In this document: positions 1-64,000 of the stretch, one piece after another | Layout of the letters: every line of letters begins with the position of its first letter | How positions within the stretch are numbered: the first letter of the stretch is position 1 | Assembly (NCBI GenBank): GCA_948567375.1 | Contig: OX419760.1 | Span: forward strand, 12,152,001-12,216,000 | DNA: 64,000 nt | Direction: 5' to 3' | From: Lunularia cruciata | Taxonomy: Eukaryota > Streptophyta > Marchantiopsida > Lunulariales > Lunulariaceae | The notes under the pieces: generated by a model | Databases searched by the model: none | Seen by the model: the letters and a program-made list of their open reading frames with translations, nothing else | What the model was told of the DNA's origin: nothing | Translations under genes and position numbers: made by a program

Positions 1-23
1 TGGAAAACTTTATATCTACATGT

Positions 24-189
24 TGTAATACAATAAGCTAGAAAAATTAGCTATAGGTGAAAATTGGCTTGGTAATATCTTTAGAATATTATACATGATC
101 CTCTATGTTGTATAATAAAGATAAGGTGCTCCTTTGGAGCATCATAGATTTTTGAGAATTATAATCTTGTATATTTCTTGGCTATTATA
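24..189 (+). repeat. 5' LTR of element A, internally deleted
   Basis: It begins TGTAATAC.AATAGCTAG-like and ends ..CTATTATA just before the primer-binding site, as the LTRs of element C do. At about 166 bp it is far shorter than the ~555-576 bp of element C. The missing part lies between 'tacatgatc' and 'tgtataataaag', so most of the central LTR has been deleted. Confidence 0.7.
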
Positions 190-203
190 ATGGTATCATA
201 GTA
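190..203 (+). promoter_or_regulatory. Primer-binding site of element A (initiator Met tRNA type)
   Basis: The motif TGGTATCATAG follows the LTR end directly. Plant Ty3/gypsy and Ty1/copia elements commonly have TGGTATCAGAGC here, complementary to the 3' end of initiator methionine tRNA. Confidence 0.7.
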
Positions 204-784
204 GATGCTCTAATCCAAGTAAGTGGATCACTCCGCTAACACATGCAATTGACATTGAGTAATTCTGAGGGTAGAAAGAGTAGTGTATATTGCAAGGTTG
301 GGTGTTTTGGAGAGAATAAGGGATGGATACTCTTGGAGTGCAATTTCTAGCACCTAATTGTCCCTTCCATAATCCATTCCAAATCAAGATTATATACATC
401 TAACACAAGCAAGAGAGAGTGTACATTGTTCACCATTTTAGAACAACTTTCATGAAAGTAGTAATGAATTTTCCAACCTCATGATTCTACCTATTATGAT
501 ACATGATAGAGAATGGGATTTGATAATTTACATCTTGCAATGCAATGGATCTGAACATACCAAATCTTCTCTTTTTCAACACTTAGATAGAAATCTTAGA
601 TAGTTAGGCCAAAAGTGATGTTTAGGGGATTTATAGTTTGCAATTTTGTGAGGAGTATTATCAATGCCTCTAAGATCTTAATAGTCCATGTTTGTTTTGA
701 GTGATCATGTTAACCCTATATTGAAATAGGAAATATTTGTTAAGGGTCCATAATGTGTACAAATCATGGAGCCATAGTTGCAAA

Positions 785-2330
785 ATCTGATGGAAGAAAT
801 GTAAGAGATGTTGAACTCAAGAAATGCAAGAGATGTTGAAAGAGTTTTGAGAAATCAAGATGACAATTGAGGCATTACAAAGTAAAGTACTTACTTGCAA
901 GAGTGATGATATAATGCAAGAGGAGGAATCATACCAAAATCTTATGAGAATGGCCAAAGTACATATAGATCCACCCACAATAATGACCCAAGCCCCGGGG
1001 TCAACAATGAAGCCACATTGTTATTCTGAATGGAAGATAACATGCAACATCAAGTCTTACATGGAACAACACTCCATGTGTGAAGTGGAGAACAAGATCT
1101 CAAGAATGAATTGATACCTTTGATTATTTTTAATAGAGATCACCAATTGTTCTACATGCATATTTGCATGTGAGTACTTGATTGATAAAGCCTTCACTTT
1201 GTATGATACTTGAGAACAATCAATGTGGGAAGAAGGAAGGTAGATCACTTGGATGGCAATGCAAGAAGGCTTGTTCAAGAATTTCCATTTGGTGGATTCT
1301 GTATAGATGTATTAAACCCATCTACGTGGGTAGAAGCAAAAGAATCTATAGCTTGCCATAATTGAAATGAGCTTAGTAAAAGCTCTTGATAACTTCAAAT
1401 GGGAGTTAAAAAGGTGAATTCAACAAGATGTGATGGAACAAAATTCTTGCATAATTTTTGAAGCCATTGCTTGTGCTCAAAGGATAGCAAGAGCACTTGG
1501 AGAAGATGAAGGGGTAGCCCCAAAACAAAATCATTGATCTAAGCAACCAAAATTTGGTGGAAAAATTCCTATGGAGTAATCCAACATTTGTTTTTGAGAC
1601 CACTCCCAAGCTTGACAATTCCAAGGAGAATAGGAATATGTCAAAGAAAGGAAAGATGGAATCTCTACCTAAGAAGAAGCTTGAATATAACAATGATGTT
1701 GCTACAATTGTGGCCAATTTGGGCACAAAGCCATCAATTGTCATGTTTATTTTCTTAGGGACCCTTGGCCTCCATACAAGTAACCTTTGAACAATTTGGA
1801 GGGAAAATTTGAGGATGAAGATACTAAAATCACATTGGAAAACAAAAATTGTAAATAAATGTACCATATGGCCTTATTTGCTCAAAAAGAAGGAGCAAAA
1901 GCAAGGAAAAGAAGAGGAAAAATGCGCAAAGATTGAGGAAGACAAATGCACAATTAATTATTACAAATAGAGTCCTCAAAGGCAATGAAGTGAGAATATT
2001 GATAGACCCTAGAGCAGCATATAATTTATTGTCATGCTCTATTGCAATAAGGTTAGGGATGGAGCTAGAGCAAGATGAGAGTGAGGAACTAGAATTACCT
2101 AATGGTCAAACATAAAGGATTGAATCATTACCTAGAAAGGTAGCCCTTTCTATATGAGAGTATGAGGAAAAAAATAGGTGGTAAGCAATATGGTTAGCTT
2201 GTTATGAATGTGAATTTGGATATGTTGTGGATGGAACACGACAATCCTATGACAAATTTGCAAAGGAAAATAGTGAAAACTAGTCAAAGGAAGATATTGG
2301 AGACAGGATACTATCCCAAAGGCAAGAATT
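785..2330 (+). pseudogene. Element A gag and aspartic protease remnant
   Basis: Broken frames match the gag and protease of element C at DNA level (compare 12397-13880). The clearest piece is 1933-2115, which reads ILIDPRAAYNLLSCSIAIRLG. This is the retropepsin active-site region, where the usual D-S/T-G triad has become DPR. A charged stretch with Lys/Glu runs (1880-1950) links gag to protease as in copy C. Stops and frameshifts are frequent. Confidence 0.65.
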
Positions 2331-2399
2331 ACCTCTCTATGTCATAGGACAAACAACTATAAGTAAGACATATAGGTGTTTCATGGTCTAATAAGAGAA

Positions 2400-2949
2400 G
2401 TCTAGAGTGCACAACTTGATAGAGAAATTTTTGAAAATCTAAAAGATGTGATAAAAAAATCTAAGGATGTATTTCCTAATGATTTACCCTCAAGATAACC
2501 ACCAAGAAGAGAGTAGATCATAAAATTGAGATACTTATGGGGAGTATAATTCCTTGCAAAGCCCCATATTGATTGTCACCTCATGAGTTGGAGGAATTCA
2601 AGGCTCAAATTCAAGATATGATACATAAAGGGTTCATCCAATCTAGCATATCACCATATGGAGCTCTTGTCTTGTTTGTGAAGAAGAAATATGTGATATT
2701 GACATGTACATTGACTATTAGAGCCTAAACCAACAAATGATGAAGAAAAAATATACATTACCTTGAATAGATGATCTACTTGATCAAGTCAATGAGGCAA
2801 AACCATTCAACAAACTCAATCTAGAAAGTAAGTATAACCAAATCAAGATTGCAGACCCACAAAATTACCTCTTAAACAAGGTATGGTCACTTTGAGTACC
2901 TTTTGATGCCATTCGGCCTCACCAATGCACAAGCTACTTTCATGAGTTT
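2400..2949 (+). pseudogene. Element A reverse transcriptase, N-terminal half (interrupted by element B)
   Basis: Decayed frames carry the usual fingers and palm landmarks: a YRLSPHELEEFKAQI-like lead, a MCIDYRALNQ-like motif near 2700 and a [15 protein letters not shown] motif at 2906-2940. The sequence stops inside the motif before MNDIF. The expected continuation, NLMNDIFxxxLDKSIIIFLDDIL, resumes at 8594 beyond element B. Confidence 0.75.
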
Positions 2950-3430
2950 TGTAACAATATGGAGTTTACCAACAAGTTAGTTGAGATTAACCAAGTAGCA
3001 AATAGGCCATACTAGCCAAGAATTATAAGAATATTATAGAAGCATCTGGGAAGCTACTTGATACCTTCCAAGTATTAGATGATATGCATGCCAAGTGGTG
3101 ACTTCTTGGGAAGCTTCTTGGCTAACTTAGCTTGCACACCAAGTAGTGACTTCTAGAAAGAAGCTTCTTGGGAAGCTTCCCAACTAACTAAGCTTGCATG
3201 CCAAGTAAGCAGCTTCTAGAAGGAAGTTTCTTGAGAAGCTTCCTAATTAGCTTAGCTTGCCCTTCAAGAAAGAAACTTTTAAGAAGCTTCTCAAGAGCCT
3301 TATATACTTTCCTACAAATACTAAAGCCTAAGCTCATGCTAGGCATCCATAGTTTCCCTCATTCTAGAGTCCTAATATGATCTTTCACTTTGATCTTCCA
3401 TTCTCTCATTTCTCTCCTACGTCTTGTCCA
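2950..3430 (+). repeat. 5' LTR of element B
   Basis: It starts TGTAACAATATGGAG and matches 8106-8588 throughout. Shared landmarks include the repeated AAGCTTCT/AGCTTGCATGCCAAGTAG blocks and the CTCATGCTAGGCATC stretch. It contains an internal series of degenerate direct repeats built on 'gacttctagaaggaagcttcttggg' and 'tagcttgcacaccaagtag' (3095-3265). Confidence 0.85.
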
Positions 3431-3446
3431 TCGGCATTAGAGCAAG
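3431..3446 (+). promoter_or_regulatory. Primer-binding site of element B
   Basis: CGGCATTAGAGCAAG follows the LTR end and is a mutated form of the plant consensus TGGTATCAGAGC. Confidence 0.55.
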
Positions 3447-3689
3447 AATGGGATGGATGGAACTTATGGACCAATAAATCTATTTCTGTCAAACCATTGG
3501 GATTTTTTTTCCATATATTACCCCATCATCATCTCACCCAGTTTATCATCTTACGCTTTTGGCATTTTTTTTTTCTGATCACCTTGTTCAAAGAACCCTT
3601 AGTACTTCTAATTATAACTTATAGAGAGCGGTATACATTGTTGCATCTATGTGTTAACTTTGGTAAATTTTAGGTAATTTAATAGAGTA

Positions 3690-5050
3690 ATAGCCATGGC
3701 GGCAATTCCCAAAGTTATCAATTGCTACGTAGCAACAAATTGAGCACCTTACTCAATTGTTGGAAGAACATTATCATCAACAACAAGAGCATGTAGAGAG
3801 TGCACCATTTCAAGAAGGGGAAGAGCAAATCTGATTTCCAAAACATAATGAATTTGAAGGCAAGAACCTCTCCAGCATAATGGAGAATTTTGTATTTTGT
3901 TTGTGAACATTATTTGGAAGCTACAAATCTTCAAGATGAATGGAGATAGATTCTCTTGGCTTCAAGTTGATCAAAACTATGGTGGCAATTTCAAGTGGAG
4001 CAAGCTGAACAGCAATTGTTATGCCAATCTTGACATGAGAAGAATTCAAGAGTGTAATAATTGAGCACTTTCAAGTGATAAATGCTACACAAGCTACACA
4101 AGATAGGTTGGCAAAATTGAAGCAAATGGGTTTTGTAAGAAGCTACATTACTCAATTCCAAAATACTTTAATGCAAATTCTAGATATAATAAGAGGTGAA
4201 GGTCAAGATTGATTTGTGAGGGGTATGAAGTCACACACCAAATTAGAAGTGACTAAATGGGACCCCAAATACTTGGAAGAAGCCATGTAATTAGTTGAGC
4301 GCTTTGATGCCTTGGTTGCAACAACTTGGTCTTGACTATGACCTTCATAGAACTTGCTTACACACTACACACGTGTGGAGTAGATGGCACTAATGGAGAT
4401 TGATACCATCCAATGGAAACCAGTTGGCCCTATAGATAGTGAAAGATTGTTACAAAATGGTAGTTGATCTTATTGTTACAAAATTGGGTATCACTTTGTT
4501 GAATGTCCTCTCAAGAATGGACAACCCTAAAAAATTACCCAACTAGAGTTTGTGGAATGTGAGAATTGGAGAAACAAGGGATCTCACTAAGAGAACTCAA
4601 GCCACCTACTACAAACTTGATTAGATCTAATGGGATTGAAGGCTCAACCTATGCAAGTTTACTTCACTTGCAAGGTATGATATCTGATTATGACTATAAG
4701 ATTTTGGTTGATTTTGGAAGTTCAAAGAATTACATTTCCATACTATTAGCAAAGGAATAAAGTATTCCTATCAAGTAAGTACTTGGAAGTAAATTGATGA
4801 TAGTGGATGGTAGAAAGAGTTCTGCATTTTGTACCTAACATCTTGTTACATTCAAGATTGGAAAGGAGTATTTGGAGTGTATGAGGTTTGTAGTAGCACC
4901 TTTATACTATGATGTCATTCTAGGTTTACCTTAGCTTGGATTTCATAAGGTTAAATTTGATTACACCCGATGACAAATTCAAGCACAACACCAAGGTAGG
5001 AATTTTAGATTAGGTTATTTGGCACATTTGAGTAAGACATCTAAACATTG
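3690..5050 (+). pseudogene. Element B gag and aspartic protease remnant
   Basis: From about 3720 the frames are rich in Gln, Glu and His, as in gag N-termini, then show a retrotransposon gag pattern (W..L...SW..FK..F-like text near 3985-4130). A zinc-knuckle remnant C-Y-x-C-Y..GH...-C reads near 4465-4510. The protease is at 4660-4760 with YKILVDFGSSKNYIS, where the catalytic D-S-G has become DFG. Multiple stops. Confidence 0.65.
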
Positions 5051-5099
5051 TCAATCTTAAGATGAGAGTTTGTCAATAAAGTAGCCATAGAGCAAGCTT

Positions 5100-6480
5100 T
5101 GGAGGAAGATAGGCCTATTTTTTGGTGTTGGTCAAGCCAATTGTGCATGGAGAATTTGATGAGGGTGAGAAGCCTCGTCAAGCAATGGTTGATCAAATAG
5201 TTCAAGACTTTGTAGATATGTTTCTATATAATTTGCCACAAGGATTACCCTTCCATTGTCATATGCTCTTCAAGATTGAGTTATTGCCAACTGGTACTCC
5301 AATGAGTAGACCAATCTATTGACTCTCACCAAAGGAATTGGACAAGCTTCAAACAACACTTATGGAATTGTTAGAGAAAGATTTTATATAGTATAGTACA
5401 TCTCCTTGGAGACCATCGGATATTATTTTTTCCAAAGAAGGATGGAGGACTTCACTTTTGTATTGATTACTATGGCCTTAATGAATAAACATTGAAGAAT
5501 GCATATCCATTACTTTGAATTGATTACTTGATCAATTGAATTGAGCATGATATTTCTCCAAGTTGGATCTTTGAAGCAACTATTTGCAGATTCTCATTGA
5601 TAAAAAGGATGTGCAAAAGATTACCTTTTTTGTAAGGTATGGGCTTTTTGAATGCAGAGTTTTACTTTTCTTGCTCATCGATGCTTTAGCAATCTTCATG
5701 GATTACATGCATCAAGTGTTGGATGGGCTATTGGACCGGTAAGTGGTGGTACTCTTAGACAATATTTTAATCTATAGCAAGACAAAGGGAAAACATATAA
5801 AATATATTCAAGAAGTCCTAAGACAACTACATCAATGAAAGTTTTACTACAAGAAGTTGAAGTGTACCTTTTGGCAAAAGGAAGTTACCTTCTTGGGTCA
5901 TAAGATCTCATTAGAGGAAATCAAGATGGAAGAGTATAAAATCAAGGCCATTATTGATTGGCCTACTCCAAAGGATACCATAGAATTGTGAGAATTTGAT
6001 GAATTGGCAAGTTTTTACCAACAATTCCTCCACTATTATACTCATGTGGCCGCACCATTGACCGACCTCTTGGTGAAGACCTCAAACTTTCAATGGACCA
6101 CCAAGCACAAAGAAGCATTCCAAAAGTTAAAATATATGGTGTCTTCAAGACCCATTTTCAACCATATGATCCTTAATTACCTTGTGTGGTTGATTTCAAT
6201 GCTTCTAATTTTACTATTGCAGCTATGTTGTTACAAGAATTTTCATATGGATTACATCCTATATTTCCACATGGGTTACATCTATTGTCTTTGTGTCTTG
6301 CCAACTAAACACCATAAAACAGAATTACTTCGTTCAAGATCAAGAACAACTAGCAATGGTTTATACTACCAAGGTATGTATATATTATCTCTTGGGGAAA
6401 TAAGTGATCATACCAACAGATCACAAACATTTTTGCGTACATTATGTTTGGAGCACATGAAAAGTCAACATCATTAATTG
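5100..6480 (+). pseudogene. Element B reverse transcriptase and RNase H remnant
   Basis: Gypsy RT landmarks are readable in shifting frames: a LPQGLPFHCHMLFKIELLPTG-like lead (5230-5290), RPIYxLSPKELDKL (5308-5350), FCIDYYGLNE near 5455, and the catalytic segment VVVLLDNILIYSK at about 5745-5780. There the expected xxDD box is LLDN, so the second catalytic aspartate is lost. RNase H follows (6004-6480: SFYQQFLHYYTHVAAPLTDLL, FQWTTKHKEAFQKLK). Confidence 0.75.
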
Positions 6481-6689
6481 GAGGAACAATTACAACTATT
6501 TGACCTCAAACTTGAGTTAAAACCTAATAGGTTCTGTGTCATCCTTGATGCCCCATCACAATGATCTGGTTTGAAGTCTCTTCCTCTCATCATGGTGGCA
6601 ATTACAACCATGTTAGTCAACTCAAAAGTCCACATTGAGTTTATGCCAGCTTTATGACAAGACCTTTTCTTTCAAATGGTACAAGGTCA

Positions 6690-7760
6690 TCTTGTAGCAC
6701 ACAATAAGGTAAAAAATAACTTCTCCTTCAAAGATAGCCTTCTTTTCTATGAGAATCATATTTATGTTCCAACCAAGGGAGACCTATGACTTGTGCACCT
6801 TCAAGAAACCCATGACTTACAAATCAATGGTCCCATGGATATGGACAAGATCTTGGGTACCCTACAACCCCAATGATGGTGATCCAACATGGCACAAGGT
6901 GTTCAAGAGTCAGTTTGATCTTGTGAGAGCTGACAATGCAACAAGGCTAGCAACCTTCAAAGTAGATTGCTTCAACCACTTCCCATCCCATCTACTAGAT
7001 AGGAACATGTTAGCTTAAATATCATCACCTCCTTGCTCATGACAAAGAAAGGTCACACGACAATTGTGGTGTTTATGGATAAGTTGAGTAAGCAAATCCA
7101 TTTAGCACCAACCTTTGATACAATGGATGCTTCAACATAAGCCTAGATCTAGTTTGACAATGTCTTCAAGCATCATAGAATGCCTCATGTACTCATCTCC
7201 AAACGTGATCCTTGATTCATCAAAAAAATTTGGCAAGCACTCTTCTAGCTACTTGGCACCAAGCTTGCTTTGTCCATGGTCTATCATCCTCAATTTGATG
7301 GAAAAAAAACGTGCAAATTACCTTGGAGGATAGGTTTTGTGCCTTTGTCACCATCTACCATACCTAACTCGGATAAATGTCTTGTAATTGTTGAGTTTGC
7401 CTACAATAATTCCAAATAGGAAAGCAACAGATTCTCTCCCTTGTTCTTTAATTCGAGCCAAGACCCACTTGTTCCATATTCCTTTCTTAATCCTCCTCCA
7501 TCTCATGTCTCTCATACTTCTACCTTCTTGACCACAATATCCCGATCCATACATTAAGCCAAATCTCATCTTGTTGTTGCTCAAAATCATCAAAAACAAT
7601 ATGTGGACAAACATCATTATGATCTCACCTTTCAACATGGTGATAAGGTCATGCTTGCTTTTAGTATCCAACCCTCCCACTTGATACCCAAGTCAGTAAA
7701 CTTACTCTTAATTGGATAGGTCCATTTCATGTCACCCAAGTCATTCTCTAATTGCTTATT
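6690..7760 (+). pseudogene. Element B integrase remnant
   Basis: The upstream zinc-binding HHCC region is barely recognisable. The core opens near 7040 with TKKGHTTIVVFMDKLSKQIHL (catalytic-domain strand 1) and continues through decayed text resembling the SxxHPQTDGQTERxN motif near 7280-7320 (YHPQFDG). The C-terminal GPY/F part reads near 7690-7760. Stops and indels throughout. Confidence 0.65.
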
Positions 7761-7764
7761 GACT

Positions 7765-8095
7765 TGCCTTGCATTATCATATGCAAATCCACTCTATCTT
7801 TCATGTTTCTGAGTTGAAAGCCTTTGTTTCTAATCCATCTTCCTTCTCTTCTTGTGTCCAACCTCTTCCTCTTCCCATCCTTATCAATGATCATGGGAGT
7901 ATGAAGTTGATTATATCCTTGCACATTGCTACATTCAAAATGACCGCCAACAACATATGGAGTACAAAGTCCTTTGGAAAGACATTATCCTCTTCATAAT
8001 ATCAATTGGGAGCCTCTTTTTCATCTCTAGAATGCACAAACAGCCATCTAGGAGTTTGAAGCTTCCATGGTTCCAAGAATGTCACCAACTAGCAA
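7765..8095 (+). pseudogene. Element B integrase C-terminus with chromodomain-like tail
   Basis: IHSIFHVSELKAFV corresponds to the conserved IHPVFHVSLLK motif at the end of chromovirus integrases. Further on, near 8005-8050, NWEPLFHLxNAQTAI matches the end of the chromodomain (TWEPEENLxNA..). This places B among the chromoviruses. Confidence 0.65.
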
Positions 8096-8105
8096 TGGGA
8101 GAATA

Positions 8106-8588
8106 TATAACAATATGGAGTTCATCAACAAGTTAGTTGAGACTAATGAAGTAGAAAATATGCCAAATTAGCCAAAAATTATAAGAAAGTTCTAGAAATA
8201 TTTAGGAAACTAATTGGTACATTCCAAGTATTGGGTATTGTGCATATCAAGTGGTGAATTCTAGGAGGAAATTTCTTGGGAATCTTCTTGGCTAGCTGAG
8301 CTTGCACACCAAGTAGTGACTTCTAGAAGGAAGCTTCCCAACTAACTTAGCTTGCATGCCAAGTAGCCTACTTCTAGAAAAAAGTTTCTTGAGAAGCTTC
8401 CCGATTAGCTTGGCTTGTCTTCTAAGAAAACGGTTTCTAAGAAACTTCTCAAGAGCCTTGTATGATTCCCTATAAATCCCAAATCCCAAGCTCATGCTAG
8501 GCATTAAGATTTTCCCTCATTCTAAAGTCTCAATGTGATCTTCTACTTTGATCTTCCATTCTCCTACTTCTCTCCTTGTTCTTTTACA
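8106..8588 (+). repeat. 3' LTR of element B
   Basis: It is the direct partner of 2950-3430, starting TATAACAATATGGAG and ending TTCTTTTACA. The visible divergence from the 5' LTR (many substitutions and small indels) shows an old insertion. Confidence 0.85.
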
Positions 8589-8593
8589 AATTT

Positions 8594-10690
8594 AATGAAT
8601 GATATATTTTGTATAAATTAAGACAAGTCTATTATCATTTTTCTAGATGATATCTTGTTTTATAGGAAGACAATGAAGGGCATAAGCAACATCTATAAGA
8701 AGTCCCCTAAATTTGACAAACAATTTAGTTTTCCACCAAAATCTCAAAGTGCAAGTTTTGTAAGTTTGAGGTTGATTCTTTGTGTCATAGAGTGAGTGGA
8801 AAAGATATCTAATTTTAATAGATAAAATTGATATTATTCAAAAATGGGGTGCTCCAAAGGATCAGACTCAACTCAAGAGTTTCTTGGGATTAATTGGATT
8901 ATATTATCATTTTGTCAAGGACATCTCCAAGGTTGCACAATCCTTAACATCCTTACTTGGCTTGGGCAAGAAATAGATGTGTAGAATCTCATAGGAACTT
9001 GCCTTTCAAGCATTTAAAGATGCATTAGTACATAAAAAAATTTAAATAGAATGATTCCAAAGATCTAATCAAGTTGGCTATAGATACATCAAGCACTGCA
9101 ATAGGAGTCATTTTACAAGAAGAATGGGAGGACAGATTGCACCCAATTGCATACTCTCTTGAAAATTGTTACCAATGGAACATAATTATCACACCACCAA
9201 ACAAAAAGAATTGATAATTGTCCTTGCTACCAAGCATTGGAAGCACTATCTTGGCAAGAAGACATTTGTTGTTGAGATAGCCACAAACCACTAGTCTACC
9301 AAGAGACACAAAAAGATCTATCTCATCAAAAAAATTGTTGTGCATAATGGAGACAATAGCTTAATATGACTATTACATGTATGGAGGTCAAGAAGCAACT
9401 TGTGGATGCATTCACTTAGATTCTTCCAATGAACAATTTGGTTGCAAAGGTCAAGATGCACCTAGATTTTAGAGGTTACCAAGACTAATCCGTAGATTAT
9501 TAGGTGCTTACTCATCTAAGGGCACACTTTATACCTAAGGGCTCACCTTCTTAGAGGGCAAGTTATGGATCCTTGATGCTTCAAACCTACAAACCACCAT
9601 TCTTGTTGAGTGTTATGATTCTACCATTGTAAGGTCATGTTCAAGTGAACAAAACCTAAGATGGAATCAAACTCCATTATTATTGGCCCAAGATGAGCAA
9701 AGATATGATGGATTATGTTTGAAGTTGCATCCTTTATCAAAAGAATAAATCCCTTAACCAAGTACTTTCAAGTCTCCTTCAACCCCTTCTTAACTAGACA
9801 CAATATGAGGAGAAATTTAGCATGGATTTAGTTTGTGAATTGCCCAAGACCACCTCAAGTTTTGGCTCCATTGTGGTCTTTGTGGACTGATTGAGCAAAA
9901 TGGTTATTTTTCTCCTATGACTGAGGACATGATTGTGCTGCAATCAGCTCAATTGTACTTAACTATGGTCTTTTCTCAACATGGCCTATCTCAAATTCTT
10001 ATCACATATCACAACATTCAATTCACTAGCTTGTTTTGGAAAACACATTTTGGAGTGTTCAAAACCAAATTTGCAATATCCCTGGCCTACCATCCATAAA
10101 CTAATGGACAAAAAAATTGGGATGATCACATTATCAAGGACATGCTATGAGGCTTCACTTTGGAGGAGCAAGAAAGGTGGGACACTTTCCTTCATCAAGT
10201 GGAATTTTCCTACAACAATTTGATGAATGCATGTACAATTTGGTGAATACATCTAAGACAATTTAGTGAATGGACCTAAACTCACACTGTTCTTCCTCAT
10301 GTATGGAGAACACACTTTCACCCCTCCAAGTCTGGTAAAGGTCAGCCTAATAGCTACCAAAGTTTATGTTGTCAACGCTTATGTGTCTCAAATCCAACAA
10401 GGCATGGAGCATGCTAAGCAAAAAGTTACAAATTGCCAAAAATTGCAAAAATTAATATGAAGATTTCTGGCATATGGAGTTTGAAGTCAGGGATCAAGTG
10501 TGGTTGTCCACCATTAGCATTACATTGGTTGGCTCTTGTAAGCTCAAACCCTGCTTCATTGGTCCTTTTCCCATCATTCAACAAATTGGAGTAGTGGTAT
10601 ATCATCTTAAGCTACCTTCACACATGAAGGTCTATCCACTTTTTGATGTTTCTTTGCTACAACATTATGCAATCTTAGAGGTTGCATAAG
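8594..10690 (+). pseudogene. Element A reverse transcriptase C-half, RNase H and integrase remnant
   Basis: The frame picks up where 2949 left off: LMNDIF, then DKSIIIFLDDIL at about 8620-8660 with the catalytic FLDD. RNase H follows (9190-9290: TTKQKELIIVLATKHWKHYLGKKTF). The integrase zinc-binding and core regions follow (9600-10250), including SMDLVCELPKTTS near 9820 and a YHPxTNGQ-like block near 10085. The C-terminal domain (10474-10689) holds GPFPIIQQIGVVVYHLKLPSH and HMKVYPLFDVSLLQHYA, the GPY/F module. A purine-rich tract (10755-10765) precedes the 3' LTR. Confidence 0.75.
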
Positions 10691-10765
10691 TGCAATACCG
10701 ATAGTAGTGAAATCTTTTGAGCGCCAACTTTACAATGAGAACATTATGTCTTGAATGGGATGGTT

Positions 10766-11246
10766 TATAATACCATTAGCTAGAAAAAGTAGTTATAGGT
10801 GAAAATTGGCTTGGTAATGTCTTGAGAGATATTATACATGATGGTCTAAATAGATCATATTGATAATTCACCAAAAGATGACTTCCACTAATAGAGTAGA
10901 GGTCAAAAACACACCAAAAACTTTAGAGTCAATTTTGGAGGCCTAAATGAAAGAATTAGGCATGAAAAATAGATTTATACGCCCCTTTCTTGTTTGAGAG
11001 AAAAAGTAACATCTTAACTCCCCTTTTTGTCTCCTTGAGATCTTTCCAATGGTACCTCATCCATGTTGTTGTGAGCTTCCTAAAAAATATTCCCTAAAGA
11101 TTCTATCTGGTCAAACTTGTTTGACCAACAAATAACACAAGGATTAACATGTCAACAATCCATTCAGCTAATCCAAGGGTGTAGCTTGTTAACATATCAT
11201 CAACCCATATATCTAATATAAAGGTGTAGCTCCCTTTGAATGGATC
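10766..11246 (+). repeat. 3' LTR of element A, left part
   Basis: It begins TATAATACCATTAGCTAG and follows the element C LTR for about 480 bp, then breaks off at ..TGAATGGATC where element C begins. The rest continues at 17590. Confidence 0.75.
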
Positions 11247-11801
11247 TTTAATACCATAGCTTGACATATTATCTAAGGTGAAAATTGGCTTGGAAATATC
11301 TAGAAGGATGTTGAGTATGATGTGCTAACTAGATTGGATAGAGATTTCACCAAAAGAGTATTCTACTAATATAGTAGAAATCAAAAGTAGCAAAAATAAC
11401 TTTAGAGCCAATTTTGGAGGCCTAAATGAATGAATAAGCCTCCAATGGAAAAATTTCTACCCCCAATGATTTGTCTTGTCAAGAGCTTTCTAACTATACC
11501 TCACCCATGTGATTTTGAGCTTCTTACAAGAATATTCTCTAAATATTCCCTCCAATCAAACCTATTTGACCAACTAGATAGGACAAGGACTAACATGTCA
11601 CCTATCCAGGTAAGTAATCTAAGGGTGGAGCTTACTGACATGTCACTAACCTATGTATTTGATCCAAGGGTGGAGCTTCTTTAGATGTATCCTCTTTGCT
11701 ATGTAATAACGAGCAGGTGCTCATTTTGGGGGCATTGGAGTATTGAATCTAAAACTTGTGTTTTCTCTCTTGTAAAGTTTTCTTGTCCTTGGAGTATTAC
11801 A
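11247..11801 (+). repeat. 5' LTR of element C
   Basis: About 555 bp, from TTTAATACCATAGCTTG to GGAGTATTACA. The element C 3' LTR starts TGTAATACCAATAGC, so the first bases here are mutated. A TATGTAATAA / polyadenylation-like stretch lies near 11700. Confidence 0.85.
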
Positions 11802-11818
11802 ATGGTATCAAAAGTAGG
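11802..11818 (+). promoter_or_regulatory. Primer-binding site of element C
   Basis: ATGGTATCAAAAGTAGG directly follows the LTR, matching the TGGTATCA initiator-Met-tRNA type site. Confidence 0.7.
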
Positions 11819-12396
11819 TGTTTTAATCCAAGAGAGTGGATCACCCCTCTTGGAAGAACACTAGCTATTGAAATTGAGTAATTTGAGGGGGAGAAAACAT
11901 AATGCAATTGCTAGACTTGGGAGGTGTTTTAGAGGGCGGATGGGATGGAGGTGCTTGGAGGACAATTTCCTACCATTCTAGAATCCATTCCACATCAAGA
12001 TTATGTACATCTAGTGTGAGCAAATGAGAGTGTCTCTTGTTTATCACTTTGAAGCAAAAATCATGGATATAGTGATGAATTCACCAAACTTAGAGACTTT
12101 ACCTATGGTGGTATATAACAAAGAGTGGGATTTGACAATCTTTATTCTGTTATGATTTTATGGATTTGAATATATCAAATTCTCACCCTTTCAACAAGCA
12201 AGTAGAAATCCATTTTGTGGTTAGACCAAAAGTGATGTTTAGGGATTTTGTGGTCCACAATTTTGATGAGAGATATTATCAACAAGTGATAGCCTCTAAA
12301 GTCCCAATGGTAGTCCCAAAATTTTATGCTCCCTCCCAAGTGATCATTCTAACCCTCTATTGGAGTAGGAAGTAGCAATTGAATACTGGTTGTGTG

Positions 12397-13400
12397 TAGG
12401 AATCATGGATCCATAGTTGCAAGAGTTGATGCAAGGAATGCAGGGGATGTTGAACCAGTTTTTGGAAATCAAGATAACCAAGAAGGAATTGCAAAATAAA
12501 ATACGTACTATCAAGGACAATCAAGTGATGCATGAAGGGAAGCCGTCTCAACAACCAGCACCAGTGATCAAAGTACTTGGAGACTTACTCATGTTGATGA
12601 CACCAATTCCAATCAACAACCAAGCCACATTATTACTATGAATGAAAAATACATGCAACATCAAGCCTTATAATGGATAGCGTTCCATGTGAATAGTAGA
12701 AAATTGGATTTCAAGAATGAATTGATACCTTTGATTTTTCACAATAGAGATCATTTATCATTCTACATGTGTGTTTTCATGTGTGTACTTAACTTATAAA
12801 GCCTTCACATGGTATGATGCTTGAGAATAATCATTGTTGGTAGAAGGGAGAGAGGTCACTTGGATAGACATGCAAGAAAGGCTGCTCAAACATTTCCAAT
12901 TTGTGGATGTTGTGCAAATGGTTTGAACCAAACTTTGGGGGTTGAAGTAAAAGAATAGTATACAAGAGTACATGGAGTCATTTCTTGATCTACAAGTTGT
13001 GATAATCAATATGAGTCTAGCCAAAGCTCTTGACAATTTCAAAAGAGGATTAAAAGAGCATATTTTACCAAGAGGTAATGGTGCAAAATCCTCATACTAT
13101 TTTTGAAGCTATTGCTTGCGCTCAAAGAATAGTAGGGGCACTTGGAGGAGGTGAAGCAATAACATCAATGCAAAGCTTTCAAGCTGAGACACACCATTTT
13201 TGTGGACCAATGTGCAACATTTGGTTTCAATACCGAGGAGCAAGACCCTCCAAAGAGAATAGGGATAAGTCAAAGAAAGAAGAGAAAAATTCCCACAAGG
13301 AGAAGGGACTTGAGAAAAACAACAATTATGTTACAATTGTGGCCAAATTGTGCACATAGCCATCAATTGTTTTTCTCACCATCTTAGAGACCCTCTCCTT
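12397..13400 (+). pseudogene. Element C gag remnant
   Basis: The start lies near 12405 (MDPxLQELMQGMQGMLNQF). A Lys/Gln/Glu-rich coiled region follows, then a gag domain with AYTWYDA-like and RFGP-like decay near 12800-12950. From 13078 the frame gives QNPHTIFEAIACAQRIVGALGGG followed by a Lys/Glu-rich segment and a partial zinc knuckle (near 13325-13365: CYNCGQIVHIAINC-like when frame-corrected). Stops interrupt it. Confidence 0.7.
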
Positions 13401-13497
13401 TGAACCACATGGAGAGATGAATTGAAGAGGAGGATGCAAAAACCACATCAAAAAATGAAAATCACCAATAAATGTACCTCGTGGCCTTACTAGATCG

Positions 13498-13900
13498 GTG
13501 AAAAAGAGTAAAAGTAGGAGGAAGAAGAAGAAAAGTATGCAAAGATGGAGGAAGACAAATGCACAATTAATTGTTGTACATGGTGTGTGTGAAGGCAGTC
13601 TGGCAATAGTGTTGATAGACCTTGGAGCAATAGAGAATTTCTTGTCTTGCTCTATTGCAATAAGGTTTGAGATGGAACTAGAGAAGGATGAGAATGACAA
13701 AGTAGAGTTACCTAATGGTTAGACAAAGAGGATTGAGTCATTACCTAGAAAGGTAATACTCTCTATAAGGGAGTATCAAGAAGCAATTGAGTGGCAAGTG
13801 ATACAATTAGCTTGTTATGATGTGATCTTAAGTATGTTGTGGATAGAGCACTACAACCCCACGGTGGATTGGAGAAAGAAAGTAGTGAGAACTAGTCAAT
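13498..13900 (+). pseudogene. Element C aspartic protease remnant
   Basis: The active-site region reads VLIDLGAIENFLSCSIAIRFE, where the retropepsin triad D-S/T-G-A has become DLGA. It is preceded by a Lys/Arg-rich linker (KKSKSRRKKKKSMQRWRK). The second half carries an AWMMLWIEHYNPTVDW-like text (VLGMxWLxxxxPxIDW in intact elements). Confidence 0.7.
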
Positions 13901-14004
13901 GGTAGATCTTTGGGGTTAAAGGAATATTACAAAGGCTCAGACATATAGAGGCAATAGTTGCTTCTATATCTCATAGAGACCACATCTATTGGTAAGACAT
14001 CTAG

Positions 14005-15010
14005 ATGTTTCATGGGGTTAATAGGAGAAGTCTAGAGTCCCCAACAAATGGAAAAATTCTTGAGAAATTGAAAGATGTGGTCAATGAGTTCCAAGATGTC
14101 TTTCCGGATGAATTACCTATAGGTTTACCACCAAAAAGGAGAGTAGATCATAAAATTGAGACACTTCTTGGAAAGATACCTCCTTTTTAGGTCCCATATC
14201 GACTATCACCTCATGAGTTGGAGGAGTTTAAGGCTCAAATTGAGGATACATTGCCAAAGGGTTTCTCCAACCTAATGTATCATCATATGGGGCTCTTGTA
14301 TTGTTTATGAAGAAGAAGGACATAACAATGCGCATGTCCATTGACTATTGGGGACTAAATCAACAAATACTGAAGAAAAAATATCCATTACCTCACATGG
14401 ATGACTTGTTTGATCAACTCAATGGGGCAAGGCACTTCACCAAACTTGATTTGTAGAGCAGTTACAACCAAATCAAGATTGCGGAGGAAGACATACACAA
14501 AATAGCCTTTCAAACAAGGTATGGTCACTTTGAGTACTTGGTGATGTTGTTTGGCCTCACCAACATGCCAACCACTTCATAGTTTGATGAATGACATATT
14601 TTATCCCTACTTAGATAAATCCATTATCATCTTCCTTGATGACATCTTAGTCTACAATAGGATGATGACTAAGCACAAGCAACATCTACAAGAAGTCTCT
14701 CAAATTCCATGATAGAATCATTTGTATGCCAAAGTCTCAAAGTGTGAGTTTGGCAAATCTGAAGTAGACTACTTAGGGCATAGAGTTAGTGCAAAAGGTA
14801 TCCAAGTGCTAATAGACAAAATAGAGGTCATTCAAAAATGGCTCTAAAAGATTAGACTCAACTCAAGACTCAACTCTCGGATTGATAAGATTTTATCATC
14901 AATTTATCAAGGACTTCTCCAAGATTAAATAGCCTCTACTAGCACTATTTGGCAAGGAGAAGAAGTGGATATGTAGAACTATGCAAGAATTGGCCTTTCA
15001 AGAGTTGAAA
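14005..15010 (+). pseudogene. Element C reverse transcriptase remnant
   Basis: In order: NEFQDVFPDELPIGLPPKRRVDHKIE (broken here for length by one stop at 14189), VPYRLSPHELEEFKAQI, a [10 protein letters not shown] motif near 14335, [18 protein letters not shown] near 14440, MNDIFYPYLDKSIIIF, and the catalytic FLDDILVYN at about 14630-14655. The aspartate pair is intact at sequence level, but stops before and after it make the gene dead. Confidence 0.8.
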
Positions 15011-15059
15011 GATGCATTACTGCACGCATCAATCTTGAAATGGTTTGACCCAAAATGTC

Positions 15060-15480
15060 CAACCAAGATTGTTATACCCAAAACTTCCAACTAATATTGT
15101 TATACCCATAAATTCCAACCAAGATGGTTATGGATGCATAAGGTGTAACAATAGGAGCAGTCCTACAACAAGAGTGGCAGGATGGATGGCATCCAATTGC
15201 ATATTTTTTGTATAAGTTGTTATCGGTAGAATGCAACTTTCACACCACCAAATGTGAAGATCTGGCAATTGTCCTTGCAACCAAGCATTGGATAAACTAT
15301 TTGGGTGAGAAGGCATTTGTGGTAGAGATAGATCACAAACCTCTAGTCTACCTTGAGACACAAAACGATCTTTCTTATCGATGGATTTGGTAGGCAAGTG
15401 GAGACAAAAATTCAACATGACAATCAAATATGTGGGTGGCAAGAAGCAACTTTTAGATGCATTCACCCAAATGCCAATGG
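15060..15480 (+). pseudogene. Element C RNase H remnant
   Basis: 15208-15393 reads YKLLSVECNFHTTKCEDLAIV followed by LATKHWINYLGEKAFVVEIDHKPLVYLETQ, the gypsy RNase H core with the final DHKPL motif. A short local triplication of 'ccaa..aagattgttatacccat' occurs just before it (15058-15132). Confidence 0.75.
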
Positions 15481-16610
15481 TAAAAGATTTGGTAGTGGAA
15501 GTCAAGATGAACTCTGAATTTTGGCCAAGGATTCTTTCTATTACAAAAATTGATCCACGAATTGTATGTGCTCAATCATCCAAAGGCATCACCAACACCC
15601 AAGAACTCACCTTCTATGATAGTAGGTTATGGATCTTGGATGCGACGGATCTAAGAATCACCATCTTAGCAAAATGTCATGATTTTGGCATTGCAAGTCA
15701 CATTGGAGTGGACAAGACCTTAGACGCAGTCAAACACCATTACTATTGGCCCAAGATAAGCAACAATGTAATGGAGTCGGTTCAGAGCTGCCTACTCTAT
15801 CAACAAAATAAGCCTTCTAATCAAGCTCCCACATGACTCTTCCAACCTCTCTCCACTTCTACAAAAAGTTAGGAATAGGTAAGCATGGATCTAGTTTGTG
15901 AGTTGCCCAAGACCACCTTTGGGTTTGACTCCATCATAGTCTTTGTCAACCTACTCAGCAAAATGATTCATATGCATCCTACCACCAAGGATGTAATTGC
16001 ATTGCAACTAGCTCAATTGTACTTAGATGCAACCTTCTCCCATCATGGCCTATCTTGAGTACTCATCATAGATAGAGGCAATGAATTCACTAGTTTGTTT
16101 GGAAAACACTCTTTGGGTTCTTCAAAACCAATTTGGCAATGTCCATAGCTTACAATCCATAGATTGAGAGACCGATAGAGAGGGAAAATTGAACTATTGA
16201 GGACATGATTTGAGGCTTTACTTTGAATGAGTAAGAGAGGTGGGACACCTTACTCCCATTGGTAGAATTTGCTTACAACAATTCCATGAATCCTCCACAC
16301 AAGTCACACCATTCTTCCTCATATATGGAGAGCATCCTTTCACACCTTCAAGCTTGATAAAGGTCCATCTAGTGGCTACCAAGGTTGACATTATCAACAC
16401 TTTTGTGTCTAGAATCCAACAAAGTGTGGAGAATGCCAAGCTTAGGTTACAGATTGCTCAAAATTGCCAGAAGTAGTATGCAAATGAACATTGCCAACAC
16501 ATGGAGTTTAGTATTGGAAATCAAGTCTAGTTATCAAAGACCAACCTCAAGTGAGTTGGTTGTCATAAGCTCAGACCTTGTTTTATTGGACCTTTCTTCA
16601 TCAAATTAAC
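15480..16610 (+). pseudogene. Element C integrase remnant
   Basis: The zinc-binding motif is at 15675-15830: CHDFGIASHIGVDKTLDAVK, then YYWPKISNNVMESVQSCLLY. The H-H-C-C set has lost its last cysteine (CLLY instead of CxxC). The catalytic core starts near 15885 (SMDLVCELPKTTFGFDSI) and reaches IIDRGNEFTSLF near 16065, the second aspartate. A HPFTPSSLIKV block (16320) and VxNAKLRLQIAQNCQK (16430-16476) lead into the C-terminal domain. Confidence 0.75.
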
Positions 16611-16895
16611 ATATTGGCCCATCACCTCAAGCTACCACCACACATAAAGATCCATCCATTATTTATGTTTCCTTACTATGCAAGTATGCACCTCAATTGC
16701 ACCACTTCTCTTCTATCCAAGAACGTCAACCTTGTCCAATCCTCATTGATGACATGGAGGAATATGAAGTTGAGCATTCTTCAAAAACACATCCATGGCA
16801 CTTGCCATCTATATGTGGAATATCTTGTACATTAGAAAGGGTACCCAATATATGAGGCAACATGGGAGCCAACAGCCAACTTGACTAATGCATCA
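16610..16895 (+). pseudogene. Element C integrase C-terminus and chromodomain remnant
   Basis: HHLKLPPHIKIHPLF (16620-16665) is the end of integrase. At 16818-16890 the translation YVEYLVHxKGYPIYEATWEP, then TANLTNAS (x is a stop), is a clear chromodomain core (YLVKWKGYP..EATWEP..NL.NA). This assigns the element to the chromoviruses. Confidence 0.8.
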
Positions 16896-16944
16896 ACTTG
16901 ACCAATGCATCAACTTGACCAACGCATCAACTTGACCAACGCAT
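16877..16944 (+). repeat. 17-bp minisatellite, four units
   Basis: Four consecutive copies of CAACTTGACCAACGCAT with one or two changes each. They grew from the codons just after the chromodomain (NLTNAST). Confidence 0.9.
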
Positions 16945-16997
16945 CAGTGTTAGTTCAATCTTTTGAGCAACAACTTTGCAATGAGGATGTTACGTCT

Positions 16998-17013
16998 TAA
17001 AAGAGTGGAGGTT
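16998..17013 (+). promoter_or_regulatory. Polypurine tract of element C
   Basis: AAAAGAGTGGAGGTT immediately precedes the 3' LTR start TGTAATACC, the normal position for priming of plus-strand DNA. Confidence 0.65.
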
Positions 17014-17589
17014 TGTAATACCAATAGCTAGACATATTATCTAAAGGTAAAAATTGGCTTGGTAATGTCTAGAAGTATGTTTTGTATGATGAGCTAACTA
17101 GATCAGATAGATGCATCACTAAAAGAGCACTTCTAATAATATGGCAAAAGTCAAAAATAGCCTTAAAACTTTAGAGCCATTTTCAGATGCCTAAATAGAT
17201 GAACTGGGATCAAAAATAAAAAAATTTGCTTTTCTTTTAAGGTTAGAGGCTTGCCTTCTCTCCCATGATTTGTCTCATCAAGAGCTTTCTAATGGTACCT
17301 CACCCATGTGATTTTGAGCTTCCTACAAGAAGATTCCCTTTGGTCAAACCTATTTGACCAACTAGAGAGGACAAGGACTGATATGTACCCATTTAGGCAA
17401 CTAATCTAAAGGTGGAGTGTGATGACATGTCACCAATCCATGTATCTAATCCAAGGGTGGAGCTTCTTTGGATGGGGTTTTTCTTTGCTTTATAATAAAG
17501 ATCATGTGCTCCTTTGGAGGCATTGGAGTATTGAGTGTGGAACTTGTGTTTTCTCTCTTGAAGAGTTCTCTTGTCCTCGGATTATTACA
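17014..17589 (+). repeat. 3' LTR of element C
   Basis: About 576 bp, TGTAATACCAATAGC to GGATTATTACA, direct partner of 11247-11801. Confidence 0.85.
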
Positions 17590-17707
17590 AAATCCTCTTT
17601 TTTATATAATAAAGACAATGTGATCCTTTGGGGCATCAAAGTTTCTTTAAAGGTCCAATTTTGTTTGCTTCTAGAGTTCCAATCTTATGTGCTTAATGGC
17701 TACTATC
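17590..17707 (+). repeat. 3' LTR of element A, right part
   Basis: The text ATCCTCTTTTTTATATAATAAAG..GATCCTTTGGGGCATC continues the LTR interrupted at 11246. It ends near the ATGGCTACTATC that corresponds to TTGGCTATTATA of the 5' LTR. Confidence 0.65.
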
Positions 17708-17712
17708 CATGC

Positions 17713-18790
17713 TACCAAAGCCTAACTACTAATTGGTCCATCTTCTCATCTTGCTACTTCTCCTTTTCTAGTTTCTAGACATGTAACTTCATCTTGTGTA
17801 AATTTTTCTTTGGCATCTTACCTTGAGTTGCCTACTCCATCATAACCACCAATTGATCCCAAACTTCCTTCATCTTCTAAAACTTCTTTGCCTTCATTTC
17901 TTTGGAGTTTTTGTTCAAGGTTAAAACTTCCTAAGTCACTTCCTTGATCATTTGGGGTTGGTAATTTGAACTCTCTTCCTTCTCCTTTGTAAGGTCTTGG
18001 GCAAGACTTTCCAACTGGGTGGCCATTTCCTTCCTATATTTTTCTATCTGCACTTCCAAGGTGACCATTCTTATTTTGGTAGTTTCTTACTCTCCTTAAA
18101 TGCTAACCATTTATTTGTCTCTTGCCTTGAGCTGCTCTTTGTACCCTTGTTGTTTCTTACACTTGTTGCTTTTGCTTGTGTTCAAGCCAAAGAGCTTTCA
18201 TATCTCCTTGTAGCTTCTAAATGTCTTTTTTATGTTGGGTCTGATCTGCAACAAGTGAAGTATTCTCTCACTTTACTCTATAATTCTCCTACATGAGTGC
18301 ATTCTCACCTTTCAACACTCCTCTTTGTATTGATTCAAATTCTTCTTCCACTTGTCCTACTTCATCTTCATTGTATATGTATTCTTGTATAGTCTTTAAC
18401 AAGGAAGGTGTATTTGGTGATATATGCAGAAGCATAATATTGATGCAAGATCAACTCTATTAGTTTTAATACTCGTTACACCAAATTGAAGATGAAATTT
18501 GAGCAATGCAACACCACTACTCTTTGTACTTGTGCAATTTTTTCTTCTTCTCTTTGTTGCACTCCATTTGAAAGGTATTCTTCTTTGTCTTCAATGCCCA
18601 CCTTCCCTTTGGTCCCTTCTTCCACCTTTCATTTGGCCTCTTATGCACTTTAGAGTTCTGGTCTTCTTGATTGGGTTAAGGATCTACTTGGTCCAAAGGT
18701 GTGCTTCCTCTTCTTTATTATCTTTGGCCCAGTCTTCTTGATCTCCACCTTACTCTTTGGGATTTGCTATTAGCTTTATATAATTTCAAT
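17713..18790 (-). pseudogene. Decayed coiled-coil coding remnant, unidentified
   Basis: I do not recognise this. Read on the minus strand, short frames are rich in Glu, Lys, Gln and Leu, for example LEVQIEKYRKEMATQLESLAQ at about 17995-18055. That looks like a coiled coil such as precedes gag in some elements. Thymine/cytosine-rich plus-strand composition over 1 kb is the mirror of this. Stops are frequent. Confidence 0.3.
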
Positions 18791-20154
18791 GAATGATCTA
18801 ATATGTATAATCCTTTCTAAGTAGAATTTTAACTAAAACATGAATTATAGAATAATGAAATATTTTATCACTTTGTAGCTTTTAATTCATGTTCTTGCTC
18901 CCCAAAATTTTAAAGTTGTAGTATTCAAAAAAATATTAAAATCAAATCCATGATCCATTTCAATGTCCTTATTTATTCAATGTTTTGGTCTCTTCAATTC
19001 AATCTCTTAATCTATCAACTAAATATTCAAACTTTATGTTAAGTTTTAGACTCTTTTGGTAGATTTATTAGGTTATAAAACTAATACTTATTTTAAGAAC
19101 AATCTATTCCCCTTAGCTTCTAGTACTACAAATGAAGGATTCTTGTATTAAAATGAATACTTGTAATGAAAATAAAAAGTGATTATGTTTTATCAAATGA
19201 CTTCTTGCCGAGTAGTTTTCACATCTTATTTGTTAGGTGGAGTTTGATAAATAAATGCATTTATTTTGTAGTGTTTACTACTATATACATAGCTCAATAG
19301 TTTCAAATTTTTATTGTGTAAATTTGGTGCTATAAAGCTTATCTCTAGTAGTATTAAAATGTATAGTTATTCCATATAATTTAACTTGAGAGCATTAAAC
19401 AAAATTTACAAAATCAATCATTGCATATGGCACTTGATTGTATTGCACTTAGTTAAGAAATTTTAAATCACTTCTTTCCACTTTATGTTCCAAGAATAGA
19501 ACAAAAAAATCACAAGTGGAATTTCTATATGTGAAGTTAAATTTTCAGTTACATTGTTTACATTTTGCATCTTGAAAAATCCATTTAGTACAATTTCATG
19601 TAAAAGGAGAATTTATTTGCTACGTCTCATAAGATATTGATTATAGTTCACAACTTAAGGAGAAACTATTGTTCCTACACGTTTAACACTAAATCCTAAA
19701 GCTTTGCTTCCAAGAAGGTACACACTTAACATTAAACCCTTAAGCCTTGCCTCCAAGAAGGTCTTCTTAATGAATAAACTTCAAAGAAACTTAAGATCAA
19801 CTAATTATGCATTCATTTTGAACTTTTAATGATATAGATCTGAAAAAAATAAGTAAGATTCATTTATTTGTTGACATTTAGTATATGAGCTCAAGTAAAT
19901 ACATGAAATGAAATTCTCCTTTCTTGTAAAATAATTGAGTCTACTTAAATAACACATAACTATATATTCAATAGACCAAACAAGTTTACCAAACTATCAT
20001 TTCATTACAATTTATTAGATTTTCTTTTTCAAAAATCCATTTAAAAATAGAATTTCATAACTTTATAATGTAAAGGAAGTGTTTTCTTGAAGTTCTAATT
20101 TTTTTAGATATTTTAAAAGGTCCTTTATTCTTTATAATGATTTTAAATATTAAC

Positions 20155-20158
20155 TATA

Positions 20159-20189
<31 letters not shown>

Positions 20190-20190
20190 G
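20155..20190. repeat. (TA)n microsatellite
   Basis: Simple TA dinucleotide run with one TG interruption. Confidence 0.9.
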
Positions 20191-21101
20191 GCACTTCTTA
20201 GGTCACTTAAAACTATCATTTTGCTTACCTTTGCATGAACTTCTTTCAATCTTTGTTTCTCTCAAGCAAAAACTTATGCTAGATACCCTTCTACTTTTCA
20301 GGCTTTTGTAAGCTTTGTAATGTATTTAATTCCTTGGTTGAGCAACTTTACTCATCCTTTTAATTGATTTATTTTCTAATGCTATCTCATATCCTTGCAT
20401 CATAGGTCAATTTTAATGATTAGTTTCAAATCTAGCTTTTATAAAGGACTAGAAATTGAAAAAGAAACATGGTAAAGGGAGACACAAAAATAACCAAAAA
20501 TTGAACAAAGTGTACAAATTTTGAAGTTTATAATCAAAATTGATATAATTTGAGTTACTTGTACCAATGATGATCATTAGGGTTTAACCATTAACTATTA
20601 TTCCAAATGCTCTCTCATCAAAAAAATGATAAATAACATTTGGAGCATGCAATTATTTCCACTATTATTGAATCATTGAAATATGATTTGGATCACCAAT
20701 AAAATTTATGAATATATTACTTCTTGCAACTTATCTTAGTTCAACTCATTGTTAAGGATAAAGAGTTTACTTTATTATCAATGAATAATTTATTATTACA
20801 CCTGAGAAATTAAATATATTCCATGATCTTATATTTTGTTTTGCCTGATTGCAAGATGCACATTATCATCCCATCTAACATTATGTTGGAGTAGATGAGA
20901 CTATTCATCTACTTCTTAAAATTTTTTTTTGGTAAATAAATATGGATCAATGTAAAAGACTAGAATTTGAGAAACCAAATATGGATGATTGAAATTTTAA
21001 GATGATCTCTTATTGAGTGGAATGAACTTACAATGCCAAAAATAACCTAAAGTCTTGTTAGTATACTTGAGGTGTATATGATACTATTGCCTAATCAATT
21101 A

Positions 21102-21153
21102 GTAACTTGGCTAAGAAGGTGATTTTTCAAAATCACCTTCTTAGCCAAGTTAC
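21102..21153. repeat. Perfect palindrome, 25-bp arms and 2-bp loop
   Basis: The left arm GTAACTTGGCTAAGAAGGTG+ATTTT is followed by TC and then its exact reverse complement. No mismatch is seen. Surrounding DNA is AT-rich and old-looking, so an unmutated hairpin stands out. It could be a foldback element remnant or a recent inverted duplication. Confidence 0.95.
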
Positions 21154-22159
21154 TTCATAACAAAGTAACTAAATTCCTAAAGAGGTTCATCAACTCTTTA
21201 GAGCCCAATAAAGAAAGTTTTAATGTACCTTTATTATCAAATTGCAATATATTCCAAATTTTTTAACATGTCAAATTCTACTAAAATTAGTTAGGTAGAA
21301 TACAAAGCAATCCATATTCTACTTTTGCTAACCAATGATATTCTTGTCATGTGTTGTGGTGTTGAATGGAACCTTGAGCAATATGAAGATAATGAATGCA
21401 TTTCCATGTACTATCATGAAGTGGGTAATCTTTTCAAAGAAGTGCTTACTCCAACTCTTGATAACAATCACACTTAACAATACAATTGGTAAGGATATGA
21501 TCAACTTCATATTCTCATTATCCTTACTAATGATGCAATATGAGATAAGATTAAATCAGTCAACAAGAGACTATTTATTGGGACCAAGGTTTAAAGTCAA
21601 AAAATAAGAGATAAGATAAATATAAATATAAGCAAGCTTGATCAATTTGATAACCAATAGAAGAGTTAAATTTTAGAATATGCAAGGGAATAATCAAATT
21701 AGGAGTAAGTCATTCAAAGCTGAAGGGAAGCTTATAATTGAAGAAGAAAGAATTTTCATCAACTATAGTAGATAAAGTGATATTTTTTATCATGATACAA
21801 TGCGATATTATGACTTTTTTAAAATTTTAAGGAATAGGAAATGAGTTTCATTTTCTTGTAAGGAAGAAGATAAGGTTTAAAAGGAGGTGGATGTACTAGG
21901 AATATTGAAATATTTGGGATTGGTAAAGAATTGGAATATAATGCTATCAAAAAGGAAAAATTCCTGACTAGAATTAAGAAAGAATAAAGAGAATTAAACA
22001 CTCCTTGCTTAAAGGTACTATAAGTAAATTCTAGAGTTAGAAATAGAGTATCTCAATTGTATTGGCACATGTTTACTAATGCATGAAACTTTTTATCTAA
22101 TGTATGGTTGATACATTCCATTGGACTACTTATTTAGAGGTTAGTAAGTAGTGGGTATG

Positions 22160-22890
22160 TCTAATACCAATAGCTAGATAGATGATCTAGAGATAAAATT
22201 TTGTTTTGCAACATTTGGAAGGATTTTATACATGATAGACTAAGTAGATAAGCTAGAGGTATCACCAAAGGAGTACTCCTACTAATATGCCAAAAACCAA
22301 AACATGCTTGGAAACTTTAGAATCAATAGCTAGACATATGATCTAAAAGTGAAACTTAGGATGGTAACATCTAGAAAGATGTTACACATGATGGAGAATG
22401 TAGATCAGATAGAGATATCACCAAAAGAGCACTTCTACTAATAGGGAAGAAGCCAAAATAGGAGGCAATTTAGAATGCCTAAACGGATGAATTAGGCCTA
22501 AAAAATGTGAATAATCCCCCCCTCCAAATAAAGGAAAGGTTGGCCTTCCCTCTACCTGGGTTGTCTTGGCAAGAGCTTTCCAATGGTACCTAACCCATGT
22601 GATTATGAGGTTCTTATAAGAAGATTCTCTCTGGTCAAAGCATGTTTGACCAACCAGACGGGACCATAACCAACATGTCACCCATCCAAGAAAGTTATCT
22701 AAGGGTGGATCTTGCTGACAGGCCACCTATCCATGTACTTAATCCTATGGTGGAACTTCCTTGAAGGAGATCCTCCTTGGCTATATAATAAAGCGAAGGT
22801 GCTCCTTTGGTGCATCGGAGGATTGAGGGTGAAATTGATGCTTTCTCTTGCATCTCTCTTGAAGAGTTCTCTTGTCCTCAAAGTATAACA
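22160..22890 (+). repeat. Solo LTR of the A/C family with duplicated 5' part
   Basis: 22318-22890 is a full-length relative of the element C LTR, from ATCAATAGCTAGACATATG to AGTATAACA. It is preceded by a second copy of the first ~160 bp (22160-22318), joined at the shared string 'caat'. The flanks gtatg (22155-22159) and atatg (22891-22895) look like a target-site duplication for the whole unit. No internal retroelement sequence is present. Confidence 0.75.
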
Positions 22891-22895
22891 ATATG

Positions 22896-23890
22896 GCTAA
22901 TTTGGTTTCCAAAAGTATGAATGTGTAAACTATGCTTGTCAAAAATTGCAAATAGAAAAGGGCTGTGATTTAATATGAGTAACCTTGAGAGACAATTATA
23001 ATAAAATAAAATGTCAAATAATAGCTTGGTCAGTTGAGTTGCATCCATTATATTTAGGATATGAGCTCACTATATTTTTTAATCAATTTATTAAAAAATA
23101 AAAGGCCCATAATACCCTTGAGCAGTGATAGAAAGAAACATACTAAGATTCAAGCTCACATATTCCCAATATGAGGTGTAGATTGACAATCGTTGGAGAA
23201 GCTAACTAGTTTAAGATTGGAAATCTTCTTCTTTGGCAACATTCACAAGAAAAAAGACACAAACATCTCAAGCTACATTTTCCATGACCACAAATATCTA
23301 AGAAGATGACCATGAACATCACAAAAGAAGATGATTATCTAAGAAGATGATTAGTCTTATTTATTCCAAAGTGACCTAAGATTAGGAGATAATTTACTTC
23401 TTGAAATCAAGAAAAAGAGAGGGAATAAAATAGGAATAATTTAATTTGTTTCCCTTGTATAAAATTTAATTTCTGTTATCAATTAATTAATTAATTCTCT
23501 TTAACCACAATTTAATCTAAATTAGCAAAAGAAATCTCCTTGTAATTTCTTTTGGTTTTTTCACTTGTACTCTTCCACTACTTTGACCATACTACTATAG
23601 GATTTAATTTCACATATAGAAGTTTGTTCTAATTTGGGTATTTTAGACAAGGTGTGGGGAATAATATAAAAGATTTGAGGTTTGTATTCTAACTCGATCT
23701 CATATTCTTAGAGTTGCTACTCCCAATAATGAGTTTTTCTCATCATATGCTCCATGTGAGTTTTTTTGTAAAGCTCTTGTTATGACTTTGATCCAATTTC
23801 AAAATTTGAAACAACAAATTCCACAATGCTCTGCAACTAAAACCTATATATAATATATAATCCATAATTGTTATTAGAGTAAAACATTGT
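22896..23890. other. AT-rich stretch, nothing recognised
   Basis: No convincing frame or repeat family seen. Confidence 0.5.
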
Positions 23891-24249
23891 TTCTCTCCTT
23901 GTCATCCACTTGGACTTGATATCCCTATCTAAAAGATAGTTGTAGCTAACATCTTTGCCAAACAGATTGGTGATGGTACCATGACATTAATATAAAAATA
24001 AATTTTTTTTATTTTAGAAGTTCATTGTCCCATTGAATCCTTGAATGTCACAAATATCTCAATAAGTTGGCCTATCCATGATTTCAATTATTGTGTGTCC
24101 TTCTATCTTGATATCTTAAAGCCAAAACTTTATGACCTAAGAGGGTAACCTTTTCTGTCCAAAACTCATATTTGGATTTCTTATAAAAGAACTTCTACTT
24201 GCATAGATATTGCAAGACTTTGCAAATATAAGCATGAACTAAACAAGAA

Positions 24250-24354
24250 GGTTGCGCTTGTTGCGGGACTTACTTAACCCAACACCTTCCGGCACGAGCT
24301 GACAACAGCCATGCACCACCTGTGTCCTATGTCCGCATTCCTAGAGGCACTCTC
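24250..24354 (-). pseudogene. Plastid 16S rRNA gene fragment (nuclear plastid DNA)
   Basis: The plus strand reads TTGCGGGACTTA..CTTAACCC, AACACCTTCCGGCACGAGCT, GACAACAGCCATGCACCACC, TGTGTCC and TCCGCATTCCTAGAGGCAC. This is the reverse complement of the universally conserved 16S region around positions 1045-1115. The ACCACCTGTGTCC + CGCATTCC..GGCAC version fits plastid better than plant mitochondrial 18S rRNA. Small insertions (tac; tatgtcc) show it is a pseudogene. The direct repeat TTGCAAATAT flanks the inserted segment (24220-24229 and 24365-24374). Confidence 0.85.
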
Positions 24355-24374
24355 TTCTTTTTTCTTGCAAATAT

Positions 24375-24630
24375 GAATAGAGGGCTTGTCTTCTATCTTA
24401 CTATAGATGAGAATGTCATTTAGAAACAATATAATGTAATTATTTTACAATCTATTGATTAACTCATAAATCTAATCCATGAAAATTATAGGAGCATTAG
24501 TGATAATATGAATAGAGTGTTTGTCTTCTATCTTACAATATATGAGAATGTTATTTAGAAACAATATAATGTAACTATTTTACAATCTAATGATTATATC
24601 ATAAATCTAATCCATGAAAATTAAAGAGTA
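24375..24630. repeat. Tandem duplication, ~130-bp unit, two copies
   Basis: The stretch from 'atgaatagagggcttgtcttc' to 'aatccatgaaaattata' (24374-24494) recurs at 24508-24626 with about ten changes. It duplicates the catalytic RT segment of the antisense gypsy remnant, so the duplication followed that insertion. Confidence 0.85.
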
Positions 24631-25080
24631 TTAGTGGTGCCACAAAGGAACGGCATTGGTTAGGCTAAAGACAAGAAAAAGCCAAATAAAAGTCCATACC
24701 TTTAATAAATGTTATCTTAAGCACATTTCTTAGTGAGATAGATATTTGATAACACCCACTAAAGAGATCCAATTGGTGAAAAATTTAGCTCTATTCAATG
24801 AATTTAAAACACAATCTTTGTAAATATTAGGAATAAAAAATATTAGTCATTCCATCTATAATATTCAATTAATATAAACAACCCACCATATTTCTTTAGA
24901 GTAAAAGCACATGTGTTCCTCAATGCCATGTGTTTGGCAAAATATTTCTCCATAAGCTTTATCTTTATCTTGAGCCTAAATTTTTACTAATTCCTGTGGA
25001 GACAACTAATATACAGATCTACTAACATATATACTTTAAAAGATAAAGTTGATTTTAAATGACATTACCTTAATAAGAAG

Positions 25081-25502
25081 GTGACATCTAGTTAAGTCAT
25101 AAAGTTTCACATTTCTTAAATATCATCCATCATATTTGTATTTAGTGCCTTCATATTTTCTTGATGAACTCTATTTTTTGGTTAGATTTTAATTGTAAAT
25201 ATTGGTATATCTTCCTTCATATTTTGGTAAATAGCAAATCCCATAATGTACTTGTCTTTGGTATTGACAGCTATAACAAGTAACTCCTTTAACATATGTA
25301 CTAAATATAGTACTTTGCTTGGTTTAGTCACTTAAATTTAATACTTTCTAAAATAGTGTAGCATGATATTGCACAAGCTAAGGTTATGTTAAAATGATAC
25401 CACAATGCAAAGGTAGAACTATAAATATGAACAAGTCTTTTTTAAGTTTAGAAGTATTAGCTTAGTAGTTTAAAAGGTAGTTCTTTTCCTCCATTTTGCC
25501 TC
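25081..25502. other. AT-rich stretch, nothing recognised
   Basis: No frame or repeat supported. Confidence 0.4.
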
Positions 25503-25710
25503 CACTACTAGGTGATGCTTCTTTGGATGCTCTAGTTGTTTGTAGACCGTACTACTTGCATAGCTTGGATATCTTAGGTGCAGTAGGGCAGATTTCTCAT
25601 ATTGACTCTATTGGAGCTTAGCACCATTTTACTTATTTTGTATCATCCTTGTAAGGATTGATGAGGTCTTCTCATCCTTTGTGTTTTCTATGCAGTCACC
25701 CTTCTTTCTT
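25503..25710 (+). mobile_element. 5'-truncated R2-like LINE, 3' end only
   Basis: Aligns base for base with 39045-39240 of the large R2-like element: GGTGATGCTTCTTTGGATGC, GTAGACCGTACTACTTGCAT, TCTTAGGTGCAGTAGGGCAG and GAGGTCTTCTCATCC. It ends in the CAGTCACCC form of the family's GCGGTCGCC terminus. Confidence 0.85.
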
Positions 25711-26050
25711 TTCCTCCATTAGTTATCATAACACAATCTTCCTTTCACTAGTGCAAAAATAAAACCCTTTTTCTTCTCCAAGAATTGCATTAATATAACA
25801 TAATTTACCAAGATCTTATAAGTATGAATTTAGATGATATCAAAAAGATGTTTTCATATAAATCTTTGGCACTTCCTACAACTAATGGTGCTTTGAATTA
25901 TCTACTTGATTGGTATTTGTAGGTATTGGCATTTTCTTGATTACTTTTGCTTCAATACATTTTCAACCTATGTAACATATTAGATCCAAATGATAGAATA
26001 TGGATATTTTTAATATTATAGCTGGGTTTTTGACAATAGCAGCATCTAAA
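25711..26050. other. AT-rich stretch, nothing recognised
   Basis: No frame or repeat supported. Confidence 0.4.
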
Positions 26051-26555
26051 ATTTTGCCTTAGCTTTTTTGTATAAGTACTGGTAAGGAATTTAAGTTACA
26101 TTGCATTGGTATGCTTATGAACCATTTCATTTACTTATTCACAAAAGGTTTTTATAACTTATTCAGTTCATCGATGAACAAATGATGAATTCACAACAGA
26201 ATGAAATATTTCAACAGTTTGCATGTCTTCTTCTAGTTTTAGTTCTCTCATTGATATTTATAACTTATATAAGGTTTCAATTCATATTTTCAATTCATAT
26301 AAGGTTTCAATTCATTCAATTTTGCCTTAGCTTTTTTGTATAAGTATTGGTAAGGAATTTAAGTTACATTGCATTGGTATGCTTATGAACCATTTCATTT
26401 ACTTATTCACACAAGGTTTGTATAACTTATTCAGTTCATCGATGAACAAATGATGAATTCACAACAGAATGAAATATTTCAACAGTTTGCATGTCTTCTT
26501 CTAGTTTTAGTTCTCTCATTGATATTTATAACTTATATAAGGTTTCAATTCATAT
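26051..26555. repeat. Recent tandem duplication, 268-bp period
   Basis: 26051-26287 and 26319-26555 are nearly identical over ~237 bp (ATTTTGCCTTAGCTTTTTTG to GGTTTCAATTCATAT), with about three differences. Between them lies a partial third copy of the tail (TTTCAATTCATATAAGG). The high identity marks this as young. Confidence 0.95.
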
Positions 26556-26789
26556 ATAAAACAACATAGCTTTCTCTCATGAATCGTAGAACTTTGAAAT
26601 TTGAGAATAGGTATATTTTGAAATTGAATTATATAGTTCTTCAACAAGCTAATTCTTTTCAACTCTATAATATAATCCATTTTTATGTCAATGAATTTAA
26701 ATAAAGATATGAAATTTTGCTTAAAAATTTACAAAGAACCAAGTAATAGCATGAAACCATATTTTACTTTCTCTACTTGATAATTAAAA

Positions 26790-27371
26790 TGTTTTGAGGA
26801 CAAGAGAACACTCAAGAGAAATATAAGAGAAGAAACACAAGAAGGCTTCATCCTTCAATACTCCAATACCCATTAGAGCACCTTATCTTTATTATATAGT
26901 GAAGAGGATCCTCTCAAAAGGAGCTCCACTCTTTGATCAGATACATGGATTAGTGATTGTTAGCAAGCTTCACCCTTAGATTAGTTGTATGGATGGGTGA
27001 CATGTCAATCTTTGTCCTATTGAGTTGGTCAAACAAGTTTTACTAGAGTGATTCTTCTTAAAGGAAACTCAAAATATCATGGGCGAAGTACTATGGAGAG
27101 CTCAAAACAAAATGAACATGGGTTGGAAAAGGCAATGCATTTTTATCCAAAAGGATAGATTTACTCAATTTTTGAAGCCTAATTCATCAGTTTAGGCCTC
27201 CAAAATTGGCTATGAAGTTTTCAAGGTGTTTGTTGTTTCTGCCCTATTAATGAAAGTACTCATTTGGTGACACATCTATATTATCTTTTAGAACATCATA
27301 TATAATATCCTTCTAGATATTACCAAACCAATTTTCACTTCTAGATAATATGTCTAAGTAATGATATTATA
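26790..27371 (-). repeat. Solo LTR of the A/C family, minus strand
   Basis: The reverse complement runs from TATAATATCATTACTTAGAC (5' end at 27371) to TCCTCAAAACA (3' end at 26790). It matches the element C LTR, including the GAGGATCCTCTTCACTATATAATAAAG-like core and the AATTTTGGAGGCCTAAAC block. Confidence 0.8.
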
Positions 27372-29309
27372 ATACCGCCAATTAAATTTTTCAAATAAAT
27401 TTTAGTTTTCTTGCAAAAAATAATCATTTTAATATTATATATTAAAAGAGAAAACATTACTCTTTATCACTAATAATCATTCACATTGCTTTTATTTATC
27501 TTCCAATCAAAGTGAGCATGGACTCTAAACTCTCAAGTATGATTCCATTTTTTATTGTATTATCCAAATGATATCTGCCATTTCTATCACTATTAAAATG
27601 AATAAAAATAATTATCTATTAAAATATAAATATAATAGGTACATCTTTGACTACAAGTAACAACTTGAAGCATTGAAGTTTAATCCAAAATAAGGGTAGT
27701 ATCTAAGAAAGTTTGACCAGAATAGAATATAATGAAGTGAATAGGATATAATGAAGTAATGAGACATTGGATAATCAAGTTCTTCATTATAACTAGTATT
27801 GTTTTTGCTATCAAAGTAAAGAAAAATCAATTTCAAAATCAACAGACAAATAATACACCTCCTTTTTAGAGCATAGATAACAACTTGAAACATCAAAGGT
27901 TTATATATATATAAAGACTCCCTTTGATAAGACCATGGACTTCATCCACCTTATACCAATATAGAGTACTATAATCCAAGTGGACATCCGTCTTATTATT
28001 TTTCTTGGATAAATATAGAAGAGCAAAATCGGAGTGAAGAAGTAGAAGGATAGGAAAAGAAAGAAAATATAAATTAACGATTGAATAAAAGTACACTCAA
28101 GGTTAGAGATAGCCCAAAACATTGTCATTTATTTTTAAGGTGGATACTTACTTGCTTTTATTGAAGTTTGCCATTAACTATTTGCCAAATTAACAATCTA
28201 ACCAAGTTACTCGATCTGTATATGGGTTCCTCGATACCATACCGCCCAAGATTATTCTAAAGGTTTTGAATACCTCACTTGCCTACTTAGTTCCTAAGTA
28301 CCTTATAAACATTCCTTGATAAAACATTTTGGAATTTCCAAAGTATCTTCTAAAGTTTGTTAATATATTGCTTGATACAATTCGTGCAAATTTCATGGTA
28401 CATACCTGTAAAATTCATTTTAACATTTCATTCAATTTAGTGGTTTTTTTAGGGTGCACAAGGAATATATTGATATATGATACCAAAATAGATGTGAAAT
28501 CGATAGGGGATTTCAGCTATAGTTTGATGGTAGTGCACACGCCCCAAAATTCAATTTGTTCCGGTAAAGATTCCATAACCGTAAAATGTTATGGAACCGG
28601 AAAAGGTGATCCACAGCTTTTATAAATGTTAGAATTTTTATTATAAATTAAGAATTAGTTTTTTCAAAATATTTATAAAAATATTTACTGAAATTTTTTA
28701 CTGATTATAAATATTAAATCAAATCCTGTTATCTCAAAACTATATTTGAATAATTTGCAGAGTGTCTTGATTTGGCCATATAGAAAATTTAAAATTCATT
28801 TCAAATTGTGAAAAAAAATTAAAATTTACTAAAACTGGTATATTAAAATCCAAAATATGTGAAAAAAGAATGACGGAGTAGCCTAGAAGAGGTAATACAA
28901 TAGATACTAACACATCAAGCATCCATTTGAGATACTACATTGCAACTCTCATATATTATCCCTCCACTGCCGCTTGGGTAAGTAAGTAAGTAATTTAGTT
29001 CATGTCCAAGATTCTGAATATAAAACTTCATTCGGTTTATAACTTATCGCTCCTATTGAAAATCCCTATATTTAGTATTATGAAATTTTTTATTTTACTA
29101 TCCTTCATGTTTTCTACATTGTCGCACTTCTCCTAGAAAGTTCTTTTTATTAAAACATTTTTTTTTTCTCATTTAAAAATAGGTTATTTTAAAACGTTTT
29201 AAAATTCATTTAAAAATAGTATAATATTTTATAAAACATTATTATTTTTTGCATGAAGAATATCATTTTTGATTTCTATGGGTGACACTCATATTTTGAC
29301 AAAACAATA
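27372..29309. other. AT-rich stretch, nothing recognised
   Basis: Short frames only. A (TA)n run lies at 27902-27912. No family recognised. Confidence 0.5.
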
Positions 29310-30513
29310 GGGGCTTGAGAAATAGTTTCAACGGATGTCTACCGAATAAACAACAAACTTCGTAACTATTTTAGTGAACTCTGCAAAGAATGAGATGCTA
29401 ATAAATGAATGCTTCGTAAATTGGTATATGTTGATTCACATGTAATATGCATTCATTTATAAAAATCACGCTATATTATGGATGTTTAGGACTTTTGTAA
29501 TGAAATAAATGATTGTCAAAAGAGATGATGTGGCTTCTTGAGAGATTTGTAACGTTTTTTGGTGGGTGATTCTTAGAGTGGGATTTATGAAATCTTTTGG
29601 CGGATCCAAAATGCCGCTCTCAACTATTTAAATTCAAATTCACTATCTGCAAATGCAAATGCTATGTGAAAATGCTCGTCTCAGTAAACTAAACCTGTGG
29701 GTTATGTAGTTTTGCATTGGTGTGTTGGTTCATTTCCATAGATTAGTGTGGCGAGTGAGATAACAAGAGTTATGGAAAATGATTTGCATAGTCTTGCGTC
29801 AACCAAGAAATTAATTGGAGGTCGAAGAATTTTACTCCAAAAGTGCAACAAAAATTTAGCAAAAACCTGATTGCAATGCAAGCTCACATTTAGATGAAAA
29901 ATTAACGGGCACTATCAAGCGACTACCAACAACAATGAGCGGCTTCGAATGCCAACAAGCGGCTACGGGCGCCAATGAGCTTCAAGCTTTGGGCACCATC
30001 GAGCGGCTACGAGTAACTACGGGCGGCAACGGGCAACAATGAGCAATGACAAGCAAAATCCCATTTAATCCTAAATTAACACATTACTAATATATCATCA
30101 AGCGGCTACCAATGGCAACGTTCAACTACCAGCGACAACAAGCAACTATAGGCACCATTGAGCGGCAACAAGCAATGACATGTAGCAATGAGCAAAATCT
30201 CATTTTATCCTAAATTAACACATTACACCGGCGGCAACCGACGCAGACCATATTCACCCTAAACCATATGCTTTATTAACCCTAATATGTAATTAATGCA
30301 TTAGGGTGTGACAACAGAAAACTACACATCCCTTCTTTTTCTATGAACCACCTCTTATGGAGTTTGCTAATAATAAAGAACTTAGCCAGAACTCTGTAGT
30401 GGAACTCTTTCTTCCTCCCGCCCGCACCCCGTACCAATTTAGTCAACACTTCATAATAATCTATATAAAAATATACTAAACTGCATAAAACTATTTCTGA
30501 AACCCCCTAATGA
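29310..30513 (+). repeat. Dispersed ~1.2 kb repeat, copy 1 (unclassified)
   Basis: It matches 34890-35736 plus 39246-39583 in the same order: CAAAAGAGATGATGTGGCTT, AAATGATTTGCATAGTCTTG, ACCAAGAAATTAATTGGAGG, ATGGAGTTTGCTAATAATAA and GGAACTCTTTCTTCCTCCCG. The middle (29900-30240) is made of degenerate short units such as AGCGGCTACGGGC, GGCAACGAGCAAC and CAACAATGAGC. I do not recognise the family. It has no convincing frame and may be a non-autonomous element. Confidence 0.8.
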
Positions 30514-31067
30514 ACACTTGACTTGTGGAATAGGTACCCTGGTCAGACAAAAGTCACATAAACCCTAAAAACCCTAACTTCATTGTCTGGTGGGACTACA
30601 CAGGTGCATCAAGAAAAGAGAAAAATGTTTTGTAAAACAATTTAAAATATAAAACATTTTAGAATGTTCTATTATACGCTGAAGTAAAAAGAAAGTTTCC
30701 ATACTTATTCTGCTGCCAACATGAACAACCGACGCTTCAAATTAACTAAAAACTTTATCACCACTCTCTGTACCTGAAGCCATCCATCTTTGATAGTTCA
30801 TCCACCGTGTCTCCTCGAGAAGTAATGCCAATCGCTTAATTAGTCAATTAATTAACCTTCTAATGGATTTGATCATGCTCAAGCATGTCAAATTTATGAT
30901 AGAAATTTCAAGTGTACCACTTTGAAAAACATGAAACCTACCCTTCCTGTTAGCGGACATTCGGACTAATTCTCTTATGGCGAAACTGAACTAATTGAAA
31001 TCCAGCTCGTTACAGCAGCGTTATGGGCAGACAATGCGAGGTAGAATGGTGAGAAGTGGAAAATCCG
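30514..31067. other. Intergenic, nothing recognised
   Basis: Two short ACCCTAA-like strings occur near 30563-30580, too few to be a telomere remnant. Confidence 0.4.
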
Positions 31068-31079
31068 ATCCCTAAATAG

Positions 31080-31198
31080 AAAGGCGACCGCGTAGGAAAA
31101 ATTAAGGATGGGAAGACCCCATCAAGCCTAACAAGTAACAAGGGAGAGAAAAAAAAAAGGTAACATGGAGCTAAACCCCAATAAAGTCTATGTGAAAA
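31080..31198 (-). mobile_element. Severely truncated R2-like LINE with 12-bp target-site duplication
   Basis: The reverse complement carries the family 3' end: TTGGGGTTTAGCTCCATGTTAC, a T-rich run, then GGCTTGATGGGGTCTTCCC and CTACGCGGTCGCCTTT. ATCCCTAAATAG stands on both sides (31068-31079 and 31199-31210). Only ~119 bp of the element arrived, typical of 5'-truncated target-primed reverse transcription. Confidence 0.85.
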
Positions 31199-31489
31199 AT
31201 CCCTAAATAGGTAGACACTTGAGCACCTCCAGCAGATTCGTGGAAGATCGGATTGAGACGCATCGTGAAGAAGCATGCGTTACAGTGTCACCAAGATATC
31301 ATTGAACGAGCAGTTCCCTTAAAGAATGTTCAATCTCCCAGAACGGACACAAATCATAAAAGACAAATTTTGTCTTCTCTATCTGATTTCACACGTTCCT
31401 CTCTTGTGCTGCACAGTAAACTGCCAGTTACTGTAATGCTGCTGTTCTACTATAGTGACAGCATTGTTCACTTCCCAACTTAAAAGAAC

Positions 31490-31720
31490 TGTCCGGGGGT
31501 GGTTTAGTGGTTGGTTCAGCTAGACGGTGTCCATTATTCTGGACTACTGCTCTCGAGAGTTCGTACTGAAGGTATGGTTGCCTCATTTAAATTTCTATAG
31601 AATGCAACATAGTTTGTCAGTTTACTCGGTTTTTAGGGGCTTTGTCCCACTCTTAAATCATTTTTCTTCTTGTAATCTCAGTAGTACGGAAGTTTCTTCC
31701 GTTTAATAAAATATTTAAAT
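31490..31720 (+). mobile_element. Possible tRNA-derived SINE
   Basis: GGGTGGTTTAGTGGTTGG (31496-31513) resembles an RNA polymerase III A box and GAGAGTTCGTACT (31555-31567) a B box. The body ends in a small hairpin ACGGAAGTTTCTTCCGT followed by TTAATAAAATA. Plant Au-type SINEs begin with a similar GGGTGGT.TAGTGG. A single copy in the window leaves this unproven. Confidence 0.4.
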
Positions 31721-33829
31721 ATAATTTTCTAAATAATATTCTTTACATTTTAGGAGTGCTCTCAAGAGCTTTTTATTTTCAGGGAAACTGAATAGGTTTA
31801 AAGAGATATTACCTCAACAAAACAAAACTGCTTTCTTTCGTTATACATGAAACATTAATGAGGAACGCGGAATTTCTTGTGCAATACTTGAAGGGAGAAA
31901 ACTACTTTTAAATGACAGAAACTTCCATTCCAGAATATATAGAAAGAAAGAAGGCAAAATAGAAAATCCCTTTATATTTCTCTAAAATGAGAAAAGTACA
32001 TTTTTCTTTAGATTTGGACCGTATAAAAAGTTTCAACATAAGAGATTAATGGACAGAAGCCTTACTCTTCTATCACATAGAATGATTAGATTTCCGATTC
32101 TGACAGAAAAGGCGGGAAAAGATCTGCGCGTCCAAGACTGCACCACCACAGTTGCATGAGGATAAATAACACGGAAGGCACTGCTTCAACTGTTTGATAT
32201 GGAGGAAGGTTGGATGTGAAAGTTGACGTACTGAGATGAAGTAAGCTCTCGGTGGCCTTAGGGACGATGACCCCTGAATTACTCTCTTGATATTAAAGCG
32301 AACAGGGCTGATTGATGAGAGAGTCCGTGGTCTAGCGGGCCTTGGGGTTCCCTTTGATATCATCAGCATTTGAAACTTTGCTCATATTGACATCCCTCTC
32401 ATGCAGCACCTCTCCCATCCAGCAATATCATTCGAAGTCTTTTTTGATGTCTAACCCTTTCATCATCACGATAACACAGCGGCTATAGCTGAACATTCCC
32501 AAACACTCTCAGTGTTTGGTAATGTTTGGTGCTACAAAGGCTTGAAATCGATTTGTACGTACTCAGAAGTACGTCGTTTGTATTGTAAATATGGAAGTGA
32601 TGTCACGAAACTCAACGCCGATTTGCCTGCACGGATTATCATTGTACGGTTAGAAAGGATCTTCCCATCCTCTCTCTAAGGCGTATCCTTTCCTACGCTA
32701 AAAATCGATGTTATACTGATGAGAATATAATGGTGTGTCAAACGTGCCATAAATTTTCACGGAATGATATTAAATAAAACTGGCTCAACTGTCCACCGCA
32801 AATGAAGTACTTAATATGAGGTTATTGCTTTGCAAATTATGCTACCCGATGTAGTTCACACCATGGATGAAGCTCTACTGTACGAGAATAGATATGACTA
32901 TCCAAACATAGCCTGAAGAAGGATGCAACTACTTCAATGGACTGTTCACCTCAAAAAACAGCAGGCCACGGCCTGCTGCAATACTACGCATCGGCTTTTG
33001 CTAGAGATACATCGTAAAACCGCAGCAAGATGAGCTTCAGGAGATGGATTTTGGATGAGTTGAATCCTAATCCGTACATTAACTGGTACTGGTTTCAGTG
33101 GACTCTGGTGGGAAGTGAAGTTGAGTCTTTCTAATGTCCCGCACACACGGATTTCGAAGGCATATTTAGAGTGGCTGTCCTCATCGATGGAGCTGCCGAC
33201 GTTAGTTCGTGATGAAGAGTGGAGGCGAGTCCTCGTTATGCTTCTGTTCTGGATTTGATGATAAGTTGTAGGAGATGAAAAAAGAGACTTGTGAAATACT
33301 GTACATGGAGATTCGACAGTATTCAATGCAGTTGAGAAGGATGCGAACCGAGTATTACGCGACGTGTCTGTACTGTACTGTATAGAAAAAGAGCGGAAAC
33401 ACCGCCGCCGTCTGCATGGAACGATGGCAGACCTCTCTCATGGGAGAAGAGGGCTTCGATCCGCTTCCTTCTGGTACCAGGCTCCAGGGTGAGTGATTGT
33501 GAGACGAAAGTGTGATGCCGTATACGAGGGCAATAGACTCGAAGAGAGAAAATGCAAACGCGTGGCAACGACCAGATTTAGTCGGATTCATGATCCGATT
33601 GTACTTTGGTTGCCGACTTAAAGTTTTTCTGGAAAGGCAGAGGGCCAAATAGTATAGTCTGAAGAAAATATGGAAAAGGAATACAAGGACACTAAGAAGA
33701 GCAAAAGATAGATAACGAGTCCGAGCCCAAAGAAAAAGACAAAGGGCTAAAATTCGGGACAGAACTACGGGCCCTCTGCCACACAAAGTGACAAGAAACA
33801 AAATAATCTTCCAAAATCGTGTAATATAG
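31721..33829. other. Intergenic stretch of higher GC, no gene recognised
   Basis: Several open frames of 80-180 codons exist on the minus strand (for example 32946-33326 and 33355-33900). They overlap one another in different frames, lack recognisable motifs and are Ser/Leu-rich. None is supported as a gene. Confidence 0.4.
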
Positions 33830-34110
33830 ATCTTCCAAAAATAAATCTGGTAAAAGGGCAGGAGGTTGAAAGTGCACGAGAGATGCACTAGCAGCTGCAA
33901 ATTTTCAGTTTTATGTTGCGCTTTACGTATATTCTTGGTAAGGGTTTAAAATCTTGCGAGTTTCTAAGGTAAGATCCTCCAAAGATTTATCTGGTAAAAG
34001 GGAGGGTCAAAGTGCATGAGAGATACACTGGTAGCTGCAAATTTTCAGTTCTGTGTTACGCTTACTGTATTTTCTTGAGAGGGATTTAAAATCTTGCTAG
34101 TTCAGTTCTA
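33830..34110. repeat. Tandem duplication, ~141-bp unit, two copies
   Basis: GATCTTCCAAAAATAAATCTGG..GTGCACGAGAGATGCAC.. (33830-33970) recurs as GATCCTCCAAAGATTTATCTGG..GTGCATGAGAGATACAC.. (33971-34110) with about 15% difference. Both share GCTGCAAATTTTCAGTT and GGTTTAAAATCTTGC. Confidence 0.85.
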
Positions 34111-34889
34111 AGGTCAGTTAAGGGGCAGTTCATAACTTTGCCAGCTTACTCCCTTTCTGGAAAATTACAAAATTGGAACCCTAGCTTGCCTATCAGGGAG
34201 CCCTGCACAGTACGTACTTCCTTTGCAACACTGTACTGTACAGAAGAATGATCGGCAAAAGGGGCACTTCTTTTAGCCAATGAAGTTCCTTTTAATGTCA
34301 CAAAAGACGAGAAGAAGTTAGTAATTTGTCCACCGGGTGATATCTGTTTTACGAGGTGTGTGTACGAAACGTGCCTCCCGCTTCCCACATCCTAGCGTAG
34401 GTAAAGGGTGAAAGGCAGGCTCCTCATCGAAACTCGGCCTTACCATTAGACATCTCAAATACACTGGGGTCTTGTGATGATTCGATCGATTTGGTTTTAC
34501 TGTAAGAACTGGTCTTCCCTATAGCGTAGCGTGTACTGAAGGAATTGTATCAGTTGCAAAAGGTCCAGGGCCGGCTACCACGTGGGAACAATAAGGTGAA
34601 GAAGACCAAGCTCAGATAGCAAATTAGGTTTGGAAATAAGGGAGGAAGGCGAAAATTTGGGTGGGACCGGTAATAGAGTTGGGGTGGCAGGTTTTGTCTC
34701 CTCCCTCCTTGATGCTTTTTGATTACTGGCCCCATAATACAGTGAAGCTTCAAGTCAGAATCTGGTGGAAAGCGGCCCTGCAGATGGACGACATCGTCTC
34801 AGGTATCGTATGCCACTGTACGGTCGTCGAGGTTCCATCCTAAAACCCCCAAGCTTGTCCGTAAATGTTTTGAGATGCACATCTAGGTG
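34111..34889. other. Intergenic, nothing recognised
   Basis: No supported frame; short open frames on both strands without motifs. Confidence 0.4.
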
Positions 34890-35736
34890 TTTTAGAAATA
34901 GTTTTGATTGATGTGATTGGGAAATGAACTTTGTAATTAACGATAATGAACTTTATAATTAATTTTAGTGATCTCTACAAAGAGATGAGGTGTTAACAAA
35001 TGAATATATAGTAAATTGTTATTTGGTATATCACATTCAATTTACATTCAAAAATTATAAAAATCGGACACTATATTGCTATATTGCAGATGTTTAGGAT
35101 AACCATAGTGAAATAAATAATTATCAAAAGAGATGATGTAACTTCTTGAGAGAATTATCATATTTTTTAGGTAGGGTGATTCTTAGAGTGAGATTTATGA
35201 AATTTAAAGCGGATCCAAAATGTCGCTCACAACTATTCAAATTCAAATTCACCATCTGCAAATACAAATGCTGTGTGTAAATGCTCTTGTCAGTAACCTA
35301 AACCAATTTGTATTGGTGTATTTGTTCATTTCCATTGTTCATTTCCATAGATTAGTGTGGTAAGGGAGATAACACAAGTTATGGAAAATGATTTGCATCG
35401 TCTTGCTGCAACCAAGAAATTAATTAGAGATCAAGAAATTTTACTCCAAATGGGCAACAACTGATTGCAATGCATACTCACATTTGGATGCAAGATCAAC
35501 GGGCGTTATCAAGCTACTACCAGTGACAATGAGCAGCATTGGGTACCAACAAGCGACTACGGGCAGCTACGGGCACCGACTAGCAACAACAAGCCGCAAT
35601 GAGCAACTATGAGCAACAACGAGCAACAATGAGCAAAATCCAACAACAACGAGCAAAATCCCATTTAATCCTAAATCAACACATTATTAACATATTATCG
35701 AGCTGCTACCAATGGCAACGAGTAACTTCAAGCACA
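34890..35736 (+). repeat. Dispersed ~1.2 kb repeat, copy 2, left part
   Basis: Matches 29310-30130 of copy 1 and is broken at ACTTCAAGCACA (35725-35736), where the R2-like LINE is inserted. The remaining part continues at 39246. Confidence 0.8.
35725..35736. repeat. Target-site duplication of the R2-like LINE, left copy
   Basis: ACTTCAAGCACA, repeated exactly at 39246-39257. The empty site is visible in copy 1 of the host repeat (ACTACCAGCGACA, near 30124-30136). Confidence 0.9.
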
Positions 35737-36069
35737 GTTTAGGATTTTTAGCTTTTTAGGGTTTAGAGTGATCATTGTACATTGAGAGTGATGGGTTGTG
35801 AATTTTCATTTCCAATCTCTTGGTTTTCATGATTAAATTCCATGGGAATTTAGTTTGAAAATTTTGGAGATGGAAATTGAAAGTTATGAGAGTTTATAGA
35901 TTTTAGGGTTTGGAGAGATTGTTTTCTTATGTGAGTTGGGATGTGAGGGGTTGTGGTTTTGCAGATATGGAGAGATATGGAGAGGAGCAACATGTATTAC
36001 TATCACTATTCTTGTGCTAGCCATGGCTACACCTTCCCATGTGGGGTCGCCTAGAGCGGGTCGAGATAC

Positions 36070-36756
36070 GCCATGCCCGGTGTGTCACTGACGCTTTACT
36101 CGCAAGGGGTAAAGACCCATGTGGGAAGGATGCACAAGGACTATGATTGGATCACTTGGGATGCCCACGTGAGATGAGCGATCACATCGACAGCAGTGAC
36201 ACTCAGGATTACTCACGCTTTGTCTATACCTTCGCTGATTGTTCCAGAGATATTGATCGAGTCGTGGGAGTGGTTAGCTTCTCAGGCGGGTTCCATTTTG
36301 GAGTTATTTGAGACTAGTTTTCCATGTCCACGTCTATTCCATAGGCTAACCCGCACACTCCATGATGAGGCTAGACAGGCTTTTTGCCTATCACTAGATC
36401 GTTTGGCACGTGATCCCTTGGACGAGTTAGCATGGTTCCTATTCCTCCTACTCCTTCGATGGTGTCTTTGTTATGCTAGAGGGGGACGTGCGGGGCATAG
36501 AGAGGTGGCGGTGAGATTTTTTCTATTCCGAGCGGGAGATTGGGCAGCCCTTCAAGAAGAGTCTATTAGGGCTACACGATTTAGGAGACATGCATCACCA
36601 CAGGATACCACAGATTCCACTCGATTACCACGATGTAGGACATTGGGTCAGGCGGGAGAGTTTAGTAGAGCAGCACGAGCGCTACACACTTTGTCTATAG
36701 CGAGTCCTACTGATGAGACCATCTTTTCCTATGCTCATTGCATCCAAGAGCAGTAG
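36070..36756 (+). pseudogene. R2-like element: N-terminal C2H2 zinc finger and adjoining domain
   Basis: Near 36075-36155 the reading CPVCHxRFTRKG, then HVGRMHKDYDWITWDAH (x is a stop, one frame step between) gives a C-x2-C...H-x4-H finger that in R2 elements contacts target DNA. The open frame 36196-36756 (186 codons) follows. It carries LFHRLTRTLHDEARQAFCLS, ARDPLDELAWFLFLLLLRWC and an Arg-rich segment, and shows no stop inside. Confidence 0.7.
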
Positions 36757-37079
36757 AGGGACTACCACTAGAGGTCTTATCGGCCTGAGCAGCCTTTATG
36801 TCTCTATTTGCACAAGCATTGTGCATTGCCCCTCGCCTTTCCTCAGGAGGCTTGTCAGGGATGGTTTATGATACCTTAGAGATTGCTTATAGGCAGATGA
36901 TCCTTCTAGTGGTTTTTCCGAGTTGTTTCAGGTGGCTACAGCAGTAGCGAGAGGAGACATTCCTATGTCTATTAGTCGGGTGTTAGGTGCTAGTTGACTT
37001 CTCGCGATGGAGAAGGACACGGGAGGCATTAGACCTATTGCTATTGGAGAGATCTTTTTGCGTTAGGTCAGTCGTACCA

Positions 37080-37897
37080 TTGTCCTTCAACATTGTTCTC
37101 ACTTTCGACAACACCTTAGTCCACATCAGTTTGGAGTAGCTACACCTGGAGGATGTGAGGCTATATCTCTAGGCATTAGAGCACTCCTAGATATCCATCC
37201 GGAGTGGGTCATCTTACAGGTGGATGTTGAGAATGCTTTTAATAGCATCTCACGTGCATCCATCTTTAGAGAGCTTAGGGAGGCTGGTGGATCCTTGGCG
37301 AGTCTCATTCCTTTTGTGTGGTCTTTTTATGGCTCTCTTGCTTCCCTTTACTACCAGCATGGTGGTTCACAAGAGGGAGTCACCGTCTTGGAGTCAACTA
37401 TTGGTACACGTCAGGGAGATCTTTTGGGGGTGCCCTTATTTGCCATGGCTCACTTTTGAGCTCTCCTATCTACTACTTTGGCCATGCCAGGTTGTGTATT
37501 TTACTCCTTGGCAGATGATACACACATCGTAGGCCCTGTAGATCAGATTAGGCAGGCCTTTGACTACTTGACTACCGAGCTACATCTAGTAGGCTTGGGA
37601 GTCAAGGTGTCAAAGTGTAGGGCATGGTCCCCTTTAGGTATCCCTCCCCACCTTGAGCTTCCAGAGGGGTGTATCATATCCACAGATGGACTTCGTGTTC
37701 TTGGAGTGCCAGTAGGATTGGAGGATTTTGTCACACGCTTCTTGGACGCTGTCCTTGCAGAGGATGTTCTCCATGTGGATGACCTTCCATTACTAGGAGA
37801 TCCGCAGGTGGCATTTGGTATACTCTCTTCCAATATTGCTCGTCGACCATCCTACCTCATCCATACAGTTCCCCCCTCACCGTCCGAGAGCATTTGA
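37080..37897 (+). pseudogene. R2-like element: reverse transcriptase domain
   Basis: HFRQHLSPHQFGVATPGGCE leads into the palm motif VILQVDVENAFNSISRASIF (37208-37267; first catalytic D in QVDVENAFN). GTRQGDLLGVPLFAMAHF (37402-37459) is the RT fingers motif with P changed to L after QGD. CVFYSLADDTHIVGP (37495-37539) holds the catalytic ADD box. VKVSKCRAWSPLG (37602-37640) and LRVLGVPVG (37690-37716) complete the domain. A frame break separates the second and third blocks near 37460-37478, so the copy cannot make a full RT. Confidence 0.85.
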
Positions 37898-39245
37898 TAG
37901 GAGGAGTATGGGAGTCTTTGGTAATATTATTGGACCAGGGACTTTTGAGTGTGTGACAAGGGATTTGGCATGTAGACAAATGGCTCTACCAATCTCATGT
38001 GGTAGGGTTGGCTTACTCTTTATGGAGGAGATGGCACCTATAGCGTTTTTGGGTAGTTGGGCTCTCTCGGCACCACTACTTTCCTCTCATTTTTTGGTTG
38101 CTGATAGGCCGATTTTGGAGACTTGTGTGACAGAGGTGGAGGGAGGAGCCTTTTCTCTCCAGGTGTTATTGCGGCAGACAAGAGATAGTCTATCCCCAAG
38201 AGCACGAGAGGGTTTTCCACCATTTGCTTCACTATTGTCAGATTGGACTAGAGGTTTACAATCTTCCTTGATGGAGCGATAGTGTGAGCATATGCTACAT
38301 TCTCTCTTAGTTGACTCGTCCATTCCTTAGGCTACTAGAGCACGTCTATGCCCTTGCTCCGGCAAGGATGCAGGCTTGTGGATCCTAGCTCGACCGTGCA
38401 TTGGGGCTTTCTGACTCGCACCAACTACTTTCTCTACAGCGATGAGGTTTTGCCTAGGTTTGGTCCACCCAATCTGCATCTTCACTACTCACTTGTGAGT
38501 GTGGTTCTACACTAGATGCAGCGGCGGTCCACATGACACGGTGTCCTTTTGGAGGACAGAGGATAGCTACCCATGATGCCATTAGAGACATAGTGTTTGC
38601 TATGGCATGAGAGAGTGGATACTTGGCTTGGAGGGAGCGTTCATATGCTTTGCAGACGACACGTGTCAGGGCAGACTTATACTTGGTCCGAGATGATTAG
38701 GTGACAGTAGCGGATGTCGTGGTCACAGGCCCTACACGGGATACAATTTTGGAGGGAGTGATTACCCATCCCCCTGGATGGGCGGCAAGTGCAGCAGCAG
38801 GTTGCAAGGTCTTCCAAGTATAGGGGCATGTAGCGAGGTCACCTCTTTGTTCCTCTAGCCTTGGAGTTATATGGAGCGATGGACACGGCGTTTGACACAT
38901 TTGTTAGGGAGTGCGCGAGAGCTTATCATGTTAGGCGACAGGGGGTACCACTCTCACTCTCATACTTTGTAGCATATTTTAGACAGCGTGTGTCCATTGC
39001 TCTACAGAGTGCAGTGGCTGGTGCAATCCATAGGAGAGCAATCACATTAGGTGATGTTTCTTCGGATGCTCCAGTTGTGTGTAGACCGTACGACTTGCAT
39101 AGCTCGGATATCTTAGGTGCGGTAGGGCAGATTTCTCATACAGACTCTATTGGGGCTTTGCCCCATGTTACACTTTTTGTCTCTCCCTTGTACGGCTTGA
39201 TGGGGTCTTCCCATCCTTCTTTTTTCCTATGCGGTCGCCTTTTAG
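37898..39245 (+). pseudogene. R2-like element: C-terminal endonuclease region and 3' tail
   Basis: 37920-38282 keeps MALPISCGRVGLLFMEEMA and FPPFASLLSDWTRGLQ. Near 38498-38560 CECGSTLDAAAVHMTRCPFG gives a C-x-C...H-x3-C knuckle. At 38640-38760 RVRADLYLVRDDxVTVADVV, then VTGPTRDTILEG resembles the RPDVxV-type segment of restriction-like endonucleases. 38861-39245 reads ARAYHVRRQGVPLSLSYFVA and ends in the shared 3' tail. Confidence 0.65.
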
Positions 39246-39583
39246 ACTTCAAGCACAATCAAGCAACTACAAGCAACGACAAGCAAAATCTCATTTAATC
39301 CTAAGTTAACATATTAGACCGGGTGCAGAACATATTCACCCTAAACCAAACACTTTATTAACTCTAAAATGTAATTAATGCATTATGGACACCGAAAAAC
39401 TCAAATTTCTTATTTCTACCAACCACCTTTCATGGAGTTTGCTAATAATAAGAAACTTGGACAGAACTCCGTAGTGGAACTCTTTCTTCCTCCCGCCCGC
39501 ACCCCATATACCCCGGAGTCCATGCCTCGCAATAATCTATATGAAAATATACAGAACTTCATAAAACTATTTCTGAAAGCCCC
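39246..39583 (+). repeat. Dispersed ~1.2 kb repeat, copy 2, right part
   Basis: Begins with the right copy of the target-site duplication ACTTCAAGCACA (39246-39257) and then follows copy 1 from about 30137 to 30513. Confidence 0.8.
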
Positions 39584-41036
39584 TATCCTAACACCTCATA
39601 GGGTCTCTTATCACCGTCATCACCGGGGCTGGACATTAGAGAGAACATGCGGTCAAATGATCCTTTGAACGGGTTTAGAAGAGTCCATTCCCCCTGCTGC
39701 TATTTCGGACTTAGCCTCCTCCTCCAACTCGCCGGCAGACCTGCCTGCTGTACATGAACCCGTAGCTACCGGTAGTCCTAGCGGTCTGGCCTAGTTTCGT
39801 AGATCTGAGACCTGACGCAAACTAAGGAATCATCTCCTGTAGATCATTCGGGGATTGCACTGCACATACATATGCAATAGAGTACCACGGTAACCAACCG
39901 AACGGTTACAGTGTATGAATTTTGAAACGCAACTCCTGTAGTACCCAGATCTTTGCACTCCAACTGCATAACTTTACTGTAAACTGTGCATGTTTCAAAT
40001 TAAACTACAACGGACACGCTGAACTGGAACAAGTTTGCCATTAGACAGACACTGCTCTTATGAAGATTACTTCTCTGATCGTTCCATCTTCCTTTATTGT
40101 TCACCGAATAGGCTCTGGGATCTCTGATCACGAATTAGAACCACAGTAGAGTATACAGGAGAACCTGGAGCCATTTCCACCAATCCGCCTTCTTCTTATG
40201 ATCAAAGTACTTGAGTGAAACACGCTTTGGAGTATATGCAGAAGATTTACCAGTACAGTCGATTCTCTCTAATTGTTAGTGCTCTGCAGTAACTCAAGAC
40301 GTAATAATTAATGAGAATAACAATTGAAGAAAGTAGAGAGAATATTAGTCCGCAAATATACCTACTTTCTGAAGCTTTATTGAATGTTCTGTATAGTAAA
40401 AGAATCGTACGACTTACTAGTCTTAAATAGTTAACTCACTTCTTTTGAAACTGTAATTGAATGTCCATGAACTGTAGATTGATTTTGACGTGATTATTTC
40501 CTCAAACCTTCTCGATATCATATCCAGTGAATAGTTATAACTTTAAATAATGGTTGAATGCTTTGCTCAATTCAATTGGTAATAAGTAGGATTACTGATT
40601 GTCTTCTCTAAATTATATCCAATAAATAATCATATCGTTATATAAAAGTTAACTGAATTTACTCAATTAGTGAACAGTAAAAGTATTATTTGGAAGTTCA
40701 CTCTCCCCCTCAATTATGATTATCATGATGTGATTACACATCCAAATCAACATATCTCAAGTGAATAGTCATATTTAAAGTCATGATTAATTAAATTTTA
40801 CGCGAGTCAAGTACTTATGAACAAGATTACTATTGATTCTATTAAAGTTAATAAACACACTGTTAAATTTAAAATTTTAAAATTTTAAATAAGTGTGCTC
40901 AGATCAATTAATAAGAATTAAGATACTTTTTAGGTGCTCAGATCAATTAATAAGAATTAAGATACTTTTTAGATAATTTATTTACCTCTTAACAAGTCTT
41001 TTGGAGTGGCTTATTCTCAATGATTGATATTATTAG
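39584..41036. other. Intergenic, no gene recognised
   Basis: Only short frames; contains a 39-bp tandem repeat listed separately. Confidence 0.45.
40895..40972. repeat. 39-bp tandem repeat, two identical units
   Basis: GTGCTCAGATCAATTAATAA followed by GAATTAAGATACTTTTTAG, twice without a mismatch. Confidence 0.95.
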
Positions 41037-41134
41037 AGAAAAGGGCGACCGTGGAGAAAACACTAAGGATGGGAAGACACAATCAAGCTGTGAGAGGGTG
41101 AGACAAAATAGGTAAAATGAGTCTAAGCCCCAAG
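41037..41134 (-). mobile_element. R2-like LINE tail, truncated, first of a pair
   Basis: The reverse complement reads TTGGGGCTTAGACTCATTTTACC, GCTTGATTGTGTCTTCCC, CCACGGTCGCCCTTT. This is a diverged copy of the family 3' end. Confidence 0.75.
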
Positions 41135-41145
41135 TTTATATTATT

Positions 41146-41242
41146 AATAAAGTAGGCGATCGCGTAAGAGAACCGAAGGATGGGAAGACCCCATCAAGCC
41201 GTACAAGGGAGAGAAAAAAAGTAACATGGGGCTAAGCCCCAA
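41146..41242 (-). mobile_element. R2-like LINE tail, truncated, second of a pair
   Basis: The reverse complement reads TTGGGGCTTAGCCCCATG, a T-rich run, CTCTCCCTTGTACGGCTTG, ATGGGGTCTTCCC and TACGCGATCGCCTAC. TATATTATT occurs on both sides (41137-41145 and 41243-41251), so this may be an independent insertion next to the first tail. Confidence 0.8.
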
Positions 41243-41251
41243 TATATTATT

Positions 41252-42684
41252 TGGACTTCAACTACTGCACCATGGAAAACATTTGACCATGTTCTTGGTA
41301 ACATGCATGCATACTTCTATGTGGTAAGGGCCATAGGGATAAAGCACCCTCAAGGAAACAGAAAGCAAAATAGCAACATTATGGAAGTTATGACGAAAGT
41401 ACTCTAGAGCTTGTAAATGGTCAATTTTGATAGTTTTGGAAGTTTTGTATTTAGGAAACAGTTGCATGTAACCTTTTGGAAGATAGAATTCTCTCGAGGT
41501 AAACCATTCTCAAAAGAACATAATCTTGTGACTATTTTCCTTGATCCCATCCTTCTTGTGTTCTATGAGGCGGCTTTCTTCTTCTCCTTTATCACCGTAC
41601 GTGAGTGCCGTAGCATTTATAGAAAAGAACGATTGGAGAACTAACTTTTAGAGAGAGTCGACTGCAGTCAACATCAACCGATCAAAGAACTCAGTGACTA
41701 ATCATTAGTGAAATCAATGTTGCGTCTTGAAATCGAACTTCTTTTACTGTTGATGAATGTTGCTCTCTAGGGACAAGTATTAGTTCCAGCTCACGTCAAA
41801 AACTTGCGGCACCTACAATTTGGGTCAGCCAATATCATCTCCAGGTGCTATATAAAGCAAGCTTCCCGAGTTACCCAAGGTTGGTTCACACCGATTACTA
41901 CAATGGGCTGGAGGGAAGTGTCGAAGTCATCCAAACTATTTCAAACCAGGAGGTTGCGTGTGCTCTACTTCCCTTTTAGCCAGATACCTCGAACTGCAAA
42001 GTACTGGAAGCGAGGTACACCACAGTTGCATTCAACGTATGTAATGTGGTATACACTTACACCGACTCAAAGTCCGTTAAACATCGTATAATAGGCTTTC
42101 TTTCGATACTCTAGCCAAACGAACTTCAGACCATCCCTTAAAATTCTCATTCCCCATATCTCATATACAGATGACATTCTGAGTTTAGAAATGTGCGAAG
42201 AAGTTTTAAGATCAATCAATCCCTTATATCATGGGAGTATTTATTACAGATTAGAGTTCCATTTACATTTTATGTCAAATTTTGCACATATTTACAAGAC
42301 AACAACAGGCTTGCTGCTTTGTATACAACAGTTCCTTCCTCGCGTCTGGAGTTCGTATCTAGGTTTTCAGCTACAAGTATATAAGAAGGCCAATAATAAA
42401 CCCCTGTACAGTAATAAGTATAAGAAGGCCGCGGTGGATCACAACCAACTAGAAGCTAGAACTATGCCCTCAGACAGATATTTCTGTAAGTTTGCAAAGT
42501 GCTAAAGGATAAAAATCTGCAGAGCAATGTCTAGAACGAAACAAGCTGCAAGCACCTACAGCCTGAACAACTGTGAACCTCATCCTGCAAGGCCACATCA
42601 TGTGGTAGGCCGAAGGGCAATTTACACTATGAGTATGTACAAGCTAGAAAATTTAAGTGGCTTGAAAATTGTTTGGTGGTATCT
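41252..42684. other. Intergenic, no gene recognised; includes the 3' flank of the homeobox gene
   Basis: Open frames such as 41804-42091 and 42191-42505 (plus) have no recognisable motif and no supporting splice or start context. The part nearest 42684 is likely 3' untranslated sequence of the minus-strand gene. Confidence 0.4.
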
Positions 42685-43234
42685 TCATCCAATGTAGGAT
42701 GGTGGTATTTCTATGCCTTGATTTTTCTCTTGTGCGCTTTTGATCTGTGACTTGCTCCTCTTGCGGAAATTCATGAACCAGTTTACCACCTGAAGAAGGC
42801 AAATGTGAGTAGAAAGCAAAGTGATGGAATAAAATTTTCTTATCGAGGACCTTTGGTTGGACTTGCGTCTAGAATCATTCTTGCACATTTCAGTTGGTTC
42901 TGTATTCGTGATTGTTGAGTATGACCATAGCTATAGGTCAATATTGCACGTCTTGCTCTCTACTGTATGTGCTGAAAACTACTCATATGAAAGATGCTAT
43001 GTAACAATTAGGAATCGTTTTCTTCCTACCCAGATGTAGGAGCTATGCCTTGAAACTCCTTGTTACTGCCTGAAGGTTTGAATGTCGTAGGGAACTGTTG
43101 CAATTGAAGGTTGTAGAGGTCTAAACTGCTCCGAGTGATTTACCTGTTCCTGTCGGACTCCCGTTTCTAGCGCTAATTGGTCTCTTTGCGCTTTCGTAGG
43201 ATTCGGATGGTCTAGATGTTCTTTCGCCCATTGC
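42685..43234 (-). other. Exons 4 and 5 of the double-homeodomain gene (homeodomain 2)
   Basis: Exon 4 (43144-43234) follows ACTACAG and encodes QWAKEHLDHPNPTKAQRDQL and ALETGVRQEQ. Exon 5 (42685-42789) follows TTCTTCAG and encodes VVNWFMNFRKRSKSQIKSAQ and EKNQGIEIPPSYIG, then TGA. The exon edges fall at the same homeodomain positions and phases as in exons 1 to 3. Confidence 0.85.
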
Positions 43235-45770
43235 CTGTAGTATGGTCAGCAATTTCATCACTGCGGTACTTGATGAGAGACCAAAACAAACTCAGGGTGA
43301 ACTCCCTTAACATACAGTAACTTAAGCTTCTTACTTAGATCAACGCACATTCTACACATCATATGACTCTTACCTCCTTGCCTAACTATCTAACATAGCA
43401 GGGATATCTGGAATGTGTGTTTATTCTATGTGTGATAGTGGTAGCTACTAAGAATATCCTAAAAGTGGTGTCTACTCTACACTTGATAATTGTAGCTGCC
43501 GAGGAGGTCACATAGGCACCTGAACGTCTCTATTGCCGTTTTTGGTAACCTTTTGGGCTGCCTCTTCCTGGGTTCGTCCTTCAACTTTCTGCTTCTTTCG
43601 TTCTTGAACCAATCGTAGACCTGTTTGGCCAGTTTACAATGTGAAGAAATGCTGAAACAATGGATAGATGAAAGGATTATGCAGAACCAGATGAAAGGGC
43701 AATGTTTGGGCCTATGTAAACAGTCACACTTTACCTGCTGGCTCGTGAGACCCGTACTTCTAGTTATATCGTACACATCCTTCTCGTTTGGGTATTTATC
43801 CTCATGAGTGTTCCACCAATCTCTGTGTAATTTGAAATGTGAAGGGTTTAGAATGGTAAAAGAAATAATCGCAGAAACAGAGACACAAATAGAGTTAGTC
43901 CTATCCCACTTTAAAGTTACTTTGTTTGTAGAGTAAGTAAGGAGGACATTGTCTATTAACCTCAAACAAACCTCATGATCCGCAGTGAGTGAGCCGTGTG
44001 GACGAGCCTTGGCCCTGTTCTTTTCCTTAAATTGCGTCTCAATTTCACCGATCGTTGAGAACTGGTGTCGTCAATATCCGTGAGAAAGCTGCTTGAAGAC
44101 GTTACACTTGACATGTATGATGATAAAGAACCAAGGGACTCCCCCTCTTGTTCTGAGCCGCGCGAGAGGTCACCGTGTCTTGCCATTTTGGTGCTACACT
44201 GAGAAGATAGATATGTAGAGTCCTCAAGCACTTCCGAACAAAGCTCATTGCCTCTCGAGTCAATCACGCCACAATTTTGTTGATATCCGAGTGTTGCATT
44301 TCCAGTCTGTTGTACAAATGAAGAGCCGGTAGACGTTTGCTCGTGTAACGGATTCATGCCCTGCATAGCTTGTTCGTTAGGACAGAGATCAAGTTCTAGT
44401 TGGGCCTCTATGTTCTTCAGTTTTTGTGACTGAAGTAGTCCACCATGATGTGGGTCCTCCAAGAACTCAGAGAAATCTTCAGACAGGTAAGCCTCAAGTC
44501 TTTGTAAAAAATTTGGTTGTCCTTTCAAATGAGGGATATCCCGAACTTCGCAGTTCTCTAGTAATTTATGCCCAAGTTTGAAGTCACTACTCGGTGGACT
44601 ACCCTCAAACCAACACATTAAGAACTGATCATCTTGGGAACAAAGAGGGAGTGCCCGGTCCTGTTCTCGAGGGATAAAATCAGCTCGATCTCCAGGCCCA
44701 GGATGAACTTGATAGGGCGAACTTGATTTTATATCTCCAGATAATGAGTCAACAGTAACAAGATCATCCCACGTTCTTAATTGGGGTCCGTAACCATACG
44801 TAGTTGTCATATCCAGTCCAGAGTATTCTTCCATAGTGCAGTCATGAAATTCTTCGGTTACCGAAGGAGGTATGGAGTCAAAAGTGGTTGCAATCTCCAG
44901 TCCCCTACGGCCCTCCATAATATTGTAATCATCGAACCTCTGTGATCGAGGTGTGAACTTATCCGCAAGTGCGAATGACTCTGTATAGTGGCAGTCAAGC
45001 ACACCCTGAAAATGCGGATATGCGGTGGATGTTTCTGACTCCAAACCTGTAGTTGCCGAACTCATGACCTGGGAAGAGCCTAGACGACTGGAATCGACTA
45101 GGGTGTGCTGGTGATTCAGAGAACCACAAGTGCTTTCTGATACCATTGTTATAGCGGAGACTTCAGTAGTGCAATCATTTAGCGTATCCGTCCTGAACGG
45201 AAAGTACTCCGCAGTTGGACAATCATCTGAGTCGAAACTGTATTCTTCAGTGGGACAATCATATGTATAGAAGGACTCTGAATGAATGTCAAAAGCACGT
45301 GTGGAAGCTGACTCAAATAAGGGTGATGGATGTAACGCATCACCCAGGGTTTGAGGACGAGGTACGAAATCGATGTCTAATTCCGTGAACTGAGAGTACC
45401 ACAGACCATTGCAATTAGTCATGTCCTGAGGCTCAAATAAGCTGGAAGCATAATCAGAGATGTCTTCCGTGGAAAACAAGCAAGTATCTGAACCTGGTAA
45501 CTCAAGGAACCGACAAGATCCTGGAGTATCGCTTCCAACGGTAGTACGTGAAGGAGGAATACAACGATCTGCAGTTATAATTTCTGTTACCTCTGAGTAG
45601 CAGGAAATGTTCGTATCATCCCATTTTTGGTGTTCCTGTAAGAATGCCCAGTTGACTGCACTGTGAGATCTTGATTCCCTGGTTCGGACAATGTTCTGCG
45701 ATTGGCTCCACTCCAAAGAGGATTCTAATTGCTTTACGAACAAATCCTCCCCAGCAGCCCCACCAGTCAT
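42685..45770 (-). CDS. Double TALE-type homeodomain transcription factor, five exons, ~727 aa
   Basis: Exons (minus): 43972-45770, 43735-43822, 43520-43620, 43144-43234, 42685-42789. All four introns (149, 114, 285 and 354 bp) are GT-AG. The joined frame is open. Start: the first ATG after an in-frame TGA 63 bases upstream. Residues 1-575 are acidic and Ser/Thr-rich, with five DC-x-x-E-like motifs (YDCPTEEY 170-177, DDCPTAEY 182-189, NDCTTEVS 198-205, LDCHYTES 258-265, HDCTMEEY 309-316), probably an activation or interaction region. An Arg-rich arm (LRRNLRKR, 577-584) opens homeodomain 1; helix 3 is QQVYDWFKNERSRK (628-641). Homeodomain 2 begins KRLPKTAIETFRQW (652-665), continues DHPNPTKAQRD and ends EQVVNWFMNFRKR (692-704). 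The two WF pairs are 64 residues apart, about one TALE homeodomain, so the domains abut. Helix-3 position 50 is Lys in domain 1 and Met in domain 2; TALE proteins usually have Ile. No KNOX, ELK or BELL domain was seen. Expected role: nuclear DNA-binding regulator. Confidence 0.85.
43520..43822 (-). other. Exons 2 and 3 of the double-homeodomain gene (homeodomain 1)
   Basis: Exon 2 (43735-43822) follows TTACACAG and encodes DWWNTHEDKYPNEKDVYDIT and STGLTSQQ. Exon 3 (43520-43620) follows CAAACAG and encodes VYDWFKNERSRKLKDEPRKR and then QPKRLPKTAIETF plus two bases. The intron between them (43621-43734) is 114 bp, a multiple of three, and has no in-frame stop. Confidence 0.85.
43972..45770 (-). 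other. Exon 1 of the double-homeodomain gene
   Basis: 599 codons plus two bases, ending ATC ATG AG before GTTTGT. It carries the acidic N-terminal region and the start of homeodomain 1 helix 1. The split codon AG|A (Arg 600) is completed by exon 2. Confidence 0.85.
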
Positions 45771-46112
45771 GCTTGGATACTTGATGCCCTTGGAAGAGGA
45801 GCAAATTCCTTGTACAACTACGTTGTTTCACCGATGCTTCAAACAATTTCAATTCCTACAATGTGCTATGTGTTTAGGAGGAAACCAAGCAGTGACAGAA
45901 GATATGATTGAGTAGCTGAATTCCAATTTCGATATTTGTAGGTCCACATTTAAGATCTGGTCACGACAATTTCTTGGTTACTCGTCTGTTCTGTCTATGA
46001 CGTGAACCTGGTCATCGATCAGTTGCTCATAAGTGACTAATCAGAAACACAGTCTCCACTCTCGATAAATTCCATACCTCACCTCTTCCCCCGAGCCTCC
46101 TGCCCCCAGATC
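45771..46112 (-). promoter_or_regulatory. Upstream region of the double-homeodomain gene
   Basis: 342 bp between the start codon and the 33-bp minisatellite; it must hold at least part of the 5' leader or promoter. No clear TATA box was placed. Confidence 0.4.
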
Positions 46113-46267
46113 GGACGTTCAGCAGGATTTAGATTTGGACGTTTAGTAAGTTATTCAAATCCGTCATATGACGTTTAGCAGGTCATCTAAATCCGTCATA
46201 CGGACGTTTAGCAGGTGATGCAAATCCGCCATATGGACGTTTAGCAGGTTATCTTCATCCGTCACAA
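46113..46267. repeat. 33-bp minisatellite upstream of the homeobox gene, ~4.7 units
   Basis: Units start at 46113, 46137 (first unit shortened to 24 bp), 46170, 46202 and 46235. The consensus is GGACGTTTAGCAGGTTATNN followed by AAATCCGTCATAT. Each unit carries an ACGT core (GGACGTTTAG), a core shared by binding sites of bZIP factors. Confidence 0.9.
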
Positions 46268-46579
46268 GTGAACTCCAAAAAGTTACCCCAACTTTAGGGT
46301 TTCGATAATTAAGGGTATTAATTACGGAACCATTAACCTAGTCGGGTTACTTTGCCTTCATGCTACATTTGGTTCATACTTTGGATAAATTAGATAAATA
46401 CAATATACGCTTATGCTTCGGATATATCTATTACGTCTAAATGATCATAGTTAAGTATCCTAAAATGACTGTTTTTGATTTATTTTATAATATTTTAAGC
46501 CATCTCATTCAAGACATGATATGAAGCTAGAAAGAATTGACTCTTATAAATGACTTTCTTCCGAAAACTATTACGGCTT

Positions 46580-46647
46580 GTGGGAATGAATTGCATCTAA
46601 TAAATACATTACCTTGAATGAATTGCATCCAATAAATACATTACCTT
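46580..46647. repeat. 35-bp tandem repeat, two units
   Basis: GAATGAATTGCATCTAATAA + ATACATTACCTTG, repeated with one change. Confidence 0.85.
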
Positions 46648-46654
46648 GCTACTG

Positions 46655-46790
46655 AAAACTAGAAAAAAAGGAGACCAAACAAACAAACGACAATAGAATG
46701 GACAAACGAGGTAGAATGGAGCTAGATTCCAATAGTATCGAAAGGAGAAATCTGCCCTATCGCACCTAAGAAAATCTACTATGAAAATCA
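46655..46790 (-). mobile_element. Possible old R2-like LINE tail
   Basis: The reverse complement has TTGGAATCTAGCTCCATTCTACC where the family has TTGGGGCTTAGCCCCATGTTACC, and the minus-strand translation YYWNLAPFYLVCPF parallels LYWGLAPCYLFFFSP of the 31-kb tail. Much diverged. Confidence 0.4.
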
Positions 46791-46899
46791 TGAGAAGAAA
46801 TTTGTCTAACATTAGATATAGTCCCCATGATTCAAAAAATTGTGTTATGGGACTAACTTTTGAGCAAAAGGTCTCATAATAAATATATTTCCTCATCAC

Positions 46900-48299
46900 T
46901 ACGAAGACAACTTAGTTACACTTAAATTTCGAGCAAGAAATTGCCTTTTGCACCGACCTGGTTTAGAAGACTTGAATATCGTCAATAATGACGCCATTCT
47001 TTGAGAAATCGAGTAGTTATTTTGATTTTATGATTTTAAGATTTTTGCACTGGGGACACTATTCTCTGCTTACTACAGGGCAATGCAATTTCCGTAAACA
47101 TCATATCATGATATTAAATAACTTAGAAAGTCATGAATGCACATCTCTACAGTCATTTAAATTCTTCTAATAATTGAAGTAGTTTTGTGAGCAAATGCCC
47201 ATAACTATATACCTTGTCCTTCTCATGCGGGAGACAACCAAGCTAAATTAAAGTTTCGAGCAAGAGGTGACTTTTAGCACCCACACACATTGCTCAAAAA
47301 TTTATAAATGTTTTATAAATAAAATAATTTTGTTAGAAATTGTTTTTCCATCATTATCATTCGAAATTAGTAGGTTGTTGTATAATCAACTCTACTAGAT
47401 GGTTTATCAAAATTTTGAATTATTCTAAAAAATAAAATAGAATTTTTATTAGAGATTACTAAAAGTTGCATAGAAACATCAACATCAAATACCAAAAGAA
47501 AAATTTGGAAAAAGAATTGAAATTTACATATTATCTTCTAAAATTACACTTTTGAATTTTCATTAAAGAACTATATATATATATATGAATGAATGCGTCC
47601 TACTTCTTGGCATAAAAATGGGTTGTGCTCTGCATCATGCAACTGCATTTTCATGAGTTAAAAATGGAAAATTCACATAGACTTAACATGTCAAAAACTG
47701 TTTTACTAATAATATAATAATAATTATTATTATTATCAAACCTGAATAATCTTACACATAAGTGAGGATAAAGGACTCCAACTGGTTTTGTGGCTTTGTC
47801 ATGTTTTTAATTATTAATTGCATAAATTTTTGCATATACTGTTGTTTCCAAATGTCTTCATAGTAGTTTGCTAATTATTGCACTGAATTGATATTTTGCA
47901 GTTCTTTTTATATAAATTTGAGAGAAATAAATCCCTATCCTTTAAATAAATATTTTTACTACTAGTAGTATTATGGATAAATATTTTTTAAAAATTAAAT
48001 ATTCAAGAAAGTTCATTCTTTTAAATACATGATTTTCTTGCTCTTTAATAAATTTTTATTTTGAATATCCTATCCTTGTGAAATATGTTGATCATTCTCT
48101 AATTTTCTACTTTTAGTATTGAATGTTGTAAAATCCTTGTAAAATTTCTTATTAATACTCACAATTGTATGCATATTTTTAATTGAATTTCTGGTTGCTT
48201 TATTATAATATTCAATATCTTTTTCTATAGTTATCTATCATGTCATATATACATCCTGTGATAAAAGGGAAATATTTATTTTTTGGAAATTTATCACTG

Positions 48300-48342
<43 letters not shown>

Positions 48343-48695
48343 TGTGTTAATTTGTTAATAAATTATGCTGATTGGGTATAAGGAAATGCAACATCTAGAA
48401 GGCAAAATCGATTATCAAACTTTTATATAAATTTTTATATTTGCAGAACTAGATAAATATATATTGATAACTAATACAAATTAGTGACTCATTCATCAAG
48501 TGTTGATAGAGGAATAAATCAATTGGAGCTCTTATATATTATGTCCTTAATAGAACTTTGTTTATTAGTACAAGTATGTACAAAGTTTTAGTATCTTATA
48601 GAAGGTTTAAAGAAGAGTGTAATCTATAGACTGAGAGCATTTGCATTAACATGTTTCAATGATTAGATATTTTATAATTTTATCATATTGCTTGT
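46900..48695. other. AT-rich stretch, nothing recognised except a microsatellite
   Basis: A (TA)n run lies at about 48302-48336. No supported frame. Confidence 0.5.
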
Positions 48696-49086
48696 TGTAA
48701 AAGACCGAGTAGAGAAACATGAGAATAGTAAATAAGAATAACATGCACATTCAAGTTTGGAAGTGAGGTAAATTACAAATGACTAGCATGAGCTTGAGCT
48801 TTAGGATTTATAGTGAAGCAATACAAGGCTTTTCAGAGTTGCTTTCTTGGAGTGTAAACTAAGTTAGCCAAGAAACTTCCAAGGAAATTTCCCTCTAGAC
48901 GTAGTCAATTTGGCATACACACTAAAGTAACCAATTCTTGATGTGTACTATATACGATCCTTGGAAGGTACCTAGAAGTTTTCCATCAAGAGACTTACTA
49001 GGTGTTTTTAGAATATTTTTACAATTCTTAGCTATATTTGGATTATTTTACTAACTCATTAGTCTTTGCAAACTCCATATATTACA
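48696..49086 (-). repeat. Solo LTR of the element B family, minus strand
   Basis: Its reverse complement begins TGTAATATATGGAGTTTGCA (element B: TGTAACAATATGGAGTTTAC), keeps the AAGCTCAAGCTCATGCTAG stretch, and ends ..GGTCTTTTACA. At ~391 bp it is shorter than the ~480-bp LTRs of element B. Confidence 0.8.
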
Positions 49087-49586
49087 CTTTACATGGTTAT
49101 ATAATTTTAGCAATGTAATTGTTCTTCATTTGCAAGGAGAGTATTTGAATTAAATTCTTGTAAGTATTATTCATTGCATGATATTATTGTAATCCACTTC
49201 ATATCAATAATGCTTCTAATACTATCATGAGGAGTTGATAGTATATAACCTTAGTTAATTTAAGGGAAATTTATAAGTAGTAGATTCAATAACAACTCAA
49301 ATAGTTTCATAGCTCTTTTAATCACATATCTTGATTATAATTTACAAAAAATAATAATGATATAAATATTATCATTTATTTTTAATATTATAATTATAAT
49401 TTACTAAAAATAATAATTATATAAGGAATATCATTATTTTTCATATTAGACTATAACCTACTTTATATTCTTCAAATTTTAAACGATAACTTTGCTGAAA
49501 TTTGTTGTATATTTAATCAGACTCAAATTTTTATGATTAATTTCAAAATTTAGGTAAAAATTTATTTTATTCTTGAGAAATGTATA

Positions 49587-49881
49587 ATAATTTTTTTTCA
49601 TATATTCTCAAGTTTTTGGGATTTGAATTGATATGCAAATTTATTTATGTCTTAATAATTTTAAGGTTATGATGTTGGACCACCATTATTGTAACTGTAA
49701 CCAATTGAGAGAACAATAGTTCAACATTAAATAATAATTTTCTAATATATTCTCAAGTTTTTGGGATTTTAATTTATTTGAAAATTTATTTATGCCTCAA
49801 TAATTTTAAGGTTTTGATGTTGGACCACCATGGTTGTAACTGCAACCAATTGAGAGAACAAATAGTTTGATGTTAAACAAT
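49587..49881. repeat. Tandem duplication, ~145-bp unit, two copies
   Basis: TATATTCTCAAGTTTTTGGG, AATAATTTTAAGGTT.TGATG, TTGGACCACCAT..TTGTAAC and CCAATTGAGAGAACAA occur in both halves, 145 bp apart. Confidence 0.9.
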
Positions 49882-52800
49882 GTATTATATATATATAGCT
49901 AAACTTATTATAATGATCAAGAGTTTCATTTATCTCTAAACTTGCATATGAACTATGAGATTCAAAGTGCATTTCTTGTAAATTTGTGGTCTGAGTGATA
50001 AGATATAAGAGAAGTGAAAAAAATTTGTTTGTCAACTATCAAATCCTTATGAGAGGGAAATTTTCTATGATAGAAGCTTCCATAGTAAAGGTAGATTATT
50101 TGAGATTAAATAGCACCAATTAATTATCATTAATTAGTTAATGTGTACTTTATGATGAAAAAAAGAGACATTTACCAAATGAAAGTGAAGTAGAGTAAAT
50201 TAAGAGTATAGCTATGCTGGAAGTATATAAAGCAAAGGTATAATTTTGAGTAAGTAGAGTAAATTGAGATCCAACTAGTTATGGCAAAAGTTCATTGTGC
50301 AAAGGTAGTATTCAAATGGATATAAATTGGCATTACTTCAAGAATACATGAAGATATCATTGTAGGTGTGGTTATAAAATTATGAATAGGATAAAATATA
50401 TAACTTCTATATATCATACTAGTAAAGGCTATAGATAATTTTGAAATTTAACTTGATGTTCTTATTGTACTATGATGCTTAAAAATAAGAGTGACATAAT
50501 AAAAAAAGGAAGTAACAAGAAGATTTAATTTAATAATTCTCCCATGTCTTAAACCTAAAAGGAAATATTTAATTTTGACACATCACTTTGAAAGCAATAA
50601 TAAGAATACTTAGAAGAACAATATAAGAAGTAAGAAAGCTAATTAGGAATATTATCAATTGATAAATTTAAAATTATCATTTTAAAAGAATAAAGATAGA
50701 ATATTAGACACTATTTATTTATCACCACTAAGAAAGGAAAACTTTGAACAAAGAAATGAAAAATTCAGTTCAAGTTTGAGAATTTTAGATTTGATTAGTT
50801 TTTCACTTGTAGAAATCAGAGGAATTGGAAGAGAACTTGACAAAATTTATGAGCATGAAATTCAGTCCTTGGTTGAGAATTATAGATTATAGTTTTCTAT
50901 GAAATAATTAAAAAAATCAAAGAAATTGAAGAAGAAACTAGAGAATTTATATAATTTATAGTTAGTTACGGATTCAAAGATATATCGAATTTCTTTTTGT
51001 AGCTTGAGATTTTGTGGTTGAAACGGGATAACAAGAGATTGGTGCTCAAATGTTTGGGTTTATATTAAGTTGTAAGTGATTGGATTGAGATCTTGAGGTT
51101 TTAATTAAGATCAAGATTGGTGCTATGATTAAGATTATGCTTAATATATCTTAGACACAAGATCTATGACTTCCACTTAGAGCTTTCTTTCTCTCTTTGA
51201 GTGTGATCTACATTACATTGAAGGTGTGATATAGATAAACACTTTTCATAATCTAATTTACTTTTCATAACACTCATTTTTAATAACCCTATCTTTTATT
51301 TTCATCTTAGGTTCCTTTTATATTTATACATAGTATTGGATCTTTATATGCATCTTCTCATCTCCTAGATGTTTCTTTTTCATTCGGTATTACAAGAACT
51401 TAAGAGTCTACCGTCGTTGATATTTCTAATCTACCAACTCCTCCTTATGGATAATCCAGTATTTCTTTGTAGTTTTAATCATTAATTAATAGTTCTTATG
51501 TCCTATGATGATTCATTTTGATTCTTTATTACAAGGACTTAAGAGATTACCAAGATGATATTTCTTATCTACCACCTCATACTTATGATGTACAATCAGA
51601 TATATACTTTGGTTGACAATCTATCTCATCCATACAACTTAGGTTCACTTTGATGGAATCTTTTCATCCTATCTACACACTTCTCACCCTTATCTTTGGA
51701 GAACATTTGGAGAACACTTTGCTAGTTGATACCTCCATATTTGTCTTTACTTTTATTGCATCATCATTTGAGTATGGCTCCTTTCTATGGCAAGTTCTTG
51801 TTTCCTTAGGACTATATTATTGTATTATCACTTCCACAACCACTCCTTATTGTGCATCCATAGATCCTACCTCTTCCCTCTGCTCATATTGTCTTGCTTG
51901 GATTTATCTTTGGTGAGTATAGGATAAGCATACCATAAAGGGATATCCAAATATCTACAAGTGAGAGTAAACATCATATCTCATCCCATTCCTCAAATCC
52001 TCTATGGACACCCATCTTTTTGTCAAGGCTTAACAAATTTTTTCTCATGGTTACATTCTCTTTATCCTATCTAGTCTTTCTTTCTTGGCCTAAAAATATA
52101 TGTATACCACAATACCAATGTCATGACATCACTTAATAGACTTCATACTCTTTATACTACTACATGTTATTCTTTTGGACAATTGTGTGATAAATGTTTT
52201 CTCTTTAATTTTACTAGTGCTTGTTTTACGATGGACCTTACCTCATGCAAACCTATGGAAATGCATCACAATATTTAGAGATTATATCTTGGATTCATAG
52301 GTTTTGTGAGAAAAATGGCCATTTTATTTAAATGATTATAACTAATAGGCACATGAAAAACCAGTAGGTTTGCTTATTCTCCGTTGTTCATATACTCAAG
52401 AGAATGGTCAATTTTTTCAGTCCTTGATAAAGGAATGGTAGACTTTGGAAAAAAGAATATAAATGTGCAACCTAGAGACTCTCACCTACTAGACCAACCA
52501 TCTTTTCTAGTCTCCTTTCCACTAACACTTTGATTATATTAAAGAGGTTATGTCCTATTGACACTTATGTCCTTCCTTGTTTCCTCCAATGGCTTATAAA
52601 ATGAGAAGGAAACAAGTGAACAAAGGCTAGAAGTACATAATAGAGAGGAGGAGGAGCACAACCCAAGCAAAGAAAGGAACCACTTATTATAGAAAAGGAA
52701 GCAAGTGCATGAAGAATGGGGCAAGAAAGAACACAATTGAAAGAAAGGAAAAAAATGATTGAGAAAGAAAAGACCACCAGCATAGAGAACGAGAGTGACT

Positions 52801-53192
52801 TATAATAACAGTATACATGTGCTTGGAAAACAATACTTGGTAATGTTGACCATGTGAATAATTGTATTCAGATTGTGACCAAGCTGATAATAGTGTGAGC
52901 TTTTTCTACTAATAAATTTGGTTGTTTAAAGAAAATTAAAGCAGATGGTTTAAGAAATGCATGAAAATTGAAGGGTGGAGGTAGCCAAAGCAATACATCT
53001 TGGTTCTTTAGAGGTTATCCATAAGGAGTGAAGTCCATAACTTCCTTCCCAAATGAAGATCTACAACTTTTGGAGTGCTCTTTTCCTCATGGATTACTCC
53101 ATGCTCCATGTTTCTTTGTAGGTTTACTGTTTGGTTTGCTTTTTAAGCATATATATGAGCATCTCGTATTAGTTATCCCAATTTCATATTCT
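49882..53192. other. AT-rich stretch, no gene recognised
   Basis: Within it, 51380-51455 and 51520-51595 are two diverged copies of one sequence (TATTACAAGAACTTAAGAG.., ..CTTATGGAT/CTTATGATG). The small open frame 51650-51916 has no recognisable motif. Confidence 0.5.
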
Positions 53193-53197
53193 CATTT

Positions 53198-53953
53198 TGT
53201 AATACAAATAGCTAGATATATTATCTAGAGGTAAAAATTAACTTGGTAATATTTGGAAGGATGTTAGGTATGATGGCCTAGGTAGATCAGATAGAGGTGT
53301 CACAAAAGAGCACTTTTACTAATAGAGTAGGAGCCAAAAATAGCCTAAAAATGTAATACCAATAGCTAGACATATTACATGGAGGTGAAAATTGGCTTTG
53401 TAACATTTGGGAAGATGTTATATAGATAATGGACTAAGTAAATCAGATAGAGGTATCACCAAGATAGTACTTCTACTAATAGAGGAGAAGTTGAAAATAA
53501 CCTCAAAACTTTAGTCAATTTTGGAGACTTAAACATATGAGTTAAGCCTAAAAAATGTGCAGATTCACCCCTCCCCCAACATAGAAAAGGCATTCCCTCC
53601 CCCCAAGTTTGTCTCATTGAGAGCTTTCTAACGGTACCTCACCCATGTGATTATGAGATTCTATAAGAAGATTCTTTGAATATTCCCTCTGGTCAAACTT
53701 GTTTGACCAATTAGATAGGACAAGGACCAACACGTCACACATCAAGGCAACTAATCTGAGGGTGGAGCTCACTGACATACCACCAATCCATATATCTGAT
53801 CGAAGGGTGGAGTTTCTTTTGAGTGGATCCTCTTTGCTACATACTAAAGAGATGATGCTCCTTTGGGGCAGCGGAGGATTGAGTGTGAAGCTTGTGTTTC
53901 TTTTCTTGTGTTTCTCTTGAGGTCTCTTATCCTTGGAAGATTGGAAGATTACA
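53198..53953 (+). repeat. Solo LTR of the A/C family with duplicated 5' part
   Basis: 53352-53953 is a full-length LTR relative (TGTAATACCAATAGC to GGAAGATTACA). It is preceded by another copy of the first ~150 bp (53198-53351), joined at a run of A. Flanks cattt (53193-53197) and tattt (53954-53958) fit a target-site duplication of the whole unit. Confidence 0.75.
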
Positions 53954-53958
53954 TATTT

Positions 53959-54954
53959 CTTGTTTTTCTTCAATACATTGCCTTTGTTCTATTACCTCTC
54001 AAAGATGCATGTTTGTTTGGTACATCCAATCAGAGGGCATAGGAAATCCTTAGGGTTTTACCACTTTCCTAACTTTTCTATGTTTTGTATTCCATACTAT
54101 TTGTTTATACTTACAATATCTTTCTTAATATATTTTTCCACATATCAAATTTCTTGTGATTATTCTTGGAGGCTATGGCAGTTTTGCCCACGAGAGTCTT
54201 GGTCTTATAGCTCTTAAGGATCTACATAGATATAGAGTTGTTTAAGAGATCACGTGGTGTGTAGAACACTTCTACTACATCTACCAAATATACCCTTAGA
54301 ACCATCATCATGAAGGGCAAGGAGAACCATTATGGACCACATCTATCTGATGCATCAATTCTTTCAACATTATAGATTTTTGTGCATATTTACAACCATT
54401 TTGATGTTCTTCTTCTAGAGGCCTTCAGTTTTGCACACCACATTCCCCATATATTTGAGAGAGAGAGAGAGTCTTGGTCACCCTAGTAGTACTGAAAGGT
54501 CCCCATGTCTTCCCCGTCTTCCAAATATACCCATAGAAGACCTTTATCATAAGGCGTTTCAAATTCAGTCTTCTCACTTCCCATAAATATCCCGTAAAAA
54601 AGTTTACAAGAAGTGCTAAAATACCACAAGGGAACACTGAAGTTTTACAGGGCAATACGGTTATGTTACTCGTAAAAATTGACGTATACCTATAGCCCAT
54701 AAAATTGGACGAGTCATTTTTTTTGCGGCCCTTCAAAGTGAACGAGGATCCAGACTCCCCTAGAACCCCCCTAATAAATTTCGGCCGAAAATTTCCACCG
54801 CGAATATGTTATTGTCTGTTGAACTTTTGAGGGAGTAATAATTGAAAACCCCCTAGTTCTCTTACCTGTACCCATAAATTTTTGTACGAGTTTAGCGTAT
54901 TATTTCCCGTAATTTCGGAATTTGAAACCCCCTAGTTTAATGATAAGATAATTC
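53959..54954. other. Intergenic, nothing recognised
   Basis: Short frames only; a GA microsatellite lies at 54460-54472. The string ACCCCCTAG recurs three times between 54765 and 54935, with no known meaning. Confidence 0.4.
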
Positions 54955-55031
54955 TTTGCTTTGCTCTTGCACGGCTTGATTGATGGGGTCTTCCTATCCT
55001 TTGTGTTTCCTACGCGGTCGCCTTTCTCACT
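54955..55031 (+). mobile_element. R2-like LINE tail, truncated, plus strand
   Basis: TTGCACGGCTTGATTGATGG, GGTCTTCCTATCC and CTACGCGGTCGCCTTT match the 3' end of the family (39192-39241). Confidence 0.8.
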
Positions 55032-58000
55032 TTGCTTTCGTGGTTATTTTGATTTCCTATGGCGGAGAGCGTTTCCCTTCTTCACCGTAGCCTTTGTGCG
55101 CTCGGTGTTCTTTTGCACTTATGAGTGCCCTGTCCTCCTTCCTTGTGTGTACTAAAAACAATAAAAGATAAAATTTGATCCATAAAAGTTGAGGGTATAA
55201 TCATCCATTCACCTCCGGTTGAGTTTCCCTACTACATACTAGTCTTTTGATTTAATCGATTCTCCTGTGGAAGGGAGGACATCATAACAGTCTGGTGTTA
55301 TGATATATGTCTCAGATACTACGACAGTAATACGAATGCATTCTGATCGCTGACTACAGTATGTGGGTCAGGTTTCAGCTCCAGTTAGAAAACTGCAATG
55401 CTCCTTAGTTAGCACAGGGGTTTCAATTTCAATCTTACTGCTCTGTTGGTACGATGCACGTTCCGTACTGAAGAAGGGCCTGAATTGCTGCAGTTAAGAG
55501 GGGAACACGCTTGGAAGGAGGAGTTCAACTCATGGAGGAACAAAAAGGTGGTGGGTCCTGTACAATAAATGGACATGGTGATATGGAGTACAGTTCTGCT
55601 AACAATAAAGACCCTTAAGAGGTAAGCATACAAGCCCAAGAGAGAGTAAGGAGTATAATCCGGACATTTCAAAATTAGGGTGGCGATAACTATCAGTGAA
55701 ATGACATGACAATTGCAGATGATTAGATTCAGCTTCATAATGACACTTAAATATTCATGTCAGGTATTATAAATGCTCAGATACGCATTCAATGTTTCGT
55801 GAGGATCCACCATCTCGAACCAGAAGGTCGATTCCTTGCTCTGTTCTCGAGTCTCCAGAGCCGTCTGGCCCTTGACTTTTCTCGCCCATCATGTAAACCC
55901 CAGGATGTTACCTCCGGCTTACATGTATCCTCTAACTTTACTGTATTCCTCCTACTGTCCCACAATCGTGTATCATAAATCCCTGGCTTGGACTTGTCCA
56001 TTCTAAATCCCAACGAACAACATGAATCGTTATGGCTGATGGTACCAGGCCGAAGAAGAGTGCTACAACTCGAGGAGCTAATCCCTGACTCAGATGTCGA
56101 AGACTCGGCCTAGGGAACAAACCAGAAGGAAAAACGTATCCCCAACTTATACCGAACTTGCTGGAATTCAGAGAGCGAGGTGGAGGACATGAGATCTAGC
56201 TTTACTTTTATGTTTCCCTGTATATCATGTCAAGCTCGGAACATTAGCTTTAACCGCTAACGGGAACGCGTGATTACCCGTAGCTTGGGATACGGCAACA
56301 ATTAATCACACCCTTTTTGGCTTATTTCCATGAAAGCTCTCAATTTCCCTCCAAGGCCGACTTCCTTCTTCACATTATAGGCCACAAAGACTGCAGTGCG
56401 ATTGAGGTGAATCTACTTTCTATGAATCACTTTGAAGTAGAGTGCAAATATTGTAGCCTTGTCCCCTTTTTCGTTGTTTGCTGAACCTAAAGCAGAAATA
56501 TTTATTCGGACTTAGCAACTTCCATCCTTTCGCGAACTGAAGTGCTCATCTACAGTCTGGTGGCTTTACTGTTTTCTTTTTCAGGCCTTGAAAGGTTTTT
56601 CTCTTTGGTGCTAAGGGGTCCTTTTGAACAGAGAATCATCTAACTCTGACCATTCGTATGTATCGGGGCTCATAGTTGGTTTAAGCAATCATACTCAATC
56701 GAGGCATTCCACCAAGCAAGTCATCATTATACATACGCGCGTATCATCATATATAGTAATGAGTTCGGGTGAGAATGAGTCCTCCTTTAATCCAATGGAA
56801 GGTAAGCTTTGACCTGCTCGTATGATGACCGATATTCTCGTTTGCGTCCGCAAGATCTACATCATTCTTGCCGTTTTCTTTACCCTCTTTGAGATCTGCT
56901 ATCATGTGCATGCGCATGTCTATGGAACACACCTCAGACGTGGAAGATACTCTTACTGCCAGATATCTTTACTTCTTTTTCTTTGTTTATACCTCAAGGA
57001 GCATTTCATATGATCAAGTTCGACAGTCCGAAAAGCTTTCGTTCTACGCGTTCGAGGATTAGTATGTGTGGTCTATATTGTAGATAAACAAGGCGTGAGA
57101 AGAGGGACAAGAATAGAGGCTTATCCTCTGGTTTGACCAAATTCAACTCATCATTGACAAGTCCTGAGATCGCCACCAGTTTGGCTAACACAATTTTCTA
57201 TGTCACTGTAGCCACTTGCAGTATTCAGTGAATTCACGAAAAAAAGATAACGAACTTGATTGCTCTGTTCTAGTGCAATCAGTTCTCGAGCAATCAGTTC
57301 AGAGGTTGGTTGGGGAAGGATTCGCTCCATGGTCTTTCGTGGCATCTCTAGCAGTTGATGATCGTTGTTGGTTATCTTTTCAAGGCAATGAAGTCGTTCT
57401 TACTCGAAGGGACGATGTTCGAGGATTATAAGCACATTGTACAGACATTTCGAATCCTACCATTTTTCACTCACCCAAGAGTTCAGTCAGGTAAATTGAA
57501 ATATTTTGGTCTCTCACATGCACTACAGGAGCCTAGCCTAGGGTGTATTAGTCTTCGAAGTTAACTCGTCAGCAATACTACTTTGATGCGCATGTTCAAC
57601 TTTGATGCACAACCTTCCAATCCTCTGCAGAGTTTCCAACTTTTCATTCTTTTGCAGGTGGCTATTTTATATATTAATATCTCCTAAGGTCTGGTAGGTG
57701 TGGTGTTTCAGTATTTGGTAAGAAACACTTGAGTGAAAACTTTCGAACATCTCACTCATGTGTTGGTGTGGATGGGTTGAGATAGTTTTGGTGAGCACCG
57801 ATCACGCTGTTTGCTTCATTTGATGATTTCCAGACGATGACTCGGCTGTGTGGTCGCGCAACGAACGAACGCAGCGCAGCAGACTATCTTTAAGGCCCTA
57901 CCCACCAGTCATGAGCCATCTCCGCTATGTCAGATATGTTCATGCAGAAGAAAAAGGTTATAAATCCCCGTACCAAGAAACCATTTGGAGCAACTTAAGA

Positions 58001-59291
58001 ACAATTAACTCGCAACCATCCGTGCAATTTCAGTTGATGGATCTGACAACTTGTACAGGAAATCTTCTTTAGACAGACTCGTAACCTTTGTGGTCATCTG
58101 CATTTCTTCTAAGTGGAGACATCAATATATGGAAAGATAGAGCGACCTTGAGAAAAACCCTTCCCGTGTGAGTGGTTTGAAGGCTAGAAGAGCTAGTCTC
58201 ATTTATCCATTGCTATGGATGTAGGAGTATTCAATTTACTTCTTTGATGTACTAAGAGCATGAAAACATTCGGCGTCCAGTGGATGTGGTCGGGGCGTTC
58301 GCCAAAGATGTTTAGGGCCAGCTATGTCAAGGCCGGGCTACGTAAAATCGGCCTTAGGCTCTCACAAGCCTTACTTGTTTGTGCATGGTCTCCGAAGTCT
58401 CAACCCAACCTCCATGCAACTGCCACACATAAGGAAAAAGTTTAAGACCACTGGGTCTAAAGAATGTTCGATAAATAGGATCCTGGTGCTCAAAAGAAGG
58501 CGGCAGACGCAGCATACCGTGCACTAACGCTATACAGACTTCTGTGACCGTGACATTTGACATCGCTCAACTGTTTTATTCCTTCATCTTGGCTCGGAAC
58601 GAAGACAATTTCTGACGAAGGACTTTACCAACAAGTTCGTACCTGGTGCAAGGTTGGTTAAAAGATGGCAACCTGACTCAAACAGTTAACGCCGATTATA
58701 CAGTGAGAAGATGGTGTGCACCCACATTGCATATACAGTGAAAGTAGATATACACCAATACACAATCCAGAGGGGCTGTCGCCTTTTAGGAGTATCGATA
58801 TATAGTTTTTTACTGTTGATGAAAATCTTCATCATTAGAATGTGGAAGAACAATAAACGAATGAAACAGGATGTGGATGCTTTCTTTGGATTCGGCTCAA
58901 AGGAAACACGAAGCCATAGCGTCAACCATCATATTCAAAGTCCATATCCACAACAACATAAGGGATTCCTCGCTGATAGACATAGAATTCGATTGCAGTG
59001 CCAGTTAAGAAGAGTCGTAGTGGTGAGAACTATTCTAAAAACCATTAGGACTCCATGGCATCTCGGATCAGTGACAATCTGGACATTGGTAAGATGGGTG
59101 ACAGTAAGTTCTGAAGATTAAAAGTGATAGGTCAATCACATTATACGTCAGACCTAAAGTTTCAGCTCAACTTCCACCCTGAGGTGGTAGAACCAATTTA
59201 CCCTCCGGGAGAAGTAGATATCCTCTTTCTTTAATCTCAGATCTCATCCTGGAAAACCTCTCTATTAGTGCAAAGAGGCAAGGTTCTCAAT
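55032..59291. other. Higher-GC intergenic region, no gene recognised
   Basis: Composition resembles that around the real genes to the right, but open frames (up to ~136 codons, e.g. 58711-59121) overlap in several frames and show no family motif. Unrecognised exons or non-coding transcripts could be present. Confidence 0.35.
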
Positions 59292-59811
59292 TTAAATGGT
59301 AGGATCGTATCCTTGCTCTTCAAACTCCCGCATAACCTCGTGCCTCATTCGAAGCCATAATTTCCGAGCTTCCCTTTCAAATTTATCCCGTTGAAGATCT
59401 GAAATTAGGTCGTCTCCGGCATTTTGCATCGCTGCTTGGGATCCAATTGTGGTTCCATATGTTCCTCCCTTGGCTACAAACTCTTTCACAGCTTCTTCAT
59501 CGCCCGGGTAGGGGAAATCCCTACGCTGATAAAGGTGTGCCATTTCCCTCTCTTCCTGCTCAGAAAGAAATAAGCATCATGAGATAATTCAAGTAATCGG
59601 CCCAATATCACCAGCTTTCACTTGATTCTAACAGCTCTCCTGTCTCTCAAAGAATTTTAACGAACGCAGCAGAAGCGTAACGAACCTTGGTTCGAGGCTT
59701 CAAAGTCCACCAACCCAACGGAGAAGCCTCATCCCACCACCATGCGGCACCTACAATGGCATAGGTGCTCAACATAGCCTTCCCTAATTGAGTCAAGTGC
59801 AGCTTCGCCAT
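59292..59811 (-). CDS. Small two-exon protein of unknown function, 129 aa
   Basis: Exon 1 is 59686-59811 and exon 2 is 59292-59555; the intron is 59556-59685, GT (GTTCGTTACG) to AG (TGAGCAG), phase 0. The joined protein starts MAKLHLTQLGKAMLSTYAIV, a short stretch (12-25) that could be one membrane segment. WWWDEASPLGWWTLKPRTK follows at the exon junction, then EEREMAHLYQRRDFPYPGDE, EAVKEFVAKGG and a charged helix-rich tail (RDKFEREARKLWLRMRHEVM). Short length, one N-terminal hydrophobic stretch and a charged C-half resemble plant mitochondrial accessory proteins, such as small complex I subunits. That is inference and the exact family is not recognised. Exon 2's own ATG (59543) would give only 83 residues; the spliced start is preferred because the frame and splice signals agree. 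Confidence 0.75.
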
Positions 59812-59978
59812 TTTTTAGGTCAGCTCTTCGGGAATGCTGGGAACGCAACACCTGCGTGATACTGCACTGCAGCAAATTAGGAAAATCGAGTCAGAGAGAG
59901 GACTTAACTACAAGATGAGATGGAGTAGAAATGGGAATTGACCACTTCAGATTCGGAAAATGGTGCGGTGTTCGCAAA

Positions 59979-60017
59979 CATTCACTATAATGCTGATGAT
60001 AAGCATTATAGTGAATG
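59979..60017. repeat. Palindrome, 16-bp arms, 7-bp loop
   Basis: CATTCACTATAATGCT, then gatgata, then the exact reverse complement AGCATTATAGTGAATG. Confidence 0.9.
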
Positions 60018-61412
60018 CTTATCATGCAATTATAGCAACAGCTCATGGAATGGTTCCGGAGCTGCAGTGGCAAAATTATTTCGGGAAGGTGAAGCAGACG
60101 AGAATGGAACAAAAGACAATCACGAAGAGTTGAAAAACGTAATGCCAACCGACAGAGGCGAGATGAGGACCTTGGCATCGCTAATCTCTCTGAAGGTCTA
60201 GCAACGACCGATTCGACATCAAACTGTTGATGTTGATGTTGATGTTCAATTCGAGCTGAACCTATCACACTACCTGAACCTATCACACTACCACCTCAAC
60301 AATCACTATGCGAAATAATTTGAACAGGCCACTCCTTCCCCTTCCACGACGATCCCGACAAGTTGACAACTGATGGTTCATGCGAATCGACTACGAATTC
60401 TACCGCACGATTCTTTCCAATTCAAAGAAAACCTCTCCGTATCGACAACTCCATCGTGCCTGCCATCATTCATGTCAGTGGAAACCAAGGCTGGTCGGTC
60501 TCTGATGTCTTCTTCAGAACGGGGTATCCCGACTATTCCAGGCCAGCAAGTCGATCGCAAGTCTCACCCTTTTGGTTCCGAACGGGGTACCCGTTCCGGC
60601 AGTGGGTTCCCATTAAGGAGGTGTAAGGTCAAAAACTAGTGTAATTGATGGAAGGTGGGTATTTTTCCCAATTGGAAACCACGTTAATCTACTGGCAATA
60701 GAAGGAAATCTATTGATAGTGAATATAACATACGCCATGGTATTTAATTGTTGCACAATCACACGAGTTATGTATGTTCCCAAATCTAGTTTGAATGTAT
60801 ATGAAATGGATCAATTGCACGTCCACTATGTGTGAGGAGGACTCGAGGAAGTGAAAAGTGTCTGAAGAGGGAGAGTAAGAAGAAAAAGCAATAACAGTAG
60901 GAATGGATCCTAGCTAGTGAACGAGAGTTTGAAATAACTGTTCCAACACTAGATACTGCAGTTTCTCGGTCATTTATACGGATCCTCTGACCAAAATGAG
61001 TAATCTTGATGAGGAGTTGGAGCTTTGTATCTCTCATCACAAACTGATCTCACCGGATGAGAATCAGAGAAGGAAAAATCCACATGGTGCGAGAAATAGA
61101 GTGAAGGTGTGCACACAAGCAAATAACTGAAGTTGTTGCAGCAGATTCGCAAATAGACCATAGTTCATTTGCTTTGTGCTTGGTGTTGTGAAGGATCGCA
61201 TTCTGGCTTGCGCTGGTATGGATGCAGAGAAGGGAGTTTCTTACTGAGAAGTCTTTCTAAGTCAGAACTACACATTTTGTTGGAAGATGCCGTTGGATCC
61301 TTCAAAATAACAGTTCGCATTGCTGTTAGGCTAAAGTTGAATGAGTGGCAACACAAGCTGCCAGAATTTTGGGATCCGTGATCAATACCAGAAGAAGCTG
61401 GTGAAGAGAAGC
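60018..61412. other. Intergenic, no gene supported; small repeats
   Basis: A (TGTTGA)n-like run lies at 60222-60246, and the unit ACCTGAACCTATCACACT is doubled near 60258-60291. Near 60740-60810 the plus strand reads CTITRVMYVPKSSLNVYEMD, faintly like the NVLYVPxLxxNLLSV motif of Ty1/copia polyproteins, but nothing around it confirms this. The part before 61413 must include the promoter of the NTPase gene. Confidence 0.35.
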
Positions 61413-62039
61413 ATGGCGGTCAAGCCTTTAATCTTTGTAACAGGGCCTCCGGGTGTCGGCAAGACGACACTTATTGTGAAAGTTCTCGAAAGGGTGAGAA
61501 AGAGTTATCCAAATTTGAGATTCCATGGATTTTACACGAGGGAAATGAGGGATTCAGAGGAAGTGCGAGTAGGTTTTGAAGCTGTAACTGTGAATGGGCG
61601 AAGAGCACCACTAGCTACAACCTCCGACACCTCTACCTCTTCGAGTTCGGGCGGAGTAAGAGGTAAACTAGCCCCCAAAGTGGGAAAATACAATGTGGAC
61701 GTGGAGGGATTTGAGACCTTGGTGCTACCAGAACTAGAATTGGAGAATGCGGGGGGATCTGAAGGTGGCAGGCTCTTCGTAATCGACGAGGTGGGCAAGA
61801 TGGAGCTCTTCAGCTCCAGCTTCTTTCCGGCGGTTTGCAACATTCTGAATTCGGGATCTGCATCTGGATCTTCTCTCGTTTTGGGTACAATTCCGGTACC
61901 CAAGTTTGGGAGAGAAATTTCGGAGGTTGCGCAGATTAAGAATCGTCCTGACGTCGCTGTTTATATCTTAAGTAAAGACAATCGAGATGCCATGGCCAAC
62001 TCCATTTTCGACCACTTGGAGTCTTTCTTGAAGCAGTGA
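61413..62039 (+). CDS. THEP1: THEP1-type nucleoside-triphosphatase (cancer-related NTPase family), 208 aa, intronless
   Basis: A P-loop NTPase that hydrolyses nucleoside triphosphates in vitro; its cell role is unsettled (family knowledge). Residues 11-18 are the Walker A box GPPGVGKT after a hydrophobic strand (LIFVT). RFHGFYTREMR (36-46) is the conserved FYTREVR-type motif. LFVIDEVGKMEL (121-132) is the Walker B strand with the family signature DEVGKME. LVLGTIPVP (155-163) is another family block, and the end is DHLESFLKQ. An insertion rich in Ser, Thr and Gly (69-84) lengthens it slightly over the ~180-190 residues usual for bacterial and animal members. The ATG at 61413 is preferred over the in-frame ATG at 61341, because homologues start just before the strand leading to Walker A. 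No intron is needed. Confidence 0.93.
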   Translation: MAVKPLIFVTGPPGVGKTTLIVKVLERVRKSYPNLRFHGFYTREMRDSEEVRVGFEAVTVNGRRAPLATTSDTSTSSSSGGVRGKLAPKVGKYNVDVEGFETLVLPELELENAGGSEGGRLFVIDEVGKMELFSSSFFPAVCNILNSGSASGSSLVLGTIPVPKFGREISEVAQIKNRPDVAVYILSKDNRDAMANSIFDHLESFLKQ

Positions 62040-63867
62040 CTTGTATGAACTACTGTTGTAGTGATGCGCCGTGTGAGGCTCTCGATAATTAGCTACAGGA
62101 GCTGGTTCCACAGAAGTTCTACTTCTTGAAATTCTAAGGTTGATAGGCACGTAATTCTTACTCCAGCTCTCATGAGGTCCTTGGTGGTCTGCATTGCCAA
62201 TTTCTCTGCTTAAATTCCCAAATTATGCCGTTGTCTTCGAGCGTTTCCTACTTTCCTTCGGGGCATATGTGCTACCAGTCGATGGCTGTCCTGTCGAAGA
62301 AATGTTGTCTGACAGCAGAGGTAGAGTTCAGAGTTTGTTTACTCAATAGAGGTGTTCGCTTTGCAGCAAAGACCATGTTCGCTTTGGGGCGATGATAATG
62401 CAAGTGAGAGGACTCTGTGTAGGTCTTTGACCTATTCAGTCGCAACAGTCGTTGATCTTTCATGTGCTCTGCTCTCCCTGATATGTAGGCAAGTGACTGC
62501 GATTTTGCAGATGTGTATCCGGTATCGAGGCTAGTTGCGAGCTATTCAAACAGAATGCAGTGGCATGTAACCTCACAATTTGCGGAGCGCAACCCGGAAT
62601 AGTGTTGTTCCGTCTGGGGGTAAACTAAAGGTTCTGTATCACGATTCATCTGGCAAAACTTGAGCTTTAAAAGTACTTCGTTTTCAAAGTTTATTATCTC
62701 ACGGTGTACTTCGCAATTAACCCTGAAACAGTGGTGTTAACAAACAGAAATGCTTGTAGTATACTGTGCACGGTGTTCCACATAATTGATCCTGGTTAAA
62801 GGATGGTTAAAGGATGGATAATGGTGAAGTGCAGATTGGCCGTTAGTTACTTGAGGTTGTAAATTCTCGAACTTAGGCGCAAATAGAACGTGGGAAGCCT
62901 GAGACAAGGTCTGCAAAAGCAGCACCGGTACAAACAAACCCGTCAAATATAGGGTATTTGTCCGTCCTGGGAGGTACTAGTCGTGCAATGAAAAATGGAA
63001 CGCGCCACCACAAGTACAGCCAATGTGTCAGCAGGACATCTGCAAACCAAAACAGCGCAAATTGTTCTTCAAGAGACCACTTGGTGCTGGCGACAAACTT
63101 TGGAAGTGTACCCCTTGTTGAGAACACGTTTAAGACACGTTCAATATCTGCAGATGGTGGAACTCATAGCAGCAGAAGAGAACTTAACACAGTAAAATCC
63201 GGAAGTTAAGTGACAGTTTCTGTCCTCCCGAACCAGGAATAGCACTACTAACTACATACAGAAGGGTAAGACAGAAGATATCAAATACCAAAAACCATAC
63301 ACACGTGTATGTTTTTGCTGAAAATTGATGCGTTCTCCAGGTAAAATTTCAATATTGAGCAAAGGGGCGGCCCTGTCGATAAATCAGTCATTGAAGCAGT
63401 ATTCACAAAAGAGAAATGAAGAAAATAGCGACGGCTCTCGAACATGTATGGCAGAACCAGATTAATCAGTTTAAGGGGATGGACTAAAACTATGATGATT
63501 TATGACACAAAACTAGTGTACAGAAAAGTTGCGATCCTGCAAACCTCGTCTAAGTCTAGTCCAGCCGACTTGTTGACTTTCATTGTGTCCCGGAAGCGTC
63601 AAGCGTACTAGCACAACTTGAAGCTGGAAGCCTGGGGATTAACATTCACTTGTGGAATGCTAGCTGCTCTACCTCAAGAGAGCATATGTTACAAAGAGGC
63701 CACATTTCCCATATTGCAGATCAGATTCTTAACTAGGACTAAATGAATGATTGCTAAAAAAAATTCTCTTTTCTGATTTCGTGGTTCCCTAAACCTGTGA
63801 ACTGATCATCTTTCTCCAAAAATCACGTAAGTCTCTCGAAGAACTGGAAAGATCAAACATTGCTGAC
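62040..63867. other. Higher-GC region downstream of the NTPase gene, no gene recognised
   Basis: The first part is probably 3' untranslated sequence. Short frames on both strands (62873-63127 minus, 62958-63209 plus) overlap and lack motifs. Confidence 0.35.
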
Positions 63868-63951
63868 CTCATGCACCGACGTCTTTCTCGGCGTGGGAGC
63901 AGCAGATATTGACCCCATGTGACTCGCGTACTCTCCTCCCAGCAGCAGCAT
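63868..63951 (-). CDS. Candidate first coding exon of a gene at the right edge
   Basis: The minus-strand ATG at 63951 opens 28 codons: MLLLGGEYASHMGSISAAPT, then PRKTSVHE, ending GAG before GTCAGC, a possible donor. A TATA-like TATATAA lies at about 63992-63999, some 40 bases upstream, which is close for a promoter. Following exons could not be placed with confidence, so this is tentative. Confidence 0.25.
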
Positions 63952-64000
63952 ATTTGTACAGCAACTCAAATCACCCTGCTCTCGTTCACTGTTATATACC

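Follow-up and report, generated by a model that had tools for sequence, protein, structure and literature searches.

A gene encoding two homeodomains in tandem lies on the minus strand of the window, the 64,000-nucleotide stretch of Lunularia cruciata contig OX419760.1 analysed here. It has five exons, and splicing these at GT-AG borders yields one open frame of 727 codons (Table 1). The WF pairs of the two homeodomains (HD1 and HD2) start at residues 633 and 697; a further WF at residue 387 lies outside both domains. Re-splicing reproduced all of the corresponding entries of the first-pass annotation, namely, the coordinates, five exons, four GT-AG junctions, frame length, and positions of the two WF pairs.

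Table 1. Coordinates of the gene, its homeodomains, and the upstream repeat (window positions)
Feature	Coordinates	Strand	Description
Exon 1	43972..45770	-	1799 nt; start codon, 583-residue N-terminal region, HD1 arm and first half of helix 1
Intron 1	43823..43971	-	149 nt, phase 2, GT-AG; HD1 position 17(2/3), numbered from W48
Exon 2	43735..43822	-	88 nt; HD1 end of helix 1, loop, helix 2
Intron 2	43621..43734	-	114 nt, phase 0, GT-AG; HD1 position 44/45
Exon 3	43520..43620	-	101 nt; HD1 helix 3, then HD2 arm and start of helix 1
Intron 3	43235..43519	-	285 nt, phase 2, GT-AG; HD2 position 17(2/3)
Exon 4	43144..43234	-	91 nt; HD2 end of helix 1, three-residue loop, helix 2
Intron 4	42790..43143	-	354 nt, phase 0, GT-AG; HD2 position 44/45
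Exon 5	42685..42789	-	105 nt; HD2 helix 3, basic tail, stop codon
HD1	43573..44021 (spliced)	-	Residues 584-645, 62 residues; V45 Y46 D47 W48 F49 K50 N51 E52 R53 S54 R55
HD2	42742..43569 (spliced)	-	Residues 647-709, 63 residues; V45 V46 N47 W48 F49 M50 N51 F52 R53 K54 R55
33-bp tandem repeat	46137..46264		3.9 copies, 80% matches; about 370-490 bp upstream of the start codon

Exon 1 runs for 599 codons without a stop, for which the naive probability at its own base composition is about 7e-15. Support for the four predicted splice junctions comes from the frame that stays open, from the GT-AG ends, from homeodomain similarity that continues across each junction, and from the matching intron positions in HD1 and HD2. 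The exon join could be an artefact of two neighbouring single-homeodomain genes, or of a pseudogene, given that the exon structure is read from genomic sequence alone and that the donor of intron 1 is weak, agreeing with the donor consensus at six of nine positions (7, 7, and 8 in the other three introns). Against this, a single frame stays open across five exons, all four introns have GT-AG ends, and the exons differ from the introns in G+C content (42–51% vs. 34–40%). Moreover, exon 3 runs unbroken from helix 3 of HD1 into the beginning of HD2; therefore, the domains cannot come from separate genes. We regard an artefact as highly improbable and nearly excluded.

In the joined protein, the Pfam model Homeobox_KN is found twice, with 68.2 bits. 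Submitted alone, each segment passes this model (HD1 31.7 bits, HD2 51.0 bits, cut-off 24) and likewise the broader Homeodomain model (HD1 34.0 bits, HD2 32.6 bits, cut-off 22.9), and HD1 narrowly passes the Homez model too (21.8 bits, cut-off 21). Hence, to the question raised by the first-pass annotation, whether only one of the segments scores as a homeodomain, the answer is that both do. HD2 is a standard TALE homeodomain of 63 residues, with a three-residue loop and a gapless alignment to the homeodomains of Meis1 and Meis2. In HD1, the loop between helices 1 and 2 is extended by two residues, one short of the TALE three, and HD1 is best called TALE-like. The description of two tandem TALE-type homeodomains thus applies fully to HD2 and, with the caveat of one missing loop residue, to HD1; the statement that there is practically no linker is borne out by the single residue, P646, between the domains. 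Searching the window with the protein by tblastn at E<=10 revealed no third homeodomain and no second copy of the gene; the exons and their cross-matches are accompanied only by weak scattered hits (best E 0.28).

Global alignment of HD1 with HD2 yields a score of 68, with gaps and 22 identical residues of 56 aligned; this is 9.8 standard deviations above 2000 shuffles of HD2 (mean 14.7, maximum 39). With one gap allowed between position 17 and W48, the identity is at most 15 of 46 residues, and 14 if the gap is placed in the loop. At positions 47, 50, 51, and 54 of the recognition helix, HD1 has Asp, Lys, Asn, and Ser, and HD2 has Asn, Met, Asn, and Lys; the helix of HD1 is unusual in its D47, K50, and S54.

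Among solved structures, the best single-stretch match of HD1 is the TALE protein TGIF2LX (31.9 bits), HD1 being one residue shorter by the matched ranges; the score with DUX4, 32.9 bits, is a sum over two weak stretches. HD2, in turn, matches Meis, from the KNOX side, best among solved structures, with 43.6 bits, and PBX/Extradenticle reach at most 37.4. Because HD2 matches Meis above PBX/Extradenticle, homeodomain sequence does not settle the side to which the gene belongs, and such scores do not tell BELL from KNOX.

HD1 and HD2 are each cut twice, at 17(2/3) and 44/45 and with the same phases, so that the introns follow in the order 2, 0, 2, 0. Since both positions and phases agree, the homeobox was most likely copied together with its introns inside one gene, that is, the pair would have arisen by intragenic duplication. 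These are the only two intron positions in either homeodomain; introns at 24(2/3) and 48(2/3) are absent. According to the accessible text of Joo et al. (2018, PMC6219170), introns 44/45 and 48(2/3) are the oldest in TALE genes and are split between the two partner classes, 48(2/3) being the position of the KNOX/MEIS group in Viridiplantae and Metazoa, and of the PBX group in red algae and cryptophytes; 24(2/3) is known as specific to plant BELL genes, yet a GLX gene of Klebsormidium has it as well. The TALE intron positions named in that text do not include 17(2/3).

For the joined protein, Pfam at E<=10 (the HMMER filters drop most matches above approximately 0.1) lists no KNOX, ELK, POX/BELL, or PBC model, in agreement with the earlier remark that no KNOX or BELL accessory domain is recognisable, and, under the same settings, no known domain in residues 1–583. 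This region is acidic (92 Asp/Glu vs. 39 Lys/Arg) and rich in Ser (13.4%), and may, we infer, serve in activation or in docking a partner. Single-sequence folding of exon 1 gives a mean pLDDT of 33.1, with 593 of 599 residues below 50; as no alignment was used, these values are no proof of disorder.

Comparison of fixed windows within the N-terminal region shows no excess of internal repeats (best score 30, mean of 20 shuffles 30.8). Gapped local alignment pairs residues 16–95 with 246–320 (exon 1, 45770–44022) at a score of 56, reached by three of 300 shuffles, for which fewer cut points were tried than for the real sequence, a procedure that favours the latter; the apparent internal similarity is weak. 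Two short motifs recur in the same region, FxPRxQ (residues 135, 272, and 365) and DCxxE (171, 199, and 310).

Intron 2 has a length that is a multiple of three and contains no stop codons. Its retention would therefore insert 38 residues and break HD1, keeping HD2 in frame, and may possibly act as an isoform switch. Upstream of the gene, TGAC/GTCA has ten matches in 630 bp, several of them in the 33-bp repeat, this being a raw count without a control. The repeat may be a promoter element, an autoregulatory site bound by a TALE protein, or a product of chance.

The G+C content of the window is low, varying between 24 and 49% in 2-kb steps; together with the introns and the traces of retroelements, this would suit a bryophyte. 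The plus-strand segment 36178–39298 is G+C-rich (47–49% in 2-kb steps) and is perhaps a decayed non-LTR element; a weak match to reverse transcriptase at 37067–37459 (RVT_1, 24.9 bits) is below the cut-off of 29.6. An Integrase_H2C2 match (58.0 bits) at 15357–15836 probably marks the remains of an LTR retrotransposon. At 26050–26555, a 268-bp unit is present in 1.9 copies with 98% matches, which reads as a recent tandem duplication. Another open reading frame, of 232 codons, lies on the plus strand at 61341–62039; it matches NTPase_1 of Pfam with 126.7 bits (cut-off 23.9), and we take it to be of the THEP1 type.

The first-pass annotation had presented the pair as an architecture new among plant regulators, on the premise that the plant homeodomain classes carry one homeodomain. 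The premise is contradicted, and the claim of novelty fails, because Dierschke et al. (2021, PMC8476127) described, in the text accessible to us, the "BELL-gamete" genes MpBELL2 (Mp4g09650), MpBELL3 (Mp8g02970), and MpBELL4 (Mp8g07680) of Marchantia polymorpha, which encode two or three homeodomains apiece, and their kin in liverworts and some early-diverging mosses; the count of two or three refers to the Marchantia genes. In the same description, the C-terminal homeodomain is the best conserved, the multiplicity is ascribed to intragenic duplications, a PBC domain is not readily discernible, and MpBELL3 and MpBELL4 are long proteins, while MpBELL2 is small and consists of only two homeodomains. 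Among the literature matches listed, which leave out most subscription journals, supplements, and figures, PMC8476127 is the only one with a plant TALE protein having more than one homeodomain. The phrase "two homeoboxes" was matched once in PMC6368402, yet is absent from its main text, and the accessible texts of PMC6476727, PMC10715061, and PMC8793881 contain nothing on two homeodomains in one protein.

The gene studied here is thus most likely a further member of an already described multi-homeodomain group. In common with MpBELL2/3/4 as portrayed in that source, it has more than one homeodomain of the TALE or TALE-like kind per protein, both segments being above the cut-off on their own; a better C-terminal homeodomain (51.0 vs. 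31.7 bits); marks of duplication, seen here as the matching intron positions and phases; and no obvious PBC domain. It shares the large protein size with MpBELL3/4, and differs in this from the small MpBELL2, itself with two homeodomains only. Where the Marchantia proteins have two or three homeodomains, the present one has exactly two, one residue apart, with introns 17(2/3) and 44/45 in both. From this likeness to published descriptions, the gene is probably a TALE transcription factor of the BELL/GLX side and of the BELL-gamete kind. The introns, at the positions of PMC6219170, point both ways: intron 44/45 is present and the 48(2/3) intron of the KNOX/MEIS group is absent, as expected of the BELL side, but 24(2/3), reported as plant-BELL-specific, is absent too. 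The preference of HD2 for Meis, i.e., for the KNOX side, likewise lends no weight to a BELL placement.

Two observations, intron 17(2/3), not named in the accessible part of PMC6219170, and Meis as the best match of HD2, would fit a double-TALE gene of independent origin, in which the homeodomain was duplicated within another TALE lineage (e.g., GLX-basal or KNOX-derived) unrelated to BELL-gamete and with another role. However, several BELL-gamete traits coincide here (a long protein with two homeodomains, of which the one at the C-terminus is best conserved, and with no accessory domain), and both the KNOX domains and the 48(2/3) intron are absent. An independent origin is accordingly judged unlikely, though less so than an artefact of splicing, and membership in the BELL-gamete kind is the preferred assignment.

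Canonical land plant BELL proteins generally have one homeodomain. Like the present protein, they (e.g., MpBELL1) carry a TALE homeodomain near the C-terminus; they differ in having POX/BELL and SKY domains and the 24(2/3) intron, whereas here POX (PF07526) and 24(2/3) are missing, and the gene is therefore set apart from them. KNOX genes, too, encode a TALE homeodomain near the C-terminus, together with KNOX1, KNOX2, and ELK domains and with the 48(2/3) intron, none of which is present here.

DUX proteins have two 60-residue non-TALE homeodomains; those of DUX4 are not known to have the TALE loop. Mammalian DUX4 resembles the present protein in having two homeodomains near each other, and helix 3 of HD1 (43588–43611 in exon 3, residues 633–640) reads WFKNERSR, compared with WFQNERSR in HD1 of DUX4. 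On the other hand, the DUX4 HD1 has two residues fewer in the loop region in the alignment, either DUX4 domain, taken singly, is a weak match to HD1 (16.3 and 14.7 bits), and with 62 and 63 residues the present homeodomains differ from the DUX pair, defined by two domains of 60. The likeness between HD1 and DUX4 is most likely due to convergence.

Searches for homologous proteins returned 79 candidates for the homeodomain region of the full protein (none at E<=0.01), 4324 for exon 1 (no match), and 15 for the homeodomain pair with flanks (no match), in collections inferred to hold few or no plants. Pattern matches to the homeodomain pair numbered 50 in prokaryote genomes and three in viral contigs, none confirmed by tblastn. 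The empty homologue searches do not show rarity, because the collections, judging by the tool descriptions and by the absence of KNOX and BELL proteins among the hits, are probably plant-poor.

The role of such a gene may be approached through Marchantia, for which the accessible text of PMC8476127 reports full-length transcripts of MpBELL3/4 in antheridia and shortened transcripts in the egg. In a leaf assay, MpBELL4 and MpKNOX1 form a heterodimer in the nucleus, and crosses with both parents mutant for bell3/4 give no mature sporophytes. Two findings of the same text count against the analogy: single mutant males of bell2, bell3, and bell4 have no phenotype, and the short form of MpBELL3 binds MpKNOX1 inefficiently. 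Gamete-directed activation of the zygote is also described, in the parts accessible, by Hisanaga et al. (2021, PMC8478417) and in a review (PMC8793881).

By analogy, we provisionally assign the protein to factors of the BELL-gamete type that work with a KNOX1 protein at zygote activation. It would be made in the male germ line, perhaps with a shorter form in the egg; after fertilisation, it would meet the KNOX1 of the egg, help to bring it into the nucleus, and start the zygote programme. Its long acidic N-terminal region would activate transcription or dock a partner, and its C-terminus would act through the two duplicated homeodomains. Of these, HD2, with a near-standard TALE helix (N47, M50, N51, and R53), would supply the main contact, with a TGAC-type site, and HD1, with its diverged helix (D47, K50, and S54), may add a neighbouring half-site, alter the choice of partner, or be a modifying or dimerising module.

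A degenerating HD1, kept for dimerisation or nuclear import or broken in an isoform that retains intron 2, would leave HD2 as the only DNA-binding domain, a state compatible with the BELL-gamete assignment. HD1 is indeed the weaker domain (31.7 bits), one residue short and carrying D47, K50, and S54, and retention of intron 2 would put the 38 residues before its helix 3; yet this retention is a prediction from sequence, and HD1 keeps W48, F49, N51, R53, and R55 and passes the cut-offs of Homeobox_KN and Homeodomain, therefore it still looks folded and DNA-contacting. We hold binding by HD2 alone to be a tentative possibility, somewhat on the unlikely side. The first-pass annotation had suggested that the protein could bind a bipartite site as a monomer, and binding of such a site by one molecule is possible. 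HD1 and HD2 might also read DNA together as a compound head, with HD1 (K50, S54, and the DUX4-like NERSR helix) supplying the half-site that otherwise comes from the KNOX partner; this we consider unlikely. If true, it would mean binding to composite sites, with zygote genes started partly without KNOX, or to a site unlike that of the KNOX–BELL dimer.

For the family, the statement that plant homeodomain proteins have only one homeodomain is out of date and should not be repeated. The clean exon record suggests how the doubling came about, namely by copying of an entire homeobox along with the introns in it. In Marchantia, BELL genes with several homeodomains act where the haploid generation gives way to the diploid one, and the gene of Lunularia, as a further likely member, offers a compact case for asking whether a second homeodomain alters the site that is bound or the dependence on KNOX.
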